Part shown: in pieces, positions 1 through 64,000 of the stretch
How the letters are laid out: each line of letters begins with the position of its first letter
Position numbering within the stretch: the first letter of the stretch is position 1
Assembly (NCBI GenBank): GCA_945869735.1
Contig: CAMBPQ010000001.1
Location: 62,001-126,000 of the forward strand
Length of the DNA stretch: 64,000 bases
From: Planctomicrobium piriforme
Lineage (GTDB): Bacteria; Planctomycetota; Planctomycetia; Pirellulales; UBA1268
Direction of reading: 5' to 3'
The notes under the pieces: model-generated
The model's input: only the letters and a program-made list of their open reading frames with translations
Told to the model about the DNA's origin: nothing
The model's database searches: none
Position numbers and translations under genes: made by a program

Positions 1-2
1 GG

Positions 3-476
3 CGGCACCTGCGGCCGTTTCAGCGGCTGCTTGTTTCGGCGGCCGGGCCGCTGGCCCAACTGCTGTTCGCCGGGTTGATCGTGGTCGGCCTCAAGGCCGC
101 GGGATACGCGGTGCCATTCCCGATCCGGACGGTTTCGACCATGTTCGGGCTCGGCGCCGGCCGCGATTTCTCGTCGCCCCTCGTCTACGCCCTCTTCGAC
201 TTCCTGCTCTACGTCAACATCTTCTGGCCGCTTTTAAACCTCATTCCGGTGCCACCACTCGACGGCGGCCAGATCATCCGCGAGGGACTGCTGACGCTCG
301 GTGTGTCGAGCGCTCATCGCATCGCCGGCATGATCGGCGTGGTGGCCGGCGGTGCCGTTGCCTGGTGGGGCTACACCAGCGGCCAGCCGTTTCTCGGGAT
401 CATGTTCGCGATGCTGGCCGCGTCGTGCTTCCAGGGCCTCTCGGCCGGTGATATGCCGTGGCGCCGCTGGAGCTGA
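3..476 (+). CDS. Site-2 protease family (M50) membrane protein, C-terminal part
   Basis: The reading frame is open to the window edge, so the N-terminus and the HExxH zinc motif lie outside. The visible part starts with a glycine-containing membrane segment (VSAAGPLAQLLFAG) and contains NLIPVPPLDGGQ, the conserved NPDG-like second metal-ligand motif of site-2 proteases. Further hydrophobic segments follow. The family performs intramembrane proteolysis or is related to sporulation factor SpoIVFB and RseP. The following SGNH-like gene overlaps its end by 19 nt, suggesting co-transcription. The family assignment is secure; the substrate is unknown. Confidence 0.85.
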   Translation, partial: RHLRPFQRLLVSAAGPLAQLLFAGLIVVGLKAAGYAVPFPIRTVSTMFGLGAGRDFSSPLVYALFDFLLYVNIFWPLLNLIPVPPLDGGQIIREGLLTLGVSSAHRIAGMIGVVAGGAVAWWGYTSGQPFLGIMFAMLAASCFQGLSAGDMPWRRWS

Positions 477-1270
477 ACTCCACCGGCCGACCGGCCGTGG
501 CCGTCGTCGTGCTCGGGGCGAGCAACGTCTCCCGTGGCCTCTGCCGGCTGAGTGCCGTCTCCCGAGCCAGAGCCGGCGGCGCAGCCGATCTGTTCGTCGC
601 GGCCGGCCACGGTCGCTCGTATGGCGTCAACAGCCGAGTGGCCCTGCGCCGCCTGCCCTCGATCCTCGGAAGCGGTCTCTGGCGCGGGCTCGATCGTGAG
701 CGAGCGGCGCGTCCTGATGGCGTAGCGTGGCCGCTGGCGCTGGTGACCGACATCGGCAACGACCTGCTCTACGGCTTTACAGTCGATCAGGTGGCTGCGT
801 GGGTGCGGGAAAGTGTGTGCCGACTGAACGACCGCGGGGCCAGCGTGGCGGTCACCCGTCTGCCGCTGGCGAGCATTGCCAGCGTGGGCCCGCTGCGGTA
901 CCAAGCCCTGCGGACGTGCTATGTTCCGGGTTGCCGGCTCACGCTCGATGACTTGAAGTCGGCGGCGCAGCGGCTTGACGACGCAGTTGTGGCGCTTGCG
1001 GCCGACCTCGGGGCGACGCTCGTCGGGCAGCCGGGCGAATGGTATGGGCTCGACGCGATCCATGTCCGCCGCCGCCGGCTCGACGACCTCTGGCATCGCG
1101 TGTGCGACGCATGGGGCCTCGGCCCGACGGTGAACACTCCGCGGCCCTCGATCGGTGAATGGGCACGGCTCGGCACCAGGTCGGCCGAAGTCCGCTCGGT
1201 CGCGCGGATGATGCGGTTCACGCCGCAGCCCGTGGTGCAGCGGCCAGACCTGCGGCTGTGGCTGTACTGA
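458..1270 (+). CDS. SGNH/GDSL-hydrolase-like protein
   Basis: 270 aa with no clear signal peptide. Three stretches match the SGNH block layout: a beta strand ending VVLGASNVSRG near residue 20 (block I, with Ala-Ser where GDS is usual), DIGNDLLYG near residue 95 (block III GND), and LDAIHVRRRR near residue 205 (block V DxxH). This suggests an esterase or acyl-hydrolase fold, though the block I departure from GDS leaves activity uncertain. The ATG at 458 lies inside the upstream protease gene; no later start fits before the first beta strand. It could be a non-catalytic planctomycete-specific relative. Confidence 0.55.
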   Translation: MAPLELNSTGRPAVAVVVLGASNVSRGLCRLSAVSRARAGGAADLFVAAGHGRSYGVNSRVALRRLPSILGSGLWRGLDRERAARPDGVAWPLALVTDIGNDLLYGFTVDQVAAWVRESVCRLNDRGASVAVTRLPLASIASVGPLRYQALRTCYVPGCRLTLDDLKSAAQRLDDAVVALAADLGATLVGQPGEWYGLDAIHVRRRRLDDLWHRVCDAWGLGPTVNTPRPSIGEWARLGTRSAEVRSVARMMRFTPQPVVQRPDLRLWLY

Positions 1271-1501
1271 TGGGTGTTTCCTGACGAACGAACGGCAAGC
1301 GTGCTGGGCGATTCGACGCGCATGGAGCCCCGGCTGGCTGCGGGACGGCATGAGGTTCCTCGCGGGAGTATTTCGCTCAGCGACTGGCGAGGGTCTGCGC
1401 TCAGAAGAGCGAAATCCTCGACGCTCGTCACGCTCACGCCGATCCCTCCGCCTCCTCGAGCGAGGTTCTGAAATCGTGCTGCCTGACACTGATCGTGACG
1501 A

Positions 1502-1614
1502 GCCGGGGGTGGCACGCGCAGAAGCCGGGGAATGTTTGACTCACGAGCGACGTCGAGTCAGCCAGAAGGGCATCCTGTAGCAAAATCCCCCGGCTTCGAG
1601 CATGCCACCCCCGG
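1502..1614. repeat. Inverted repeat element, about 28-bp arms
   Basis: The left arm (1502-1530) begins GCCGGGGGTGGCA and ends AAGCCGGGG. The right arm (1587-1614) is its reverse complement apart from a few central bases. The roughly 56-base spacer contains a smaller GACTC/GAGTC inverted pair. No ORF with a recognised product lies inside. The structure fits a small non-autonomous palindromic element or a long hairpin between two convergent genes. Confidence 0.65.
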
Positions 1615-1650
1615 CGAACCAAGGCGGCACCGACTCGATGCCACGCGGTT

Positions 1651-1680
1651 ACCCCGCGCTCACGCTCCGGGGCTTCCTGA
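1651..1680 (+). repeat. Repeat family A, degenerate copy
   Basis: The core CCCCGCGCTCACGCT followed by GGGGCTTCCTGA matches the core of four other intergenic copies (near 25.7, 27.8, 28.4 and 52.3 kb). The upstream GGAGGCCGTATT part is missing here. Confidence 0.55.
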
Positions 1681-1725
1681 TGGGGAGCCGCCACGAGAAC
1701 ACGTCGTGATGGCCACCGCGCCGCG

Positions 1726-2817
1726 TCAGAGCACGGGCAGCGAGGGCATCGGAGGGCGGGCGACGGCGGCGGCGGCAAGATTGCCCACGAGCCGTTCGCA
1801 GATGGCCTCGAGGTAGGGCCGGCTCGCCGGGTCGTCATAGTTGGCGGCGGTCTTGCCCGCATCGCCGTGCTCGCGGATCGGGATCTGGAGCGGAACCTCG
1901 CCGAGGAACGGGATGTCGAGTTCACGGGCGGTCCGCTTCGCGCCACCGGTGCCGAAGATGTCGTACCGCTTCTGCGTATCGGGGCAGAGGAAGAAGCTCA
2001 TGTTCTCCACCATTCCGAGGAGCGGGATGTTGACCTTCCTGAACATCGCGATCGCCTTCGTGGCGTCGAGCAGGGCCACGTCCTGCGGCGTGCAGACGAC
2101 GACGGCACCCGAGAGCGGCAGGGCCTGCGAGAGCGTCAGCGCGATGTCGCCCGTGCCCGGAGGCATGTCGATCACGAGGTAATCGAGCGGGCCCCAGAGC
2201 GTGTCGCGGAGCATCTGGGTGATCGCCCCGTGCAGCATCGGGCCCCGCCACACGACCGCCTCGCCCGGCGGCACGAGAAAGCCCATCGACATCACGGGCA
2301 GCGGATTCCCGCCGACATCGAGGGTCATCGGGAGGATCTTGCCATTGTCGACCTGCGGCCGGCCCGAGAGGCCCAGGAGATGCGGCACGCTGGGACCGTA
2401 GACGTCGGCATCGAGCAGGCCTGTGCGGCTGCCCGCCCGCGCCAGGCCGATCGCGATGCTCGTGGCGATCGTGCTCTTACCCACGCCCCCCTTACCGGAG
2501 CCGACGGCGATCACGCTCTTGGCCTCGAGACCGATCTGGCCGAGCTTCGTCGGCGGCCGGTCGTGCGGCACGACGGCCACGGAGACGGTAGCGACCTGCG
2601 GGAACTTCGCCCGGATGAGTTCCTCGATCCGGGCCCGCGTGACGCTCCAGCGGATGGCGGAGTGCGTGGTGAGGCCGATGGTGACGGCGATCGCCGCCGG
2701 ATCGGCGGCCACCGACACGATCTGTCCCATGGTGGTGAGCGGTCGGCCGGTCTCCGGATCGGCGACATCGGCGAGGACTGCTTCGACGGCCGCGGGGGTG
2801 GGCGTGGTTGTCATCAT
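1726..2817 (-). CDS. mrp: Mrp/ApbC/NBP35-family P-loop ATPase (Fe-S carrier)
   Basis: 363 aa, predicted cytosolic iron-sulfur cluster carrier or scaffold ATPase. An N-terminal MIP18-like domain (about residues 1-90) is followed by the deviant Walker A motif GSGKGGVGKST and switch motifs DADVYGPSVPHLLG and DMPPGTGD. In most ApbC proteins a CPxC pair bridges a cluster between subunits; here the position reads FFLCPDTQKRYDIFG, so the second cysteine is absent. The ORF track gives a longer frame, but ATG at 2817 overlaps the nuoN stop (ATGA), follows the family N-terminus and implies translational coupling. It is the last gene of the nuo operon, consistent with supplying Fe-S clusters to complex I, though that link is inferred. 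Confidence 0.92.
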   Translation of the reverse strand: MMTTTPTPAAVEAVLADVADPETGRPLTTMGQIVSVAADPAAIAVTIGLTTHSAIRWSVTRARIEELIRAKFPQVATVSVAVVPHDRPPTKLGQIGLEAKSVIAVGSGKGGVGKSTIATSIAIGLARAGSRTGLLDADVYGPSVPHLLGLSGRPQVDNGKILPMTLDVGGNPLPVMSMGFLVPPGEAVVWRGPMLHGAITQMLRDTLWGPLDYLVIDMPPGTGDIALTLSQALPLSGAVVVCTPQDVALLDATKAIAMFRKVNIPLLGMVENMSFFLCPDTQKRYDIFGTGGAKRTARELDIPFLGEVPLQIPIREHGDAGKTAANYDDPASRPYLEAICERLVGNLAAAAVARPPMPSLPVL

Positions 2818-4496
2818 GGTGTGGTGGCGGTCGGGCCTGGGATGTCGGAAACCGTCGTTTCGGAAGCCGTCGCGGTGGAAGCGGCTGCCTGAGGGATGAT
2901 GCTTTCGCCGGCCCGCGAGGCCGCGGTGAACAGGCCGCGGGGCTGGATCGTGACCATTCCCACCAGCGCGAGGCACGCCAGCATCGCCAGCCCGCCCGCG
3001 AGGCCACCGTCGGCCTGCACGCCCCGCTTCGTGGTCTTGAAGTACATCGCGGCGATGATTCGCAGGTAGTAGGCGGCGGCGATCGCCGCGTTGAGCACGA
3101 GCACGACGGCCAGGCCTACGAACCAGCAACGGCGGCTGCCCAGCGTGATCGGGGTGTTCCAGTCGACTTCGAGTGTCGAGATGGCGAGCGAGAGCTTGCC
3201 CCAGAAGCCCGGTAAGGGCGGGATGCCGGCAAGGGAGAGCAGGAACACTGCCAGTGCGAAGGCGGCGACCGGGTTGGTCGACGACAGGCCGTCGAGGTCG
3301 TCGACCGTGGTGATCTCCTCGCGGGGCGGCCGTGGGCCGCTGCCGCTGCTCCACTCAGGCCAGCGATGGCCGAGGTAGGCAATGGCACCGAACAGGCCGA
3401 TCGTCGCCAGGGCGTAGGTCGTGAGATAGAAGAGTGTGGCTGAGAGCCCGCCCGCGGCGAAAATCCACGACGAACGATTGTCGGCAGCCGCCGGCGGGAC
3501 GGCCGCAGCCGCGGCGACCGCGATCCCGACGAGTAGATAGCCCGCGTGGGCGATCGACGAACAGGCAAGCAGCCGCCGCAGGTTCCCCTGCCAGAGGGCC
3601 ATCACGTTGCCAACCGTCATGGTGACCGCGGCCAGCACCACGGCCACCCGCCAGAAGAGCTCGGGCGAGGTGCTGGGGCCGACCAAGGCGATGAGTCGGG
3701 CGAGGATCACGATGCCGGCCACCTTCGGCAGCGTGGAGAGCAGGGCGGCGTTGCCGGGGCTCGTGCCCTCGTAGACGTCAGGGGCGTAGAAGTGCATCGG
3801 GACCGCGGCCAGCCGGAAGGCCGCACCGACGATCGCCATGCCGATGGCCAGCGGGAGGAGCACCTGCACCGTGCGGCTCGTGGCCGCCTCGGCCTGCAGC
3901 CGCACCGCGATGGCCTGCAGGTCGGTCGAGCCGCCGAGGCCGTAGAGGCAGACGAGGGCATAGAGGAAGATGGCCGAGGCGACGAGCGAGAGGAAGAAGT
4001 ATTTGAGGCTCGCCTCCTGGCCACGGGCGTCGGTCCGCTTCAGGCCCAAGAGAATGTAGGTGGGGATCGAGACGAGTTCGAGGCCCGCGAAGAGGAGCAC
4101 GAGGTCACCGGCCACACCCACCAGCGAGAGGCCGGCGAGGAGCAGGAGAAACGTGCCTGCCTCCTCGCAGGTGCCGCCCCGATGGAGCCCCGGGCCACGG
4201 CTGACCGCCGAGACGAAGAGATCGCCAGACTGCACCAGGCAGAGAAGCAGCCCGAGCGCGAGGACCGTCCAACGGATGAATCCGGAAAACGCATCAACCG
4301 TCACGCCGGCCGAGAAGACCGGATCGGCGGCTTGGCCGCGGGTGACGGCCATCGCCGCCACGATGCCAGCAGCGGCGACGAGCCAGCCGAAGCGGAGACC
4401 GGCGAACGCCCCTCCGAGGTAGGCCACGAGCGCCGCCAGCACGAGCACGATCTCGGGGGCGAGCAGGCTGAAGGTTTCGAGCGACGTGGCATTCAT
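2814..4496 (-). CDS. nuoN: NADH-quinone oxidoreductase subunit N
   Basis: 560 aa, about 14 membrane segments, one of the three antiporter-like proton-pumping subunits of complex I (with NuoL and NuoM). The conserved proton-antiporter core is visible as FAGLELVSIPTYILLG (helix 5 glutamate), FRLAAVPMHFYAPDVYEG and LLACSSIAHAGYLLVGI. It is longer than the E. coli protein (about 485 aa) because of a loop of about 40 residues after the LFGAIAYLGH segment and a polar C-terminal tail. Its start overlaps the nuoM stop by four bases and its stop overlaps the mrp start. Confidence 0.97.
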   Translation of the reverse strand: MNATSLETFSLLAPEIVLVLAALVAYLGGAFAGLRFGWLVAAAGIVAAMAVTRGQAADPVFSAGVTVDAFSGFIRWTVLALGLLLCLVQSGDLFVSAVSRGPGLHRGGTCEEAGTFLLLLAGLSLVGVAGDLVLLFAGLELVSIPTYILLGLKRTDARGQEASLKYFFLSLVASAIFLYALVCLYGLGGSTDLQAIAVRLQAEAATSRTVQVLLPLAIGMAIVGAAFRLAAVPMHFYAPDVYEGTSPGNAALLSTLPKVAGIVILARLIALVGPSTSPELFWRVAVVLAAVTMTVGNVMALWQGNLRRLLACSSIAHAGYLLVGIAVAAAAAVPPAAADNRSSWIFAAGGLSATLFYLTTYALATIGLFGAIAYLGHRWPEWSSGSGPRPPREEITTVDDLDGLSSTNPVAAFALAVFLLSLAGIPPLPGFWGKLSLAISTLEVDWNTPITLGSRRCWFVGLAVVLVLNAAIAAAYYLRIIAAMYFKTTKRGVQADGGLAGGLAMLACLALVGMVTIQPRGLFTAASRAGESIIPQAAASTATASETTVSDIPGPTATTP

Positions 4497-6199
4497 GGTG
4501 TCGGGGCCTGGGCAACGTGGGCGGCGGGATTGGTGAGCCGCATCCGGGCGGCGAATGCCTCGCTCGAGGCTTGCGTCGACTCGCGAACCGCCTGGGCGGC
4601 GGGCCTGAGAAACGTGGCAGGGGTGAGGCCGATCCAGATCGCGAACACCGCCAGCGGCAGGAGCGCAGCCAGTTCGTGCCAGCGGAGATCGCAGCGGTCG
4701 TGCGCGGTAGGGGCGTGGCCGCCGTGCGAGCCATGCGCATGATGCGCATCATGCCCGCCATGCCCGTGGCTTCGCGGTGGCTCCCGGGAACCGCCGAAGA
4801 AAACCCGCTCGACCGCCCAGAGCATGTACCAGGCGCCGAGCACGACACCGACCACCGCGAGGAGCGACATCACGAGATAGGCCGTCTGCCAGGCGGGTGC
4901 GACACCCGCCCATGCCCGCTGGAACGAGCCGGCGAGGATCATGAACTCGCCCACGAAGCCGTTGAGACCCGGTAGACCGATGCTCGAGAACGTGAACAGC
5001 ATGAAGAGCACCGTGAGCCACGGCGACTTCGAGGCGATCCCTCCGAGGCTGGCGATGTTTCGCGTGTGGAACCGTTCGTAGATCATGCCGACCAACGCGA
5101 AGAGGCCGGCCGACGACAGACCGTGGTTGATCAGTTGCAGATTGGCTCCCTCCGTCGCCACGGGCGTGAGGGCGAAGAGGCCCATCACGATGTAGCCCAT
5201 GTGGCTCACCGACGAATAGGCGATCAGCCGCTTGAGATCAGTTTGCACGAGCGCCACCAGGGCTCCGTAAATGATCCCCACCACGCCGAGGCCGAAGAGC
5301 CAGGGGGCCGCGAGAGCCGTGGCCTCGGGCAGCATAGGCATCGAGAACCGCAGGAATCCGTAGATGCCGAGTTTGAGCAGCACGCCGGCGAGATCGACGC
5401 TGCCGCCGGTCGGCGCCTCGACGTGGGCCAGGGGCAGCCAGGTGTGGAACGGCACGATCGGAACCTTCACCGCGAAACCGGCGAGCAGCGCTAGGAACAC
5501 GATCATCTGCAGCCAGCCCCCCTCGGCGGACATCGGCAGCGGGTGGATCTTCATGGCATCGGTGAGGGCTTCGATGTCGAACGTCACGGTGCCGGTGTGC
5601 GATGCGTTCCAGAGCACGATCGCCAAGAGGCCAAGGAATGTGAACACGCTCCCGGTAAGCGTGTAGATGAAGAACTTACTGGCTGCCCTGCGGCGGTCGT
5701 CATGGCCCCAGATGCCGATCAGGAAGAAGAGCGGCACGAGCGTGAACTCGAAGCAGGTGTAGAACAGGATCACGTCGCGGGCCGCAAACACGCCCAGCAT
5801 CGCCGTCTCGAGCACCAGCAGAAGCACATAGAAGCCGACCGGCCGGTCTTTGATGGCGTCCCAACTGACGAATACGGCGGTCACTGAGAGCAACGCCGCC
5901 AGGCCGAACATCCAGAGCGAGAGGCCATCAAGGCCGAGCGACAGTTTCACGTCGAAGATGCCTTCGGTGAGCCACGGCATCTCGACCAGCGCGTAGGGCA
6001 GACCCGACGCGGCTGCCGGATCACCCAGGTAGCGGACGATCAGCCAGCCGGCGAGTCCGAGCGTCACCACCGCAGAGACGGCGGCGCTCTGCCGCACGGC
6101 CGAGACGCCGCGGGCGCCGAGCACCCAGGCGACGACTGCGCCTACCAGCGGCGCGGTGATCGTCAGGATGAGATGGGCGGATGGGCTGAAGCCGTTCAT
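4493..6199 (-). CDS. nuoM: NADH-quinone oxidoreductase subunit M
   Basis: 568 aa antiporter-like proton-pumping subunit. Family signatures are FYTCFEFTLVPLFFLIGIWG (with the essential glutamate), KVPIVPFHTWLPLAHVEAP and RLIAYSSVSHMGYIVMGL. A strongly histidine-rich hydrophilic stretch (HGHGGHDAHHAHGSHGGH) lies near residue 480 between the last membrane segments. It is absent from standard NuoM and is predicted to be an inter-helix loop. The gene lies 19 bases after nuoL and overlaps nuoN by ATGA. Confidence 0.97.
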   Translation of the reverse strand: MNGFSPSAHLILTITAPLVGAVVAWVLGARGVSAVRQSAAVSAVVTLGLAGWLIVRYLGDPAAASGLPYALVEMPWLTEGIFDVKLSLGLDGLSLWMFGLAALLSVTAVFVSWDAIKDRPVGFYVLLLVLETAMLGVFAARDVILFYTCFEFTLVPLFFLIGIWGHDDRRRAASKFFIYTLTGSVFTFLGLLAIVLWNASHTGTVTFDIEALTDAMKIHPLPMSAEGGWLQMIVFLALLAGFAVKVPIVPFHTWLPLAHVEAPTGGSVDLAGVLLKLGIYGFLRFSMPMLPEATALAAPWLFGLGVVGIIYGALVALVQTDLKRLIAYSSVSHMGYIVMGLFALTPVATEGANLQLINHGLSSAGLFALVGMIYERFHTRNIASLGGIASKSPWLTVLFMLFTFSSIGLPGLNGFVGEFMILAGSFQRAWAGVAPAWQTAYLVMSLLAVVGVVLGAWYMLWAVERVFFGGSREPPRSHGHGGHDAHHAHGSHGGHAPTAHDRCDLRWHELAALLPLAVFAIWIGLTPATFLRPAAQAVRESTQASSEAFAARMRLTNPAAHVAQAPTP

Positions 6200-6218
6200 G
6201 TCTGCGAGAAGTTTCCTT

Positions 6219-8441
6219 TCAGCCCATGGCCCGCGCGACGAGCGCGAGCACGATCAGAAGCATGCCGATCACTCCGGCGAGTGCGTAGCGCTGGACAAGG
6301 CCCGACTGGAGGTGACGGACGAGCCCGCCGAGCGCGAGCGGCAGTCGTGCGACGAGGTCAACGGTTCCGTCGATGAGATACCGATCGATGAGCGCCGCGA
6401 GCGTGGCGACGAACTCCAGCGGCTTGACGATCAAGCCGGCGTAGATCTGGTCGAAGTAAAACCGGTTGGCAAACAGCGTCTCGAGGGGCCCGAGAAACCG
6501 CTCCATCTGCGGACCGTCGCTGCGCTTGCCGAGATGGCCGAGGGCGGCGACCACGATTCCGGCCGCGGCGGCCAGCGTGCCCTGGATGGCGAGGTCCCAG
6601 TGGAAGACCGGAGGTGTCGCCGTCGAGGCGATGGACGGCGCTGTGAACGAAGGCGTCGCGGCCAAGAAGGTAGCCAGGCCGTGGGTGCTGAACAGCCACC
6701 AGCCGCTGACGGCTGACGCCACCGCGAGGATCACCAGTGGGATCGTCATCACGGGGGGCGATTCGTGGGCCGCGGAGCCCGCCGCACCATGCGCATGGTG
6801 CCCCGCCTGCTCGGGTACCCGCGTCGGGCCGGTGAACGTCATGAACACGGCGCGGAAGGTATAGAAGGCGGTCAGGCCAGCCGTGACGAGCGACATCCAG
6901 AAGAGCAGCCGCCAGGTGGCAGGCTGGTTGAGCGCGTCGAGGCGGGAGCCGCGGTCGCCGCCGGCGAGCCGGCTGGCGTCGGGAGTGACGCTCACGAGAC
7001 GGAACGAGCCTGCGGTCATCGCATGGCCGCCGGCCGGAACGGCCTCCTGGTGCTCGCCGTGGGTATCGGGCCAGCCCCGCGAGTGCAGCGAGGCGAGGAT
7101 CTCATCCTTGCTGAAGAAGCCGGCGAATGGCGCCACGCCAGCCAGGGCGAGTGACCCCACAAGAAACGTGACCGCCGTGACCGGCATCACGCGCCTCAGC
7201 CCGCCGAACCGCCGCATGTCGATCACGCCCCCCATCGAGTGCATCACCGAGCCTGCTCCAAGGAACAAGAGCGCCTTGAAGAAGGCGTGGGTGACGAGAT
7301 GGAAGATCGCGGCACTGAAGCCGAGCAGGGTGCCCGTGCCGAGGCTCGCGAACATGTAGCCGAGCTGGCTGATCGTGGAGTAGGCGAGTACCCGCTTGAG
7401 GTCATTCTGTACGGTGCCGATGAGCGCCGCGATCAGGGCCGTGGTGGCACCGACGATCGACACGAGCGTCAGGGCGCCGGGGCAGGCCACGAAGAGCGGG
7501 CCGCTGCGGGCGATGAGGTAGATGCCGGCCGTGACCATCGTCGCGGCATGGATCAGGGCGCTGGCCGGCGTGGGGCCCTCCATCGCGTCGGGAAGCCAGA
7601 CATGCAGCGGCAGTTGCGCGCTCTTGCCGCACGCGGCGAGGAGCAGGAGCAGGCAGATCGCGCTGCCGACCGCGCCGCCGACGTAGCCGGAGGCATCGGC
7701 CAGTCGTGTCACGCCCAGGATGCCAGGCACGGCCGTGCCGTCAGACAGCACGGTGTCGTGGAAGTTGAGTGTGCCGTAGGTCATCCAGAGCAGGAAGGTC
7801 GCCACCGCGAGGCCAAAGTCGCCCACGCGATTGACGAGAAAGGCCTTCTTGGCGGCCTTCGCCGCCTCCGGCTTCGTGAACCAGAACCCGATAAGCAGAT
7901 AGCTGCACGCGCCCACGGCTTCCCAGAAGACGTACACGAGCAGAAAGTTACTGGCCGCGACGAGCATGGTCATCGAAAACACAAACATCGAAAACAGCGC
8001 AAAAAACCGCGGATAGCCCGGATCGCCGTGCATGTAGCCGATCGAGTAGATGGCCACGAGCAGGCCAACGCATGTGATGATCACCAGCAGCGTGGCGGTG
8101 AGTGGGTCGAGCCGCAGGGCGACCGGAATCAAAAAACTCGCTGCGGTCGTGCCGCCGGCGGCCTGGGCGTTGGGAATGTCCGCCCATTCCCAGAGCGTGG
8201 TCACCATCTCCACCGGCTGTACCTGCTGTCCTTGCTGTGCGGCCGAGTTGCCCACGGCCACCTGCCGGACCATGCCGAAGAGCAACGTGACGGCGACGGC
8301 CGCCGAGGCGGCGATGCCGACGATGGCGGGCACGTGCGCCCGGGAACCGAGCGTGCGGCCGAGGGCCACCGTGAGGATGGCACCCACGAGCGGCAACAGC
8401 GGCACGAGAACGAGCAGCGTCGAGGAGGGAATGTCTTGCAT
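6219..8441 (-). CDS. nuoL: NADH-quinone oxidoreductase subunit L
   Basis: 740 aa, the largest proton-pumping subunit, with the long lateral C-terminal helix that braces the membrane arm. Signatures include VFWEAVGACSYLLIGFW, LPLHVWLPDAMEGPTPASALIHA and RVLAYSTISQLGYMFASLG. Hydrophilic insertions occur after GFFSKDEILASLHSRG (about residues 450-500) and around GHHAHGAAGSAAH (about residue 570), the latter histidine-rich like the NuoM loop. It is longer than the E. coli protein (613 aa). A 48-base gap separates it from nuoK. Confidence 0.97.
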   Translation of the reverse strand: MQDIPSSTLLVLVPLLPLVGAILTVALGRTLGSRAHVPAIVGIAASAAVAVTLLFGMVRQVAVGNSAAQQGQQVQPVEMVTTLWEWADIPNAQAAGGTTAASFLIPVALRLDPLTATLLVIITCVGLLVAIYSIGYMHGDPGYPRFFALFSMFVFSMTMLVAASNFLLVYVFWEAVGACSYLLIGFWFTKPEAAKAAKKAFLVNRVGDFGLAVATFLLWMTYGTLNFHDTVLSDGTAVPGILGVTRLADASGYVGGAVGSAICLLLLLAACGKSAQLPLHVWLPDAMEGPTPASALIHAATMVTAGIYLIARSGPLFVACPGALTLVSIVGATTALIAALIGTVQNDLKRVLAYSTISQLGYMFASLGTGTLLGFSAAIFHLVTHAFFKALLFLGAGSVMHSMGGVIDMRRFGGLRRVMPVTAVTFLVGSLALAGVAPFAGFFSKDEILASLHSRGWPDTHGEHQEAVPAGGHAMTAGSFRLVSVTPDASRLAGGDRGSRLDALNQPATWRLLFWMSLVTAGLTAFYTFRAVFMTFTGPTRVPEQAGHHAHGAAGSAAHESPPVMTIPLVILAVASAVSGWWLFSTHGLATFLAATPSFTAPSIASTATPPVFHWDLAIQGTLAAAAGIVVAALGHLGKRSDGPQMERFLGPLETLFANRFYFDQIYAGLIVKPLEFVATLAALIDRYLIDGTVDLVARLPLALGGLVRHLQSGLVQRYALAGVIGMLLIVLALVARAMG

Positions 8442-8489
8442 GGGGTGTGGTGCGGGGCCGGTCGTGGGACGGCCACAGGAAGGAGTGGC

Positions 8490-8933
8490 CTAAACGTGTT
8501 CGCGTTCGAGCAGTGCGTCTTGGTCGACCGGCGGCTCGACGCCCGCGGGGGCGAGTTTCGGAAATCTCAGCGGCATCGTGTCGATGGCGGGCAGTTCGTG
8601 GTCGATCGTCCGGGGCAGATTCGACTCACGAAGCGACTGCCAGGCAGCCGAGTCGAGTCGGCCGGTCCGGGCAAAGGCCTGAAGCACGAAGACGAGGGCC
8701 ACCGCTGCCTCGCAGGCAGCGACCGCGAGCACGAAGATCACGAGCACATGCCCGCCCCAGTCGCCGTGATGCCGGCTCCAGGAGACAAGGCTCACCGAGA
8801 TGCCCTGCAGCATCAGTTCGGCGCACAGGAACATCACGATGAGGTTGCGCCGGGCGAGGATGCCGACGAGGCCGAGCGCGAACAGGATCGCGCCGACGAC
8901 GAGACCGTCGAGGACGAGTGGGGCAGGGGTCAT
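8490..8933 (-). CDS. nuoK: NADH-quinone oxidoreductase subunit K, C-terminally extended
   Basis: 147 aa. Residues 1-95 form the normal three-helix NuoK, with conserved glutamates in FLCAELMLQGI and AACEAAVALVFVL needed for proton transfer. About 50 extra polar, proline-rich residues follow; the family is usually about 100 aa. The tail has no recognised motif and may be cytoplasmic. The start overlaps the nuoJ stop by ATGA, which supports it. Confidence 0.95.
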   Translation of the reverse strand: MTPAPLVLDGLVVGAILFALGLVGILARRNLIVMFLCAELMLQGISVSLVSWSRHHGDWGGHVLVIFVLAVAACEAAVALVFVLQAFARTGRLDSAAWQSLRESNLPRTIDHELPAIDTMPLRFPKLAPAGVEPPVDQDALLEREHV

Positions 8934-9748
8934 GGGACGGCCCTCCGGGCTGGGGCGACGGTGCCATCAGCCGAGGCCCCACGGGATACGATCGCGATCG
9001 AACCGACGAGCGCCACGAGGAGGAGCACGCCGGCCACCTCGACCGCGATGAGGTGGCGTCCGAAGAGTTCGCCGCCGAGACGGGCGACGTGGTTTTCGGC
9101 AAGCAGGTCGACGCTCATGGCGGCGACGGCGGGGAGGCCGGCAGCAGGGGCGGCGTCGCCGGTGATGGCCACTGCCTTCGACGGCACCCGGCAACACAGC
9201 GGCGGCTCGGCGGTGAGCCGGCCGATCGAGAGCGAGAGGATGCCGAGCAGGACGGCTCCCGCCACTGCGGAGAGCAGCGGCTCGTTGGAGACGCGGTCGT
9301 ATGGTGCAAGCCCCGCGGGCGCCGCCAGCATGAGCACGAACAGAAACATCACGAGGATCGCCCCGGCATAGACGACGATCGTGGCCACGCCCAGGAACTG
9401 GGCGCCCAGCACAAGCAGGACTCCTGCCACTCCGGCCAGCGCCATGGCGAACCAGATCGCGGAGTAGACGGGAGACCGCGTCACGACCGTGGCCGCGCCG
9501 GAGATCACCGCCACGAGCGACACGATCAGAAACACGGTCTCTTCGCCGAGGCCACCGAGGCGGTGGCCGGTGGCGATGAAGCAGCCGAGCGCGGCGAGGC
9601 CGAGCAGGCCGCCGAGCCAGCGGCTCCTCCGCTCGGCGGCGCCTGTCTGACCGCGGGGCAGGAGCAGCCAGAGGCTTGCCGCCGTGGAGGTCACGGCTGC
9701 CGCCAGGAGCGTGCCGGGCGAGATCACGGGCAGAACGGAGGCGATCAC
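8930..9748 (-). CDS. nuoJ: NADH-quinone oxidoreductase subunit J
   Basis: 272 aa with about seven hydrophobic segments, longer than the five-helix E. coli NuoJ (184 aa). The core SPVYSAIWFAMALAGVAGVLLVLGAQFLG and VVYAGAILVMFLFVLML segments match the family, including the helix 3 region whose bulge transmits conformational change. Two extra N-terminal hydrophobic segments precede the core. A loop containing CRVPSKAV separates it from the last helix, where an insertion is common in fused or extended NuoJ. It overlaps nuoI and nuoK by ATGA at both ends. Confidence 0.93.
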   Translation of the reverse strand: MIASVLPVISPGTLLAAAVTSTAASLWLLLPRGQTGAAERRSRWLGGLLGLAALGCFIATGHRLGGLGEETVFLIVSLVAVISGAATVVTRSPVYSAIWFAMALAGVAGVLLVLGAQFLGVATIVVYAGAILVMFLFVLMLAAPAGLAPYDRVSNEPLLSAVAGAVLLGILSLSIGRLTAEPPLCCRVPSKAVAITGDAAPAAGLPAVAAMSVDLLAENHVARLGGELFGRHLIAVEVAGVLLLVALVGSIAIVSRGASADGTVAPARRAVP

Positions 9749-10278
9749 AGCGTGCCTCCCATTGAAGCCGACTTCATCGGCTCGGCGTCTTTCGTCATGT
9801 CGAAGACGCTCAGCAGCTTCTCCTTGTCAAAGATCATCTCTTCGCGGCTCTTGCCGGTGAGGTCGAGCAGGCTCGTGAGTTCGATCGCGTCGACGGGGCA
9901 GGCCTCCTCGCACATGCCGCAGAATATGCACCGCAGTTCGTCGATCTGGAAACTCTCTGGATACTTCTCGCGATCGGGCCAGGGGCTCTCCGTGGCCACG
10001 ATGTCGATGCAATGCGCCGGGCAGGCAGTGGCACAGAGAAAACAGGCCACGCACTTCACCCGGCCCTCGTCATCGCGGTTGAGCCGATGGACGCCGCGGT
10101 AGATGAGCGGATTGCCCACCGTCGGTCGCTGCTCAGGGAAGCTCACTGTGACCTTGGGGCTGACCAGATGCCGGGCGGTGGTCGCAAGTCCCTGCACAAA
10201 GAGCGGCAGGTAGAGCCGCTCGGAGAGGCCCAGCGGCCGCTCTTCGAGCCAGGTAATCGCCGGATCGTTGGGCTTCAT
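9745..10278 (-). CDS. nuoI: NADH-quinone oxidoreductase subunit I (2x[4Fe-4S] ferredoxin-like)
   Basis: 177 aa peripheral subunit carrying clusters N6a and N6b. Two ferredoxin motifs are complete: CVACFLCATACP near residue 75 and CIFCGMCEEACP near residue 115. The ATG at 10278 is preferred to the ORF-track start because it sits one base after the nuoH stop and six bases after a GGAGG ribosome binding site. Confidence 0.96.
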   Translation of the reverse strand: MKPNDPAITWLEERPLGLSERLYLPLFVQGLATTARHLVSPKVTVSFPEQRPTVGNPLIYRGVHRLNRDDEGRVKCVACFLCATACPAHCIDIVATESPWPDREKYPESFQIDELRCIFCGMCEEACPVDAIELTSLLDLTGKSREEMIFDKEKLLSVFDMTKDAEPMKSASMGGTL

Positions 10279-10279
10279 C

Positions 10280-11557
10280 TCAGACCTCCACCAGTTCACG
10301 CTGCGGGTCGTCCAGCACGTGCTCGGCGTCGAGCGGGCCGGGCGTACGAATGGGTGTGTTGTCGGTACCCGAGGGAGTGAGCATGCCCGCCGCGATCCAG
10401 CCGACGAAGAACACCGCCCAGGGAATCGCGATCGCCACCGTCTTCGCCCAGCCCTCGCCGACCGCGGTCACGAGTTGCGGCCGGAACTCCTCGACAGTCG
10501 CCACGGTCACGAGGTTGGCGATCCCCAGGGGCAGCATCACCTTCCAGGCGAGGTTCATGAGCTGGTCGAACCGGAACCGCGGCCAACTCCAGCGGACGAG
10601 CATGAAGAACAGGATCACGGCAAAGATTTTGGCTGAGAGCACCGCGAAGCGGATGAAGGCCACCAGCCAGGTCTCGACCGGCCCTGAGCCCGTCACGCCC
10701 CAGAGGTGCCAGCCACCGAGGAACATGATCACGATCAGGAATGCCGCCGTGACCATGTGCAGGAACTCGGCCACGAGGAAGAGTAGGAGTTTGATGCCCG
10801 AATATTCCGTGTGGTAGCCCCCCACGAGTTCCTGTTCGGCCTCCGGTAGGTCGAACGGCAGCCGGGCCGCCTCCGCGAAACTCGCTACCAGAAACACGAT
10901 GAAGCCGAGCGGCTGGGCGAAGGCAAACCAGACGCCGGTCGAGGCCTGGGCATCCATGATCGTGTCGAGCTTGAGCGACCCGGCCGCGAGCACGACGCCC
11001 AGGAGTCCGAGGCCGAGCGGAATCTCGTAGGCGAGGAGTTGGGCGCTGCTCCGCAGGCCCCCGAGGAAGCCATACTTGTTGTTGCTCGCCCAGCCGCCGA
11101 GCAGCACACCGTAGACGGCGATGCTCGAGAGCGCAAACACCCAGAGCACCCCAACGTCGAGGCCGGGAGCCACGAGCAAAGGCTCCTCGCTAGTGAGTCC
11201 GAGCGCCGGAATGGCGGGGAGCGAACTGCCAAACGGGATCGCCGCAAAGATGGCGAGCGACGCGGCAAGGATCACCACTGGCGCCGCTGTGTAGAGCACC
11301 TTGTCGACGTGCCGCGGCGTGAAATCCTCCTTGAGAATGATCTTCAGCCCGTCGGCCAGCGGCTGCCCGAGACCGAAGAGACGGATTTTCGTGAGCGGGA
11401 TGCCGACGCGATTGGGTCCCTTACGGTCCTGCACCCAGGCCGCCATCCACCGCTCGACGAGCACGAGATACGCCGCCGCCGTCATCAGGCCGCCGACGAG
11501 CAGGCCAATCTTCACCAGGGCGACGATCGTGGGCAGCGAAGGCAGGAATGCGTTCAT
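10280..11557 (-). CDS. nuoH: NADH-quinone oxidoreductase subunit H
   Basis: 425 aa membrane subunit that forms the quinone-binding chamber at the base of the peripheral arm. Typical motifs are LVLVERWMAAWVQDRKGPNRVG, LADGLKIILKEDFTP, and RLPFDLPEAEQELVGGYHTEYSG with the conserved acidic quinone-site loop. It is about 100 residues longer than the E. coli protein, mostly by the C-terminal polar tail. It lies 62 bases after nuoG and one base before nuoI. Confidence 0.97.
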   Translation of the reverse strand: MNAFLPSLPTIVALVKIGLLVGGLMTAAAYLVLVERWMAAWVQDRKGPNRVGIPLTKIRLFGLGQPLADGLKIILKEDFTPRHVDKVLYTAAPVVILAASLAIFAAIPFGSSLPAIPALGLTSEEPLLVAPGLDVGVLWVFALSSIAVYGVLLGGWASNNKYGFLGGLRSSAQLLAYEIPLGLGLLGVVLAAGSLKLDTIMDAQASTGVWFAFAQPLGFIVFLVASFAEAARLPFDLPEAEQELVGGYHTEYSGIKLLLFLVAEFLHMVTAAFLIVIMFLGGWHLWGVTGSGPVETWLVAFIRFAVLSAKIFAVILFFMLVRWSWPRFRFDQLMNLAWKVMLPLGIANLVTVATVEEFRPQLVTAVGEGWAKTVAIAIPWAVFFVGWIAAGMLTPSGTDNTPIRTPGPLDAEHVLDDPQRELVEV

Positions 11558-11619
11558 GCGGTGTTGGGGAACACGGCGCCGGGCACCGTGGTCACGAAAG
11601 AGTGTTCAGGAAAAAGTGT

Positions 11620-13260
11620 TCAGGCGAGTTGGTGGATACGGAGGTCGACGCCGGTAGCGGGCATCTCGCCGGCAAGGGCGGCGAGCGCCGCCGACGAGCC
11701 GGCGATCTGCTGCCGGACGGAGACGGGATCGTAGAGGCCGCGGCGGCCCAGCATGTTCCAGAACAGCCGGCCCTCTGGCCAGACGCCCGCGGGGGGCCGA
11801 ATGGCTTGGCTGAAGCTCTGGGCGTGATGAGCGACGTTGACCCATGTGCCGGCCCGCTCGGCGAAGCCGGCGGCCGGCAGACGCCACGAGGCGAGCCGCA
11901 TTAGCGGTGAGTCGAAGAGATCCTGCACGACGAGTTGCCCGAGACCGGCGAATGATTCGGCGGTCGCCGTGTCAATCCACGGACCGGGATAGCCACCGGT
12001 AATCCAGGCGGCGTCGGCGTGAGCCGCGGCCACGTGCGCCACGAGATCGTTCCACGAACGTCCCCCGGCGCCGTAGAGTGCGAGTACCTCCTCGATGCCA
12101 CGGCGGTTGGGGCATTTCTCGGCGCGGATCGTGAAGTCGCCCGGGAACGACTCGTCGTTGCCAGTCACGGGCACAAAGCCGGGCGCGAGCCAAGCCTGCG
12201 GGTCGATCGACCGTGCGACGGCACAGAGCATCCAAGCCTCCTCGATGGTGAGCATCGGGGAGACGGCCACGGCCAGCCGTCCGGCGGCCTTGAGATCGGC
12301 GCGGAGTTTCGTCACCACGTCGGACCACTCAATGGTCTCAACAGCGGGCGTGACGGACCCATTGTCGCGGCGGTCGGGCCGCACGGCCTTCCGCGACGCC
12401 TCGAGGATCCGGGACGAATCGTGGAGATGATGCCAGCCATACCGGCCGTCGTCGCAGATCCACCACTTGTTGACGTGCGGGTTCTCTCGGGGCTTGAGCC
12501 GGTAGACGGCGTCTTGGTTGTGCTCAGTGAAGATCGAACAGCCGGCGGAACAGCCGCCGCAGACGTTGGCCTCTCGCTTCAGGAACCAGACCCGCTGCTG
12601 GTAGAGGAAGTCCTTGTCGCCGAGGGCGCCCACCGGACAGAGATCGACCACGTTGCCTGAGAGCTTGTTGTCGAGTGGATGGCCGGGGAAGACATCGATC
12701 TCCTCCTTCGCGCCGCGACTGGTCACCATGAGTTCGGCCGTGCCCGAGATCTCACGGGTGAACCGCACGCATCGCGTGCACATGATGCAGCGGTCAACAA
12801 ACAGCGTGACCGTGGGCCCCATATCGCGCTTGCGGCTGGTGAACGGATGCAGGTCGGCCCGCCGCTCGGCCTGGCCGTGCTCGAAGTGATAGTCCTGCAG
12901 CAGGCATTCGCCCGCCTTGTCGCAGATCGGGCAGTCGATCGGATGGTCGATGAGCAACGCCTCCTCGACGCGGGCGCGGCTCTCCTTCACGAGGGGGCTT
13001 TCCGTGACGATCACAGTGCCGTCCTTGACCGGCGTCTGGCAGCCCGGCACGAGCTTGGGGACCATCGAGATCTTGCCGGTGGCCGCGTCGCGCTGGCCTG
13101 TCTCGATCAGACACATCCGGCAGCTGGCCACGACCGAGAGGCCGGGATGCCAGCAGTAGTGCGGGATCTCCTTGCCGGCGCGGCGGGCCGCCTCGATGCA
13201 GTTGAGCCGCTCGTCGGCCCCGATCTCAATCTCCTGTCCGTCAACGATCACGACCGGCAT
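11620..13260 (-). CDS. nuoG: NADH-quinone oxidoreductase subunit G, short form
   Basis: 546 aa. The N-terminal electron-transfer part is complete: a [2Fe-2S] ferredoxin domain (HYCWHPGLSVVASCRMC), the His-Cys3 segment ending DYHFEHGQAERR, a [4Fe-4S] domain (RCIMCTRCVRF) and CGGCSAGC. The C-terminal molybdopterin-oxidoreductase-like region is much shorter than in E. coli NuoG (908 aa) and weakly conserved, so it is probably only structural. ATG at 13260 overlaps the nuoF stop by one base; the longer track frame reads through antisense sequence. Confidence 0.94.
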   Translation of the reverse strand: MPVVIVDGQEIEIGADERLNCIEAARRAGKEIPHYCWHPGLSVVASCRMCLIETGQRDAATGKISMVPKLVPGCQTPVKDGTVIVTESPLVKESRARVEEALLIDHPIDCPICDKAGECLLQDYHFEHGQAERRADLHPFTSRKRDMGPTVTLFVDRCIMCTRCVRFTREISGTAELMVTSRGAKEEIDVFPGHPLDNKLSGNVVDLCPVGALGDKDFLYQQRVWFLKREANVCGGCSAGCSIFTEHNQDAVYRLKPRENPHVNKWWICDDGRYGWHHLHDSSRILEASRKAVRPDRRDNGSVTPAVETIEWSDVVTKLRADLKAAGRLAVAVSPMLTIEEAWMLCAVARSIDPQAWLAPGFVPVTGNDESFPGDFTIRAEKCPNRRGIEEVLALYGAGGRSWNDLVAHVAAAHADAAWITGGYPGPWIDTATAESFAGLGQLVVQDLFDSPLMRLASWRLPAAGFAERAGTWVNVAHHAQSFSQAIRPPAGVWPEGRLFWNMLGRRGLYDPVSVRQQIAGSSAALAALAGEMPATGVDLRIHQLA

Positions 13261-14615
13261 CAGTGGGCTCCGACAATCTGGAGGGCGGGGACGGGGTCGG
13301 TGACCATCCAGCCGGATGGATTCGTCCGCTTGATGTAGTCCTCGAACTCGCCACGAAACTTCTTGATCGCGTTTTTGATGGGCCAGGCGGCCCCGTCCGC
13401 AAGGCCGCAGATCGTGCTGCCCGGCATCATGCCCATCGTGTTGCCGATCTCCAGCAGGATGTCGAGGTCCTTGAGACGGCCCTTGCCCGCCTTCATCCGC
13501 TCCAGCATCCGCAGCGACCAGCTCGTGCCCTCGCGGCAGGGAGTGCACTGGCCGCACGACTCGTGCGCGAAGAACCGGCAGGAGTTGTGCAGGAAGTCGA
13601 CGATGCTCGTCTGGTCGTCGATCACGACCACGGCCGCGGTACCGAGCCCGAGGCAGCCGACCTTGCCCGGGCCGGCAAAGTCGAGGGGCGTGTCGAGTTC
13701 GCTCTCGGTCATCAGCCCCATGGAGATGCCGCCCGGGATCACCGCCTTGGCCTTGCGGCCCTTCCAGACGCCGCCACCGAAATGATTGATCAACTCCCGG
13801 GCCGTGATCCCGAGCGGGGCCTCATAGCAGCCGGGCTTCTCGACGTGGCCGGAGAGGCAGTAGAGCTTGGGGCCGTAGGAGCCGGGGTCTCGCGGGTTAT
13901 TGGGATCGGCCGGCACGCCGATCGACTTGAACCACTCGATGCCGCGGCGGGCGATCTGGGCGACGCAGGCCATCGTCTCGATGTTGTTGACGACCGTCGG
14001 CTTGTGAAAGAGCCCCTCGATCGCCGGAAACGGCGGCTTGATTCGGGGCCAAGCCCGCTTGCCCTCGAGGCTCTCGATGAGGCCGGTCTCCTCACCGCAG
14101 ATGTAGGCGGCTGCTCCACGGTGGAGATAGATGTCGAGCGAGAAGTTCGTCCCGCGGATGTTCTTCCCGAGATAGCCGGCGGCGTAGGCCTCGTCGATCG
14201 CGGCCTCGAGCCGGTGCCAGCTCTGCGGATACTCGTACCGCAGGTAGATGTAGGCCGTGGAGGCCCGCGTGGCATAGGCCGAGAGGATGATCCCCTCGAT
14301 CACCTGATGCGGGTCGTCTTCCATCAGGATTCGGTTGTTGAACGTGCCCGGCTCGCTCTCGTCGGCGTTGATGCAGAGGTAGATCGGGCCCGGATGGTCC
14401 TTGGGCAGGAACGTCCACTTGAGTCCGGTCGAGAAGCCGGCGCCGCCGCGGCCACGGAGGCCCGAGGCCTTCACCATTTCGACGACCTCAGCCGGCTGCT
14501 TCTCGGCAAGGATCTTCTCGAGCGGCGCGTAGCCGCCGCGGCTCTTGTAGCTCGCGATCGTGTAGCCGTTGGGCACGCCGACGGCCTCGAGCAAAACGGG
14601 CTTGAATGGCTGCAT
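13260..14615 (-). CDS. nuoF: NADH-quinone oxidoreductase subunit F (NADH/FMN-binding)
   Basis: 451 aa entry subunit for electrons from NADH. The FMN/NADH-binding glycine-rich motif GLRGRGGAGFSTGLKW lies near residue 55. YICGEETGLIESLEG is the conserved central segment, and SCGQCTPCREG plus the later CGLADGAAWP provide four ligands for cluster N3. ATG at 14615 (MQPFKPVLLE) lies one base after the nuoE stop; the track start six codons earlier would overlap nuoE and is less likely. Confidence 0.97.
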   Translation of the reverse strand: MQPFKPVLLEAVGVPNGYTIASYKSRGGYAPLEKILAEKQPAEVVEMVKASGLRGRGGAGFSTGLKWTFLPKDHPGPIYLCINADESEPGTFNNRILMEDDPHQVIEGIILSAYATRASTAYIYLRYEYPQSWHRLEAAIDEAYAAGYLGKNIRGTNFSLDIYLHRGAAAYICGEETGLIESLEGKRAWPRIKPPFPAIEGLFHKPTVVNNIETMACVAQIARRGIEWFKSIGVPADPNNPRDPGSYGPKLYCLSGHVEKPGCYEAPLGITARELINHFGGGVWKGRKAKAVIPGGISMGLMTESELDTPLDFAGPGKVGCLGLGTAAVVVIDDQTSIVDFLHNSCRFFAHESCGQCTPCREGTSWSLRMLERMKAGKGRLKDLDILLEIGNTMGMMPGSTICGLADGAAWPIKNAIKKFRGEFEDYIKRTNPSGWMVTDPVPALQIVGAH

Positions 14616-14616
14616 G

Positions 14617-15114
14617 TCAGGTGGCCCTCGCACGCGGCTTTTGGAGTTCGGCCTCGGCGGCCTCGGGCGTCATGTTCTTGAGCAAGTCGTCGTTGGCGAG
14701 GATGCAGGGGGCGAAGTCGCACGCTCCCAGGCACTCGGCCGGCTCGATCGTCAGGCTCCCGTCGGCCGTGGTGCCGTAGGGCGGAATGCCGTTTTTGTGG
14801 CAGAGATGCTCGAGGAGGTGGTCACCGCCCCGCAAGGCGCACGAGATGGAGCGGCAGACGAACGCCCTCACCTTGCCGTGCGGCTTCTCCTGGTGGAAGA
14901 ACTCATAGAAGGTCATCGTGTCCTGCACCTCCGCCGGCGCCAGGCCGAGCACCTGAGCGATCTCGGCCACGGCCTCCAGCGGCACATGCAGCAACTCCGC
15001 GTTGACAATGTGGAGCGCGGGGAGCGTGAGGGCGCGGCGGTTGGGATACCGCGGCGCAAGCGCCTCGATTTTCGCAACCATCTCGTCGGTGAGGATTTTT
15101 TGGGCGGCGATCAT
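14617..15114 (-). CDS. nuoE: NADH-quinone oxidoreductase subunit E ([2Fe-2S])
   Basis: 165 aa thioredoxin-fold subunit. The four ligands of cluster N1a are present as CRSISC and ECLGACDFAPC. The N-terminal helical part (LPALHIVNAELLHVPLEAVAEIAQ) matches the family. Its start overlaps the nuoD stop by ATGA, and nuoF follows after one base. Confidence 0.96.
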   Translation of the reverse strand: MIAAQKILTDEMVAKIEALAPRYPNRRALTLPALHIVNAELLHVPLEAVAEIAQVLGLAPAEVQDTMTFYEFFHQEKPHGKVRAFVCRSISCALRGGDHLLEHLCHKNGIPPYGTTADGSLTIEPAECLGACDFAPCILANDDLLKNMTPEAAEAELQKPRARAT

Positions 15115-16343
15115 CGGTCGAGCTCCGCGGCGATGATGTTGAGGCTGCCGAGCACCGCCACCACGTCAGAGAGCGTGTGGCCGCGGATCAGGTGGGGAAA
15201 GAGGGCGAAGTGGAGCAGCGAAGGCGGCCGGCAGCGGGCCCGGTAGGCGGTCTCGCCGCCGTCACCCACGATGTAAAAACCGAGTTCGCCGTTGGGGGCT
15301 TCGATCGCCGCGTACGACTCCTCGTGCGGCACCTCGAACCCCCGGTTACTCATCGACAGTTCGAAGTGCGAGATCGTGCCTTCGATCGTGGTGTAGACCT
15401 GTTGCTTGGTGGGCAGCGCCGTCCGCTGGTCGATGCCCACGTTGACGGGCCCTGCTGGCAGGTTCTCGATGGCCTGGGCCACGATCTTGAGGCTCTCCCG
15501 CATCTCCTGCATGCGGATGAGGTAACGGGCGTAGCAGTCGCCGGCGCTCGCGCAGCAGATCTGGAAGTCGAAGTCGCCGTAGGCGAGGTAGGGCTCGTCC
15601 TTCCGCAGGTCGCGGGTCACGCCGCTGGCCCGGGCGACCGGTCCGGTCGCGCCGCGGTTGATCGCCTCCTCCTTCGTCAGCACGCCCACGCCCTTCGTGC
15701 GGTCGACGAAGATGCGGTTTCGGGTCAGGAGCCGCTCCATGTCGTCGAGCGTTTTGGGGAACGTCTTGAGGAATCCGCGGATCTTCTCAATCACCAGCGG
15801 GGTGAAGTCCTGCGAGACGCCTCCAACGCGGGTGTAGGAGTTGGTGAATCGTGCACCACACAGCGTCTCGAAGATGTCGTAGATCACCTCCCGCTGATAG
15901 AAGGCGTAGAGGAAGAACGTGAACGCCCCCGTGTCGAGGCCGACCGCGCCATTGCTGAGCAAGTGATCGCTGATACGAGCCAGTTCGGCGATGATCGTGC
16001 GGATCGAGGCGCAGCGCGGTGTGAGTTCGATCCCGAGCAGCGCTTCGACCGCGTGATGCCAGGCCACGTTGTTGGCCATCGGCGAGATGTAGTTCATCCG
16101 GTCGGTGACAGTGACGTATTGGTTGAACGTCAGGTGCTCACCAAGTTTCTCGAAGCCAGAGTGCAGATACCCCATTTCGGGCATCGCATCGACGACCCGC
16201 TCGCCGTCGAGTTTGAGCACGATCCGCAGGGTGGTGTGAGTCGCGGGATGCTGCGGTCCGAAGTTGAGCGTCCAGAGGTAGTCCTCGGAACGGGCGCCCG
16301 CCTCCGGGCCGGAGGTGCCGAACTCAGCCGTGGCGATGGACAT
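15111..16343 (-). CDS. nuoD: NADH-quinone oxidoreductase subunit D (49-kDa type)
   Basis: 410 aa, separate from NuoC rather than fused as in E. coli. The family signature NFGPQHPATHTTLRIVLKLDGE appears near residue 28. YLHSGFEKLGE carries the quinone-site histidine/tyrosine region, and the C-terminus ends in the usual GSLNIIAAELDR. Together with NuoB and NuoH it builds the quinone-reduction site. Confidence 0.97.
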   Translation of the reverse strand: MSIATAEFGTSGPEAGARSEDYLWTLNFGPQHPATHTTLRIVLKLDGERVVDAMPEMGYLHSGFEKLGEHLTFNQYVTVTDRMNYISPMANNVAWHHAVEALLGIELTPRCASIRTIIAELARISDHLLSNGAVGLDTGAFTFFLYAFYQREVIYDIFETLCGARFTNSYTRVGGVSQDFTPLVIEKIRGFLKTFPKTLDDMERLLTRNRIFVDRTKGVGVLTKEEAINRGATGPVARASGVTRDLRKDEPYLAYGDFDFQICCASAGDCYARYLIRMQEMRESLKIVAQAIENLPAGPVNVGIDQRTALPTKQQVYTTIEGTISHFELSMSNRGFEVPHEESYAAIEAPNGELGFYIVGDGGETAYRARCRPPSLLHFALFPHLIRGHTLSDVVAVLGSLNIIAAELDR

Positions 16344-16352
16344 GGGGAGGGC

Positions 16353-16862
16353 TCAGCTGTGGTCGCGGGTGATGACAGGAAAGTTGTGGCGTTCGCCCCG
16401 GCCCTGGAGCGGGTAATCCTTGCGAAGCGGATGGGCCGTGAACTCATCGGGCATCACAAGACGGCGGAGATCGGGATGGCTCGTGAAGCGAATGCCGAAC
16501 AAGTCCCAGACCTCCCGCTCCAGCCAGTTGGCGGCTTCCCAGAGCGACACCACGCTCTTCACGGTCGGGTCGGGGTCGTCGACGAACACGCGGACGGTGA
16601 GCCGCTGGTTGGTCGCGGTCGACGCGAGCAGGTAGACGAGACCGTAGCGGTGCTTCGCGGCCTTGTACTCGAGGTAGTCGACGCAGGTCACGTCGATGAG
16701 CAGGTCGAATCCCTGATTCTTGAGCCACGCCAGGACGTCGAATGAGAGTGGCTCCGGCACGACCACCCGCGTCTGGCCGCGATTCAGCGACGTCTCGAGG
16801 CTACCGAAGCGATTCGTCAGGCCGGCGAGCACGTCGGTGACGGAAGGAAGCGTGTAAGGCAT
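16353..16862 (-). CDS. nuoC: NADH-quinone oxidoreductase subunit C (30-kDa type)
   Basis: 169 aa. The conserved core includes FDLLIDVTCVDYLEYKAAKHRYGLVYLL and the family signature WLEREVWDLFGIRFTSHPDLRRLVMPDEFTAHPLRKDYPL. It is a peripheral structural subunit bound to NuoD. Only nine bases separate it from nuoD. Confidence 0.97.
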   Translation of the reverse strand: MPYTLPSVTDVLAGLTNRFGSLETSLNRGQTRVVVPEPLSFDVLAWLKNQGFDLLIDVTCVDYLEYKAAKHRYGLVYLLASTATNQRLTVRVFVDDPDPTVKSVVSLWEAANWLEREVWDLFGIRFTSHPDLRRLVMPDEFTAHPLRKDYPLQGRGERHNFPVITRDHS

Positions 16863-16897
16863 GGGTAGGACTGGTGGCGGGCGTGTGGGTTTGGGGT

Positions 16898-17536
16898 TTA
16901 GTTTCGTCCGGCAACGGCGTCGGCCGCCGCGGCGAGTTCCCGCTGCAAATTAGGGTTCCGCGAGGCATCGATCGACAGCGGGTTTGCGATCTCGACGAGC
17001 GCCCGCTTGCGGAGCTGACGGCCCGCCGTATCGAACTCGCGGCCGTTGATCGTGCCCTCCCGCTGAATCTTGTCCTGCAGGTCGATGATCGCCTGGATGA
17101 GCTGCTCGGGCCGCGGGGGGCAGCCGGGGACGTACATGTCGACGGGAATGAAGCGGTCGATGCCCTGCACCACCGCGTAGGTGTCGAACACCCCGCCCGT
17201 GCTCGCGCATGCGCCCATCGAGATACACCACTTGGGCTCGTGCATCTGCTGCCAGATTCGCTGCAGCACCGGCAGCATTTTCATCACGACCCGGCCCGCC
17301 ACGATCATCAGGTCGCACTGCCGCGGGCTAAAACGAAATACCTCGGCGCCGAACCGGGCGAGGTCGTGCTTGGCCGCACCGGTGGCCATCAGCTCGATGC
17401 CGCAGCATGCCGTGGCGAACGGCATTGGCCAGAGGCTGTTCTTTCGGCACCAGTTGGCGAGCAAGTCGAGCCGGCCGATGACGACGTTTTCGGGAAGTTC
17501 GAGCCTATCGGATGAGACCGAGTGCACTACCGCCAT
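16898..17536 (-). CDS. nuoB: NADH-quinone oxidoreductase subunit B (cluster N2)
   Basis: 212 aa. Ligands of the terminal [4Fe-4S] cluster N2 are all visible: [11 protein letters not shown] (tandem cysteines), [10 protein letters not shown] and [11 protein letters not shown]. The start at 17536 (MAVVHSV) is set by homology and overlaps the end of nuoA by ten bases. The track start further upstream lies inside nuoA. A C-terminal extension of about 50 residues after the family core has no known motif. Confidence 0.96.
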
Positions 17537-17922
17537 CGGAAAACCCCCTTTCGCCAGTCGTACGCGAAACCAACGACCACCATCGCGATGAAGGCCATCG
17601 CGGCGCCGTAAACGAGGCCCCGCGACGAGACGAGGCCCCCCTGCACGGCCGCGTCGATGCCGGCCGCTGACCGGCTGGCGACCGCCCATGGATAAAGGAA
17701 GAGCAGTTCGACGTCGAACACGAGAAACGTGATCGCGACCAAATGAAAGCGGACATCGAACCGCCGCCTCGTGTCATGAACGGGGTCCATGCCGCTCTCG
17801 TACGGCATCTCCTTGACGGCCCCCGACCGCCGCGGGCCGATCAGGTTGGCCGCCACGAGGAGCCCGACCGACACGGCCGCCGCGATCGCGACGAACAGCA
17901 GGACTGGCAGGATTGCGTCCAT
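17527..17922 (-). CDS. nuoA: NADH-quinone oxidoreductase subunit A
   Basis: 131 aa, three membrane helices, first gene of the nuo operon. [40 protein letters not shown] is the family signature, with acidic residues in helix 2. ATG at 17922 ([10 protein letters not shown]) places the first helix at the N-terminus; the longer track frame runs into the upstream regulatory palindrome and is rejected. Confidence 0.96.
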
Positions 17923-17955
17923 CAGGGCCTCGGCGGGCGGAGGTTTCAGGAAGCC

Positions 17956-18010
17956 ATTATGCGTTTTTCGGCCGTGGAAACAGACTTCGTGAAATTCGTC
18001 ACGAAGTCTG
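17956..18010 (-). promoter_or_regulatory. Candidate nuo promoter with CRP/FNR-type palindrome
   Basis: A perfect 12-bp inverted repeat with a 6-base centre occupies 17981-18010 (half-site CAGACTTCGTGA, centre AATTCG). The GTGA-N6-TCAC core is the classic spacing of CRP/FNR-family operators. On the minus strand a CATAAT -10-like hexamer (17956-17961) lies 17 bases after a weak TCTGTT, which overlaps the palindrome. This would suit activation of nuoA, whose start is about 34 bases past the -10. The palindrome is certain; its role is inferred. Confidence 0.5.
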
Positions 18011-18154
18011 GGCCCAAAAAAGCCGGGGGCCATGTGGGGCCGCCGGCGCGTCCGAAACCATCACTGTTATACAGCTGCCGCATCCCGCCGACGAGTCGGC
18101 GTCGTTTCGCCCGCCTTCCGGCCGCCGTTACCGTCGCCGTCTCTGCCGACCGCG

Positions 18155-19051
18155 TCATCCGCAGCGGGCGAGATGCTCGCGGATGAGGCCCAGATCGTAG
18201 GGGGTCGACCGCTTCAGGTCCCCCATGACGCGGCCCAGATCGATGCCGTAGTGGTTCACCCTGAAGAGCCCCACTTTCACGAACGGCACCCCGGCCTCCA
18301 GCAGCCGCCACCAGACCAGCTCGCTGGGGTTGTGCGGCGCGCGGCGGCTCTTTCGAACCAGCCGCCACGATCTGCTCGGCTCGGCGATCGAGAGCTGCGG
18401 AATCACCTCCCGCAGGCTCACGCGGGGCGCCGTGGTGGCGTCGTAGAGGCCGGCGACGGAGAACCCGGCGCGGAGGACGTGTTGCGAGAGCCCGACCTCG
18501 TGCCGCTCGATCACCTCGCTCTTCGATGACAGCGGCTCGACCGTTGACCAAAAGGTGTCGAAGCACGGCGACTCGAGCAGTGGCCGCCGCATGCCGAAGA
18601 ACCACGACTGCACATGCCGCTGGCGGGGCAGACCGCGCCCCGGGGGCTGGTCTGAAACGACCATGCCCCACAGGTCGGCGCCGGCCGTCCGGGGATCGTC
18701 GAATGCGGGCTTAAGATCGAAGAGCGGGCCGTAGACGCTGTCGTTGACACAGATCACCTCGTCAAACGCGGATCGATCGAGCGTCGCGAGTCCGTCCCGC
18801 CAGGCACCGAAGTCGTAGCCGACGTTCCTGCGGGGCAGGAACTCATCAACGAACGGTTTCAGGGCCGCCGGCAGCCGGCGGCCGCCGTTGGACACCACCA
18901 CGAGTCGGTCGGCGAACTGGCGGTATGCGGCGATGGCGTGCCGGACATGGGGATCGAAGTCACCGTGCGGGTCGAAGTGGGCCAGCACGATCGCCCGCGC
19001 GGATCCTCCGCGGGGAGCCATCCGAATCGCGCTCACGTGGCCTTCACTCAT
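18155..19051 (-). CDS. Rhamnan synthesis protein F (RgpF)-like glycan protein
   Basis: 298 aa, no membrane segment. The motif RRNVGYDFGAWRDGL near residue 95 followed by VICVNDSVYGPLFDL is characteristic of the RgpF family, which modifies rhamnose-rich or other cell-surface polysaccharides. The C-terminal part (NPSELVWWRLLEAGVPFVKVGLFRVN) also fits the family. It lies 19 bases downstream of a GT2 glycosyltransferase gene, so the pair probably serves surface-glycan assembly. A later in-frame ATG (MAPRGGSAR, ten residues on) is an alternative start. Confidence 0.8.
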   Translation of the reverse strand: MSEGHVSAIRMAPRGGSARAIVLAHFDPHGDFDPHVRHAIAAYRQFADRLVVVSNGGRRLPAALKPFVDEFLPRRNVGYDFGAWRDGLATLDRSAFDEVICVNDSVYGPLFDLKPAFDDPRTAGADLWGMVVSDQPPGRGLPRQRHVQSWFFGMRRPLLESPCFDTFWSTVEPLSSKSEVIERHEVGLSQHVLRAGFSVAGLYDATTAPRVSLREVIPQLSIAEPSRSWRLVRKSRRAPHNPSELVWWRLLEAGVPFVKVGLFRVNHYGIDLGRVMGDLKRSTPYDLGLIREHLARCG

Positions 19052-19070
19052 GAATCACGTGCGGCGGGGA

Positions 19071-20105
19071 TCAGGCCGCGCTCCGCACAGCGAGTTGGCT
19101 TTCAACAAGCCGCGTCTGCAGCACCGCCAGCCTCCGCACCGCAGCACAGTCGGATGGCCCGCCGTCGATCAGATCAAGCAGATCGGGGATGGTCCGCAGC
19201 GTGTCGGCAGCGGCCCTCGTCGCGCCTGCCGCGAGCTGTCGCCTGGCGGTGCGCAGGGCGGAAGCCGCGTGCCAGCGAACGCTGGCGGCGACGCTGCGAT
19301 CACGGATCGATTCGGGCAGAGAGGCGGCGTTGATTTGGATAGCGCGGGCCATGTCGGGCCAGACGGCTCCCGTGGAGAAGAGCCGCGCGGTCTCGTTGGC
19401 CGTGTGCCGACGGTAGATGGCCAGCGTCCGCGGCTCGTACCAGACGCGATATTGGGCGGCGATCCGCACCCACATCTCCCAGTCGATCGCATGGCACAGA
19501 TCGTCCCGATAGCCGCCGACCGCTTCGTATGTGTCGCGGGGTACGACGGCCGCCGGCGTCTGAATCCGCTGACGCTCGGCGATTGTCGGCAGCCAGTTGG
19601 CAAGCACTCCGGGAAGCCACTGCTGCCGCGAGTTTGTTTTGACGAGGCGACCGCCTGCGTCGATGATCCGGCTCCGGCAAAACGCCATGCCGACGTCCGG
19701 CGCCCGCGTGAAGCCACGGTCGATCCGCGCGTAGAATCCATGACGGACATAGTCGTCCTGATGCAGCAGGTGGACGAGTTCGCCCCGTGCCAGATCGATC
19801 GCACGGTTCCAGTTGCCGCTCAGCCCAAGTCGTCGGTCATACTCGATTACGTCGATGCGCCCAGTGCGGTCGACCGATCGAACCAGATCGGTGACGAGCC
19901 CCGGCGTCGAGCCGTCGTCCACGACGGCGATCTGCATGACGGCCCGCGAGGGAGCCTGCCGGAGCACCGACTCCAGCGTTTGGCAAAGCATCTCGTTCGG
20001 CTCGTACGTTGGCACCATCACCGAGAACCGCGGCCGCGGACTGGATCCGGCCACCGGCTTGATGCGGGGCACTGCGACGGCGGTGGACACGGGCTTGCGA
20101 AGCAT
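19071..20105 (-). CDS. Glycosyltransferase family 2
   Basis: 344 aa. The GT-A fold is shown by RFSVMVPTYEPNEMLCQTLESVL near the N-terminus, VVDDGST (nucleotide-sugar binding), and LVHLLHQDDYVRHGFY (DxD-like metal site). A helical C-terminal domain follows. The ORF track starts at 20381, but that extension translates repeat family B in reverse and is not protein-like. ATG at 20105 (MLRKPVSTAV) is therefore chosen. Likely co-transcribed with the RgpF-like gene. Confidence 0.85.
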   Translation of the reverse strand: MLRKPVSTAVAVPRIKPVAGSSPRPRFSVMVPTYEPNEMLCQTLESVLRQAPSRAVMQIAVVDDGSTPGLVTDLVRSVDRTGRIDVIEYDRRLGLSGNWNRAIDLARGELVHLLHQDDYVRHGFYARIDRGFTRAPDVGMAFCRSRIIDAGGRLVKTNSRQQWLPGVLANWLPTIAERQRIQTPAAVVPRDTYEAVGGYRDDLCHAIDWEMWVRIAAQYRVWYEPRTLAIYRRHTANETARLFSTGAVWPDMARAIQINAASLPESIRDRSVAASVRWHAASALRTARRQLAAGATRAAADTLRTIPDLLDLIDGGPSDCAAVRRLAVLQTRLVESQLAVRSAA

Positions 20106-20480
20106 GAGTGTGCAAATGGCGGCGAGGGATGCCCACGGGGAGGCTTGACAGTAGGGGGGAATAACAGTCTTCCTGGAACAGGAATAGGCCGGACGGGATG
20201 CGAGAGCGCTTTCGAGATAGCGGTAGCGGCGTCGTGGCAACCTGGGATATGGAGGCGATTGAGTCGGCGAACGCTCGAGGAGCGTCGGGCCGCCGCGGCC
20301 TCCAGCGACGAGACTTTTGCCGCCCCTGAGCCGGCGTTCCACCAAAGTCGTATGCGGCTCTCGTCGCCCAAAAATGAGCACTTCCCGCTGCCCGCGGCTT
20401 GCCGGTCTTCGCCCGCCATCCCAGACTGCCAGCGGGGCTGGCGTGGTGTCCTCCGCCCACCTTTGAGGGAGTATTTTCAG
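20106..20480. other. Intergenic region between divergent GT2 and ThuA genes
   Basis: About 375 bases holding one full copy of repeat family B (listed separately). The sequence just before the ThuA gene has a purine-rich GAGGGAG about ten bases before the ATG. No ORF with a recognisable domain was found. Confidence 0.55.
20263..20356 (-). repeat. Repeat family B, copy 1
   Basis: Reads on the minus strand as CGCATACGACTT, TGGAACGCCGGCTC, GGGGCGGCAAAAGTCTCGTC and CTCCTCGAGCGTTCGCCGAC. The same order of blocks recurs at 35406 and 52141 on the plus strand. It lies upstream of the GT2 gene and causes the false N-terminal extension of that ORF. Confidence 0.8.
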
Positions 20481-21302
20481 ATGAATCGGATACTGACGTC
20501 ATTCGTTGGCCTGTTCGTGATCCTGACGTCCACTGCCGCCTTGACTGCCGAGACCGCGAAGCCGCTCGAGGTGCTCTCTATCACCGGCGGCTGCTGCTAC
20601 GACTACGACGGTCAGAAGAAGGTGATCACCGAGGGGCTCGCCCAACGTGCCCGGATGAACGTGATCGTGATCCACGAGGGAGGGCGACCACCGACCACCG
20701 TGCGGCGCTTTATTCGAAGCCCGACTGGTCGAAGGGCTACGACGTCGTGTTCCACAATGAGTGCTTCGCGAACGTCAAGGACCCGGAGTTTCTCAAGAGG
20801 ATCGTTGTCGAGCACGAGAAGGGGACGCCGGCGGTGATAATGCACTGCGCGATGCACTGCTACCGGGCTGGCACCGACGACTGGTTCAAGCTCTGCGGCA
20901 TCACGTCACCCGGGCACGGCAAGCACTACGCCTACACGGCCAAGACGGTGGGCGACCACCCCGTGCTCCGCGGCCTGCCGAAGGAGTGGGCCCTCCCCAA
21001 AAGAGGAGCTCTATCACTGCGACACGATCTGGCCGACGGCCACGCCGCTCGTCGAGGCCATGCGTGAAGAGCGGCAGTCGATGCAGACCGTCATCTGGAC
21101 GACCCAATACGGGAAGGCGCGGGTGTTTGGCACCACGATCGGCCACTCCACCGACACGGTGAAGCTCCCGGAGTTTCTCGACCTCATGGCCCGGGGCACG
21201 CTCTGGGCCGCCGGCCAGCAGCACGATTGGAACCGGATGGAAATCCTCACCCGCGGCGCCGACCGAGTAGGTCAGAAGTTGCCCACGTTGAAACTCGCGT
21301 AG
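20481..21302 (+). pseudogene. ThuA-like domain secreted protein, two frameshifts
   Basis: A signal peptide (MNRILTSFVGLFVILTSTAALTA) is followed by LEVLSITGGCCYDYDGQKKV, a typical ThuA (trehalose-utilisation type, class I amidotransferase-like) start. The frame then breaks twice. Near 20678-20684, in a GGGAGGG run, one base appears missing and the protein continues as ATTDHRAALYSKPDW. Near 20996-21003, in CCCCAAAAG, one base appears extra and it continues as EELYHCDTIWPTATPL. The protein is otherwise well conserved to the C-terminus, which suggests recent decay or two homopolymer sequencing errors. Its end overlaps the convergent gene by about 30 bases. Confidence 0.8.
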
Positions 21303-22066
21303 GCCCCGAACGGTCCTACGCCCACGCTCATCCCCGAGCCCTTTACGTCGGAGAAGGGCAGTTTGCTCCCGCCCTGGCTCCGGTAGGGGGAGAACGACAT
21401 TCCCGACTGCATCTGAGCCGCGGCGGCGTTTGAGGCTGCCGCGGTCTGTTGCCGTGCAGCCTGCGCCCGCTCCACGAGCTGCTGGCGGCTCGCGTCGAAG
21501 GCCGTCTGCTGCTGCTGGAGGGAGTTTCGCTTCTGCTCGATCTTGTCGATCTCCTGCTGGAGTTGGGCCGATGACATCTTCACGACGTCGGGTACATCCT
21601 TGATGACCTCAGCCCGCTTCTGGTCCGACATCACCGAAAGATACTGCCCAACCCACTGCCGCGCGTCTTTCGCCTCTGGTGTCTCAAGAATCTTGAACTT
21701 TGCGTCGAGGTCGTCGAGCAGATATTCGAGTTCGTACGACGACATCGCCGTGACCCGCTTGTTGAAGTCGGCCTTGATGTTGCGGACCTCCTGCGGGGTG
21801 TAGATGCGCTGTGACGAGAGCCACTCGCCGAGTTCAAAGATTGCCCGCCGCCACCGCTGGCTGTTCATGATCTCGGCCTTGCGGGCGAGATCACCGTCGT
21901 CGCCGTCGGCGTTGCCCTGCGGGGATGCCGCGGGCTGGGCCACGGGCTCTTGCCCACATGACCACGGAACAACGCCGGCGGCCAGCCAGCCGACCATCGC
22001 TGCGGCGACGCAGGGCCCGTGGAACCGGGAAAAACCGCCCGCCGTCGTGATGCGTGACGCCCTCAT
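21272..22066 (-). CDS. Secreted coiled-coil hypothetical protein
   Basis: 264 aa. The N-terminus has a twin-basic start and a hydrophobic stretch (CVAAAMVGWLAAGVVPWSCG) suggesting export, possibly with a lipobox-like cysteine. The central part is helical and charged (MNSQRWRRAIFELGEWLSSQRIY onward). Residues about 170-215 form a glutamine/alanine-rich coiled coil (QQEIDKIEQKRNSLQQQQTAF). The C-terminus is glycine/serine-rich. No known domain recognised. ATG at 22066 overlaps the stop of the upstream gene (ATGA), so the two are coupled. Confidence 0.75.
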   Translation of the reverse strand: MRASRITTAGGFSRFHGPCVAAAMVGWLAAGVVPWSCGQEPVAQPAASPQGNADGDDGDLARKAEIMNSQRWRRAIFELGEWLSSQRIYTPQEVRNIKADFNKRVTAMSSYELEYLLDDLDAKFKILETPEAKDARQWVGQYLSVMSDQKRAEVIKDVPDVVKMSSAQLQQEIDKIEQKRNSLQQQQTAFDASRQQLVERAQAARQQTAAASNAAAAQMQSGMSFSPYRSQGGSKLPFSDVKGSGMSVGVGPFGAYASFNVGNF

Positions 22067-23085
22067 CGTGCCGTGCCCTCGTTGGTTTCCGAACCGGACC
22101 TGCGAATCATCGTCAGGTTGATCTGCGGCATGTGTTCGCCGCCCACGTGCGTCGGCAGCGACCGCCAGATGCAACGGTCCTTGCCATCGAAGGTGTAGAT
22201 GTTGATCGACGACGTCTGGCTGCCATCGGGCAGCACGGCCGTCGTTCGCGCGACCCAAGAGCCGTCGTCGCGGCTCCACGTCGCCTCACCGTGGCCGCCA
22301 TCGTCGCTGAACACCCATGAGCGGATGCTCCTGGAAAGTGGATCCCAGCCAATCCGTTGCGTGATCTGGGTCGCGGCACCCGGACCGTCCGGGCCGCCCG
22401 CCGGCGTGATCTTCAGGTCGCGAAGCAGGTAGGTACGCGAGGGGTTCCAGCGGACAGACATCTCAATGCCGGGCTTGCCAGCCGGCCGCCCTTCGCCGCC
22501 GGTTTCGTCGACCGCCACCCACTCGCCCACCATCCAGGCGAGGTCGGCGAGTGGCTCGGGGCCGGCCGCCTGATCACCGCGGGCCTCGCGGATCGCCGAG
22601 AGCTTCCAGGCATCATCGTGCCGGACCCACGTCGCCGAGAATCGTCCGTGCAGCGGCGCTGCGTGGCGGGGGTGAACGACGGTCACTGTTCCATCTTCGA
22701 CCGCGACATCGGGAGTGATGAACCGCAGGCTCGTTTCGCTGATCGTCACTCTGGTTGTCACTCTGGGCCTATCGGTTTTCGCCGCCTCGGCGGGCGGCGG
22801 CTCAAGCATCGCGATCGTGTCGCTTCCCTTCATCACGCGGCCAGCGTCGTCGATGATGTCGCCGTCGGGCATCCACAGGGCTGCGAGTGCCTTGCCGTCG
22901 CCCCGTTCGAGTGCCGACTTGTAGGTTTGGGATGCAGTGCGGATTGCCCGCTCGTCGTTCGACCGGGTGACCGCGGCCGTTGCCCTCGGCTCCTCGGAGG
23001 TGGCGGGTGTGGCGGCGGTGACGAACGCGAAGACCACGAGGGCGGTGGTGCCACGGTGGAGCAGTCGAAAGGCGTGCAATGACAT
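22063..23085 (-). CDS. Secreted SnoaL-like/DUF4440 (NTF2-like fold) protein
   Basis: 340 aa. A signal peptide (ends near TAATPATSEE) precedes an NTF2-like domain (about residues 45-170: AIRTASQTYKSALERGDGKALAALWMPDGDIID, WVRHDDAWKLSAIREA) of the SgcJ/EcaC or DUF4440 kind. A second beta-rich domain (about 180-325) starts LADLAWMVGEWVAVDE and resembles the lipocalin-like DUF1579 group seen paired with it. The ligand and reaction are unknown. It is coupled to the next coiled-coil protein gene by ATGA. Confidence 0.75.
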   Translation of the reverse strand: MSLHAFRLLHRGTTALVVFAFVTAATPATSEEPRATAAVTRSNDERAIRTASQTYKSALERGDGKALAALWMPDGDIIDDAGRVMKGSDTIAMLEPPPAEAAKTDRPRVTTRVTISETSLRFITPDVAVEDGTVTVVHPRHAAPLHGRFSATWVRHDDAWKLSAIREARGDQAAGPEPLADLAWMVGEWVAVDETGGEGRPAGKPGIEMSVRWNPSRTYLLRDLKITPAGGPDGPGAATQITQRIGWDPLSRSIRSWVFSDDGGHGEATWSRDDGSWVARTTAVLPDGSQTSSINIYTFDGKDRCIWRSLPTHVGGEHMPQINLTMIRRSGSETNEGTAR

Positions 23086-23207
23086 GGAGCACCCAGCAGG
23101 GGAACGGGCTACGGCCGCGCGAACGAACGGGCTCGCGTGCTGGATTTTACCACGCTCTCGGCGGGTGGGGAAAGCATCCGGGCAGATGGTTTGGTAGGGT
23201 GATCGGG

Positions 23208-24428
23208 ATGTCCGATCACGTATCTCTCCTTGCCGACCTGGTGCGCCGCCCGAGCGTCAATCCGATGGGCCGCGACGTCTCCGGCCCGGAATACCTGGAG
23301 GGACGGGTCGGCGATTACCTCGTCCAGAGGTTCACCGCCGCCGGTCTGCAGTGGGCCCGGCAGCCGGTGGCCCCGGGCCGCGACAACGTGGTTGCGCGAC
23401 TGGAGGCGACGGTGCCCCGTGCGCCTGTCATCCTCTGGGACGCGCACCAGGACACGGTGCCTGTCGAAAACATGACCATCGATCCATTTGCGCCGGTTGT
23501 CCGTGATGGGCGGATGTATGGCCGCGGAACGTGTGACGTCAAGGGAGGCATGGCGGCCATGGTCGCGGCTCTGGAGCGGCTTTCCGCGATCGCCGGCGCC
23601 CGCGTGGCGACGGTCGTCTTTTCCGCGACGGTGAACGAGGAGTTTGGCTTCACCGGCGCCAAGGCCTTGGCGAGATTGTGGGACGCGACCGCGGCCGGGG
23701 ATGCGCCGGCGTCGGATGCCGCGGCCCGCAGGGTCGTCGGTCGCCGGCCGACAGTCGCGATCATCGCGGAGCCCACGCGGCTCGACCTCGTGGTGCAGCA
23801 CAAGGGGGCGATCCGCTGGCGGATTCTGGTGCATGGCCGCGCCTGCCACAGCGCGTTTCCGGAGCAGGGGGTGAATGCCATCTACCCCACCGGCCGGGCG
23901 ATCCTCGCAATCGAGACGCTGGCCGGCGAACTGCTCACCCGCCATGCCGACCATCCCTGCGGCCCACCGACGCTCAACCTGGGCACGATCCGCGGCGGCG
24001 CTGGGGTGAATCTCGTTCCCGACCTGACGATCCTCGAGGTCGAACGGCGGGTGTTGCCGGGTGAGTCGCCGCACGAGGCGCGGGCCGAGGTGATCGCCCG
24101 GATCGCCGCCGCCTGCGGTGACGCGCGGATCGAGCACGCCGAGCCGTTCCTCGAGAGCGCCGGGCTCACCGACGCCACCGATGATCCGAAGGCGGCGCCG
24201 TGGGTCGCAAAACTGGCCACCGAGGCGGGTAGCCGCGGGGCTGCCGCAGCCCGCACGGCTGCCCGCTATGGCACCAACGCGAGCGTGCTGGCGGCCGCCG
24301 GCGTGCCGAGCGTGGTCTTCGGGCCCGGCTCGATCGCACAGGCGCACACGGCTGACGAATGGATCGACCTCGCCGAGGTTGGTACCGCCGCGGAGATCCT
24401 CGCCGCCCTCGTGCGCGGCGCGGACTGA
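23208..24428 (+). CDS. M20 family metallopeptidase (ArgE/DapE/ACY1 type)
   Basis: 406 aa cytosolic di-zinc amidohydrolase. Metal and catalytic motifs are in place: WDAHQDTVP (His and catalytic Asp), [12 protein letters not shown] (bridging Asp), NEEFGFTGA (catalytic Glu pair) and [10 protein letters not shown]. The dimerisation domain contains [17 protein letters not shown]. The C-terminal histidine is in [13 protein letters not shown]. It could be an acetylornithine deacetylase, succinyl-diaminopimelate desuccinylase or a general dipeptidase; neighbours do not decide. The start at 23208 matches the family; the track start is 43 codons too early. Confidence 0.88.
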
Positions 24429-24475
24429 TTGGTACAACAACGTCGTCAAACCACCCCCGCCCCAGGAGCGCGAGC

Positions 24476-25696
24476 ATGGCAGGCAAGATCAAGGTCAAGG
24501 GCTCCGTCGTCGATCTCGACGGCGACGAGATGACGCGGATCATCTGGCAGTTCATCAAGGACAAGCTGATCCTGCCCTACCTCGACCTTGAGATCCGCTC
24601 GTACGACCTCTCGATCGAGAATCGCGACGCCACCGCTGATCAGGTGACAGTCGACGCGGCCCACGCCATCAAGGAATGTGGCGTGGGCGTGAAGTGCGCC
24701 ACGATCACGCCCGACGAGGCCCGCGTGAAGGAGTTCGGGCTCAAGAGCATGTGGAAGAGCCCCAACGGCACGATCCGCAACATCCTCGGTGGGGTGATCT
24801 TCCGCGAGCCGATCATCATCAAGAACATCCCTCGGCTGGTGCCCGGCTGGACGAAGCCGATCGTCGTTGGTCGCCATGCGTTCGGCGACCAATACCGCGC
24901 GACCGACGTGAAGATCCCCGGCAAGGGCGCGCTGACGCTCACGTTCACGCCCGCCGACGGCTCGAAGCCGATGGAGATGAAGGTCTTCGACTTCCCGTCG
25001 AGCGGCGTCGCGCTGGCGATGTACAACCTCGACGATTCGATCCGTGACTTCGCCCGGGCGAGCTTCCGCTACGGCCTGGCCCGCTGCTATCCCGTCTACC
25101 TGTCCACGAAGAACACGATCCTCAAGGTCTACGACGGCCGCTTCAAGGATCTTTTCCAAGAGGTCTTCGACGCCGAGTTCCAGGCCGAGTTCGCAGCCAA
25201 GGGCATCACCTATGAGCACCGCCTGATCGACGACATGGTGGCCAGCGCGCTGAAGTGGGAAGGAGGGTATGTCTGGGCCTGCAAGAACTATGACGGCGAC
25301 GTGCAGAGCGACATTGTGGCCCAAGGTTTTGGCTCGCTGGGCCTGATGACGAGCGTCTTGATGACGCCCGACGGGAAGACCGTGGAGGCGGAGGCGGCCC
25401 ACGGCACGGTCACGCGGCACTACCGCCAGCACCAGCAGGGCAAGCCGACGAGCACGAACCCCATCGCCTCGATTTTTGCCTGGACGAGGGGCCTGGCGCA
25501 CCGTGGCAAGCTCGATGGCACGCCGGAGGTGACGCGATTCGCCGAGACGCTTGAAGCGGTCTGCATTCGCACCGTCGAAGAAGGCAAGATGACGAAAGAC
25601 CTGGCCATGCTCATTGGGCCGGGCCAGCCGCACCTCACGACGCAGGAGTTCCTCGCCGCCATCGCCGCCAACCTCGTCACGGCGATGCAGGCGTAG
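24476..25696 (+). CDS. icd: NADP-dependent isocitrate dehydrogenase
   Basis: 406 aa, oxidises isocitrate to 2-oxoglutarate in the citric acid cycle. It is of the homodimeric eukaryote-like (IDH1/2) type: [41 protein letters not shown] (substrate loop), [10 protein letters not shown] with metal-binding Asp, and [36 protein letters not shown] at 24476 follows AGGAG by seven bases. A copy of repeat family A begins at its stop codon. Confidence 0.96.
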
Positions 25697-25756
25697 GGGA
25701 GCGGGTTGGGGTGGAGGCCGTATTCCCCGCGCTTGCGCTTGGGGCTTGCTGACGGG
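25696..25756 (+). repeat. Repeat family A, copy directly after icd
   Basis: GGAGCGGGTTGGGGTGGAGG then CCGTATTCCCCGCGCTTGCG then CTTGGGGCTTGCTGACGGG. It starts at the last base of the icd stop codon. Nearly the same sequence recurs at 27759, 28391 and, inverted, 52246. On the opposite strand it encodes the SPKRKRGEYGLH string. Confidence 0.8.
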
Positions 25757-25795
25757 AGACGGCGTTCACGCCCGAGCATCCGCAGTGAGGCGGCT

Positions 25796-27712
25796 TTAGT
25801 GGGCGGCCAGCAGGCCGAACGCCATCAGGAAGGCGATCAACACGCCCATCAGGCTTTCGCCGGCGATGACGCCACTGCTCACCGGCACGACGTATGTCTC
25901 GGCCGTTGCCGGTCGCAGCCGCGCGAGAATCGTCGCCACCAGCGCGCCGATCAGGAAGGCGATGCTGTCGTGAAACTCGATCACGAACGCGAGGCCGAGA
26001 CCCGTGGCGCTGGGAATCCAGCGGACGAGCCGGCGCGGGACGAGTTGCTCGAGCACCGTGATCACCACCCCCAGCACACCGCCCACGATCATGCCGGCGC
26101 GGCAGGTGGGATGGAGCGTGTCGATACCCTTGGAAAGGAGCTGCGCGACGCCCGCCCAGACGCTCGCTGCCGGTGCCGTGAACTGCGGATTGTCGCCCGA
26201 GATCACCGATGCGTCTGGCACGAGGACGTACCAAGCGGGCACGATCACGGCGGTGCCGAAGAGGATGCCGGCGGCCTGCGCCAGCGTCTGCCTGCGGGCG
26301 TTGGCTCCCAGCAGGTAGCCGCTCTTGAGGTCGACGAGCAGATCGGCGGCGGCCCCGGCCGCACCAGCCGTGACGCCGGCGGTCATCAGGTTGGCGACCA
26401 TCTGCTGCGGCATGGCGACACCGTAGAAGAGCTGCGTCACCTTGCCCATGGCGCCGATCGGGGTGATGTCGGTCTCGCCGGTGGTGCGGCAGGCGACGAG
26501 CGACAGCACAAACGCCAGCAGCACGGCCACCACGCCCAGTGACAGTGGCACCGACCACTCGCGATGCATGATCGCGATGCAGCCCGCGCCGGCGACCATT
26601 GTGCCCGCGACGAACCAGCTTGTGGGCACCTCAATGTGGGCGACCGGGTCGTGGTGGGCGGCTCCAGTGCGGCCGAAGAGCGATCGCAGGCCAGCCAGTG
26701 CGTGCACGAGACTTCGCCACTGGAAGGCGAACGCGGTCAGGCCCGCCGTGACCATCATCGCCGAGCCCGTCCAGAGTCCCCAGCGGCGGATCGCCGCCGG
26801 CGATACTTCGGGCTTGTCGATGGCGCCGGCGGCGTGCATCTCTGGGAACACACCGGCTGAGTCGAGGAGGGGGCCGAGGATGCCGAACAGTACGACGGCG
26901 CCAAGCGCCATCGAGGCGGCCGTCCGCAGCCCCACGATCGCGCCGGCCGCCATCATCTGCGGGTCGATTGGCAGTATGAGTCCGAAGGCAGCCGCTGGCC
27001 GGCCCCCGATGCGCAAGGGCAGGGGCCACGTGGCCGGGATCACGAGCGCCGCCAGCCATGCCGGCGCGGCGAGTCGACCCATCAATCCAGCTTGCCCCTC
27101 CACGAACCACTTGACGACGGCGCCTGCCGCCAGCGCGAGAAACAAGCTGCGGGCCTTGAGGAGCGCCTCGCCCCCTCCCGCGTAGAGGCTGCGGAGGGTT
27201 TCGGCGGCCGCCATGCCCGAGGGAAACGCGAGCTGCTCGCGGTTGATCATTTGACGCTTCATCGGCACCGCGATAGCGACGCCGAGCAGTGCCAGGCAGG
27301 CGGTCCAGGCCGTGAGAACCGGCCAGGAGATGTGCTGCCCCGTGATGATCAGGTAGGCGGCGATCGCGCTGACCATCGTGCCGCCCGTCGACACGCCGGC
27401 GCTCGTGGCGGTCGACTGCATGCAGTTGTTCTCGAGAATTGTCATCTGGGTGCGGGCCAGGCCGAGCCGCATGAAGGCCTGCCAGATTGCATAGCTGAGG
27501 ATGCAGGCCGTGATCCCCACGCCCAGCCCCCAGCCGGTCTTGAGTCCGATGTACAGATTCGACAGGCTCATCACGCCGCCGATGACGCCGCCCATCAGCA
27601 CGGCGCGGAGTGTGGCCTGCGGTGCGTCGTCGCCCCGATAGACGCGTTCGAGCCAGACGCGGTCGCGGTCCTCGAGGGGAACATCGGCCAGATTCACGGG
27701 TTCGTGGTTCAT
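25796..27712 (-). CDS. OPT family oligopeptide transporter
   Basis: 638 aa with about 15 hydrophobic segments. The first, VLMGGVIGGVMSLSNLYIGLKTGWGLGVGI, is the hallmark of the OPT/YSL superfamily. ENNCMQSTATSAGVSTGGTMVSAI and GMAAAETLRSLYAGG are further conserved elements. The family imports oligopeptides or metal-siderophore complexes by proton symport. ATG at 27712 (MNHEPVNLADVPLEDRD) is preferred to the track start 15 codons upstream. The gene is flanked on both sides by repeat family A copies. Confidence 0.9.
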   Translation of the reverse strand: MNHEPVNLADVPLEDRDRVWLERVYRGDDAPQATLRAVLMGGVIGGVMSLSNLYIGLKTGWGLGVGITACILSYAIWQAFMRLGLARTQMTILENNCMQSTATSAGVSTGGTMVSAIAAYLIITGQHISWPVLTAWTACLALLGVAIAVPMKRQMINREQLAFPSGMAAAETLRSLYAGGGEALLKARSLFLALAAGAVVKWFVEGQAGLMGRLAAPAWLAALVIPATWPLPLRIGGRPAAAFGLILPIDPQMMAAGAIVGLRTAASMALGAVVLFGILGPLLDSAGVFPEMHAAGAIDKPEVSPAAIRRWGLWTGSAMMVTAGLTAFAFQWRSLVHALAGLRSLFGRTGAAHHDPVAHIEVPTSWFVAGTMVAGAGCIAIMHREWSVPLSLGVVAVLLAFVLSLVACRTTGETDITPIGAMGKVTQLFYGVAMPQQMVANLMTAGVTAGAAGAAADLLVDLKSGYLLGANARRQTLAQAAGILFGTAVIVPAWYVLVPDASVISGDNPQFTAPAASVWAGVAQLLSKGIDTLHPTCRAGMIVGGVLGVVITVLEQLVPRRLVRWIPSATGLGLAFVIEFHDSIAFLIGALVATILARLRPATAETYVVPVSSGVIAGESLMGVLIAFLMAFGLLAAH

Positions 27713-27758
27713 GGCCGCGAAGTGTACTCGTCGCGAGCCATGGGCATGCGTGGGCATG

Positions 27759-27814
27759 GAGCGGGGCGGAGTGGAGGCCGTATTCCCCGCGCTCGCGCTT
27801 GGGGCTTCCTGACG
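27759..27814 (+). repeat. Repeat family A copy upstream of OPT gene
   Basis: GGAGCGGGGCGGAGTGGAGG then CCGTATTCCCCGCGCTCGCG then CTTGGGGCTTCCTGACGG. Very close to the copy at 25696, so the OPT gene sits between two direct repeats about 2 kb apart. Confidence 0.8.
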
Positions 27815-27963
27815 GCCGTTGCGGCCTCAGGCCTTCGCGGCTCCTCGCGGCCGCGGCTTTCGACGGCCGCCGGGATGGCGGCCGGTCGGGCGCGGCGAAC
27901 CTCGGCTTCGCCCCGTCCGACGCAAGCCCACCGGGGCCATGGATGGCCCGGCGGGCGCTCAAT

Positions 27964-28308
27964 TCAGAACACGTCGAGATTGAAGTGGTGGCCGTGGTGG
28001 TAGCGACGCGACTTCGGGTATTCGTTATGCCAGGCGCGGTTGTAGACGGGCGTCCGCATTTCCTGCGGATAGCGGTGGTAAAGGTCGTTGGCCGACTGCA
28101 TGTAGCCGTCTTGGTAGAAGTTTTGGGGATACCACACATAGGGGTAGTGATACAGCCGGTTCCAGTCTTGGGCGTTGTACGAGTTGCCCCACTGGTAGCC
28201 ATAGGCCTGTGCGCCCGCGCCAGCGGGCGGTTGGGCGGCCGCGTCGGCGGCGGTGAAGCAGAGCAGCGCCAAGGCGAAGAGCCCCCCGGCGGCAAGGTGC
28301 CGTGTCAT
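27964..28308 (-). CDS. Small secreted Tyr/His-rich planctomycete-type protein
   Basis: 114 aa. A signal peptide (MTRHLAAGGLFALALLCFTAADAAAQ) leads to a mature part rich in Tyr, His, Asn and Gln: GYQWGNSYNAQDWNRLYHYPY, then YHHGHHFNLDVF at the end. No catalytic motif. I recall similar small secreted proteins from planctomycetes but cannot give a function. A structural envelope or metal-binding role is conceivable from composition only. Confidence 0.75.
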   Translation of the reverse strand: MTRHLAAGGLFALALLCFTAADAAAQPPAGAGAQAYGYQWGNSYNAQDWNRLYHYPYVWYPQNFYQDGYMQSANDLYHRYPQEMRTPVYNRAWHNEYPKSRRYHHGHHFNLDVF

Positions 28309-28390
28309 CGGATTGTCCCCCTGAGAATCCAGCGTCAGGAGGAATATCGGCCGGCCCTACGACCGTTCTTCATGGAAAATCCCGCAGGGT

Positions 28391-28450
28391 CGGGGAGCGC
28401 GGAGGGAGCGGGCGTATTCCCCGCGCTGACGCTTGGGGCTTCCTGCCGGG
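28391..28450 (+). repeat. Repeat family A copy downstream of MBL gene
   Basis: GGGAGCGGGCGTATTCCCCG then CGCTGACGCTTGGGGCTTCC then TGCCGGG. It ends four bases before the stop codon of the minus-strand MBL-fold gene, again hugging a gene end. Confidence 0.75.
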
Positions 28451-28454
28451 ATCG

Positions 28455-29255
28455 TTACGCTTGCTGGGGTTTCGCTTCGGGGAACGTCCCCTCGGCGAGT
28501 TCGCGGTCCCACTCGTCCATCAACGGCCAGTGGGGGGAGCAGGTGCCAAAGTCGGCGAGGGTGAGGTAGCCCTTGAGGCGGGCGATGGTGGCGGCGAGGA
28601 GCCGATCGTCCTTCTTGAAGATCGGGCCATGGCTAGGGAGTAGCCATTCCACATCGCTGGCGGCGATCCGTTCGAGTGACGTGATGAACGACGGAATATC
28701 ACTGCCGTGGTGGGCGTCGATCGCGCCGACGGAGCCGTCGCGGTAGATGTTGTCGCCCGAAAGCAGCAGGTTACCCATACGGAAGGCGAGTTGGCTGTCG
28801 GTGTGTCCGGGCGTGAGCCAGACCTCGAGCGCCCGGTTGCCGATCGTGATCATGTCACCATCGACGATCGCGCGGTCGACCTTCACTATCGGCATTTCGA
28901 GGTGCACGTTTTGGGCCTCGATCTCCGCGAACGTCTTGATCCGATCGCCTGATTCGAGAGATGGCACGGCCTTCGGATGGGCGAGTACCGGTGCCTTGAG
29001 GATCGCCTTGGCCTTGGCGAGCCCCTGGATGTGATCGACGTCGGCGTGCGTGGCAATGAGCGCCTGGCACTGCGACAGCGGGAAGTCCAACTGGCGGACG
29101 AGTTCGATGATCTCGTCAACGCTCTCTTCGTAGCCGATGTCGATCAGCGCCCAGTCACGGTCGTCGTACACGAGGTATACGTTGCAGCCGATCCGCCAGC
29201 CGGCCTGGTAGTTCATTTCAATCACACCGGGGAAGACGGGATGGCGTTCGAGCAT
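28455..29255 (-). CDS. MBL-fold metallohydrolase
   Basis: 266 aa. The zinc motif THADVDHIQG (HxxxDH) lies near residue 63, LTPGHTDSQ gives the third metal histidine, LLLSGDNIY the bridging aspartate, and LLPSHGPIF the last histidine. This is the glyoxalase II/beta-lactamase-like family; specificity (thioester, phosphodiester or lactone) cannot be inferred. The start at 29255 (MLERHPVFPG) is chosen because the longer track frame has low-complexity sequence upstream. Confidence 0.88.
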   Translation of the reverse strand: MLERHPVFPGVIEMNYQAGWRIGCNVYLVYDDRDWALIDIGYEESVDEIIELVRQLDFPLSQCQALIATHADVDHIQGLAKAKAILKAPVLAHPKAVPSLESGDRIKTFAEIEAQNVHLEMPIVKVDRAIVDGDMITIGNRALEVWLTPGHTDSQLAFRMGNLLLSGDNIYRDGSVGAIDAHHGSDIPSFITSLERIAASDVEWLLPSHGPIFKKDDRLLAATIARLKGYLTLADFGTCSPHWPLMDEWDRELAEGTFPEAKPQQA

Positions 29256-29434
29256 GGCGGAACCGAGGCTACTGGGGGCAGATTTGCGGGGAAATCCCGC
29301 TGAAGACACACTTGCTCGGGGACCGGCCCCGCAAGTCGCCCCAAGTGTAGGTCGTTCGGATGGCGACGGCAATGAACGTCGTCGGTATCGGCGTCGTCGT
29401 CCAACAAGATGCGCAGCGGAGTTGCCACAAAAAG

Positions 29435-31255
29435 ATGGTTTTCGAGGGCATGCCCATCGCACCGTCGTTCGCCGCTTGGGCGGTGAGTGTCGCTGACCTC
29501 TGCGAACAGGTCGACCGCCTCGCGCCGTTGGCAATGACGCTCGGCGCGGCCGATCCGCGTGCGACCGACTGGCACGGCTCCCTGTTCGGCAAACTCAAGC
29601 CGCAGGTGGCCCGAGAACCGCTGCTCGTGGCGGCTGTCTGCGGCGGCACGAACACCGGCAAGAGCCTGATCACCAACACGCTGGTCGGCGCGGCGATCAG
29701 CCGCTCGGTGCCGGAGGCGGCACGCACGTTGCACCCGGTGGCGAGCCTCGCCGCGGGTGTCGCCGGACGGATCGATCTGGCCGCGCTCTTCCCGGGGTTT
29801 CAGCCCGTGCCCTGGCGGAGCGAGGAAGACGCGCTCGACGCTGCCGCTAACGACGTGCTCGTCTGGCGGGAGGATCCGGGCGGCACACAGCCCGCGCGGC
29901 TCGTCGTGCTCGACACGCCCGACATCGACGGCACGCTCCGCGAGAACTGGCACCGCGCCGAACTCGTCCGTGACGCCGCCGATGTGATCGTGGCGGTGCT
30001 CACTCAGCAAAAATACAACGACGCGGCGGTCCGTGATTTCTTCTCAGACGCCGCCGCCGCCGGCAAGACCGTGATCATCGTCTTCAACATGGTCGACTGG
30101 CCGCGGCAGCGGGAGCGGCTCGCCGGGTGGCTCGGCACGTTCACCGCCGAGACGGGTGTCGCGCCGACGGCTGTGTACGCCGCGCCACACGACTTCGCCG
30201 CCGCGGAGGCAGGACGTATCACGCTTCATCCCGTGGCCGAACTCACGCCCGACGGTGGCGCGGCGGGCCTCGGCGAGCGTCTCGCGGGGTGTGACTTCGA
30301 CCGCATCAAGCGGCACGCGATGTCGGGGGCGATGCGGGTCGTCCTCGATCCTGGGCGGGGGCTCGCGACGTGGCTGAACGACATCGACCGGGCGGCCGCG
30401 GGCTGGCGGGATTCGCAGCAGTTCCTCAAGCGCGAGGGACAGGTCCGCGTGGAACTTCCGGCGGCGCCACGGCAGATCGTCTGGGACGAGATCTGGTCGT
30501 GGCTCGAGCCCCGACGGTCGGGCGTCGACCTGTTCGTGAGCGGCGGCTATCGGTTTATCGGCCGGGGGATCTCGTGGACGGCCCAGCGAATTGGGATCGG
30601 ACGGACCGCAGAGGAGCGGCAGGAGGATTTCGCGACCACGGAACTCGAGGCCCTGAAGCGGGCGCTTGCCGACTTCATCGACCGTCTCGACGATGCCTGC
30701 CGGCGTGACGAGCGGCTTGGCGCGAAACTTGGGCCGCGGCTTGCGTCGGCCGACCGCGCGGCCTGGTACACCGACCTCGAGCGGCGGCATGCGGCGCTGC
30801 CGCTGGTGTCGCACGACTACCGGAAGTTCGTGCGGGATGAACTCGACCGCTTTGCAGCAGAGAACCCCGGCATGGTCAAGGCCGTGCTCACCGGGCTCAC
30901 CGTCGGCTCGGTGGCCCGGCCGGTGATGACGCTTGCGCTGTTCGGTGCAGGTGCGGCGGCGGTGCCCGCTGCTGCGGGCGTTCTGCACCATGTCGTCGAC
31001 TTCGGCGTGACGGTTGCGGCACCACTCGCCGGAGAGGGGGCCGTGGCGGTGGCTTCCAAGGGCATCAGGCCGCTGATCGAGCGGCTGTTCGCCGGCTGGT
31101 CGGCTGAACGTGGAAAGATACTCGCCGAGACGCTGCACGACGTCGTTCTCGGCGATGGCTTGGAGGAGATCGCCCGGCTCGCGGACTCGGGTTCGAGGCC
31201 CGAGTTAGTGCGGGCTCGGCAACTGCTCGTCGAATGCTCTCGGGAGGCCGGCTGA
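29435..31255 (+). CDS. Dynamin-like/large GTPase domain protein 1
   Basis: About 606 aa. The GTPase domain is complete: G1 AVCGGTNTGKSLITN near residue 65, G3 VLDTPDIDG, and G4-like IIVFNMVDWPR. A long helical part follows. Residues near 490-555 are hydrophobic (GSVARPVMTLALFGAGAAAVPAAAG), like the membrane-contact regions of bacterial dynamin-like proteins. The next gene, two bases downstream, encodes a second large GTPase, a tandem arrangement known for dynamin-like pairs. The start is uncertain among 29360, 29435 and 29450. Role presumed in membrane remodelling or stress; not known. Confidence 0.75.
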   Translation: MVFEGMPIAPSFAAWAVSVADLCEQVDRLAPLAMTLGAADPRATDWHGSLFGKLKPQVAREPLLVAAVCGGTNTGKSLITNTLVGAAISRSVPEAARTLHPVASLAAGVAGRIDLAALFPGFQPVPWRSEEDALDAAANDVLVWREDPGGTQPARLVVLDTPDIDGTLRENWHRAELVRDAADVIVAVLTQQKYNDAAVRDFFSDAAAAGKTVIIVFNMVDWPRQRERLAGWLGTFTAETGVAPTAVYAAPHDFAAAEAGRITLHPVAELTPDGGAAGLGERLAGCDFDRIKRHAMSGAMRVVLDPGRGLATWLNDIDRAAAGWRDSQQFLKREGQVRVELPAAPRQIVWDEIWSWLEPRRSGVDLFVSGGYRFIGRGISWTAQRIGIGRTAEERQEDFATTELEALKRALADFIDRLDDACRRDERLGAKLGPRLASADRAAWYTDLERRHAALPLVSHDYRKFVRDELDRFAAENPGMVKAVLTGLTVGSVARPVMTLALFGAGAAAVPAAAGVLHHVVDFGVTVAAPLAGEGAVAVASKGIRPLIERLFAGWSAERGKILAETLHDVVLGDGLEEIARLADSGSRPELVRARQLLVECSREAG

Positions 31256-31256
31256 C

Positions 31257-33092
31257 ATGGATTCGACCACCGACGCTTCGACGCATCCGCATCCCGTGGA
31301 GCCTGACTTCGTGGCGTTCGACCTGCTCGTCGACGCGCTGGCCCGCTGGTCGGCCAGAGGTCCGCAGTGGCCCCCTGCCCGCCGGGTGAAAAGCGAATGG
31401 GAGGCGGTCGCGCCCCGGCTCGACCGGGCTCGCCGCGAACTCTCGCGGGTGCTCGTCGTCGGCGTGATCGGCGGCACCGGCACGGGCAAGAGCACCCTCG
31501 TCAACGCGCTGGCTGGCGGCGAGGTGACGGCGGCAGGCGACGTCGCCCGGCCGACGACCGTCAATCCAATCGTCGTCGCCGCCCGCGACGTCGACGTCTC
31601 CTGGCTGCCGCTCGACGTGATGCAGGCCCGGCTCGTCCGCAGTGATTCGCCCGCGGTCGCCAACATCGTGCTCGTCGACTGCCCCGATCCAGACACGCAG
31701 GATCTCGTCGCGTCGCCGGCGCACGGCGAGGCGACGCGGTCGAGCGCGGGCAACCACAACCGCGACCTCTTGGAGGCGGTGCTGCCGGCCTGCGATGTGC
31801 TGCTGCTGGTGTCGACGGCGCAGAAATACCGTTCGTGGATCGTGGCCCGTGAGGTGGCCGCTTTCGCGCCGGGGCGGCCGCTGCTCTTCGTGCAGACGCA
31901 CGCTACCCGCGATCCCGACATTCGCGGCGACTGGCGAGGGGAACTCGAGTCGCAGGGTTTTGAGGTGCCGCGGATCTTCCGGATCGACGGGGTCGAGGCA
32001 GCCGCCCGCGCGGCGGCGGGGCTGGAGCCGGACGCTGGGTTTCGCGAACTGCTCGACGCGATCGCCGGTGAACTCGCCGGGCGGGCGGCCCGCCGTGTGC
32101 GCCGCACCGGGGCGGTCGATTTGGCCGCCTGGTTCACACGGCAGGCGCGGGCCGAACTCTCGCCGTTCAAGGAGCCGGCCGCGGCCTTGGCTGGTGGCGT
32201 CGTGGCGGAGCGGAAGCGACTCGAGGCGATCCTCGCCTGCGAGGTCGGCGGCAAACTCCGCTCGAACCGGTCGGCGTGGCAGCGATTGATAGGTGACGAC
32301 GTCGTGGCCCGCTGGCACGGGGGCCCGTTTGCGACCTTTCTGCACGTGATCGCGGCGCTGGGGTCGCTGTGGAGTCGTGTCCGCCCTGGCGGCGGCTTGA
32401 TCGGCCGCCTGCTCGCCGGCCAGCCCGCCTCGGCCGCAGTGGGTAACGGCGGCTGGCAGGCGGTCGAAGATCTCGGTCTGGCGGTGGGCGAGGTCGAGCA
32501 GTCGCGGAGCGTGCTCGTGGGTTTCGCCTCTCGAGCCGCTATCGGCGACCCGCTCGTGGGCCGGGCCCGCTTGGACACATCGTGCGTGCCGGCGATCACT
32601 GCCGCCGTCATCGATCGCGCGGGCCACTGGCTCGGCTCCGGTATCGACCGCCTCGTGGCCGACCGCCGCACCCGGATCGGCCGGCCGCTCCTCCACTGGG
32701 TCTTCGAAGGGCTCTTCGTCGCGCTGTTCGCGACGGTGCTCGTGCGGGCTGGATGGAACTTCTTTCACGGCAACCTCTGGGAAGGCAGGCCCGTGTCGGG
32801 CATCGGTTTCCTGGAGGAGGCGCTGGTGTGGGTCGTGCTCTGGGGGCTCTTCCTGCGGTGGGTGATTTTCGCGCTGGTGCGTCTGGGTCTCGACCGCGAC
32901 ATCGAGTCGCTCGTCGGAGGCCTCCCGTCGGCTCGGCTCGTCGATCCCTTGCTCGCCGACTTCGCGGACGCGGCGGACGCGACGACCGTCTGGCTCAACG
33001 AGGGTGAGCGGCTCGGTGCCGACGCCGACCGGCTGGCCGCGGCCGGTGGGGAAACACCCAGCCTCGGCCGTCTGCGGAGGCCTCCGGGATGA
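31257..33092 (+). CDS. Dynamin-like/large GTPase domain protein 2
   Basis: 611 aa. G1 is GVIGGTGTGKSTLVNALAGG near residue 75, G3 LVDCPDPDTQD, and G4 is the variant FVQTHATRD in place of NKxD. The middle is helical. Two hydrophobic segments near residues 485-545 (FEGLFVALFATVLVRAGW and LVWVVLWGLFLRWVIFALV) look like true membrane spans. It follows GTPase 1 after one base and overlaps the ABC gene stop-to-start by four bases. The pair may form a heteromeric membrane-acting complex, which is inference from arrangement. Confidence 0.78.
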   Translation: MDSTTDASTHPHPVEPDFVAFDLLVDALARWSARGPQWPPARRVKSEWEAVAPRLDRARRELSRVLVVGVIGGTGTGKSTLVNALAGGEVTAAGDVARPTTVNPIVVAARDVDVSWLPLDVMQARLVRSDSPAVANIVLVDCPDPDTQDLVASPAHGEATRSSAGNHNRDLLEAVLPACDVLLLVSTAQKYRSWIVAREVAAFAPGRPLLFVQTHATRDPDIRGDWRGELESQGFEVPRIFRIDGVEAAARAAAGLEPDAGFRELLDAIAGELAGRAARRVRRTGAVDLAAWFTRQARAELSPFKEPAAALAGGVVAERKRLEAILACEVGGKLRSNRSAWQRLIGDDVVARWHGGPFATFLHVIAALGSLWSRVRPGGGLIGRLLAGQPASAAVGNGGWQAVEDLGLAVGEVEQSRSVLVGFASRAAIGDPLVGRARLDTSCVPAITAAVIDRAGHWLGSGIDRLVADRRTRIGRPLLHWVFEGLFVALFATVLVRAGWNFFHGNLWEGRPVSGIGFLEEALVWVVLWGLFLRWVIFALVRLGLDRDIESLVGGLPSARLVDPLLADFADAADATTVWLNEGERLGADADRLAAAGGETPSLGRLRRPPG

Positions 33093-34606
33093 GCCCACGT
33101 TTGCCGCGACGAATTGCGTCGATTGGCTTGATCATCGTCACGCTGTCCTGCGTCGCCGCCGGAGCCGAGCTCGACGACGTGCAACGCCGCGGCGAACTGG
33201 TCTGGGCAGCCGATCAGGAGGGGGGCGGGCCGCACGTCTTCCCCGATCCGGCCGACCCGCGACGGATCAGCGGGTTTGAGGTTGAGCTCACGGAGTTGAT
33301 CGCCGGGGAACTCGGCGTGAAGGGAAGGTTCCTGCAGGGGCAGTGGGACCGGCTGCCGCTCCTGCTGGGTCAGTCGGCCGACTGTGTCATCAACGGAATC
33401 GAACTCACGCCGGAGCGCCGCCGCGACTATAGCTGCTCACGGCCCTACTTCGGCTACGCGCTCCAGCTCCTGGGGCGGCGCGGCGCGGCCCCCGCCTCGT
33501 TCGCTGAGCTGGCGGATCCCGGGCCATCGGGGCCTTGGCGAGTGGGCGTGCTGACCGGTTCCGCAGCTGAGATGGAGATGCGGGCACGGTCCGTGCGGGG
33601 CGAAGTGCAGGTGGAGGTGATCGGCTACGACGGCACGTTGGATTCGCTGGAGCAGCTGCAATCGGGCGTGCTCGACGCGGCCGTGATGGACGACTGCATC
33701 TTCGCCTTTTATGCCGACCGCTATGCGAAGCTGCGGGCCGTCGACCGACCGTTCGCCGGCGGCTTCTATACGGTGCTCACCTCGAAGGCCACGCCGGGCC
33801 TGGCCGCCGCGATCGACGCAGCGCTCGGCACGCTGATCACCGACGGCCGGCTCAAGGCGCTCTACGACCGTTGGGATTTGGCCGGCCGCCAGCAGATGCT
33901 GATCCTTCGCGACGCTGCCGAGGTCCCCCCGGCGAGCCAGCGGACGCTCGTCGAGCTGATCCGCCAGACACTGCCGTTGCTGCTGTCGTCGGCCGGGATG
34001 ACGATCGTGCTCGCCTGCGCGTCATTTCCGATCGCCATCGCGATCGGTCTCGCCGTGGCCATCGGGCGGCTCCACGGGCCGGTCTGGCTCGCACCGTTCC
34101 TCACCGGCTATGTCGAGGTGCTCCGCGGCACACCGTTGATGCTCCAGCTCTATGCGATCTTCTTCCTTCTGCCGAAGGTGGGCCTCGTGCTGCCGGCACT
34201 CCTGGCCGCGATCCTCGGCCTGGCGCTCAACTACTCCGCCTACGAGTCGGAGATCTATCGCGCGGGCCTGAAAGCGGTGCCCCTCGGGCAGTTCGAGGCG
34301 GCCCTCTCACTCGGGCTCTCCAAGTGGCAGGCGCTGCGGCACGTGCTCGTGCCGCAGGCGGTGCGGATCGTAATGCCTCCGGTCACGAGCGATTTCATTG
34401 CGCTCTTCAAGGACACGAGCGTCTGCTCGGCGATCACGGTGATCGAACTTACCAAGCGCTACAGTGTGCTCGCGCTCTCGACGGGCCGAATCGTCGAGCT
34501 GGCGGTGGTGACGGCGCTGCTCTACCTGTGCATGAGCTGGCCCTTGGCACTGGTCTCGCGGTGGTTTGAGGCGCGGCTGGAGCGGCCGGCAGGCACGACG
34601 CCCTGA
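33089..34606 (+). CDS. Amino acid ABC transporter, fused substrate-binding and permease protein
   Basis: 505 aa. After a signal peptide (to AAGAELDDVQ) comes a family 3 solute-binding domain (about residues 30-270: GFEVELTELIAGELG, DCVINGIELTPERRRDYSCSRPYF, DGRLKALYDRW). It is followed by a polar amino acid permease domain (about 285-495) with the EAA loop around SLGLSKWQALRHVLVPQA. Fusion of the two parts is known in GlnPQ-type importers. The ATPase gene follows. The start overlaps GTPase 2 (ATGA). Likely substrate is a polar amino acid such as glutamine; not proven. Confidence 0.9.
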   Translation: MSPRLPRRIASIGLIIVTLSCVAAGAELDDVQRRGELVWAADQEGGGPHVFPDPADPRRISGFEVELTELIAGELGVKGRFLQGQWDRLPLLLGQSADCVINGIELTPERRRDYSCSRPYFGYALQLLGRRGAAPASFAELADPGPSGPWRVGVLTGSAAEMEMRARSVRGEVQVEVIGYDGTLDSLEQLQSGVLDAAVMDDCIFAFYADRYAKLRAVDRPFAGGFYTVLTSKATPGLAAAIDAALGTLITDGRLKALYDRWDLAGRQQMLILRDAAEVPPASQRTLVELIRQTLPLLLSSAGMTIVLACASFPIAIAIGLAVAIGRLHGPVWLAPFLTGYVEVLRGTPLMLQLYAIFFLLPKVGLVLPALLAAILGLALNYSAYESEIYRAGLKAVPLGQFEAALSLGLSKWQALRHVLVPQAVRIVMPPVTSDFIALFKDTSVCSAITVIELTKRYSVLALSTGRIVELAVVTALLYLCMSWPLALVSRWFEARLERPAGTTP

Positions 34607-34644
34607 GCAGAGATGCCCTGAGAAAAACGGTGTGGGGAACGCGC

Positions 34645-35328
34645 ATGATCCAGGTCGAGTCGCTGACGAAACACCGCTCCGGCGTGCCGGTGCTCGACGC
34701 CGTGAGCATGGCAGGAGAGGAGGGGGGCGTGACGGCTCTGGTCGGTCCGTCCGGCAGCGGTAAGAGCACGCTCCTGCGGTGCCTCAATGGCCTCGACTGT
34801 TTCGAGGCGGGCGCGGTGTCGATCGCCGGCCACCGTCTCGCCCCCGGATCCAATCCCGGCGGCGTTCTGGAGGCGTTGCGACGGGACGTGGGGATGGTGT
34901 TTCAACAGTTCAACCTCTTCCCGCATCTTTCCGTGCTCGACAACGTCACGCTCGCTCCCCGCACCGTCCTCAAGACGCCCGCGGCGGAGGCCCGGTCGCG
35001 GGCCGTCGACCTGCTCGACCGCGTGGGGCTAAAGTCGTTCGCCGCCGCCCGGCCCGCGACGCTCTCCGGAGGTCAGCAACAGCGGGTGGCGATCGCCCGG
35101 GCCCTTGCCATGCAGCCGCGGGTGATGCTCTTCGACGAACCGACCAGCGCCCTCGATCCGAAGATGACGGCAGAGGTGCTCGACGTGATCGTAGACCTCG
35201 CGAAGGCGGGGCAGACGATGGTGGTGGTGACGCACGACCACGGCTTCGCGAAGCGGGCGGCCACGTGGGTTGTGGAACTCGCCGCCGGGAAGGTCGCCCG
35301 CCAGGGCACGGCCGCCGAGATGCTCTGA
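34645..35328 (+). CDS. Amino acid ABC transporter ATP-binding protein
   Basis: 227 aa, GlnQ/HisP-type ATPase. Walker A GPSGSGKSTLLRCLNGL, Q loop VFQQFNLFPHLSVLDN, signature LSGGQQQRVAIARAL, Walker B VMLFDEPTSALDP and H loop VVVTHDHGF are all intact. The start is taken as ATG 34645 (MIQVESLTKH), with GGGGA seven bases upstream; the track begins at a GTG five codons earlier. It energises the fused binding-permease protein encoded just before. Confidence 0.92.
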   Translation: MIQVESLTKHRSGVPVLDAVSMAGEEGGVTALVGPSGSGKSTLLRCLNGLDCFEAGAVSIAGHRLAPGSNPGGVLEALRRDVGMVFQQFNLFPHLSVLDNVTLAPRTVLKTPAAEARSRAVDLLDRVGLKSFAAARPATLSGGQQQRVAIARALAMQPRVMLFDEPTSALDPKMTAEVLDVIVDLAKAGQTMVVVTHDHGFAKRAATWVVELAAGKVARQGTAAEML

Positions 35329-35405
35329 GCAACACCCCCAGGAGGCCCACCTGCGTGAGTGGTGGGGAGGGATCGGCTCGCGGCACTCCCCGTGGTTCCC
35401 TCAGT

Positions 35406-35500
35406 CGCATACGACTTACATGGAACGCCGGCTCGGGGGTGGCAAAAGTCTCGTTGCTCTATCGCCGCGGCGGCCCGACGCTCCTCGAGCGTTCGCCGAC
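35406..35500 (+). repeat. Repeat family B, copy 2
   Basis: CGCATACGACTT then TGGAACGCCGGCTCGGGGGT then GGCAAAAGTCTCGT and CTCCTCGAGCGTTCGCCGAC, matching copies at 20263 (inverted) and 52141. It lies downstream of the ABC ATPase gene and before the terminator of the convergent cysteine-rich gene. Confidence 0.8.
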
Positions 35501-35567
35501 CCCCTGGCCCCCCTTCTCTCAGGTGCCCGCGCTGCTCTCCCGCAAGCGGATGCGCTCGAGCGGCGCA

Positions 35568-35606
35568 TAAAAAAACTCCGCCCGGGGGTTTCCCCCCTGG
35601 GCGGAG
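35568..35606 (-). terminator. Strong intrinsic terminator of the cysteine-rich protein gene
   Basis: On the minus strand a GC-rich hairpin (CTCCGCCC paired with GGGCGGAG, extended by GGGGG/CCCCC) is followed directly by a run of seven or eight T. It lies 54 bases past the stop of the cysteine-rich gene. It is the clearest factor-independent terminator in the window. Confidence 0.9.
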
Positions 35607-35659
35607 CTCACTGGCCGAAGTCGGGCAACAGATCTCCGTTCGACCTATTGACCGTCAAC

Positions 35660-36421
35660 TCACTTAGAGGCAACCGTCCGGACCGCCTGCGCCTTCGAGG
35701 CGGAGGCATCGGGAGTCGGCTCGGCAGCCGGGGCACAGCCCGCACCGCACGCCGGCTCCGCACCGCAGGCCGGCTCGCAGCAGCCGTTGCCGGCCGAGCA
35801 GTCGGGCTCACCACCGCAGCAGCTGGTGCCGCAGCAGCTCTTGCGAGCGTGCTTGGCCTTCAGCGCCGCGATCATCTCGCGGAGCGGGTGGTGCTTCTTC
35901 CGAACACCGCAGCAAGAGGCTGCACCGCAGCTGGGCTCGCAGCAGCCAGCACCGGCGTCGCAAGCGGGCTCAGTGCAACCATTGCCAGCGTCGCACGCCG
36001 GTTCGCAGCAGCCGTTTCCGGCGTCGCAAGCGGGCTCAGTGCAGCTGCCGCAGCAGCTACGATCCCGCTTGCACTTCGCGAACAGACCCTTCAGACCACC
36101 GAACAGATCATGCTTGCGGGCCTTCCGGGCACCGCAGCAGCCAGCACCGGCGTCGCAGGCCGGCTCGCAGCAGCCGTTGCCGGCGTCGCAAGCGGGTTCT
36201 GCACAACCGTTGCCAGCACCACAAGCCGGCTCGCAGCAGCCATTGCCAGCACCGGCATCGCAGCCGGGCTCGCAGCAACCAGCACCGGCGTCGCAGCCGG
36301 GCTCACAGCACGAAGCACAGCCCTTGTGGCCGAGCATCCTGTCAAGGAGCTCGAAACCGAAGGACTGGCTACAAACGGTAACGCCAAGAACCAGCGCACC
36401 GAGATACATCATACGCTTCAT
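35660..36421 (-). CDS. Secreted cysteine-rich repeat protein (CCEPxC repeats)
   Basis: 253 aa. A signal peptide (MKRMMYLGALVLGVTVCSQSFG) precedes about ten degenerate repeats of C[CAT]EP[AGS]C separated by DAGNG/DAGAG linkers. Two lysine-rich blocks interrupt the repeats (RKARKHDLFGGLKGLFAKCK; VRKKHHPLREMIAALKAKHARK). A Pro/Ala/Ser tail follows. Composition suggests an extracellular, disulfide-cross-linked or metal-binding envelope protein, and planctomycete cell walls are known to contain cysteine-rich proteins. ATG at 36421 has AAGGAG about 11 bases upstream. The gene has its own strong terminator, suggesting high expression. Confidence 0.8.
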   Translation of the reverse strand: MKRMMYLGALVLGVTVCSQSFGFELLDRMLGHKGCASCCEPGCDAGAGCCEPGCDAGAGNGCCEPACGAGNGCAEPACDAGNGCCEPACDAGAGCCGARKARKHDLFGGLKGLFAKCKRDRSCCGSCTEPACDAGNGCCEPACDAGNGCTEPACDAGAGCCEPSCGAASCCGVRKKHHPLREMIAALKAKHARKSCCGTSCCGGEPDCSAGNGCCEPACGAEPACGAGCAPAAEPTPDASASKAQAVRTVASK

Positions 36422-36675
36422 CGAGCCACATCTCCTTTGCTTATGAATCACCGGTGTGCTCGTCCCGCTTGCGACGCTGTCACCCCGAGGTTGTGATCCA
36501 CGAACTTTCCGCGGCAGGCCTGTCGAGCCATTCCGTGACTCGATTGATCGCAGGTTGCTGCCGCCCCCTGGTTGCCCGACGGGCACAGTGATGCCCCGGG
36601 GGACAAGTGGGCTATCGGCGGCCGGAGCGAAGGGGCTTGAACCGCACCCAAGTTTTTTGAACGTCGACACTTGCG

Positions 36676-36750
36676 CGTGACTGTCACGTTGAGAATGACG
36701 TGTGTGTCGGGTGCGCAAAGCCTGCGCTTTGAGGCCGCGTGATCGTCACG
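36676..36750. promoter_or_regulatory. Two CGTGA-N3-TCACG palindromes (candidate operators)
   Basis: Two 13-base palindromes, CGTGACTGTCACG (36676-36688) and CGTGATCGTCACG (36738-36750), lie 62 bases apart. They sit between the divergent cysteine-rich gene and the riboswitch promoter. They differ at two central positions only. They look like paired operator sites for an unidentified regulator of one or both flanking genes. Confidence 0.4.
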
Positions 36751-36846
36751 TCTTCACGTCATGGTCGGCCACAACCGGCAAGGTTTGCCACGTTGGAGAG
36801 TTGCGGTGGAAAACCCTGCGGTTTAGGCGCGGGTCGAGTGGTTCTG

Positions 36847-36874
36847 TTGACAGCCTCTGCCCCACCCCTACACT
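36847..36874 (+). promoter_or_regulatory. Sigma-70-like promoter of the riboswitch operon
   Basis: TTGACA (36847-36852) and TACACT (36869-36874) separated by 16 bases, very close to the housekeeping consensus. Transcription would begin near 36881, right before the aptamer. Confidence 0.7.
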
Positions 36875-36882
36875 CTGCCAAT

Positions 36883-37101
36883 CGACTCTGGTGGCTGGTC
36901 CGCGCGAACTCTTGCGCGGCCGGCAAACAGGGAACTCCGGTGCAATTCCGGGACGGCCCCGCCGCTGTGACCAAGCGATGAGGCCGGCTGTTTCAGGCCA
37001 TTGCCGGCGACGTTCCCGGGTTCTTCCCCGGAGCGGCCCGGTGAGAAGGCATGCAGCCGGCTGAGTTTGGAAGTCAGAAGACCTACCAGGTGTCATGAGT
37101 C
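36883..37101 (+). promoter_or_regulatory. Cobalamin (B12) riboswitch
   Basis: Conserved aptamer elements occur in order: AACAGGGAACTCCGGTGCAA, then TTCCGGGACGGCCCCGCCGC, TGTGA, and the B12-box-like GGAAGTCAGAAGACCTACC. The closing P1 stem can form between GACTC near 36884 and GAGTC near 37097. A hairpin CGGCCG-AGTGAT-CGGCCG (37132-37149) follows and may belong to the expression platform. No terminator U run is seen, so translational control is more likely. The first gene downstream is a DUF1559 protein, not a recognised B12 gene. Boundaries are approximate. Confidence 0.93.
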
Positions 37102-37260
37102 TGCCGGACCGCGAGGGCGGAAGGGTGGACACGGCCGAGTGATCGGCCGGTGGTCAGATACTCAGGATCCGCTGCTGCAAGCTCTCGGTCTTCCGTGGTG
37201 GTGCGTGTGCTGAGGCACGCGCCGTCGGCGGGGATCGTGCGCTTGCGGGCCTTCCCGCGC

Positions 37261-38112
37261 ATGAAGAAGCCGCGCTGTAGCCTTCGTATCCACCGCTCGG
37301 ACTGCGGGTCGAGTTTTCATCGTCGTGGTTTCAACCTCGTGGAGTTGCTCGTTGTCGTGGGGGTCATCGCGGGCCTCATCGCGATCCTGCTGCCGGCCGT
37401 GCAGGCGGCTCGCGAATCCGCCCGGCGGGTGTCGTGCCTCAACAACCTGCGGCACATCGGTTGCGGTCTGCACGGCCATCTCCTCGCGCGGCGGACATTC
37501 CCCATGGGCTGCACCGAGTGGCGGGCTCCGGGCAAGTCGGGCACCGAGCGGTGCCTGGCGTGGAACGCCCGGATTCTTCCCTGGCTCGAGCAGGAAGCGG
37601 TCGCCGACACGATCGATTTCTCCAAGGCGTTTGATCATCCCGTCAACGCCGCTGCGGCGGCCGTGCCCCTGGCGATTTTCCAGTGTGCGTCGGCAGACCG
37701 ACCCCAAAGCCTCGTCGGCAGCATGGGCCGCAGCGACTACGGCGGCGTGACCGGAGAGCGGATCGTCTCCCCCAACAACCCCGAGAAGGGTGTGCTGATC
37801 CATGACCGCGGAATCGCGCCACGGGAGGTGGCCGACGGCCTGTCCCGCACGATTCTCGTCGGCGAATGCGCGGCGGGTAGTTGGTCGGATGGCCAGTGGA
37901 TCAACGGGAGAAACCTGTTCGATCAGGCGTATGCCGTCAACTGGCCCACCTGGGAGGACGAACTCCGCAGCCGCCACCCCGGCGGTGCCCATGCGCTCTT
38001 CGGCGATGGCGCCGTCCGACTCATCGCCGACTCGACCGATCCCCGCATCCTCGCTGCCGCCTTCACGAGAGCCGGCGGCGAGTCACTTCCTACGGCAGGA
38101 ACCTTCCCATGA
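37261..38112 (+). CDS. DUF1559 pseudopilin-like protein under B12 riboswitch
   Basis: 283 aa. A short basic leader ends at a type IV prepilin-like cleavage/methylation site, [20 protein letters not shown], followed by [11 protein letters not shown]-like helix sequence. The DUF1559 body follows, with the conserved C-terminal H-x9-DG element ([17 protein letters not shown]). DUF1559 proteins are greatly expanded in planctomycetes and mostly uncharacterised. ATG at 37261 gives a leader of about 23 residues, like the second DUF1559 gene here; the GTG at 37150 abuts a hairpin and is less likely. Its stop overlaps the next start (ATGA). Confidence 0.9.
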
Positions 38113-38945
38113 TCAGTCGCCATCCCGCTGTGTTCTTCGCCTTCGTGGCGGTCGTGTGTCTGTCGTCGCCTGGAGTTCAGGCCACGGTCGTCGATTTTCA
38201 GGATCTCACGGTACCCGCCGCCGGGTATTTCGACGGCGACCCCGGCACTCTCACGCCGGGGCAGTCGGTGACCACGCCGTGGACTTCCGACGGCGTCGCC
38301 TTCTCCAACATCTATGGCATCGATGCCGACTACGGGTTTCCCTACTGGTATGGATTCGCATACTCGAACCAGGCGACCGTCATGAGTGGCACGGCGAAGG
38401 GTGACTTCGCGGACCAATATCTCTCGCTCCCGGGTGGCGGCTTCGCGTCGAGCACCTATGCCGTCGCCTACGACGACGGGGCGACCGTCACGCTACCCGC
38501 GCCAGCGACCGTGTCGGGATTTCGGATCGCCAACACGGCCTACACGGGACTCACGCTGCTCAACGGCGACCCCTACGGCTTCTCCCTGCCACTGCCGGAG
38601 GGCGGCTGGTTTGCCACGACCGCCATCGGCAAACTCGGTGGCACGACCACGGGCTCGGCGACCTTCTACCTTGCCGACCTCCGCACCGGCACGGTTCCCG
38701 GGGTTCTGACCACATGGGCCTGGTTCGACCTTGTCCCGCTGGGCACGGTCGATCGGATCGAGTTCGCGTTCGACGGCTCCGATAAGGGCGTGTACGGCCT
38801 CAATACCCCCGCCTATTTTGCGATGGACAGCCTGACGTTCTCCGCTGTGCCCGAGCCGGCGACGGCCGTCGCTTGCGGATTGGCGGCGATCGCGTTGGTC
38901 GCCAACCGCGCGCATCGTGTTCGGAGCCGTCTGCGCGATGCGTGA
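38109..38945 (+). CDS. DUF4465-like PEP-CTERM surface protein
   Basis: 278 aa. A signal peptide (to GVQATVVDF) leads to a beta-rich domain with DUF4465-like features: [33 protein letters not shown] and [10 protein letters not shown]. The C-terminus has the PEP-CTERM sorting signal: VPEPAT, a hydrophobic helix and an arginine-rich end ([12 protein letters not shown]), implying exosortase processing. It is coupled to the DUF1559 gene by ATGA under the B12 riboswitch. I recall DUF4465-type proteins beside B12 uptake genes in Bacteroidetes, which would make B12 binding plausible; this is not shown by the sequence. No exosortase is in the window. Confidence 0.85.
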
Positions 38946-39765
38946 ACGCCATGAACACCCGACGGAGCGGAACCGGGCGATCGAGCACAACCGTCGCGCC
39001 TGGGATCGGCTCGCGAAGGACGGGGCGGCACTCACGCGGCCGGCTACCGACGCGGCCTTCGGCGATCCCCGGAACTGGGTCGGCGGTGGCGGCACGGCGA
39101 TGCGGCCCTGGCTTCCCGAGCGACTCGACGGGCTTGAGGTGCTCTGCCTCGCCGCCGGCGGTGGCAAGCATGGACCGCTCTATGCGGCCGCGGGGGCCAG
39201 CGTCACCGTCGTCGACATCTCGCCCGCGATGCTCGCGCTCGATCGGGCGGTGTCCCGCGAGCGGCGCATCGATCTGGCCATCGCCGAAGGCTCGATGGAC
39301 GACCTCTCGATGTTCGTGACCGGTCGGTTCGACCTCGTGATCCACCCGGTGAGCACCTGCTACCTCCCCGATGTCGCGGCCGTGTTCCGGGAGGTGGCCC
39401 GGGTGACTCGAGCGGGCGGGCTCTATGTGAGCCAGCACAAATCCCCGGTGAGTCTGCAGGCAACGCTCCAGCCGAACGCCGACGGCCGCTACGAACTCGA
39501 ACATCCGCAGCAAGGCGAGACGCCGCTGCCGGCGGCGGCCCCGTCGCGGCTGCGGGAGCCCGGCACGCAGGAGTTCATTCACTCGTTTTCGGCGTTGTGC
39601 GGCGGGATCTGCGCCGCGGGCTTCGTGATCGAAGACGTCGGCGAACCCGACCATGCGCAGCCGGGAGAGGGACTGGGAACGTTTGCCCATCGGGCGGCAT
39701 TTCTGCCCCCGTACATCCGCGTCCTGGCCCGAAAAAGGGGGACGGGAGCGATTTTTCTTCGATGA
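38938..39765 (+). CDS. Class I SAM-dependent methyltransferase
   Basis: 275 aa, soluble. Motif I LEVLCLAAGGGKHGPLYAAAG and the acidic VTVVDISPAML bind S-adenosylmethionine; FDLVIHPVSTCYLPD and EVARVTRAGGLYVSQHK match later methyltransferase motifs. The substrate is unknown. ATG at 38938 overlaps the PEP-CTERM gene by eight bases, so it may belong to the riboswitch operon. Its last residues (RKRGTGAIFLR) are encoded by the left arm of a perfect inverted repeat, so the native C-terminus may have been altered by the element. Confidence 0.85.
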   Translation: MRERHEHPTERNRAIEHNRRAWDRLAKDGAALTRPATDAAFGDPRNWVGGGGTAMRPWLPERLDGLEVLCLAAGGGKHGPLYAAAGASVTVVDISPAMLALDRAVSRERRIDLAIAEGSMDDLSMFVTGRFDLVIHPVSTCYLPDVAAVFREVARVTRAGGLYVSQHKSPVSLQATLQPNADGRYELEHPQQGETPLPAAAPSRLREPGTQEFIHSFSALCGGICAAGFVIEDVGEPDHAQPGEGLGTFAHRAAFLPPYIRVLARKRGTGAIFLR

Positions 39766-39819
39766 GTGCAATAATGAGCGGCGTGGTGTCGTGAAAAATC
39801 GCTCCCGTCCCCCTTTTCA
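39731..39819. repeat. Perfect 27-bp inverted repeat element
   Basis: Arms at 39731-39757 and 39793-39819 are exact reverse complements (core GGGGGACGGGAGCGATTTTT) around a 35-base spacer. The left arm forms the end of the methyltransferase ORF and the right arm ends three bases before the next start codon. As RNA it would make a very stable hairpin, so it may also end or attenuate the riboswitch transcript. It resembles REP-like or miniature palindromic elements; I recall this motif in other planctomycetes. Confidence 0.9.
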
Positions 39820-39821
39820 CC

Positions 39822-40109
39822 ATGATCTACCTCACGATCCTACTCACCACGAAAGACACGGCCGACGTGCCGAAGATTCGCGATCTGCTCGTGCAGGCCA
39901 TGCACAAGAGTCGTGCCGAGCCCGGCTGCTTGCGGTTCGACGTCTATCACTCCACGGCCGAGCCCCGCCGATTTACGCTCGTCGAGCATTGGGCCTCGCA
40001 GGAGGCCGTCGAGGCCCACCGGCTTGCCGAGGCCTACACCACGATCTACAAGCCCCAGGTCATGCCGCTGGTCGACCGCGAGGGTCATCCCGCGGAGTTC
40101 CTCCAATGA
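39822..40109 (+). CDS. Antibiotic biosynthesis monooxygenase (ABM/YgiN-like) domain protein
   Basis: 95 aa dimeric ferredoxin-like fold of the putative quinol monooxygenase group. It shows KSRAEPGCLRFDVYHS, RRFTLVEHWASQEAVEAH and a C-terminal strand. Such proteins oxidise quinols or protect against them, and some bind haem. The start follows directly after the perfect inverted repeat. Confidence 0.85.
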   Translation: MIYLTILLTTKDTADVPKIRDLLVQAMHKSRAEPGCLRFDVYHSTAEPRRFTLVEHWASQEAVEAHRLAEAYTTIYKPQVMPLVDREGHPAEFLQ

Positions 40110-40158
40110 TCGGACGACGGCGGCCGTCCTTGTGGCCGCTGCCTTACGTGCCTCGCCC

Positions 40159-40755
40159 ATGATCCTGATCATCGACAACTACGACTCGTTCACCTGGAAC
40201 CTCGTGCAGCGGTTCGGGGAGATCGCGCCGGGCATCCCGGTCGAGGTGCATCGCAACGACCAGGTCACGGGCGATGAGATCGCCGTGAAGGGCCCGAGTC
40301 ACCTCGTGATCTCGCCGGGTCCCTGCACGCCGGATGAGGCGGGCATCTCCTGTGATGTCGTGCGGCGGTTCGCCGGACGGATGCCAATCCTCGGGGTCTG
40401 CCTCGGCCACCAGTCGATCGGCCAGGTCTTCGGGGGCGTGATCGTGCGGGCGAAACAACTCATGCATGGCAAGGTCGATCGGATCGAGCACACGGGCAAG
40501 GGACTCTTTACGGGCCTCCCCTCGCCGATCGAGGCCACGCGCTACCACAGCCTCGTGATCGACCCGCCCACGCTGCCCAAGGATTTCGAGGTCGATGCCT
40601 GGGCCGCGGCGCCCGACGGCTCCCGCGAGATCATGGCGATCCGCCACAAGACGCTACCCGTGTTTGGCGTGCAGTTTCATCCCGAGAGTTTTCTCACCCC
40701 CACCGGCTACGACCTGCTGCGGACGTTTCTGCGCAGCGGTTCCCCGGCGGTGTGA
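40159..40755 (+). CDS. pabA: Anthranilate/aminodeoxychorismate synthase glutamine amidotransferase
   Basis: 198 aa class I glutamine amidotransferase (component II). It opens MILIIDNYDSFTWNLVQ, contains ISPGPCTPDEAG, the nucleophile elbow GVCLGHQSIGQ, and FGVQFHPESF with the catalytic His and Glu. TrpG and PabA cannot be separated by sequence here, and many bacteria use one protein for both; no trp or pab partner is adjacent. The start at 40159 matches the family. Confidence 0.88.
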   Translation: MILIIDNYDSFTWNLVQRFGEIAPGIPVEVHRNDQVTGDEIAVKGPSHLVISPGPCTPDEAGISCDVVRRFAGRMPILGVCLGHQSIGQVFGGVIVRAKQLMHGKVDRIEHTGKGLFTGLPSPIEATRYHSLVIDPPTLPKDFEVDAWAAAPDGSREIMAIRHKTLPVFGVQFHPESFLTPTGYDLLRTFLRSGSPAV

Positions 40756-40764
40756 CGGGGCGAC

Positions 40765-42039
40765 ATGCTCGATCTCGACAAAGCGATCGAACTGGTGGAA
40801 CAGACCGCGGTGCCGTTGCCACCGCGGCGGCAACGGCTGCTCGACGCGGTCGGCCACAGGCTCGCGGCGGCGGTCGTGTCCGACGTCGATTCGCCCCCCT
40901 GGGACCGGGCCATGATGGACGGCTTCGCGGTCCGGTCGAGCGACCTCGCTGGGCGGTCCGGCGGTCCAGTGGAACTGGACGTGATCGTCGATCTCGCCGC
41001 AGGTGACGTCACCACGCTAGGGATCGGCTGCGGTGCGTGCGCGCGGATCATGACTGGCGCCCCGGTTCCGTCGGGCGCCGATGCCGTCATCCCGGTGGAG
41101 TCGGCGATCGACGGCACCGCCACCGCGCATGCCGGGGGCCGCGTCCGCCTGCATGAGCCGCGATTCCGTCCGGGGCAGCATGTGGCCCGTCGTGCCGCCG
41201 CCTTTCGCGTGGGGCAGGAGATCCTGCCCGCCGGCGTGCTTCTCACGGCGGCGGGTGTCGGCGCGGCGGCTGAAGCGGGGGCCACGCATGTGCTCGCCAC
41301 CGCGCGGCCGCGGGTCGCGATCCTCTCGACGGGCAGCGAGCTGGTGTCGCCCGACGTCGTGCCTGCGCACGGCCAAACCCGCAACTCCAACGGCCCGATG
41401 CTCACGGCCGCCGTCGCGTCGCTGGCCGCCGAGCCGATCCCGCTGGGCATCGCCGCCGACAGTCCTGAGGCGATCCGTGCGGCGGTCGCGCAGGGGCTCG
41501 CCGCCGATATCCTGATCCTCTCCGGAGGCGTCTCTGCGGGCGACCTCGATCTCGTTCCCGCGATTTTCGCGGCCTGCGGCGTCGAGCAGGTGTTTCACAA
41601 AGTCAGGCTCAAGCCCGGAAAGCCCGTGTGGTTCGGCCGTCTCGACCGAGGGCCCGGGCAAGCGGGCACGCTCGTCTTCGGGCTCCCGGGAAATCCCGCC
41701 AGCAGCCTCGTGTGCTTCGAGCTCTTCGTGCGCCCCGCGGTGGCGATCCTCGCGGGCCGGCCGCGGGACGCATGGCACCTGCCGCGGTACCGCGGCGTGC
41801 TGACCGTGCCGGCAAAGGCCGCGGCCGATCGACCCGTCTACCTGCCGTGCCGGATCGTGCGGTCCGGCGGTCGGCTCGACGTGACGCCCCTGCCGTGGAC
41901 GGGCTCGTCCGATCTTGTTGGCCTCGCCACGGCCGACGGCCTGCTCGTGCTGCCGGCCGGCGGCACGGCCGACGCGGGCTGCGGCGTCGACGTGCTGCTC
42001 CTGGAGGGGGCCGGCCGCACCACGCCCTCCATGCCATGA
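40765..42039 (+). CDS. moeA: Molybdopterin molybdenumtransferase MoeA
   Basis: 424 aa, inserts molybdate into adenylylated molybdopterin. Conserved parts are DVDSPPWDRAMMDGFAVRSSD, RIMTGAPVPSGADAVIPVE, IGIL-like RVAILSTGSELV, ILSGGVSAGDLDLV (substrate loop) and LPGNPASSLVCFELFVRP. The C-terminal domain is complete. It starts nine bases after pabA and its stop overlaps the sulfotransferase start. Confidence 0.95.
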   Translation: MLDLDKAIELVEQTAVPLPPRRQRLLDAVGHRLAAAVVSDVDSPPWDRAMMDGFAVRSSDLAGRSGGPVELDVIVDLAAGDVTTLGIGCGACARIMTGAPVPSGADAVIPVESAIDGTATAHAGGRVRLHEPRFRPGQHVARRAAAFRVGQEILPAGVLLTAAGVGAAAEAGATHVLATARPRVAILSTGSELVSPDVVPAHGQTRNSNGPMLTAAVASLAAEPIPLGIAADSPEAIRAAVAQGLAADILILSGGVSAGDLDLVPAIFAACGVEQVFHKVRLKPGKPVWFGRLDRGPGQAGTLVFGLPGNPASSLVCFELFVRPAVAILAGRPRDAWHLPRYRGVLTVPAKAAADRPVYLPCRIVRSGGRLDVTPLPWTGSSDLVGLATADGLLVLPAGGTADAGCGVDVLLLEGAGRTTPSMP

Positions 42040-42758
42040 CGCCGCCACCCTCCGGCACGATCGTCGCCTCGTTCCCCAAGGCGGGAAGCACGTGGGTGAG
42101 GTTCATCATCGGTAACCTCTTCAACGCACTGCATGCCGAGGTGGAAGCGGTCGACTTCCATAACGTCCACGGGATTGTTCCGGAGATCGGTCGCTCCGAC
42201 GACCGGCGGCTGTTTCTCGGCATGCCGGCGGTCTGGAAGACTCACGACGAGTGGCGGAAGGGATTCGACCGCGTCATCCTCGTGGTGCGGAACCCCTGGG
42301 ACACCCTTTTTTCCTATCATCAGTACATCAACGGTAAGTTGGAAAAGCCCACGACGCTCGAGAGCCTGATCACTAGCGACAAGCGTGGTGCCGCGGCGGT
42401 CGTGCACCACGCGGCGTCGTATCTCAGCCGCTGCCCCGAACTCCTCGTGCTGACCTACGAGGCGCTGCATGCCAGCCCGCGGGAGGAGGTGGCGCGACTG
42501 GCTAGCTTTCTGGGGCTCGAACCGACCGCAGACCAACTCCGCGCGGCGATCGATGCCTCGTCGTTCAATCGGATGCTCAGCAGTGAGGTCGAGAAGGGCC
42601 GCAAGTACGGCGGCAGTGGCTTCCGCTTCATGCGGCAGGGGGCCGTCGGTGCGGGCTTCGCCGCGATCTCGGCTGATCCCACGCTCGACCGCCACGTCCG
42701 CCGTGAGCTAGCCAAGTGCCCGCCCCTCCACGAACGCTACGGTGAGTTCCACACCTGA
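42036..42758 (+). CDS. Sulfotransferase domain protein
   Basis: 240 aa. The PAPS 5'-phosphosulfate loop IVASFPKAGSTWVRF lies at the N-terminus; the 3'-phosphate motif VILVVRNPWDTLFSYHQY and the C-terminal KYGGSGFRFMRQGAVG region fit cytosolic-type sulfotransferases (PF00685). It would transfer sulfate from PAPS to an unknown acceptor, perhaps a glycan. ATG at 42036 overlaps the moeA stop, so the two are coupled despite unrelated chemistry. The long track frame upstream is antisense-like reading of moeA in another frame. Confidence 0.9.
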   Translation: MTPPPSGTIVASFPKAGSTWVRFIIGNLFNALHAEVEAVDFHNVHGIVPEIGRSDDRRLFLGMPAVWKTHDEWRKGFDRVILVVRNPWDTLFSYHQYINGKLEKPTTLESLITSDKRGAAAVVHHAASYLSRCPELLVLTYEALHASPREEVARLASFLGLEPTADQLRAAIDASSFNRMLSSEVEKGRKYGGSGFRFMRQGAVGAGFAAISADPTLDRHVRRELAKCPPLHERYGEFHT

Positions 42759-42953
42759 CCGCGCTTCGGCACCCAGATGAGGCTCGCCGCGCCCTCACCT
42801 TTTCTGATCTGGAATGACACGAGGGGTCGGGGTTGCCCCTGCCGTGGAGCCGGGCTTTCAAGGCCCCCAGAGTAGCTTTTTACCTTCCAAAAGCCGAGAT
42901 AATCCAGTGGGCATTTCCCACTCGCCCACCTTTGGCGTAGCAGCGAAAGATCT

Positions 42954-43202
42954 ATGACCACGAAAACCACTGACCGTAAGGGCCGGCTCACGCTCGGGGA
43001 GCGGTTTGCCAATCGCACGGTGATCGTCGAAGAGATCGACGACACCGCGGTGCGAATCACGCTGGCACGGGTCGTGCCCGAGCGGGAGATGTGGCTCCAA
43101 GAGAATCGGGCGGCGGCAGCCGCCGTCAGTCGCGGCCTCGTTGAGGCCCGCGCCGGAAAGCTCTCATCCGTCGGACCCGACCTGGCGGCCGACGCGGCGT
43201 GA
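42954..43202 (+). CDS. Antitoxin-like small protein (AbrB-type N-terminus)
   Basis: 82 aa. The N-terminus MTTKTTDRKGRLTLGERFANRTVIVEEID looks like a swapped-hairpin/AbrB-type DNA-binding segment, and the C-terminus is a short alanine-rich helix. Position directly before a toxin-like sequence supports an antitoxin. The partner is decayed, so this may be an orphan. Upstream 42759-42953 contains no recognisable gene. Confidence 0.55.
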   Translation: MTTKTTDRKGRLTLGERFANRTVIVEEIDDTAVRITLARVVPEREMWLQENRAAAAAVSRGLVEARAGKLSSVGPDLAADAA

Positions 43203-43360
43203 AGGCCTTTTCAAGCAAGTGCACAAACGCGTGTCACTGCTCGCCGAAAACCCCCGGCACCCGGGCCTCCACACGCACGAGCACCATTCCCTCGTGCACC
43301 CCTTCAATTCGCAGGAGAAGGTCTTCGAGTCCTACGTCCAAAACAGGAGTCCGGGTGCGG
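43201..43360 (+). pseudogene. Decayed toxin fragment
   Basis: In the frame of the 43141 ORF, FKQVHKRVSLLAENPRHPGLHTHEHHSLVHPFNSQEKVFESYVQNRSPGA matches what I know of a family of small RelE-like or HigB-like toxin relatives. It lacks a start codon and the N-terminal strand. It breaks at the point where an IS91-type transposase sequence begins, so the C-terminal part was lost. Confidence 0.6.
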
Positions 43361-43571
43361 CTCCCGCGGCCATGACTTTCTGGTGGCCTTCTCATGCAAG
43401 GACCGTAGTGGCTGCCCCTCGGGCAACGGCCGCCGTATGGCCCAGACCGCTGCCCGCCTGGTGGATCATGTCATTCCACCGGTCCCCGTCCGACAGTCAG
43501 TGATCTCCGTACCGAAGCGACAGCGGTGGTTCCTCAGTGAGCGAGCCGAAGCCATCGCCGCTCTTGCGGTC
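43347..43571 (+). mobile_element. IS91-family transposase fragment
   Basis: The frame reads CGSRGHDFLVAFSCK then GRRMAQTAARLVDHVIPPVP, VRQSVISVPKRQRWFLSERA. This matches the N-terminal zinc-binding and early catalytic region of IS91-type transposases. The usual cysteine ladder is damaged (CPSGNG in place of CPSCNG). Only about 75 codons remain; no other IS91 parts or termini were recognised. The sequence after 43571 to mntR is unassigned. Confidence 0.7.
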
Positions 43572-43720
43572 TTGCGGGAGGCAGAAAAGCGTTCCCACGA
43601 CACCTCCCGCATCGTGTGGGCCAAGCAGCGACCAGCCGGCGGTGCAGCGAAGGGCTCTGGACTGCAACCCATCGACCACTCGTCACCGGTCAAACGCTTG
43701 CGGAAGTGCTGTTGACCGTC

Positions 43721-44158
43721 CTATCCCTCGGTGGCACGGTCGACCGCGAAGGCCTTCATTTTACGGAGGGTTTCGCTACTGACATGGTGCTCGAGGCCTT
43801 CGGCATCCAGGGCAGCCGTTTTCTCACTGACGCCCAAGGCCCGGAGGAATTCGAGCACAATCCTGTGCCGATCCCGTGAGTGCAGGGCCAGGCGAGATCC
43901 AGACGCGGTGAGGTGAACGGGACCATACGGATGGGCCTCGACAAAACCATCGCGCTTGAGCCTGGCGATGGCACGATTCACAGAGACATGGCTCACGGCG
44001 AATCGTTCCGCCAAATCCGTGACGCGGCAGAAGCCCGTTCGCTCGACAATCTCCGCGATCGCCTCGACATAGTCCTCAGCAAGCTCCGATGCGTGGTCGC
44101 GACGCGTCCGCAGGTGCTCGTTGTCGGCCTGGCGGCGAGAAGGCGAACGGGATGGCAT
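43721..44158 (-). CDS. mntR: Manganese-responsive regulator MntR (DtxR family)
   Basis: 145 aa. A winged helix (DYVEAIAEIVERTGFCRVTDLAERFAVSHVSVNRAIARLKRDGFV) is followed by the metal/dimerisation region with RDRHRIVLEFLRALGVSEKTAALDAEGLEHHVSSETL, the MntR metal-site segment. It represses manganese uptake genes, or otherwise acts, when Mn is bound. No mntH is in the window. The divergent neighbour is a DUF1559 gene with an operator-like palindrome between them, so that gene is a candidate target. Confidence 0.9.
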   Translation of the reverse strand: MPSRSPSRRQADNEHLRTRRDHASELAEDYVEAIAEIVERTGFCRVTDLAERFAVSHVSVNRAIARLKRDGFVEAHPYGPVHLTASGSRLALHSRDRHRIVLEFLRALGVSEKTAALDAEGLEHHVSSETLRKMKAFAVDRATEG

Positions 44159-44221
44159 GGCTTGTCGAATGCTGGAAAGGGTCGCGAACCCACCGCTCAG
44201 TTTATCGACAGCCTGTCTCGG

Positions 44222-44277
44222 TTGACAACGATGTATTCTAGGCTACGATCCCGTCAGGAGATGTAGCGTAAGCTACA
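44222..44277. promoter_or_regulatory. Divergent promoter region with MntR-like operator
   Basis: On the plus strand TTGACA (44222-44227) and TACGAT (44244-44249), spaced 16, form a good promoter for the DUF1559 gene. On the minus strand TTGTCA overlaps the same bases and may serve mntR. The palindrome TGTAGC-GTAA-GCTACA (44262-44277) lies just past the expected start site. Its AGC-N4-GCT geometry matches the MntR box as I recall it from E. coli. Confidence 0.55.
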
Positions 44278-44339
44278 AGTCTGTGGGCCGCAGGCGGCGA
44301 AGAACGCACGGTCTGGAGAAGATCCGAGAGGGACCACCG

Positions 44340-45353
44340 ATGTCGCGGCTTGAACAACGGCCAGGAATGGATGCATCACCATGCCTTCGCACGTCCCAAG
44401 GCTTCACGTTGGTGGAATTGCTCGTCGTGATCGCCATTATCGGCATGCTCATGTCGCTCCTGCTGCCGGCTGTGCAATCCGCTCGCGAGTCGAGCCGGCG
44501 GACAAGCTGCTTGACGAATCTCAAGCAGCTTGCGCTGGCGATCCACTCGCACGAGGCAACTCGGCGTGTGTTTCCAGCAGCCTACGTGGCTGATACGCGA
44601 AGCCCCCAGCGGGATCCTGTCACGCTGGATGGGCCAACTGGATTTGCCTGGGGAGCCATGCTTCTGCCGTACCTGGAGGAAGCGGCGGTTCACGGAAGGC
44701 TCAACTTCAAATTGCCGTGTGCGGATCCGCAAAACGCATCGGCGGCGATCACACCGCTGTCACTGTTTCTTTGTCCCTCAGCGACGGGAGCGTCGTCGCC
44801 ACTCGAGGTCAAGAACGCCTCGGGCACGGTGCTGGCGACCTTCGGCCGGGCAACCTACGTCGCCAACGCTGGACAGGAGGAGCCGTGGGGGCTTCCGTTG
44901 GAAGACTACAGCGGTATTGCGGACGGGCCTCTTTATCGGAACTCACGTACCCGCGCTTCCGATGTCACCGATGGCCTTTCCAAGACAGTTTTTCTCGGCG
45001 AGCACGTCGCGATTCTGGGAGGCAAAACCTGGGTCGGGGTCGTGCCTGGTGCGGAAGTTTGCCCCGCGGATACCAATCGATTCCCCAACTCCACCTGCGA
45101 TGCTGCCGCCACACTCGTGAATGTGCATAGCGGTCCCGCCTCAGGCGAGATCGATCCTGTGACCGGCTTCGCGCCGATTCATCCACCGAACAGTCCGCTG
45201 TGTCACGTCTGTCAGATGTTTGCGGAACACCCGGATGGAGCCAACGTCGCCCTCGGAGACGGGAGCGCCCGGTTCATTTCTGACACGATTGACCAGCAGA
45301 CATGGGCCGCGCTCTCGAGCCGGGCAAAGGGTGACATCGTGGGGGGATATTGA
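44340..45353 (+). CDS. DUF1559 pseudopilin-like protein beside mntR
   Basis: 337 aa. A leader of about 20 residues ends at the prepilin-type site SQGFTLVELLVVIAIIGMLM, followed by LLLPAVQSARESSRR. The DUF1559 body contains cysteine pairs (FLCPSA, CPADTNRFPNSTCD, CHVCQM) and the H-x9-DG element HPDGANVALGDGSARFI. ATG at 44340 has GAGGG eight bases upstream. It is predicted to be membrane-anchored and exposed outside the cytoplasm. Possible manganese control is inferred from the promoter. The next gene starts three bases after its stop. Confidence 0.88.
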   Translation: MSRLEQRPGMDASPCLRTSQGFTLVELLVVIAIIGMLMSLLLPAVQSARESSRRTSCLTNLKQLALAIHSHEATRRVFPAAYVADTRSPQRDPVTLDGPTGFAWGAMLLPYLEEAAVHGRLNFKLPCADPQNASAAITPLSLFLCPSATGASSPLEVKNASGTVLATFGRATYVANAGQEEPWGLPLEDYSGIADGPLYRNSRTRASDVTDGLSKTVFLGEHVAILGGKTWVGVVPGAEVCPADTNRFPNSTCDAAATLVNVHSGPASGEIDPVTGFAPIHPPNSPLCHVCQMFAEHPDGANVALGDGSARFISDTIDQQTWAALSSRAKGDIVGGY

Positions 45354-45356
45354 GGG

Positions 45357-45734
45357 ATGGCCGATCGTAATCAAGCCCCGTGGATTGCCGTGCTCATCGG
45401 CATTGTTGCCCTCACCGGGGGCACATGGATCTCCCGGTGGTGGGGCCGCCCGCCAGTCATCGAGCTCGACAACCTCAAATACATCCAACTCCTGCGAACA
45501 GCCATCTCGGCGCGTCGAGACGATTCGGTTGCCGGCGTGGAGCGTGCGGTTCGGTTACGGCACGAGGCTGGCGGGATGTCGGCGACCGAGTTCGCCCATT
45601 TCGAATCTGTTCTCGCCGCCGCCCGTGCCGGCGAATGGGACCGGGCCAACCGGTCGGCATATGAGTTCGAGAAGGCGCAGGCGAATCGGCAGCGGAGGAA
45701 GCCTCGTGAGACGACCCATCACGATGGGCACTGA
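45357..45734 (+). CDS. Small single-span membrane protein, unknown
   Basis: 125 aa. One N-terminal membrane segment (WIAVLIGIVALTGGTWI) is followed by a helical soluble part (YIQLLRTAISARRDD, EFAHFESVLAAARAGEWDRAN) and a basic, histidine-containing tail (RRKPRETTHHDGH). No family recognised. The three-base spacing to the DUF1559 gene suggests a shared operon and possibly a shared function. The histidines in the tail could bind metal, but this is speculation. The 168 bases downstream contain no identifiable gene. Confidence 0.65.
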   Translation: MADRNQAPWIAVLIGIVALTGGTWISRWWGRPPVIELDNLKYIQLLRTAISARRDDSVAGVERAVRLRHEAGGMSATEFAHFESVLAAARAGEWDRANRSAYEFEKAQANRQRRKPRETTHHDGH

Positions 45735-45902
45735 TCCTGAAGATGGAGAATCTGAAGCTGCCATCCAACCTGTGGTGTGGTGTGGGCACGGGCCACGGCG
45801 GGCATCGCTTCGCCGGAACACAGCCACGACGTCCTTCACGGGCACGACGAAGAGAAGGTTGTTGCCCTCGAGGTCAACCGGAATCGCGTTCTCGGATGCG
45901 AT

Positions 45903-46304
45903 CTAGCCCGGCAGGCTGCGGTGGAAGTGGACGTGCTTCCAGCCGCTCGCCATGCGCACCCAGACCCGCGTCTCTTCGCCGCTTGATACAACCGGGTGGC
46001 CGGCGGCATCGAGCTTCTGCACGAGCCGCACGTAGGCCACGACCGCCACGTCGTTGCCGAGCATCTTCACGACCGGTGAGGCGAGCGTCGTGGTGGTGGG
46101 CACTGCGGCCTTCGAACGGTCGCCTGCCAGATCAAAATAGAATTTGTGAAAAGGGAGCCCCTCGACGAGCTGCCCCTTGGCCTCCGGCTCGAAGCAGGTG
46201 ATGTCGTCGGCAACAAGATCCTTGTAGGCCTTCCAGTCGGCCGCGGCGATGGCGTCGAGTAGGCGGCGGTTGACGGCAAGCACTTCGTCGGCAGGGCTGG
46301 GCAT
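45903..46304 (-). CDS. CaMKII-association-domain (NTF2-like) protein
   Basis: 133 aa cone-shaped alpha+beta fold. NRRLLDAIAAADWKAYKDLVADDITCFEPEAKGQLVEGLPFHKFYFDL is typical of the calcium/calmodulin-dependent kinase II association-domain family, and GWKHVHFHRSLPG forms the usual last strand. Bacterial members are stand-alone proteins of unknown function. It follows thyX on the same strand after 16 bases. Confidence 0.85.
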   Translation of the reverse strand: MPSPADEVLAVNRRLLDAIAAADWKAYKDLVADDITCFEPEAKGQLVEGLPFHKFYFDLAGDRSKAAVPTTTTLASPVVKMLGNDVAVVAYVRLVQKLDAAGHPVVSSGEETRVWVRMASGWKHVHFHRSLPG

Positions 46305-46320
46305 CGGAGTTTCCTAGGGC

Positions 46321-47250
46321 TTACGCGGAGCGGGTGACGAGGCCGAGGGCGACGAGTTTTTCGAGGCATTCATCGCGTTCACGGCTGCGGGTGAGGTCCT
46401 TCCACGACGGATCCTGTGCTGCGAGAAAGGCGTCGTGGGAGGCGGGGAAGGCCTGGCTGCCGGACTGGCTCACGAGCCGCTGGATCGTCTCGCGGTCGAG
46501 TCGCGTCAGCCGCATCGCCTCGACCCGGTAGTCGAGAAACGCCTCCCAGACGAGCGGGAAGAGTGGGGCCACGATCTGCTGGCCGATCGTCTCGGCATAG
46601 CGGCGGATTTCGAGTTGGGCGTGAGTGTCCATCCGCAGGGCGAGGAAGTGGAGCAGGTTGTGGAGGTCGATCTTCCAGTAGGCCTCGGTGTAGGTGGAGA
46701 GGGGGAGGTCCTTGCGGGCCTGCTCCCGGGCGATGCCCGCCTCCAGCCGCTCCTCGTAGACCTTGCGGGCGAAGTTTTGCAGTTCGTGTTCCGACTGCGT
46801 GAGTCGTTCACCGTCCGACTTCGCCATCAGGCCTGCCGAGCCCTGCCGGTTGTTCGCCGCCTGGCTGCGCCACGCGTCGTCACCCGTCGCCTGCATCGAG
46901 TCGATGGCGAGCGAGTAGCGGGTCGAGTATTCGTTGACGCTCGCCATGCGGTGGCGGATCCACTGCCGCCAGCAGTCCATCGGCACCCGGACGACGAACT
47001 TCAGCTCGGCCATCTCAAAGGGTGTCGTGTGGGCATGCCGCAGGAGATATCGGATGAGCTGACGGTCGTCGCTCACCTTCCGCGTGCCCTCGCCGTAGCT
47101 CACCCGCGCCGCCTGCACGACGGAGCCGTCGTCGCCCATGCAATCGACGAGTGCCACGAAGCCGTCGTCGAGGACGGGAAACTTCTGCCAGCGGAGGGCA
47201 TCGACGACCGTGGCGCGGTCGGGTACGGTCGAGGCGTCGGGTGCGGACAT
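46321..47250 (-). CDS. thyX: FAD-dependent thymidylate synthase ThyX
   Basis: 309 aa, makes dTMP from dUMP with methylenetetrahydrofolate and NADPH through FAD. The ThyX motif RHRMASVNEYS (RHRx7S) is intact near residue 108. SYGEGTRKVSDDRQLIRYLLRHAHTTPFE and LHNLLHFLALRMDTHAQLEIRRYA are further conserved segments. ATG at 47250 (MSAPDAST) is preferred; the track start is 35 codons upstream in a low-similarity stretch. Confidence 0.95.
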   Translation of the reverse strand: MSAPDASTVPDRATVVDALRWQKFPVLDDGFVALVDCMGDDGSVVQAARVSYGEGTRKVSDDRQLIRYLLRHAHTTPFEMAELKFVVRVPMDCWRQWIRHRMASVNEYSTRYSLAIDSMQATGDDAWRSQAANNRQGSAGLMAKSDGERLTQSEHELQNFARKVYEERLEAGIAREQARKDLPLSTYTEAYWKIDLHNLLHFLALRMDTHAQLEIRRYAETIGQQIVAPLFPLVWEAFLDYRVEAMRLTRLDRETIQRLVSQSGSQAFPASHDAFLAAQDPSWKDLTRSRERDECLEKLVALGLVTRSA

Positions 47251-47305
47251 GGCGGAGCCCTCCGGGTCGCAAAGCCCCACAGAATGCGGCGCCGCCCCGG
47301 TCCGG

Positions 47306-47566
47306 TCAATCCTTCGCCAGAAGTTCCTGGAGAAGCGTGGCAAGCTTACGGGCATCGTCCGACTGCCGCACCGTGTCGATCCGCTTTTGGGGCACCCCCA
47401 GCTTCGTCAGCGACCCGACGACGCTCGTCCAGACCTTCTCCCGCTTTTTCCCTTCGGCGAGATAGAGATCGGTGACCTGCTCGCCCAGCCGCTGGAGCAG
47501 GGCTGTGTCGAGGTTGTCGTAGTAGTTCTTGACGATCGACCGCTGATATTTTGTGAGTTCCGCCAT
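47306..47566 (-). CDS. Small conserved hypothetical protein
   Basis: 86 aa, predicted all-helical and soluble: MAELTKYQRSIVKNYYDNLDTALLQRLGEQVTDLYLAEGKKREKVW. No catalytic motif. The regular, charged helices suggest a real protein, and I recall similar short proteins in planctomycetes. ATG at 47566 is divergent from the ferredoxin gene by 81 bases. Confidence 0.7.
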   Translation of the reverse strand: MAELTKYQRSIVKNYYDNLDTALLQRLGEQVTDLYLAEGKKREKVWTSVVGSLTKLGVPQKRIDTVRQSDDARKLATLLQELLAKD

Positions 47567-47647
47567 CGACCGAATCCTTGTCGCTGGAAGGTTGTCCGCG
47601 AGCCGGCTACAGTATCGGCGAAAGTCCCCCGATTCATCGAGGTTTCC

Positions 47648-47995
47648 ATGCCCACGATCACGTTCGCCAACGAAAAGAAGGAAATTCAGGTGCCGGCCGG
47701 GGCGAATCTCCGGAAGGAAGCGATCCGGGCCGGGGTGCAGCTCTACCCTGGAATCCACAAGATCGCCAACTGCCACGGCTTCGGCTCATGCGGCAGCTGT
47801 CGGGTGCTGATCACCAAGGGCATGGAGAACTGCAGCAAGAGGGGGCTCTTGGAGTCGGCCCGGATGGCAGTGTCGCTGGCCTACATCGGCAACGAGTCGC
47901 AGATGCGGCTGGCCTGTCAGACGAAGGTCAAGGGCGACATCACCGTCACCACCCAGCCGACGCTCAACCTCTTTGGCGAAAACTTCTTCAGTTGA
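47648..47995 (+). CDS. [2Fe-2S] ferredoxin
   Basis: 115 aa plant-type beta-grasp ferredoxin. Cluster ligands are NCHGFGSCGSCRVLI (Cys-x5-Cys-x2-Cys) and RLACQTKV (last Cys). It carries a slightly longer N-terminal part and a C-terminal tail (LNLFGENFFS). It would act as a soluble electron carrier. A P-II protein gene follows 31 bases later, suggesting a two-gene transcript. Confidence 0.9.
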   Translation: MPTITFANEKKEIQVPAGANLRKEAIRAGVQLYPGIHKIANCHGFGSCGSCRVLITKGMENCSKRGLLESARMAVSLAYIGNESQMRLACQTKVKGDITVTTQPTLNLFGENFFS

Positions 47996-47996
47996 C

Positions 47997-48024
47997 CCGA
48001 GTTGATTGATCCGAGTTGATTGAT
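47997..48024 (+). repeat. Exact 14-bp tandem duplication before P-II gene
   Basis: CCGAGTTGATTGAT occurs twice in direct succession, ending two bases before the ATG of the P-II gene. It fills the position where a ribosome binding site would be, and no purine-rich Shine-Dalgarno is seen. Confidence 0.85.
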
Positions 48025-48026
48025 CC

Positions 48027-48335
48027 ATGAAGGAAGTGATCGCCATCGTCAAGCCGTTTCTCGCAGAGCGGGTGCTCGAAGCGCTCAAGCTGGCGCCACT
48101 CGAGGCCTGCACGGTCCGCGAGGTCAAGGGTTACGGCCGGCAGAAGAGTTATCTCGATGCCTACGGTGACAGCGAATATTCGCTTGCGTTTTTGCCGAAG
48201 GTCGAGATTCAGATGTGGGTCGACGATGCCCGGGTCGACGAGGTGGTAGAGCGGATCACAGCCGCAGCCCGCACCGGCCGGATGGGTGACGGTAAGATCT
48301 TCGTGCTTCCGGCCACCGCGATCGTCGTGGTCTGA
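48027..48335 (+). CDS. P-II family signal protein, divergent T-loop
   Basis: 102 aa. The GlnB/GlnK fold is clear: MKEVIAIVKPFLAERVLEAL, VREVKGYGRQKSY, and the signature VDEVVERITAAARTGRMGDGKIFVLP. The T-loop differs from GlnB: residues around the uridylylated Tyr51 read AYGDSEYSLAFLPK instead of YRGAEYVVDFLPK, so the target site and partner contacts may have changed. The protein ends soon after the B-loop strand. It could sense 2-oxoglutarate/ATP for a non-classical target; the neighbouring ferredoxin is a possible functional partner. Confidence 0.88.
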   Translation: MKEVIAIVKPFLAERVLEALKLAPLEACTVREVKGYGRQKSYLDAYGDSEYSLAFLPKVEIQMWVDDARVDEVVERITAAARTGRMGDGKIFVLPATAIVVV

Positions 48336-48338
48336 CGG

Positions 48339-49199
48339 CTACCGGAAGATGCCGGTGGCGTACCAGATGCTGTTTGTCCCGCGGCGGATGTCGTAGCCAT
48401 ACGATGCATGCCGGCCGCTGACGGCCCGCCAGTGCCCCGACGATTGTCGCCAACTGGCAACGCAATCGACGCACGAGTCGAGAAGATCCTGGTGTTCCCA
48501 GCTCTCGGCACAGACTTCCGCCGCGGCCCCGCCGATCCGCTGCGACCGCACGTCCCAGCCATGATGGCCCTGGCGGCGAATCCTGGCCTGATGGGCGGAG
48601 TGTGTCTCGGCCTCGGCGCAGAGTCCGGGGTCGCACGACCCCTGCGTGCTGCAGGGCCGCTCGGGATGAATCCGCACGGCCATGACCATCGACCGCTGCG
48701 TCAGCGATGCCGGCGGAAGCGACGCGAGCGCGTCGATGTGCTCTGGCGCGAAGCGGTAATACTTCCCCGGCGTGCGGGGGAGTATGGAGACGATCCTCCC
48801 ATGCCAGGGAGCATGCGCGTGGTCGACCACGAAGAGGCCGGGGCCGCCGCGCATCTCAACGAGGCTCGGATCGCCGACAAGGGCTGCCGCGTCGGCCAGG
48901 CCGAGGCGACAGAGCACCCAGGGGGTGCCGCTGGCGGCAAACCGCTCCTGAACGTCGGGCTGCTCAAGCCGGCTGCCGGCGGCGTCGCCCTTTTCGCCGC
49001 TCTGGGGCTCGACCGACACCAGCAGCATTGCCCCGGTCTGCCGGGCGGCATCGCTGGCGGCGCCGTAGTCGTCGATCCGTTGGATGCCGGCGGACGAGAC
49101 GGCGGCGGCTGACAGCGGCGTCACTGCCGAGACACACTGCCCCGCGATGGCTGCTGCCGTGAAGACACTGCAGCAGATCCGCAGAAACGTGACGCGCAT
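48339..49199 (-). CDS. Secreted protein with CAP-like C-terminal domain
   Basis: 286 aa. A signal peptide (RICCSVFTAAAIAGQCVSA) precedes a thioredoxin-like region without CxxC (GAMLLVSVEPQSG, WVLCRLG). The C-terminus resembles a CAP/SCP domain: HSAHQARIRRQGHHGWD, EVCAESW, and VASWRQSSGHWRAV ending IWYATGIF. Bacterial CAP proteins are secreted and of varied function. ATG at 49199 follows GAGG by six bases, which decides among three close starts. It converges on the P-II gene with a three-base gap. Confidence 0.65.
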   Translation of the reverse strand: MRVTFLRICCSVFTAAAIAGQCVSAVTPLSAAAVSSAGIQRIDDYGAASDAARQTGAMLLVSVEPQSGEKGDAAGSRLEQPDVQERFAASGTPWVLCRLGLADAAALVGDPSLVEMRGGPGLFVVDHAHAPWHGRIVSILPRTPGKYYRFAPEHIDALASLPPASLTQRSMVMAVRIHPERPCSTQGSCDPGLCAEAETHSAHQARIRRQGHHGWDVRSQRIGGAAAEVCAESWEHQDLLDSCVDCVASWRQSSGHWRAVSGRHASYGYDIRRGTNSIWYATGIFR

Positions 49200-49559
49200 C
49201 AGACACCTCATGAGAAGGCAGGGCACTTCTGTGCCCGGGCAACCGCCAGGGAACGGCGTCGATTGAACGCCTCGCGCCGGCCGCTGGCAAGCAACAAGGG
49301 CTACGTTGACTGTGCCGATCGGGTCGACTTTGCATGACTTACGACGGCCGCAATTTGTGGCAACTCCCGTGCCAGCAACGGCTTAACGCCGGGAGCGAGA
49401 AAATTCCACGATCAGCGTTCCCAAATGGGGGGAACTCGGCCCCCAGCGAGCTGCTGTGGAGGCTGGAAAGCCAATCGGGCTACACTTCAGCCCCTTCGAC
49501 CCGGGGCGGCCTGCCCCCCGTTTCGGCCCCAGTCGCAGCACCCTAGGACGAACGACCGC
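49200..49559. other. Intergenic promoter region between divergent genes
   Basis: About 360 bases between two divergent genes for exported proteins. A perfect small hairpin GGGCAC-TTCT-GTGCCC lies at 49221-49236, upstream of the CAP-like gene. TACACT within GGGCTACACTTCAG near 49479 may be a -10 for the gene at 49560, but no convincing -35 was found. No gene seen. Confidence 0.4.
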
Positions 49560-51518
49560 ATGACTTCACTTCGCCTCGCCCGTTTCCTACCCGTCGTCGC
49601 CCTCGTCCTGGTGTTGATCGATGCGGAGGCCGTGCGGGCCGCCGATCTTGCCACGCTGGCCGATCAACCGCTCGGTCAGGGCGAAGCGTTCCGGCCGGTG
49701 TCGCCCGGTCGGCTCGCTGCGGCAGCTTCGAAACTCCGCGAGGCTCTCGGGCCGCTCGACCGTCTGCTGGCCCGCAGTGCCAGCGGCACCAATTGGAAGA
49801 CCTACCTCGACTGGGCCGCTCTTCAGCAGCAGGCGGCGTCTGGTTCGAATGCCGACGCTTCCGTACTCCGCCGCGTCTTCGGCCGGCTCGACGCCGGCGA
49901 AAACGGTCTGGAGATGCCGCCGTTCGCTGCCGTCCGCCGGGCCGTGGCCGGGTATCTTGAGGCCGCTGACGCCGCCACGAACCCGCAGGCGGGCGACGTC
50001 TATCTGCAACGGCTCGACAAGCTTGCGGCCGCCGTCGCCGCCGGTGCCTCGACAGGCGTTCCTGAGTCACTCGACGCTGTTGGCCCGTTGCTCGCGCGGC
50101 TCGAGGACTCAGGCCAGGCGCCCGGAGTCATTGCCCGCATTCGCGGCGCCGTGAGCCGTCCCAACCTCTTCCTCGAGGTTGACGAAAGCCTGTTGGCCAG
50201 GGGTGTAAACCGCTCCGTCGACGACGTCTCGCCCATCAATGATGTTGTGCTCGGCACGCGTGTTCGGGGCACTGGACACACGACCGGTTTGGTGCGGCTC
50301 GATTTCGTCCCCTCGTCGGCAAGCGCCGTGGTCGACATCTCCCTCGACGCCACGAACTATTCTGACACGAAGGGCTCGCAGGGGCCGGTCACCGTCCGTA
50401 CGTTCGGCACCACAAAGGTCGATGCCCGCAAGCGGATGCTGATCGACGACCAGCGCATCGTCGCGCTTCCCGTCGAGGCCAGCGCCTCGACCAACACGCG
50501 GACGGCCGGCATTGGTGTCAATAAAAAGTTCGGCCAGCGGCTGATCCGTAAGATCGCCAGCAAGAAGATCGCCGAGATGCGGCCCAAGGCGGAGGCGATC
50601 GCGGAGAACAAGGCCCGCGAGAAGGTGCGTGAGCAGTTCGAGTCGCAGACGTCGGCGGCGATCGGCCAGGCCTCGCGTGACTACCAGGCAAAGTTCCGCC
50701 AGCCGCTCATGGAGCGGGGCTGGTACCCCGAGCTCCTCCAGTTGAATACCACCCAGTCGCGGCTGTGCGTCACGGCCCGCAAGTCGCTGGCCGACCAGAT
50801 CGCGGCCTTCACCGCCCCGCCGGCCATCGATCCCGACGCCGTGCTCTCGGCGCGGGTTCACGAGACGATGGTCAACAACACCGCCGAGATCACGCTCGGC
50901 GGGCGGACGATCACGCAGCAGTTCGTCGAGGAGCAGATGAAAAAGAACAACATCGCGGTGCCGATGGAATTTCAGAACGACGCTGACCAGCCGCCCTGGT
51001 CGATCACGTTCGCGAAGCGGCGGCCCGTCGATCTCGATGTCGAAGACAACCGGGTGAAGATGACCGTCCGGGGCACCCGCTACACCTCCGGCGATCGGGA
51101 GTTCGATGCGATGGACGTCTGGGCGGTCTATCGGATCGAGCCGGGCCACCCCGGGATCCGTCTCGTCCGCGATGGCGACGTGCAGATCTACCCGCCGGGA
51201 TTCGTGCCGGGGGGCGGCGAGAAGCTCTCGGTGTCGCAGACGTCGCTGCGGCGGATTCTCCAGAAGCGATTCAACAAGGTCTTCAAGGAGGTGGTCGACG
51301 TGGAGCCACTGAAGCTCCCGGGCGAACTGGAGCAGGCCGGCCCGCTACCGATGGAGCAACTCGACGCCCGTAAGGACGGCTGGCTGGCAGCCGGCTGGCG
51401 GAAGGCCTATCCGGTGGTCTATGAGTCGGCCCCGCAGGAGACCACCGTCTCCGGTGAGCCGACGCTCGCCGCGGCCATCGGGGCCAGGATCATCGAGACA
51501 TCCTTCCTCGCGCCGTAG
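49560..51518 (+). CDS. Large secreted hypothetical protein
   Basis: 652 aa. A signal peptide (LARFLPVVALVLVLIDAEAVRA) leads to a helical N-terminal half (SKLREALGPLDRLLARS, VRRAVAGYLEAADAA). A beta-rich middle follows (LVRLDFVPSSASAVVDISLDATNYSDTKGSQGPVTV), then a basic helical stretch (RKIASKKIAEMRPKAEAIAENKARE) and a beta-rich C-terminal part (VKMTVRGTRYTSGDREFDAMDVWAVYRIE). I know no named domain for it; the organisation looks like a conserved planctomycete envelope protein. It has its own promoter region and is monocistronic. Confidence 0.75.
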   Translation: MTSLRLARFLPVVALVLVLIDAEAVRAADLATLADQPLGQGEAFRPVSPGRLAAAASKLREALGPLDRLLARSASGTNWKTYLDWAALQQQAASGSNADASVLRRVFGRLDAGENGLEMPPFAAVRRAVAGYLEAADAATNPQAGDVYLQRLDKLAAAVAAGASTGVPESLDAVGPLLARLEDSGQAPGVIARIRGAVSRPNLFLEVDESLLARGVNRSVDDVSPINDVVLGTRVRGTGHTTGLVRLDFVPSSASAVVDISLDATNYSDTKGSQGPVTVRTFGTTKVDARKRMLIDDQRIVALPVEASASTNTRTAGIGVNKKFGQRLIRKIASKKIAEMRPKAEAIAENKAREKVREQFESQTSAAIGQASRDYQAKFRQPLMERGWYPELLQLNTTQSRLCVTARKSLADQIAAFTAPPAIDPDAVLSARVHETMVNNTAEITLGGRTITQQFVEEQMKKNNIAVPMEFQNDADQPPWSITFAKRRPVDLDVEDNRVKMTVRGTRYTSGDREFDAMDVWAVYRIEPGHPGIRLVRDGDVQIYPPGFVPGGGEKLSVSQTSLRRILQKRFNKVFKEVVDVEPLKLPGELEQAGPLPMEQLDARKDGWLAAGWRKAYPVVYESAPQETTVSGEPTLAAAIGARIIETSFLAP

Positions 51519-51547
51519 GCCAATCAGGCTTCGTCACGGGGAGGCAC

Positions 51548-52042
51548 TCACTTCAGCGGCGCGAGGCCGGTGGTGGCACGGAGGGTGTGGATCTTTGCCC
51601 ATGCCGCCGGCGCTTTCCTCAACAGCCCGATAAGTTGGGACGTGTTGATGCCAAGCACCTGGGCGGCTGGTGCCATCTGCCAGCCAACCGCCTGAAGTTG
51701 ATCGAAGGCTTCGGCGAGGAGAGCCGGATAGTCGTCGTGGCCCACGCTGATGAGGAGCTGCCGGCCGCGGGTGCGGGACCGCCAGCATTCCGACGGCTGT
51801 GGCCCCGCTGGCGTGCGATGTTCGGTGGCCAAACGGAGCCGGAGCCGCCGGAGGGCCATGCGGCGGTTCTCCGACTGCGAACGCCGCTCGGAGGCTTCCG
51901 CGGCGATCCCCGTGGGCCTGTGGACAAGCACGACGGCGGTCTCGACCTTGTTGCGGTGCTGGCCGCCGGGGCCGCTGCGACGGGTGCGGACTTCATCGCA
52001 CTGTTTGGCAAGTGTGGCCGGTGGAAGAGCGGCTGGATGCAT
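51548..52042 (-). CDS. Peptide chain release factor-like protein (GGQ domain)
   Basis: 164 aa. It has the catalytic release-factor domain with SGPGGQHRNKVETAVVLVHRPTGI near residue 25 and a basic RRMALRRLRLRL stretch. It lacks the codon-recognition domains of RF1/RF2, like ArfB/ICT1 rescue factors. It therefore probably hydrolyses peptidyl-tRNA on stalled ribosomes, though its C-terminal domain (LLAEAFDQLQAVGWQMAPAAQVLG) differs from ArfB. ATG at 52042 is chosen; the track start extends through repeat DNA. Confidence 0.82.
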   Translation of the reverse strand: MHPAALPPATLAKQCDEVRTRRSGPGGQHRNKVETAVVLVHRPTGIAAEASERRSQSENRRMALRRLRLRLATEHRTPAGPQPSECWRSRTRGRQLLISVGHDDYPALLAEAFDQLQAVGWQMAPAAQVLGINTSQLIGLLRKAPAAWAKIHTLRATTGLAPLK

Positions 52043-52140
52043 GGTGAAAGGCGATCGCAGAGGGTTGAGGACCGACGTCGGCATCGTCGCCGGGAATGGG
52101 CTTCGGATGTCGGCCATCGGATGCCACAGCCAAGCTAGAT

Positions 52141-52305
52141 CGCATTTGACTGAGGTGGAACACCGGCTCGGGGGCGGCAAAAGTCTCGTCTCCGGGGCGA
52201 GGATACGCCCCAGGCTCCTCGAGCGTTCGCCGACCCCCTTGCCTCCCGTCAGGAAGCCGCAAGCGCAAGCGTGGGGAATGCGGGTAGCACCCCGCCCCGC
52301 TCCAC
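52141..52305. repeat. Composite of repeat family B (copy 3) and inverted family A
   Basis: 52141-52234 (plus) carries TGGAACACCGGCTCGGGGGC, GGCAAAAGTCTCGTC and CTCCTCGAGCGTTCGCCGAC of family B. Eleven bases later, 52246-52305 holds family A in inverse orientation (CGTCAGGAAGCC, GCAAGCGTGGGGAATGCGGG). It is the only place here where both families abut. Confidence 0.8.
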
Positions 52306-52355
52306 CAAAGGCAGATCCGCTCTTGGTTTCCGCTGTGGGTTTCCGCTGTGGGTTT

Positions 52356-54074
52356 CTAAGGTTGCCACGACATCGCTCCATCCATCTCGAACGTGCTCTC
52401 CTTCGCCTGCGAGACGAGCGGCTCGAACGGGCGGACCCAGAGCGAGCGAAACTGCACGGGGTTGCCGTGGTCCTGAATCGAGATGGGCAGCGTGTCGGCG
52501 TGCTGTTGATAGCTCGGTGGCTCGTGCCACTTCGTCTCGCCGAGGATCACCGTGTCGGAGTGGATGGCCACGCCGTTGTGGATCACGCTTACCCGACCGG
52601 GTTTGTCGAGCGAGCCGTCGGCTGCAAACCGCGGCCTCGTGAACAGGATGTCGTAGGTCTGCCACTCGCCCGGCCGGCGGCAGGCGTTCACTGCCGGCGG
52701 GCGCTGCTTGTAGAGGGCTCCGCACTGACCGTCGGGATAGGTGAGTGGTCCGTCGGTGCCGTCCTCGAAGGAATCGAGCACCTGGATCTCGTACTTACCC
52801 ATCAGAAACATGCCGGAGTTGCCGCGGCCCTGCCCCTTGCCGGTGGCAGGAGCTGGCAGGCGGAACTCAACGTGGAGCTGGCAGTCGCCGAAGCCCTGCT
52901 TTGTTTCGATTAGTCCCTTGCCCACGGTGACGACGCCGTCGGCCACGGGCCAGTTCTGGCCATTGGCCCAGGCTGACATGTCCTTGCCGTCGAAGAGCAC
53001 GACCGCATCGGCTGGGATTGATGCCGGAGTGTTGGCCGCTGGGCCCGGATCCACGATCTTCGGCCGTGGCCACTCGATCGCCATCCGCCACTCTCCACTG
53101 GCGTGCTTCGCGCCTCGTAACTGGAGCCGTCGTGCACGGATGAGGTCGGTCAGTTGGCGGGCCTTGGCCTCGGCGTCGCCGAGGGGGAGCCCCCGGGGTG
53201 AGCCGGGTCGGAGATGGCCGGCGGCCTCCCTGGAGGCATCACGGAGGAGTTGCATCCGCAGGGTTACGTCGGGCAGGAAGGCGGCCAGAATCGTCGGCAG
53301 ATCGTCGGCCGTCGCCGCCGCTTCGGCTCCAAGACCGGTCAACACGGCCCGACAGATCGCCCAGTGGCCCTCGTCGTTCGGATGGACGGTGTCGGGGCTA
53401 AAGGTGAATGTCGGATCCAGCTTCCGCTTCTCGTCGAGCGCCGCCTTCATCGGTCCATGCACGTCGATCACGCACCAGCCATCAGCCCGCTTCGCGAGCA
53501 GCCACTCTGATTCCTTTGCGAGCACGGCGTCGTAGTCGGCGTCGCCCGCAGGGCCAGGTTTGCCGGGGAGCGGGATATAAACCGGCGGCGTGAGGTGGAT
53601 GATCTTGGCCCCGGTCTCTTCGACAGCGGCGTCCAGTCGCTCCATGCCGGCGGTGAACTTCGCGAAGCGGGCCTCGTCGAACGGCTGGTAGATGCCGCAG
53701 TTCATTCCGTAGCAGGCGAGCACGAGATCGGGCCGCACGACGCGGAGCACACGGTCGAGCCGCTCAAACAGATCGGGCCGGGGAAACGTGCCGCCCGCGT
53801 GCCCCTCCTCGGAGAGCCCCGACACCGTCTCGCTCGCGAGCCCCACGTTGATGACCTCGGCGGTGAGTCCTTCAAACTCCATCCAGGCGGCGACGTCGGC
53901 CACCCAGCGGCCATCCTGCGTGATGGAGTCACCGAGGATGGCGATTCGCCGCGCCGTACGGACCAGGTCGATCGGCGTCGGCTCGGCGGCCGGGGCGGCA
54001 CGCAGGGCACAGCAGGCCACGAGCAGAACGACAGACGGGAGGCCAACGACCCAGCGGCGGATGGAGACAATCAT
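52356..54074 (-). CDS. Secreted SGNH hydrolase fused to DUF1080 domain
   Basis: 572 aa with a signal peptide (to ALRAAPAAEP). Residues about 35-260 are an SGNH hydrolase: block I IAILGDSITQDG, block III CYGMNCGIY, and block V DTVHPNDEGH. Residues about 345-560 form a DUF1080 (3-keto-disaccharide hydrolase) lectin-like beta sandwich: VVLFDGKDMSAWANG, GNSGMFLMGKYEIQVLDSFE, and LPISIQDHGNPVQFRSLWVRP. This suggests polysaccharide de-esterification with a glycan-binding module. It is the last gene of a four-gene operon, four bases after a PQQ-propeller gene. Confidence 0.9.
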   Translation of the reverse strand: MIVSIRRWVVGLPSVVLLVACCALRAAPAAEPTPIDLVRTARRIAILGDSITQDGRWVADVAAWMEFEGLTAEVINVGLASETVSGLSEEGHAGGTFPRPDLFERLDRVLRVVRPDLVLACYGMNCGIYQPFDEARFAKFTAGMERLDAAVEETGAKIIHLTPPVYIPLPGKPGPAGDADYDAVLAKESEWLLAKRADGWCVIDVHGPMKAALDEKRKLDPTFTFSPDTVHPNDEGHWAICRAVLTGLGAEAAATADDLPTILAAFLPDVTLRMQLLRDASREAAGHLRPGSPRGLPLGDAEAKARQLTDLIRARRLQLRGAKHASGEWRMAIEWPRPKIVDPGPAANTPASIPADAVVLFDGKDMSAWANGQNWPVADGVVTVGKGLIETKQGFGDCQLHVEFRLPAPATGKGQGRGNSGMFLMGKYEIQVLDSFEDGTDGPLTYPDGQCGALYKQRPPAVNACRRPGEWQTYDILFTRPRFAADGSLDKPGRVSVIHNGVAIHSDTVILGETKWHEPPSYQQHADTLPISIQDHGNPVQFRSLWVRPFEPLVSQAKESTFEMDGAMSWQP

Positions 54075-54078
54075 GGAA

Positions 54079-55737
54079 TCACTGCGTTGGTGTGGCGTTC
54101 TCGCGGATGGCGAAGAGATGGCTCTTGTTGGCGATGTAGAGAGTGTCGCCGACGGCGATCGGGGTCGAGTAGACGCTGTTGCCCATGTTGATCTCGGTAA
54201 GGATTTCCAACTCCCTGCCGAGCTTGAAGATCGTGATGTCGCCGTCCTCGTCGCCAATGTAGACCTTGCCGGCGGCGATCAGGGGCGAGCCCCAGCTGGC
54301 CGCGAGCATGTCGTGCGTCCAGAGCGGCTTGCCCGTCTTGACGTCGAGGCAGTGGAACAGGCCGCTGAAATCGGCGACGTAGAGTAGACCCTCGTGAATG
54401 GCCACTGTGCCGCAGGTACGGTGCATCGTCTCCTCAAAGGCGAGCTTGCCGTTGCCATTGGTGTCGAATCCGGGGTAGTGCCAGACGGCGGCGGAGTTGG
54501 GGTTGGGTCGCACGACCTCCCCCTGCTCCTTGATCACCGCCTGCTCCCGGCGGCGGGGCAGAGGGGTGTTGGGGTCCGCGAGGCTCAGAGCGAGCTCGCT
54601 CGATACATCGCCCCGCTTCGTGGGATCGATACACCAGAGATGGCCGACACCCTCGCCGTGCTCGGGATCCTCGCCCACCGCGATGTAAACGAGGCCGTCG
54701 TGTACCACCGGCGTGCCGATGATGTGATTGCGGTCCGCGCGGCCGCCGAGCGTGTACTTCGACTCCTTGGGATTGCAGTCGAACTGCCAGAGGAGTTTCG
54801 CCCGGGCTGGGCCCGAGGACGATGACCCGCCGTCGCCGCGGGCGTCGAACGAATAGAGCCAGCCGTCGCCGCCACCGAACAGCACCTGCGGCACACCGCC
54901 GAGTTCGGCGTAGGACGGGCTCGACCACTGGCCGTGGAGCACGTAGGCACCGGGCGAGCCGTCGGCCCAGAGCACCCGGCCGTCGCGCTTGTCGAGGCAG
55001 AGAAAGCTCGGCGCGTCGGGGTTGGGGAGGTTTAAGTGCCCCTCGTCGACGCCGTTACTCGTGTTGACGAACAGCAGATCACCCGCAGCCGTGACGCTGC
55101 AGGAGCACATGTTGTGCTGCGAGACGCCCAGCTGCTTCATCATGTCGAGCGTCCAGACGACGTCGGCCTCGTCGTCGGCCTGCACCTTCTCGGTGGTGAA
55201 GGGGCCGTCATTCTCGCCGTCGCGGAAGCCCTCGGTGTCGAGGCACTTCACCTCACCGCGGCTCGTGACATACCAGAGCCGGTCGCCCTCCACGAGTGGC
55301 GCGCAGCAGATCCCCTGGAGCGGCCAGTCGTGGACTCTCCCCGTGGGGAGCTTCTCGCTTGAGTCCTGCCAGAGGAACGAGCCGTCCTTGATGTCGAAGG
55401 CCAGGAGGCAGCCGAGGTCGGTGGCCGGCGGATAGCGTTTCAGCCAGCCCTTCCCGTTGTTACTGCCGACGAACGCCTTGCCTCCGGCGACCACGGGGTT
55501 GCCATACGACTGGCTGCCGAGGGCCGCCACCCAGGCGACGTTCTTCGACGTCTTCGGCTGCCAGGCTCCGGTGTCGGGATCGAAATCACCGGGCGCCCAT
55601 TCCGTCGGTAGGCTCTTGACCGCGGGCACATTGTTGCGGCTCGGCGAGCCGCCCCATTGGTTCCAGTCGGCGGCGACCGCCGGGGAAGCGAGCAGGACGG
55701 TCGTCGCGACGACCACATGGAACAAGAACCGGCTCAT
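54079..55737 (-). CDS. Secreted PQQ-like beta-propeller protein
   Basis: 552 aa. A signal peptide (FHVVVATTVLLASPAVAADW) precedes WNQWGGSPSRNNVPAV, the usual start of planctomycete PQQ-like quinoprotein propellers, then blades such as VGSNNGKGWLKRYPP, LLAFDIKDGSFLWQDSS and FHCLDVKTGKPLWTHDM. An EF-hand-like stretch DTNGNGKLAFEE lies in one blade. Most such proteins are non-enzymatic propellers. The start overlaps the upstream gene by ATGA. Confidence 0.9.
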   Translation of the reverse strand: MSRFLFHVVVATTVLLASPAVAADWNQWGGSPSRNNVPAVKSLPTEWAPGDFDPDTGAWQPKTSKNVAWVAALGSQSYGNPVVAGGKAFVGSNNGKGWLKRYPPATDLGCLLAFDIKDGSFLWQDSSEKLPTGRVHDWPLQGICCAPLVEGDRLWYVTSRGEVKCLDTEGFRDGENDGPFTTEKVQADDEADVVWTLDMMKQLGVSQHNMCSCSVTAAGDLLFVNTSNGVDEGHLNLPNPDAPSFLCLDKRDGRVLWADGSPGAYVLHGQWSSPSYAELGGVPQVLFGGGDGWLYSFDARGDGGSSSSGPARAKLLWQFDCNPKESKYTLGGRADRNHIIGTPVVHDGLVYIAVGEDPEHGEGVGHLWCIDPTKRGDVSSELALSLADPNTPLPRRREQAVIKEQGEVVRPNPNSAAVWHYPGFDTNGNGKLAFEETMHRTCGTVAIHEGLLYVADFSGLFHCLDVKTGKPLWTHDMLAASWGSPLIAAGKVYIGDEDGDITIFKLGRELEILTEINMGNSVYSTPIAVGDTLYIANKSHLFAIRENATPTQ

Positions 55738-58070
55738 GGCACCACCTCCACGGACACGTTGTCGATGTAGATCTCAGAATCCTTCGAGTTGCCGAAGAAG
55801 CCGGGGCTGCCCCGCAGGTTGCCGGCCTCATGCACTCCTTCGATCGTCCACTCCGCTGGCTCCTTCTCGTCCCGCAGCCAGACCTTCCCGCGGAGGATCG
55901 CCGCGCCGTCCTTGGTGCGGGCCTCGAGTTTCATCCGATACCAGCAGCCCGCCTCCCAGGCGAACGGAATCGTCTTTGAGAAGTAGGTCGCCACCTGCGG
56001 CGGCCAACTGCGCAACTGCAACTGCTGGCTTGCACCCATCATATCGAGCGTGTACCGCTGGGCGATGAGCCCCATGTCGGGCATTCGCGCCAGCTCGAGG
56101 GCCGCCGGGTTGCCAAAGGCCTTCGCGAAGGCATCGGCATCGGTCACTCCGGACTTCGCCGCATCGGAGGCAGGCGAGCCCGGCTTCTCCACGCCCGTCT
56201 CCTGGGCGCGGAGATCGGCCTGGATCGCGTAGTCATGCAGGGCAATCGGCCCGATCCAGCCCTGACTCCTCGTGCCCTTTGGGATCGTTGTCACCTTCAC
56301 AAGGCACTTTGAGCCCTCGACCTCGCGGACAACGTGGCGATACCGCATGCCGATCCAGGGCAGCGGCGGCTCCCCCTTCAGCGCACCCGTCTTGGGGTCG
56401 GCGGCAAGGGCAATGTCCTCGAAGTCGAACGTCCAGGGCAGCAGCGGCATCGAACGGATCCGAGCTTTGCCTTCGAGGCTTCCGACCTTGGCCGTGACGA
56501 TCGCCGCGGCGTGCTTGCCTGCGGGAGCGGTGTAGGTGCCACCGGCCGCGACCGTGCCGGCGGTCGTGGAAAACTCGGCTGGCGATTCCTTCACGAACCG
56601 TCCGGCTGCGTCGTAGAGCCGCACCGTCAGCGGCAGCGTCGCACCGGCGGCAACCTGCGCCTCAGCAGGCACGATCTGCACCCAGGCCGGCTCGCCGGCG
56701 AGGCCATTTGTCTCTAAGGCCGCGACCTGGGCCCGCGTCGGTTGCGGGCCGGTCTCGTCGGCCGCGCGAGGTTCGCCCAGGCAGTAGAGTCTCGCACCCG
56801 TCGTGAGGTAGATCCGCCCGTGAGAGGCGATGGCCGAGGCGCTGACCTCGTCGTCTTCATCGAGCCGCATCCGATTCACGAACTTCAGGCCGTCTTTGGT
56901 CGGCTCGAGCACGTGCCAGCCGCCGGTCGAGCAGATGGAGAGTTTGCCGTCGGCCACGAGCGGGCTGCCGCGGACGATCGTGCCGAGAAGCTTCACTGGC
57001 TTGCCGACCGGCTCGCCAGTGGCCTTGTCGAAGGTGTAGACCTTCGCGCCGTCGTCGACGAAGTAGACGCGATCACCGAGCACGACCGGCATCGACCGGC
57101 CGTCCATCACGCCCTTCTTCTGCCAGACGACGTTCGTGGCGGTGATATCGCCCATGCCCACGCCCTTGAAACAGGTCACGGAGCCCATCGACGTGTTGTC
57201 GAGGTTCTCCTCCGACTGCGAGACGATCACTGTCTCGCCGTCGATGAGCGGCGACGTATTGATGCCGCGGCGGGAGAGTTTGAAGTTCCAGACGGCCTTG
57301 CCCGTCCGCGGCTGGAAGTTCCAGACGTTGCCGTCGCTTGAGCCGAAGACGAGGGCCGCCTGGCCGCCGAGGTTCGCCAGCGACGGCGTGCTATAGGTCG
57401 TGTCTTCAGGAAGTTCCTTGGTGCCGTTCATCCAGCGCACCTCCCCCGTGGCCGTGTCCATGCCCAGAAAGCGGTGGGCAGGCCGGGCCGTGTCGCCCCA
57501 GCCGGTGACGACAGCGCTGGCGATGACGAGGTCCTCGAACACCACCGGGACGTTCGTCCGCCCGCCGTAGGTGGAGAGGAAACCAAACTCCTCGTGGAGC
57601 GACCGCTGCCATTTCGTCGTGCCGGTGGCGGCGTCGATGGCGGTAAACACGCCACAGACACCGTGGGCGAAGACGGTGTTTGTGGCGGGGTCGGCGACCA
57701 CGGCCGACCAGCCAACCCGCTCGGCCGGCACGTCGGAGAGGTAGACGTTGAACACGTTCTCCCAGAGTTTCTTGCCGGTGGCGGCGTCGAGGCAGAGCAC
57801 CTTCTCCGCCTCCGCCGCCGTTCCCGGCGCGTGCCGCACGAGGGTGAAGAGTCTGCCCCCCATGATCACGGGCGTGGAGATCCCGCCAGCCGCGTCGTTT
57901 TTCCAGAGCACGTTCGTGCCCTGCGCTGAGTCGAACGACGTGACCAGCGGCGGGCCAGCGTAGTGCCGATCCTGGAGTCGCCCGCGCCAATCAGGCCAGT
58001 CACCTCCCTGCGCCACGCCGCAGGCGAGCGGCAGGACGGCGAGGCAGATCGTGGTGCGGAGATGAATCAT
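55734..58070 (-). CDS. Secreted PQQ-like beta-propeller protein with C-terminal carbohydrate-type domain
   Basis: 778 aa. After a signal peptide (ICLAVLPLACGVAQGGDW) comes a propeller with blades VLCLDAATGKKLWENVF, FTAIDAATGTTKWQRSL and VYTFDKATGEPVG (about residues 25-440). Then an Ig/invasin-like segment (LTVRLYDAAGRFVKESPAEFSTTAGTV) and a C-terminal beta-sandwich ending FGNSKDSEIYIDNVSVEVVP. It is translationally coupled to the next propeller gene and 13 bases after the SUMF1-like gene. ATG at 58070 is chosen because the track extension has no homology features. Confidence 0.88.
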   Translation of the reverse strand: MIHLRTTICLAVLPLACGVAQGGDWPDWRGRLQDRHYAGPPLVTSFDSAQGTNVLWKNDAAGGISTPVIMGGRLFTLVRHAPGTAAEAEKVLCLDAATGKKLWENVFNVYLSDVPAERVGWSAVVADPATNTVFAHGVCGVFTAIDAATGTTKWQRSLHEEFGFLSTYGGRTNVPVVFEDLVIASAVVTGWGDTARPAHRFLGMDTATGEVRWMNGTKELPEDTTYSTPSLANLGGQAALVFGSSDGNVWNFQPRTGKAVWNFKLSRRGINTSPLIDGETVIVSQSEENLDNTSMGSVTCFKGVGMGDITATNVVWQKKGVMDGRSMPVVLGDRVYFVDDGAKVYTFDKATGEPVGKPVKLLGTIVRGSPLVADGKLSICSTGGWHVLEPTKDGLKFVNRMRLDEDDEVSASAIASHGRIYLTTGARLYCLGEPRAADETGPQPTRAQVAALETNGLAGEPAWVQIVPAEAQVAAGATLPLTVRLYDAAGRFVKESPAEFSTTAGTVAAGGTYTAPAGKHAAAIVTAKVGSLEGKARIRSMPLLPWTFDFEDIALAADPKTGALKGEPPLPWIGMRYRHVVREVEGSKCLVKVTTIPKGTRSQGWIGPIALHDYAIQADLRAQETGVEKPGSPASDAAKSGVTDADAFAKAFGNPAALELARMPDMGLIAQRYTLDMMGASQQLQLRSWPPQVATYFSKTIPFAWEAGCWYRMKLEARTKDGAAILRGKVWLRDEKEPAEWTIEGVHEAGNLRGSPGFFGNSKDSEIYIDNVSVEVVP

Positions 58071-58083
58071 CGGAAATACTCCT

Positions 58084-59355
58084 TCAATCGACCAGGCCTT
58101 CGGCCTTGAGCTCGGCAGGTAGTTTTGGATCGACGATGCCCCGTGAGCCGCGGCCCTGTTGCATGCGATCAGCTGTGTCGTATTTGATGCTCTCGACGTC
58201 GGCATCCCACCAGCGGCGGCGGGCGTCGACGTCGGGTTCCGTGAGGGGACGCACCAGCCGCATCCCTACGCCGAGGGCCGGATCTTCGGTATACCACCAG
58301 GGACTCTTGGGTAGGTTGGGGTCGATGTCCTTCCAGTCGGGGTCTTCCGGCGTGCCGCCGGCGTCGCGGGAGCCGCGGCGTGCAGCGCTACGGCACTGCG
58401 CTGGCTCGTCGTAATAGGCGCCGCCCCGCAGCACGCGGGGATAGAGCTTCTGCGGCCAGGTGATCGCCGCGGCGACCGGCACCGGCTGGGGTAGCGCGGC
58501 CTGCCTCGCGTAGCCGCCGGCCACGAGTTCGTCGACCACCCATTCCGCGACGTTGCCGTGCATGTCGTGGAGTCCCCAGGCATTGGGCTCCTTCTCACCG
58601 ACTGGGTGCGTCGTCTCGTCGGAGTTGTCAGCGAACCAGGCTGCTTCGTCGAGGCTCGACGCGTCGGATCCAGTGTTCCAGGGATTCTGCGAGCCGGCAC
58701 GGCAGGCGTATTCCCACTCGCTCTCGGCGGGCAGGCGGTAGAACCGGCCGGTCAAGCCGCTGAGCCACTTGGTGTATTGCCGCGCGGCGAATGGGGTCAT
58801 CGTCACCGCTGGCAGGGCGTCATCTTCGCCGTTGACGAACGTGGTGGTGGGGTCGTAGAGGCTCGACGGCGCGGTCACCGCGTCGGCTTCGTTGTCGGCG
58901 GTGACTGGCCGGATGCCAGCCGACTCCATCGCCTTGAAGAGTTCGCCGGCCGCCATGTACGGTTTGTACTCCGCCCACGCCACCTCGCACCGGCTGATCC
59001 AAAACGGCTCGATCACGACCTCGAAGGCGGGCCCCTCGTCGGCGGACCGGTCGGCCTCGCCATGGGGGCTGCCCATGCCGAATGTGCCGCCGGGCACCGG
59101 GATCATCCGGAAGACGACGTCGCTGCCGGGGATCGTCTCGTCGTACGGCACCATCCAGCCGCCGGGCACCTGCACGACCGGACCATCGGCGTCAGGCCGT
59201 TCACCGCCGGCCACGAAACCGAGGGCTGCCGTCGCTTCTGCCGTCGCCGCGTCTGCGCGGACGACCGGAATCCACATGCCACCGAGCATGGCGACCCCGG
59301 CCGCCACGGCCCGCCAGGCAGGGAACATGGACCGGGATTCCGGCGAAGTGATCAT
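58084..59355 (-). CDS. Formylglycine-generating/SUMF1-like secreted protein
   Basis: 423 aa with a signal peptide. The SUMF1 domain spans about residues 75-350: MIPVPGGTFGMGSPHGEADRSADEGP, VTMTPFAARQYTKWLSG, YRLPAESEWEYACRAG, GLHDMHGNVAEWVVDELV and LRGGAYYDEPAQCRSAARRG. True formylglycine-generating enzymes need active-site cysteines; the expected CRS segment is present but a second catalytic cysteine is not evident, so it may be a non-catalytic relative. It is first in the operon with two propellers and the SGNH-DUF1080 protein. No sulfatase gene is nearby. Confidence 0.88.
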   Translation of the reverse strand: MITSPESRSMFPAWRAVAAGVAMLGGMWIPVVRADAATAEATAALGFVAGGERPDADGPVVQVPGGWMVPYDETIPGSDVVFRMIPVPGGTFGMGSPHGEADRSADEGPAFEVVIEPFWISRCEVAWAEYKPYMAAGELFKAMESAGIRPVTADNEADAVTAPSSLYDPTTTFVNGEDDALPAVTMTPFAARQYTKWLSGLTGRFYRLPAESEWEYACRAGSQNPWNTGSDASSLDEAAWFADNSDETTHPVGEKEPNAWGLHDMHGNVAEWVVDELVAGGYARQAALPQPVPVAAAITWPQKLYPRVLRGGAYYDEPAQCRSAARRGSRDAGGTPEDPDWKDIDPNLPKSPWWYTEDPALGVGMRLVRPLTEPDVDARRRWWDADVESIKYDTADRMQQGRGSRGIVDPKLPAELKAEGLVD

Positions 59356-59451
59356 CGATGACTCCGAGGCGGGGAAGACGGGTCGGGGAATCCGGCAGGA
59401 CGCGGTGTCTTCAAACCCGTAAAGTGTACTGTCTCGAAATCGCCCCGCACC

Positions 59452-59979
59452 ATGTCGGTCATGCCCGTGTCAGCCCCGAAGCCCACCCCTCGCAAGCCCG
59501 CGAAAAAAAGCGGCGACGAAAAACCTGCCGAGCGGGTCGTGGCCGAGAATCGTAAGGCCCGTCACGACTACGAGATCATCGACACCCTCGAGTGCGGGAT
59601 CGCGCTGGTTGGCAGCGAGGTGAAGAGCCTTCGTGGCGGGCGGATGTCGATCGAGGAGGCGTACGGCCGCGTGGACGGCAACGAGGTCTGGCTCCTGGGC
59701 TGCGACATCCCGGAATATGAGAAGGCCAACCAGCTCAATCACAAGCCGAAGCGACCGCGGAAGCTGCTGCTGCACCGCCGCGAGATCGAGAAGTTTGCCG
59801 GGCACGCCTTCGAGAAGGGGATGACGCTCGTACCATTGAAGATGTATTTCAAGGACGGCCGAGTGAAGGTGCTGCTCGGCATCGGCCGGGGCCGTAAGGC
59901 CCACGACAAGCGACAGAAGCTCAAGGCCGATACCGCGCGGCGCGACATCGAGCAGGCCCTTCGCGGCCGCCGCCGCTAA
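59452..59979 (+). CDS. smpB: SsrA-binding protein SmpB
   Basis: 175 aa, binds tmRNA for trans-translation of stalled ribosomes. The core is complete: ENRKARHDYEIIDTLECGIALVGSEVKSLR, DCIPEY-like GCDIPEYEKANQLNHKPKRPRKLLLHRREI, and the C-terminal basic helix KAHDKRQKLKADTARRDIEQAL. A lysine-rich N-terminal extension of about 30 residues is unusual. The third codon of MSVMPVSAPK is an alternative start region. The gene is monocistronic and followed by a hairpin. Confidence 0.96.
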   Translation: MSVMPVSAPKPTPRKPAKKSGDEKPAERVVAENRKARHDYEIIDTLECGIALVGSEVKSLRGGRMSIEEAYGRVDGNEVWLLGCDIPEYEKANQLNHKPKRPRKLLLHRREIEKFAGHAFEKGMTLVPLKMYFKDGRVKVLLGIGRGRKAHDKRQKLKADTARRDIEQALRGRRR

Positions 59980-59997
59980 GCCCACCTCCAAACGCAT

Positions 59998-60031
59998 AAC
60001 GCCCTCCGAGGCCGAAGCCGCGGAGGGCGTT
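59998..60031 (+). terminator. Hairpin downstream of smpB
   Basis: A perfect 11-bp stem (AACGCCCTCCG with CGGAGGGCGTT) and 12-base loop begins 18 bases after the smpB stop. Only two T follow, so it would be a weak intrinsic terminator or a 3'-end stabiliser. Confidence 0.55.
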
Positions 60032-60085
60032 GTCGTGAGTTCGTATCAACCTGCACGACACATGCGGCAGGCGTGGACTCGATTT

Positions 60086-60307
60086 TCAGTCGGCTCCGGC
60101 GCCAACCAGCGCCGATGACGACTCGGTGGAATCCTCGGGATGCCACAGCGGCATGCCACGCTGAATGCGTTCGGCGAGGATGTCGATCTTTTGCTTGGAA
60201 CCTGCAGGGGCAGTGGTCGGGATGAACTCCGACGTGCACTGGGGCTCGAAGTTCTCGTCGTGACCGTACAGTTCGATGATCTCGAAGACGTTGCGGATCC
60301 GGGCCAT
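60086..60307 (-). CDS. Small conserved planctomycete-type protein
   Basis: 73 aa, soluble: MARIRNVFEIIELYGHDENFEPQCTSEFIPTTAPAGSKQKIDILAERIQRGMPLWHPED. I recall near-identical short proteins in planctomycetes, so it is probably real and strongly conserved, but its function is unknown. ATG at 60307 is chosen over the track start eight codons upstream. A hairpin-like GGCTGACGG/CCGTCGGCC with nearby T tract lies at about 60354-60390, in its upstream region. Confidence 0.75.
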   Translation of the reverse strand: MARIRNVFEIIELYGHDENFEPQCTSEFIPTTAPAGSKQKIDILAERIQRGMPLWHPEDSTESSSALVGAGAD

Positions 60308-60582
60308 CGGAACGAAACTACTCCTTTTCAAGACGAGTTGCCTTCAACCATCAGGCTGACGGAACGTCCCGTCGGCCCAGGTTGTTTTTGTTCCCGTCGT
60401 TGCGACCACATTCGCCCGAAGGACGAATCAGTGGAATCTGACCCGTGGACGTAACGGCAGGGGAGCCGTGGCGGGTGCGGCAAGCGACGAGCACGGGGAC
60501 ATTATGGACCCGGGACTGCGCGAGTCAAACATTTCGTCGCGCAAGAAAAATGACCAGAAAAACCGAGTCAATCCGCAGCGTT

Positions 60583-61050
60583 TCACTGACCCGGCGGGCC
60601 GGGTGGCAGCACGATCTCAATGTCGCCCGGGGGCGGTGACGACTGGGCTGGTGACGCAGGCTGGGCGCCGGGGTCGAACTTTGGTGTGTCGGTGCCGGTG
60701 CGGGCCTCGAAGTCGGCCGTCAGGCTGATTTTGTCGCTGCCCGTCGGCCGCAACTCAAGCATCGTCACCCCCCACTCGTCCCGGGTCTTTTTCCCCTCCA
60801 CCGCAACCACGCCCTTGCTCTTCGAGCCACTGGCATCGAACTGGAGTGACGCGATGCCGTCAGTCTCGTTCGCAGTCCCGCGCACTGCGGTGGAGCAGGT
60901 CACCGGCGCACCGAGAACGTCGGCGACGCGGGTGTTGCCGCGAACCTCCTCGATGGCCTCGACGACAATGGGGTGTTGCGAGAGTGGCCGGCAGCCGGCG
61001 GCGAACAGAATCACCGCGAGACCGACAGCAGCAAGCGAAATCCTGAGCAT
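60583..61050 (-). CDS. Lipoprotein with Coa1/Tim21-like domain
   Basis: 155 aa. The signal peptide ends at a lipobox (VILFAAGC), predicting a lipid-anchored protein. HPIVVEAIEEVRGNTRVADVLGAPVTCSTAVRG followed by GSKSKGVVAVEGKKTRDEWGVTMLELR resembles the Coa1 (cytochrome oxidase assembly factor 1-like) family, which in bacteria is mostly uncharacterised. A proline-rich tail follows. It shares strand and close spacing with the gene at 61111. Confidence 0.75.
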   Translation of the reverse strand: MLRISLAAVGLAVILFAAGCRPLSQHPIVVEAIEEVRGNTRVADVLGAPVTCSTAVRGTANETDGIASLQFDASGSKSKGVVAVEGKKTRDEWGVTMLELRPTGSDKISLTADFEARTGTDTPKFDPGAQPASPAQSSPPPGDIEIVLPPGPPGQ

Positions 61051-61110
61051 GATCGTTCCCCTGCGAACTGGACAGTTGGAGAAAACGTGGTCGGTGGCCC
61101 CGGCGAGGCA

Positions 61111-61671
61111 TCAGCCCTTGGCGTCGGTGGCCCGGCACCAGGCGATCTTATCCGCGGCGGTGGTCGGGAGGCCGCCGGTCGACTTCTTCGGCGCCGCAGT
61201 TTTGTGCGGAACTGCGGTCTGCTGCGGGGCCACGGTGGGTTCAGCCACCGCCTCGGGCTCGGGGGCGGCCTCTGCCGGGGCCTTGGGCGGCGCGGCGGCC
61301 TTGCCGCGGGCGGCGGCCAGGATGTCGGCAGTCGAAGGTTTCTTCGCGCCGGCGGACGCGGGCTTGGCAGCAAGCTTGGCAGCCGGCTTGGCCGCTGGTG
61401 CAGCTGCCTTGGCCGTCGGCTTGGCCGCCTTCTCCTTCAGCTCAGCCGGCTTGGGCAGCGGCTTCGGGACGATTTTCAGGCAGGAGGGGTCGATGTCATA
61501 CCAGCCAGTGTTGTTGTACTGGTCAAACTCCACCAAGCAGCGGCCATTCATGTTGACCGTCCGGACCTGCCCGGTCGTCCGCGCGAACCGCGCGAGCTCT
61601 GGAGCGAGTGAGTCGATCACCACATACTTGTCGGTCCAATCAGCCTTGAGTCGCTCAATGACGTCAAACAT
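61111..61671 (-). CDS. Hypothetical protein with Ala/Lys/Pro-rich linker
   Basis: 186 aa. A compact N-terminal domain (MFDVIERLKADWTDKYVVIDSLAPELARFARTTGQVRTVNMNGRCLVEFDQYNNTGWYDID) looks like a small beta-barrel of SH3/KOW type. A long low-complexity Ala-Lys-Pro region (about residues 80-165) precedes a conserved-looking C-terminal helix (STADILAAARG). Function unknown; the basic tail suggests nucleic acid or surface binding. Start at 61671 is set by the domain boundary. Confidence 0.7.
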   Translation of the reverse strand: MFDVIERLKADWTDKYVVIDSLAPELARFARTTGQVRTVNMNGRCLVEFDQYNNTGWYDIDPSCLKIVPKPLPKPAELKEKAAKPTAKAAAPAAKPAAKLAAKPASAGAKKPSTADILAAARGKAAAPPKAPAEAAPEPEAVAEPTVAPQQTAVPHKTAAPKKSTGGLPTTAADKIAWCRATDAKG

Positions 61672-61779
61672 GGCGATGCGGCCGTGAGGAAGGAATGAGA
61701 AAGGAAACGGATGTGCCCAGGATCGCATGAATGTGATCGATCGGCGGAGTGATCGCAAGATGCAGCCGAGGTCGCCCGT

Positions 61780-62316
61780 TCACGCCCCAGCGGGCTCGCC
61801 GGGCAGGGCTAGCGTCTGGAGGCCGGCCGGCCCGATGGTGTAGGCCCACTGCACGGTGCCCGGCAGGGCGATCGCGGAGGAGTCGGCGGCCACCCGAATG
61901 CGGTCGCCGCCGCCCCAGTAGCTGGAGCCGAGCCACGCGGGCGTCTCCTGGAGCCGGCAGGCGATCTCAAACAGGAGGGTGTCGGGCGTCGACGGCTGGG
62001 GCACGATGCTCGCCGAGAAGTGCGACCGTCCGGCGCGGCCCACGGCCAGGATCGCCGGCCCCCGGTCGGTCCGGACAGACGACACCTCGACGAGCGGCGG
62101 CGAGGCTGGCCACCGCGGGTCGTCGCTCTCCGTCGCGTCGATCGACTCAAAGGCCCGCCCTCCCGGGGTGATGACCACGTGCCGCCACCGGTCGCCGTCC
62201 CAGGAGAAGACGACCGCCGTGCCGCCCGCCATGAGCCGGATTTCAGGCCGCGCTCGTCCGGCCGGAGCGTCGCCGGGCGGGGAGAGGTCGCGGTGGGGCG
62301 GTCGGTCGTGCATCAT
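61780..62316 (-). CDS. Hypothetical protein, beta-rich
   Basis: About 178 aa, soluble, predominantly beta: EIRLMAGGTAVVFSWDGDRWRHVVI, LVEVSSVRTDRGPAILAVGRAGRSHFSASIV and LLFEIACRLQETPAWLGSSYW. No family recognised. It is divergent from the histidine kinase gene, whose start lies about 40 bases away, so both may share a promoter region. Start uncertain among 62334, 62316 and 62313. Confidence 0.65.
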   Translation of the reverse strand: MMHDRPPHRDLSPPGDAPAGRARPEIRLMAGGTAVVFSWDGDRWRHVVITPGGRAFESIDATESDDPRWPASPPLVEVSSVRTDRGPAILAVGRAGRSHFSASIVPQPSTPDTLLFEIACRLQETPAWLGSSYWGGGDRIRVAADSSAIALPGTVQWAYTIGPAGLQTLALPGEPAGA

Positions 62317-62357
62317 GGCGGCGTTCCCCAGCATACGCCGGGGAGCGGGAGCATCCC

Positions 62358-63311
62358 ATGGAACCGCGTCGCTCGCTCGGCTGGCCGATCCTGCTCGGCG
62401 TCGTTCTGATTGCGTCGATCATCGCACTGGCAGTCGGCTGGGTGCTCGTGAGCATCGCGGCGGCGCTCGGCTCGCGCAACGCGATCTTCTATTGGACCGT
62501 CCTCGGCGTGGGCGTCGCGCTGCTTGTGGTGGTGCTCGTGGGAGTGATCGTTTACTTCGCCCTGACGGTGAAGGCGATCGCGCTGTCGCAGCGGCAGAGC
62601 AACTTCATCGACAGCGTGACGCACGAACTCAAGAGCCCACTCGCCTCGCTCAAGCTCTCGCTCCAGACGCTCGGGAGGCGGGCGGTGCCTCCCGAGCAAC
62701 AGGCCGACTTCCACCGGATCATGCTCCAAGACGTCGAGCGTCTCGACAAGCTGATCGATCATCTGCTCGACGCCGCCAAGACCCTGCAACGCCGGCCGCA
62801 GGCAGGTGGCGACACGACCCTGCTCGAGCCGGTGTTGCGGCAGGTGCGGGCTGCCGTCGCGCAGCGTCACGGCGTGTCTGAGGAGCGGGTGCGGCTGGAG
62901 TGCGGGGCCGTCGGCGGCGTGCCGTTGGCCGTCGCGGGGCGGTCGGCCGACGTGGAGATCGTGCTCCGCAACTTGCTCGACAACGCGGTGAAGTATTCGC
63001 TTCCCGAGCCAGACGTGGAGGTGACGGCGGCGTTGACCCCGCGCGGGAAGGTCCTCGTGCGCGTGGCCGACCGCGGGCCAGGCATCCCCGTCGCTCTGCG
63101 ACCGCAGATCTTTCGCCGGTTCGTACGGCTGGGGAGCGAGCTCGAGCGGTCGACGCCGGGCACCGGCCTGGGCCTGTTTCTTGTCAAAGCGCTCGTGCGG
63201 CAGATGCGGGGCACGGTGACCTTGAAGGGTCGGCTGCCGCCGCCGGGCACCATCTTCGAGGTGGAGCTGCCCGCGGGCATGCCCTGTTCAGCCGCCGAGC
63301 GGCTGTTCTAA
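62358..63311 (+). CDS. Membrane sensor histidine kinase
   Basis: 317 aa. Two N-terminal membrane segments (PILLGVVLIASIIALAVGWVLV and FYWTVLGVGVALLVVVLVGVIVYFAL) with almost no periplasmic domain. H box NFIDSVTHELKSPLASLKLSL, N box RNLLDNAVKYS, G1 DRGPGIP and G2 GTGLGLFLVKALV are intact. The lack of a sensory loop suggests it detects a membrane or intramembrane signal, or works with a partner. No response regulator gene is adjacent; purH follows after eight bases. Confidence 0.93.
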   Translation: MEPRRSLGWPILLGVVLIASIIALAVGWVLVSIAAALGSRNAIFYWTVLGVGVALLVVVLVGVIVYFALTVKAIALSQRQSNFIDSVTHELKSPLASLKLSLQTLGRRAVPPEQQADFHRIMLQDVERLDKLIDHLLDAAKTLQRRPQAGGDTTLLEPVLRQVRAAVAQRHGVSEERVRLECGAVGGVPLAVAGRSADVEIVLRNLLDNAVKYSLPEPDVEVTAALTPRGKVLVRVADRGPGIPVALRPQIFRRFVRLGSELERSTPGTGLGLFLVKALVRQMRGTVTLKGRLPPPGTIFEVELPAGMPCSAAERLF

Positions 63312-63319
63312 TCGACCGC

Positions 63320-64000
63320 ATGAACACCACCCATGCCAACCCCACCACACCCGCAGTCGACGTCGTTCCGATCCGCCGCGTGCTCGTCAGCGTGTTCGAC
63401 AAGACGGGCCTCGACCGGCTCGCCGCCGCCCTCAAGGTCGCGGGGGTTCGCGTCGCCAGCACCGGTGGCACCGCCACGGCTCTGGCAAGTCAGGGCGTTG
63501 TCGTCGTCGACGTGTCGGCCATCACCGGCTTCCCCGAGGTGCTCGACGGCCGGGTCAAGACGCTCCACCCCAACATCTTCGCCGGCATTCTCGCCCGGGG
63601 TGACCGGCCCGACGATCTCGCCGTTCTCGAGGATTACGGGATCGAGCGGTTCGACGCGGTGATCGTCAACCTCTACGACTTCCAGAGCGTGATCGCGAAG
63701 CCCGACTGCACGCCCGCCCAGGCGATCGAACTGATCGATATCGGCGGCCCGAGCCTCGTGCGCGCGGCGGCCAAAAACTACGCGTTCACGACGGTGGTCA
63801 CGAGCCCTGCGCAATACGATGCCTTGATCGCCGCAATCGGCCGCGGCGGCACTGCGCTGGCGGAGCGGCGACAGTTAGCCGCGGCGGCCTTCGACCATAC
63901 GGCCCGGTACGACGCTGTGATCGCCCGCTGGATGGCACAGCATGCGGGCCTCGTGGCCGAGCCTGGCGAGGAGCCTACGGTCGTGGGAGACGCCGGCGAC
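63320..64000 (+). CDS. purH: Bifunctional PurH (AICAR transformylase/IMP cyclohydrolase), N-terminal part
   Basis: The first 227 codons run off the window, so the ORF track omits it. The IMP cyclohydrolase domain is clear: RVLVSVFDKTGLDRLAAAL, ASTGGTATAL, TGFPEVLDGRVKTLHPNIFAGILAR, VNLYDFQSVIAK and IDIGGPSLVRAAAKNYAFTTVV. The C-terminal formyltransferase domain lies outside. It performs the last two steps of purine synthesis. The ATG at 63320 is eight bases after the kinase gene. Confidence 0.95.
   Translation, partial: MNTTHANPTTPAVDVVPIRRVLVSVFDKTGLDRLAAALKVAGVRVASTGGTATALASQGVVVVDVSAITGFPEVLDGRVKTLHPNIFAGILARGDRPDDLAVLEDYGIERFDAVIVNLYDFQSVIAKPDCTPAQAIELIDIGGPSLVRAAAKNYAFTTVVTSPAQYDALIAAIGRGGTALAERRQLAAAAFDHTARYDAVIARWMAQHAGLVAEPGEEPTVVGDAGD

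Follow-up and report, generated by a model that had tools for sequence, protein, structure and literature searches.

The window analysed in the present work, a 64-kb stretch of planctomycete DNA, contains a cobalamin riboswitch followed by genes for a DUF1559 pseudopilin, a DUF4465 protein and a methyltransferase, and the question raised by the locus is what a set of genes of this composition has to do with B12. The same question can be asked of the class as a whole, where the usual genes leave the supply of B12 unexplained. In single-family profile searches, the method behind all of the genome-wide statements made here, cobalamin riboswitches were found in 350 of 398 class genomes, while CbiC, a marker of B12 synthesis, was found in 13 of 229 (absent in 216) and the TonB plug domain in 53 of 229 (absent in 176). 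The evidence assembled below gives good grounds for reading the cassette as a B12-repressed surface system for acquiring corrinoids. It is probably how these bacteria catch B12, because the arrangement recurs and because most of its bearers seem not to synthesize B12 and often do not carry the usual uptake genes.

The regulatory region, which like the genes lies on the forward strand, begins with a sigma-70-type promoter (TTGACA-16-TACACT, 36847..36874). The consensus scan found one match where 0.2 were expected; the pattern TTGACA-16/17-TAnnnT occupies a constant spot 5′ of the aptamer in every locus of the organism's own family that was examined, and a promoter score of at least 9 out of 12 was reached in 65% of 60 loci, compared with 2% of shuffles. 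The aptamer that follows (36879..37104) matches the Rfam covariance model RF00174 over its full length (model positions 1-189) with 84 bits, far above the gathering cut-off of 31.5 bits, and an E-value of 2.5e-20. An earlier sequence-only reading of the locus had described a near-consensus promoter and a canonical B12 aptamer, and both descriptions hold. The aptamer is the sole Rfam match within the window, and in a search of the organism's own genome it was the only cobalamin riboswitch found. Its L5 loop, CCCCGC, lies near 36957-36962, and a putative P13/L13 regulatory hairpin is predicted by RNAfold at 37099..37130, with a loop, GCGAGGG (37111-37117), that is complementary to L5 apart from a single bulged A. 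The pattern GCGNGGG occurs past the B12 box in 41 of 90 loci, compared with about 5 in shuffles, and the complementarity suggests that L5 and L13 may form a kissing interaction. A second strong hairpin, also from RNAfold, lies at 37132..37149 and has no U-run. An intrinsic terminator was searched for in the window leader and none was found, so that a transcription-attenuation platform for this riboswitch is unsupported.

Directly behind the aptamer, as had been noticed from the sequence, come three genes, with overlaps of a few bases between neighbours. The first (37261..38112) encodes a prepilin-like membrane protein, in agreement with the earlier description, with matches above the respective cut-offs to PF07596 (E 6e-44), TIGR02532 and TIGR04294; its prepilin leader and H-X9-DG motifs both score above the NCBI cut-offs. 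A start at GTG 37150 had originally been assigned to it, but comparison of the prepilin leader across the family favours ATG 37261, which is probably the true start. A structure model of the protein (pLDDT 92) contains a long N-terminal helix, residues 26-77, through which the pseudopilin may be anchored in the inner membrane, and a fold search with this model matched no solved structure beyond weak pilin matches. The third gene (38938..39765) overlaps the DUF4465 stop and encodes a class I SAM methyltransferase (Methyltransf_11, E 3e-14). A CpaM-like identity for this protein was considered and not accepted, the score being weak at 26 of 180 bits.

A connection to B12 is provided by the second gene (38109..38945), whose product has a signal-peptide-like N-terminus, a VPEP C-terminal tail and a match to PF14717 (E 2e-39, 136 bits against a cut-off of 25) that bears out its initial description as DUF4465-like. 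The statement that none of the three is a known B12 gene is by contrast out of date, and the link between DUF4465 and B12 that the sequence-only reading had suggested is now published: DUF4465 corresponds to the B12-binding BtuJ family (PMC13398666, PMC12751083), and B12 is bound by BtuJ1 and BtuJ2 of Bacteroides thetaiotaomicron and by six divergent DUF4465 proteins, one of these eight binders being “Pan” from the planctomycete Mucisphaera calidilacus (PMC13398666). The relatives of the window protein in the PDB are BtuJ1, BtuJ2 and D5EK51. Its AlphaFold2 model (pLDDT 92) has an augmented jelly-roll fold, for which Foldseek returned 4jqr at 3.7e-18, with TM scores of 0.82 to the B12-bound structure 9HMU and 0.78 to BtuJ1. 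The window motif NTAY aligns with Tyr146 in the DE loop of BtuJ1, and LNTPAYF aligns with Tyr245 in the HI loop (NTPAY); among 45 DUF4465 homologues Y145 is invariant and Y236 nearly so. B12 binding by DUF4465 is thus well supported at the level of the family, and the window protein itself would be expected to bind the ligand. The PEP-CTERM tail proposed in the sequence-only reading is less clear-cut. The Pfam score of the window copy, 13.2 bits, falls below the cut-off of 20.7, but P-E-P is invariant across the 45 aligned homologues and 32 of the 45 match PEP-CTERM at E <=0.01. Among 824 DUF4465 members, two InterPro entries that stand for C-terminal extracellular targeting motifs, IPR013424 and IPR026444, occur in 88 and 229, respectively (PMC12751083). 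The tail may anchor the window protein at the cell surface.

The composition of the cassette is not peculiar to the window. Of 398 class genomes, 101 have DUF4465. Recurrence was evaluated in 100 class loci with DUF4465 plus the window, which together hold 105 DUF4465 ORFs, with riboswitches detected by a profile built from the RF00174 hits. For 103 of the 105 ORFs a cobalamin riboswitch lies on the same strand at most 4.4 kb upstream (median 1.2 kb), and one of the two ORFs without a riboswitch is on a contig of 3.2 kb. A DUF1559 gene is located between the riboswitch and DUF4465 for 74 ORFs, and 29 DUF4465 genes have no intervening DUF1559; the order riboswitch-DUF1559-DUF4465 therefore recurs in about three quarters of the 100 class loci, which is what the idea of a cassette had called for.

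The DUF1559 family is rich in paralogues, with 68 copies in Planctopirus limnophila, two of which are essential (PMC10632474), and 74 in Rhodopirellula baltica (PMC2754498), and it might accordingly be supposed that the locus is a generic surface-protein operon in which common DUF1559 and PEP-CTERM genes have come to be paired behind a riboswitch by coincidence. This is highly improbable. The loci examined amount to 1.38 Mb, in which 77 DUF1559 ORFs (the window included) lie just 3′ of a riboswitch, compared with 23 elsewhere, and the association extends to loci selected by the riboswitch itself: a gene matching the DUF1559 profile comes next in 28 of the 30 class riboswitch loci with the highest scores, most of which have no DUF4465, and in 16 of 20 further riboswitch loci picked without DUF4465. 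In a tree of 131 DUF1559 sequences, in which the background sample is small, the riboswitch-linked members form clades of their own, clade A (75 of 76 members linked, support 0.999), to which the window protein belongs, and clade B (36 of 36, support 1.0). Of the 16 other DUF1559s, 15 fall outside clade A. The density of ORFs and the tree together speak strongly against a chance pairing of DUF1559 with the riboswitch, and the presence of a riboswitch before nearly every DUF4465 argues in the same direction. The link between DUF1559 and the cobalamin riboswitch appears to be undescribed; in the open-licence literature, no papers were found on DUF1559 with cobalamin or on a cobalamin riboswitch in planctomycetes.

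Only the N-terminal portion of the Pfam DUF1559 model is matched by clade B. Within the organism's own family, clade A plus DUF4465 alternates with clade B alone at one syntenic site, and this alternation argues for an equivalent role of the two arrangements. Both variants share a 3′ flank of methyltransferase, monooxygenase-like, pabA/trpG-like and moeA-like genes, as named from inspection of the sequence. In three loci of other families, L175 among them, the riboswitch heads a clade-B DUF1559, a DUF71, a DUF6580 and a BtuF-like gene; the DUF71 genes in these and in three further riboswitch-pseudopilin operons are of the ENGEFH type, which marks the DUF71-B12 subgroup (PMC3541065). In Phycisphaerae the riboswitch is followed by DUF4465, in many cases by another conserved secreted protein, and then by a clade-B-like pseudopilin whose identity to the clade-B protein of L175 is 32% (E 1e-28); DUF71-B12 and DUF6580 are present in some cases. 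Elsewhere, with gene names again taken from the sequence, the riboswitch heads DUF6580 directly (two loci), or it heads class I ribonucleotide reductase with MetE or NrdB (two loci) or a BtuB-like receptor (one locus). Since the neighbours are B12 genes, the argument from association is strong. DUF6580 itself occurs in 178 of 229 class genomes, the organism's own included, and in at least 28 genomes a same-strand cobalamin riboswitch precedes it by 160-3040 nt, often with BtuF-like and DUF71-B12 genes adjoining it; the copy in the organism's own genome is not next to a riboswitch. DUF6580 as a riboswitch-controlled membrane protein appears to be undescribed, no papers on it having been found in the open-licence literature, which does not prove that there are none.

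The organism is a freshwater-lake planctomycete; MAGs of this kind come from Lac Pavin, among other lakes. Its genome assembly comprises 3.17 Mb in 128 contigs and is 95% complete, so that absences are not absolute. It encodes one protein with a B12-binding domain, a MetH of 1232 aa, and neither CbiC nor a TonB plug nor FecCD was detected in this 95%-complete draft. With MetH present and these three undetected, the draft genome, as far as it goes, suggests an organism that depends on B12, does not synthesize it and is without the textbook transporters. A Bacteroides-type Btu uptake system, comprising a BtuB receptor and BtuFCD, is likewise not seen in the genome, where there is no Plug and no FecCD. 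In the class, strong FecCD matches occur in a minority of genomes. FecCD matches were counted as BtuC-like only below 1e-70; those around E 1e-8, which cover only part of the model, were left uncounted. Some class genomes with DUF4465 also carry TonB receptors or strong FecCD genes, and the cassette is therefore not simply a replacement for BtuB and BtuCD. The suggestion that pseudopilin and exosortase-sorted parts take the place of TonB-linked lipoproteins suits the organism's own genome, in which TonB plug and FecCD genes were not detected.

A mechanism consistent with these data can be sketched. The operon is most likely on when cobalamin is scarce: with little adenosylcobalamin the riboswitch would leave it on, and with plentiful adenosylcobalamin the aptamer would bind its ligand, L5 and L13 would kiss and expression would fall. 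In the exported DUF4465 jelly-roll protein, B12 would be bound between the DE and HI loops, and a PEP-CTERM/exosortase tail, rather than a lipid anchor, would keep the protein at the cell surface, while the clade-A pseudopilin, anchored in the inner membrane, would probably present, position or pass on the captured corrinoid. The idea of a surface system for capturing or handling corrinoids, as put forward in the sequence-only reading, is supported by the riboswitch, by the recurrence of the gene order and by the fold and tyrosines of DUF4465; we infer the handling of corrinoids by the pseudopilin, and the route across the membranes, the crossing of the outer membrane included, is likewise conjectural.

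Two other divisions of labour deserve to be weighed against this reading. DUF4465 could bind B12 in a cassette that only stores or pre-concentrates it, with uptake proceeding by an undetected or divergent outer-membrane route and an inner-membrane carrier such as DUF6580. The wide distribution of DUF6580, its position behind riboswitches near BtuF-like and DUF71-B12 genes, and the TonB receptors of some class members make such an accessory role a serious minority view, but the organism's own DUF6580 is not beside a riboswitch, its genome is without a plug domain, and its only riboswitch is spent on the cassette. It is a little less probable that the pseudopilin is the core of the system, with the DUF1559 proteins of both clades binding or moving corrinoids themselves and DUF4465 as an interchangeable partner. 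DUF1559 follows the riboswitch even where DUF4465 is missing, clade B replaces clade A plus DUF4465 at one site, both clades are dedicated, and clade-B relatives accompany DUF4465 in Phycisphaerae and at other loci; yet 29 DUF4465 genes have no intervening DUF1559, the DUF1559 model has no informative match in the PDB, and we know of no corrinoid-binding pilin and of no mechanism that links a pseudopilin to B12. The methyltransferase, for its part, is probably a bystander. That it shares in the corrinoid function, for example by acting on the corrinoid or on the surface protein, is improbable: its gene overlaps the DUF4465 stop, and relatives are found at 17 of 101 DUF4465 loci (the window included) and 3′ of clade-B DUF1559 at six loci, one of them (L174) in another family and the others L163-L167, but it is missing from most cassette loci, it has only a generic Methyltransf_11 match with its best NCBIfam scores far under the cut-offs, and in the organism's own family the genes that follow it, pabA/trpG-like and moeA-like, have no B12 link.

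If the cassette is indeed a surface system for acquiring corrinoids, then its conservation makes it a testable candidate for B12 acquisition in a class where the usual genes do not account for the supply, and two clades of DUF1559, a vast and unexplained planctomycete family, gain a first specific function. The data also point to DUF6580 as a predicted B12 permease. A fuller scheme of TonB-independent B12 uptake in Planctomycetota, in which riboswitch-controlled clade A and clade B pseudopilins carry corrinoids across the envelope or hand them over, PEP-CTERM-anchored DUF4465 is the surface receptor and DUF6580 is the inner-membrane carrier, is speculative and on balance unlikely.

The relation of the cassette to known systems can be stated element by element. 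The riboswitch has all of the core elements of RF00174 riboswitches, together with the B12 box, L5 and a candidate L13, and differs from them in its targets, a pseudopilin and a surface protein, and in the position of the probable start codon, ATG 37261, about 130 nt past the L13 hairpin. The pseudopilin shares the prepilin leader, the N-terminal helix and the H-X9-DG C-terminus of other planctomycete DUF1559/SBP_bac_10 (PF07596) paralogues, whereas the riboswitch-linked members form separate clades and retain a B12 neighbourhood. ENGEFH-type DUF71 genes connect the related riboswitch-pseudopilin operons to the DUF71-B12 salvage clusters, but the genes of those clusters adjoin BtuFCD or cbiB (PMC3541065), the corresponding neighbours here are DUF6580 and a clade-B pseudopilin, and the window cassette itself has no DUF71-B12.

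The DUF4465 protein belongs to the same Pfam family (DUF4465, IPR027828) as BtuJ1 and BtuJ2 of Bacteroides thetaiotaomicron and has the same jelly-roll fold (TM 0.78 to BtuJ1), with conserved B12 tyrosines in loops DE and HI and predicted cobalamin riboswitch control in common; it differs in having a putative PEP-CTERM-type tail instead of a lipoprotein anchor, and its gene is paired with a DUF1559 pseudopilin and has no adjoining btuB, btuG or btuFCD. D5EK51 (Coraliomargarita) and “Pan” (Mucisphaera calidilacus) are likewise DUF4465 proteins from outside Bacteroidetes, and B12 binding has been shown for both, in a paper whose text mentions neither pseudopilin nor DUF1559 nor PEP-CTERM (PMC13398666). 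Few structures come closer to the window model than 9HMU, the complex of D5EK51 with B12 (TM 0.82), yet the identity to D5EK51 in the structural alignment is only 24%. No paper describing the riboswitch-pseudopilin-DUF4465 combination was found in the open-licence literature. The riboswitch and DUF4465 are thus of kinds already known, but where other systems rely on TonB and lipoprotein components, the cassette appears to use dedicated pseudopilins and exosortase-type sorting, and this combination is new.

Within the Planctomycetia, a cobalamin riboswitch lies 160-3040 nt upstream of a gene of the membrane family DUF6580 (PF20221) in at least 28 genomes, and these riboswitch-linked genes are often accompanied by BtuF-like and DUF71-B12 genes. 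Members of the family are found at G000:C59:8527-9027 (genome, contig and positions; L286:7396-8091) and in loci L175, L178, L180, L059 and L237. DUF6580, on which no paper was found in the open-licence literature, is predicted to be a B12 permease.

Riboswitch operons in both Pirellulales and Phycisphaerae repeatedly encode a second conserved secreted protein, which carries the pattern 'SLGD..ITLSF..YDFAVFEN', has no assigned domain and is possibly a further corrinoid protein; sequences from these operons show 39% identity when compared. Copies lie at L174:6616-7443 (minus strand), at L223:6821-7981, at L209:6821-7879 and in L170, and the L174 copy has a PEP-CTERM-like tail. In L164 (3283-3702) and L175 (8158-8517, minus strand), the gene directly 3' of the clade-B DUF1559 pseudopilin encodes a small protein that resembles a lipoprotein and contains paired CxxC motifs; the L175 copy has no Pfam match.

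The window itself contains a second DUF1559 gene (44283-45353), with no riboswitch nearby, which groups by profile score with the non-riboswitch paralogues. Upstream of the riboswitch promoter, an ORF of cysteine-rich repeats (CCEPACDAGNGC) occupies 35660-36718 on the opposite (minus) strand.

Giant proteins of about 1500-2020 aa, each with one to three DUF4465 domains, are encoded downstream of riboswitches in L098, L104, L157 and L158; the L098 protein also contains a dockerin, and that of L158 FG-GAP and Ig-like repeats. In a single case, judged from match coordinates on a contig of only 3.2 kb (G134:C78, locus L152), a DUF4465 gene adjoins a TonB plug domain, an arrangement that resembles the DUF4465-TonB plug adjacency of Bacteroidetes.
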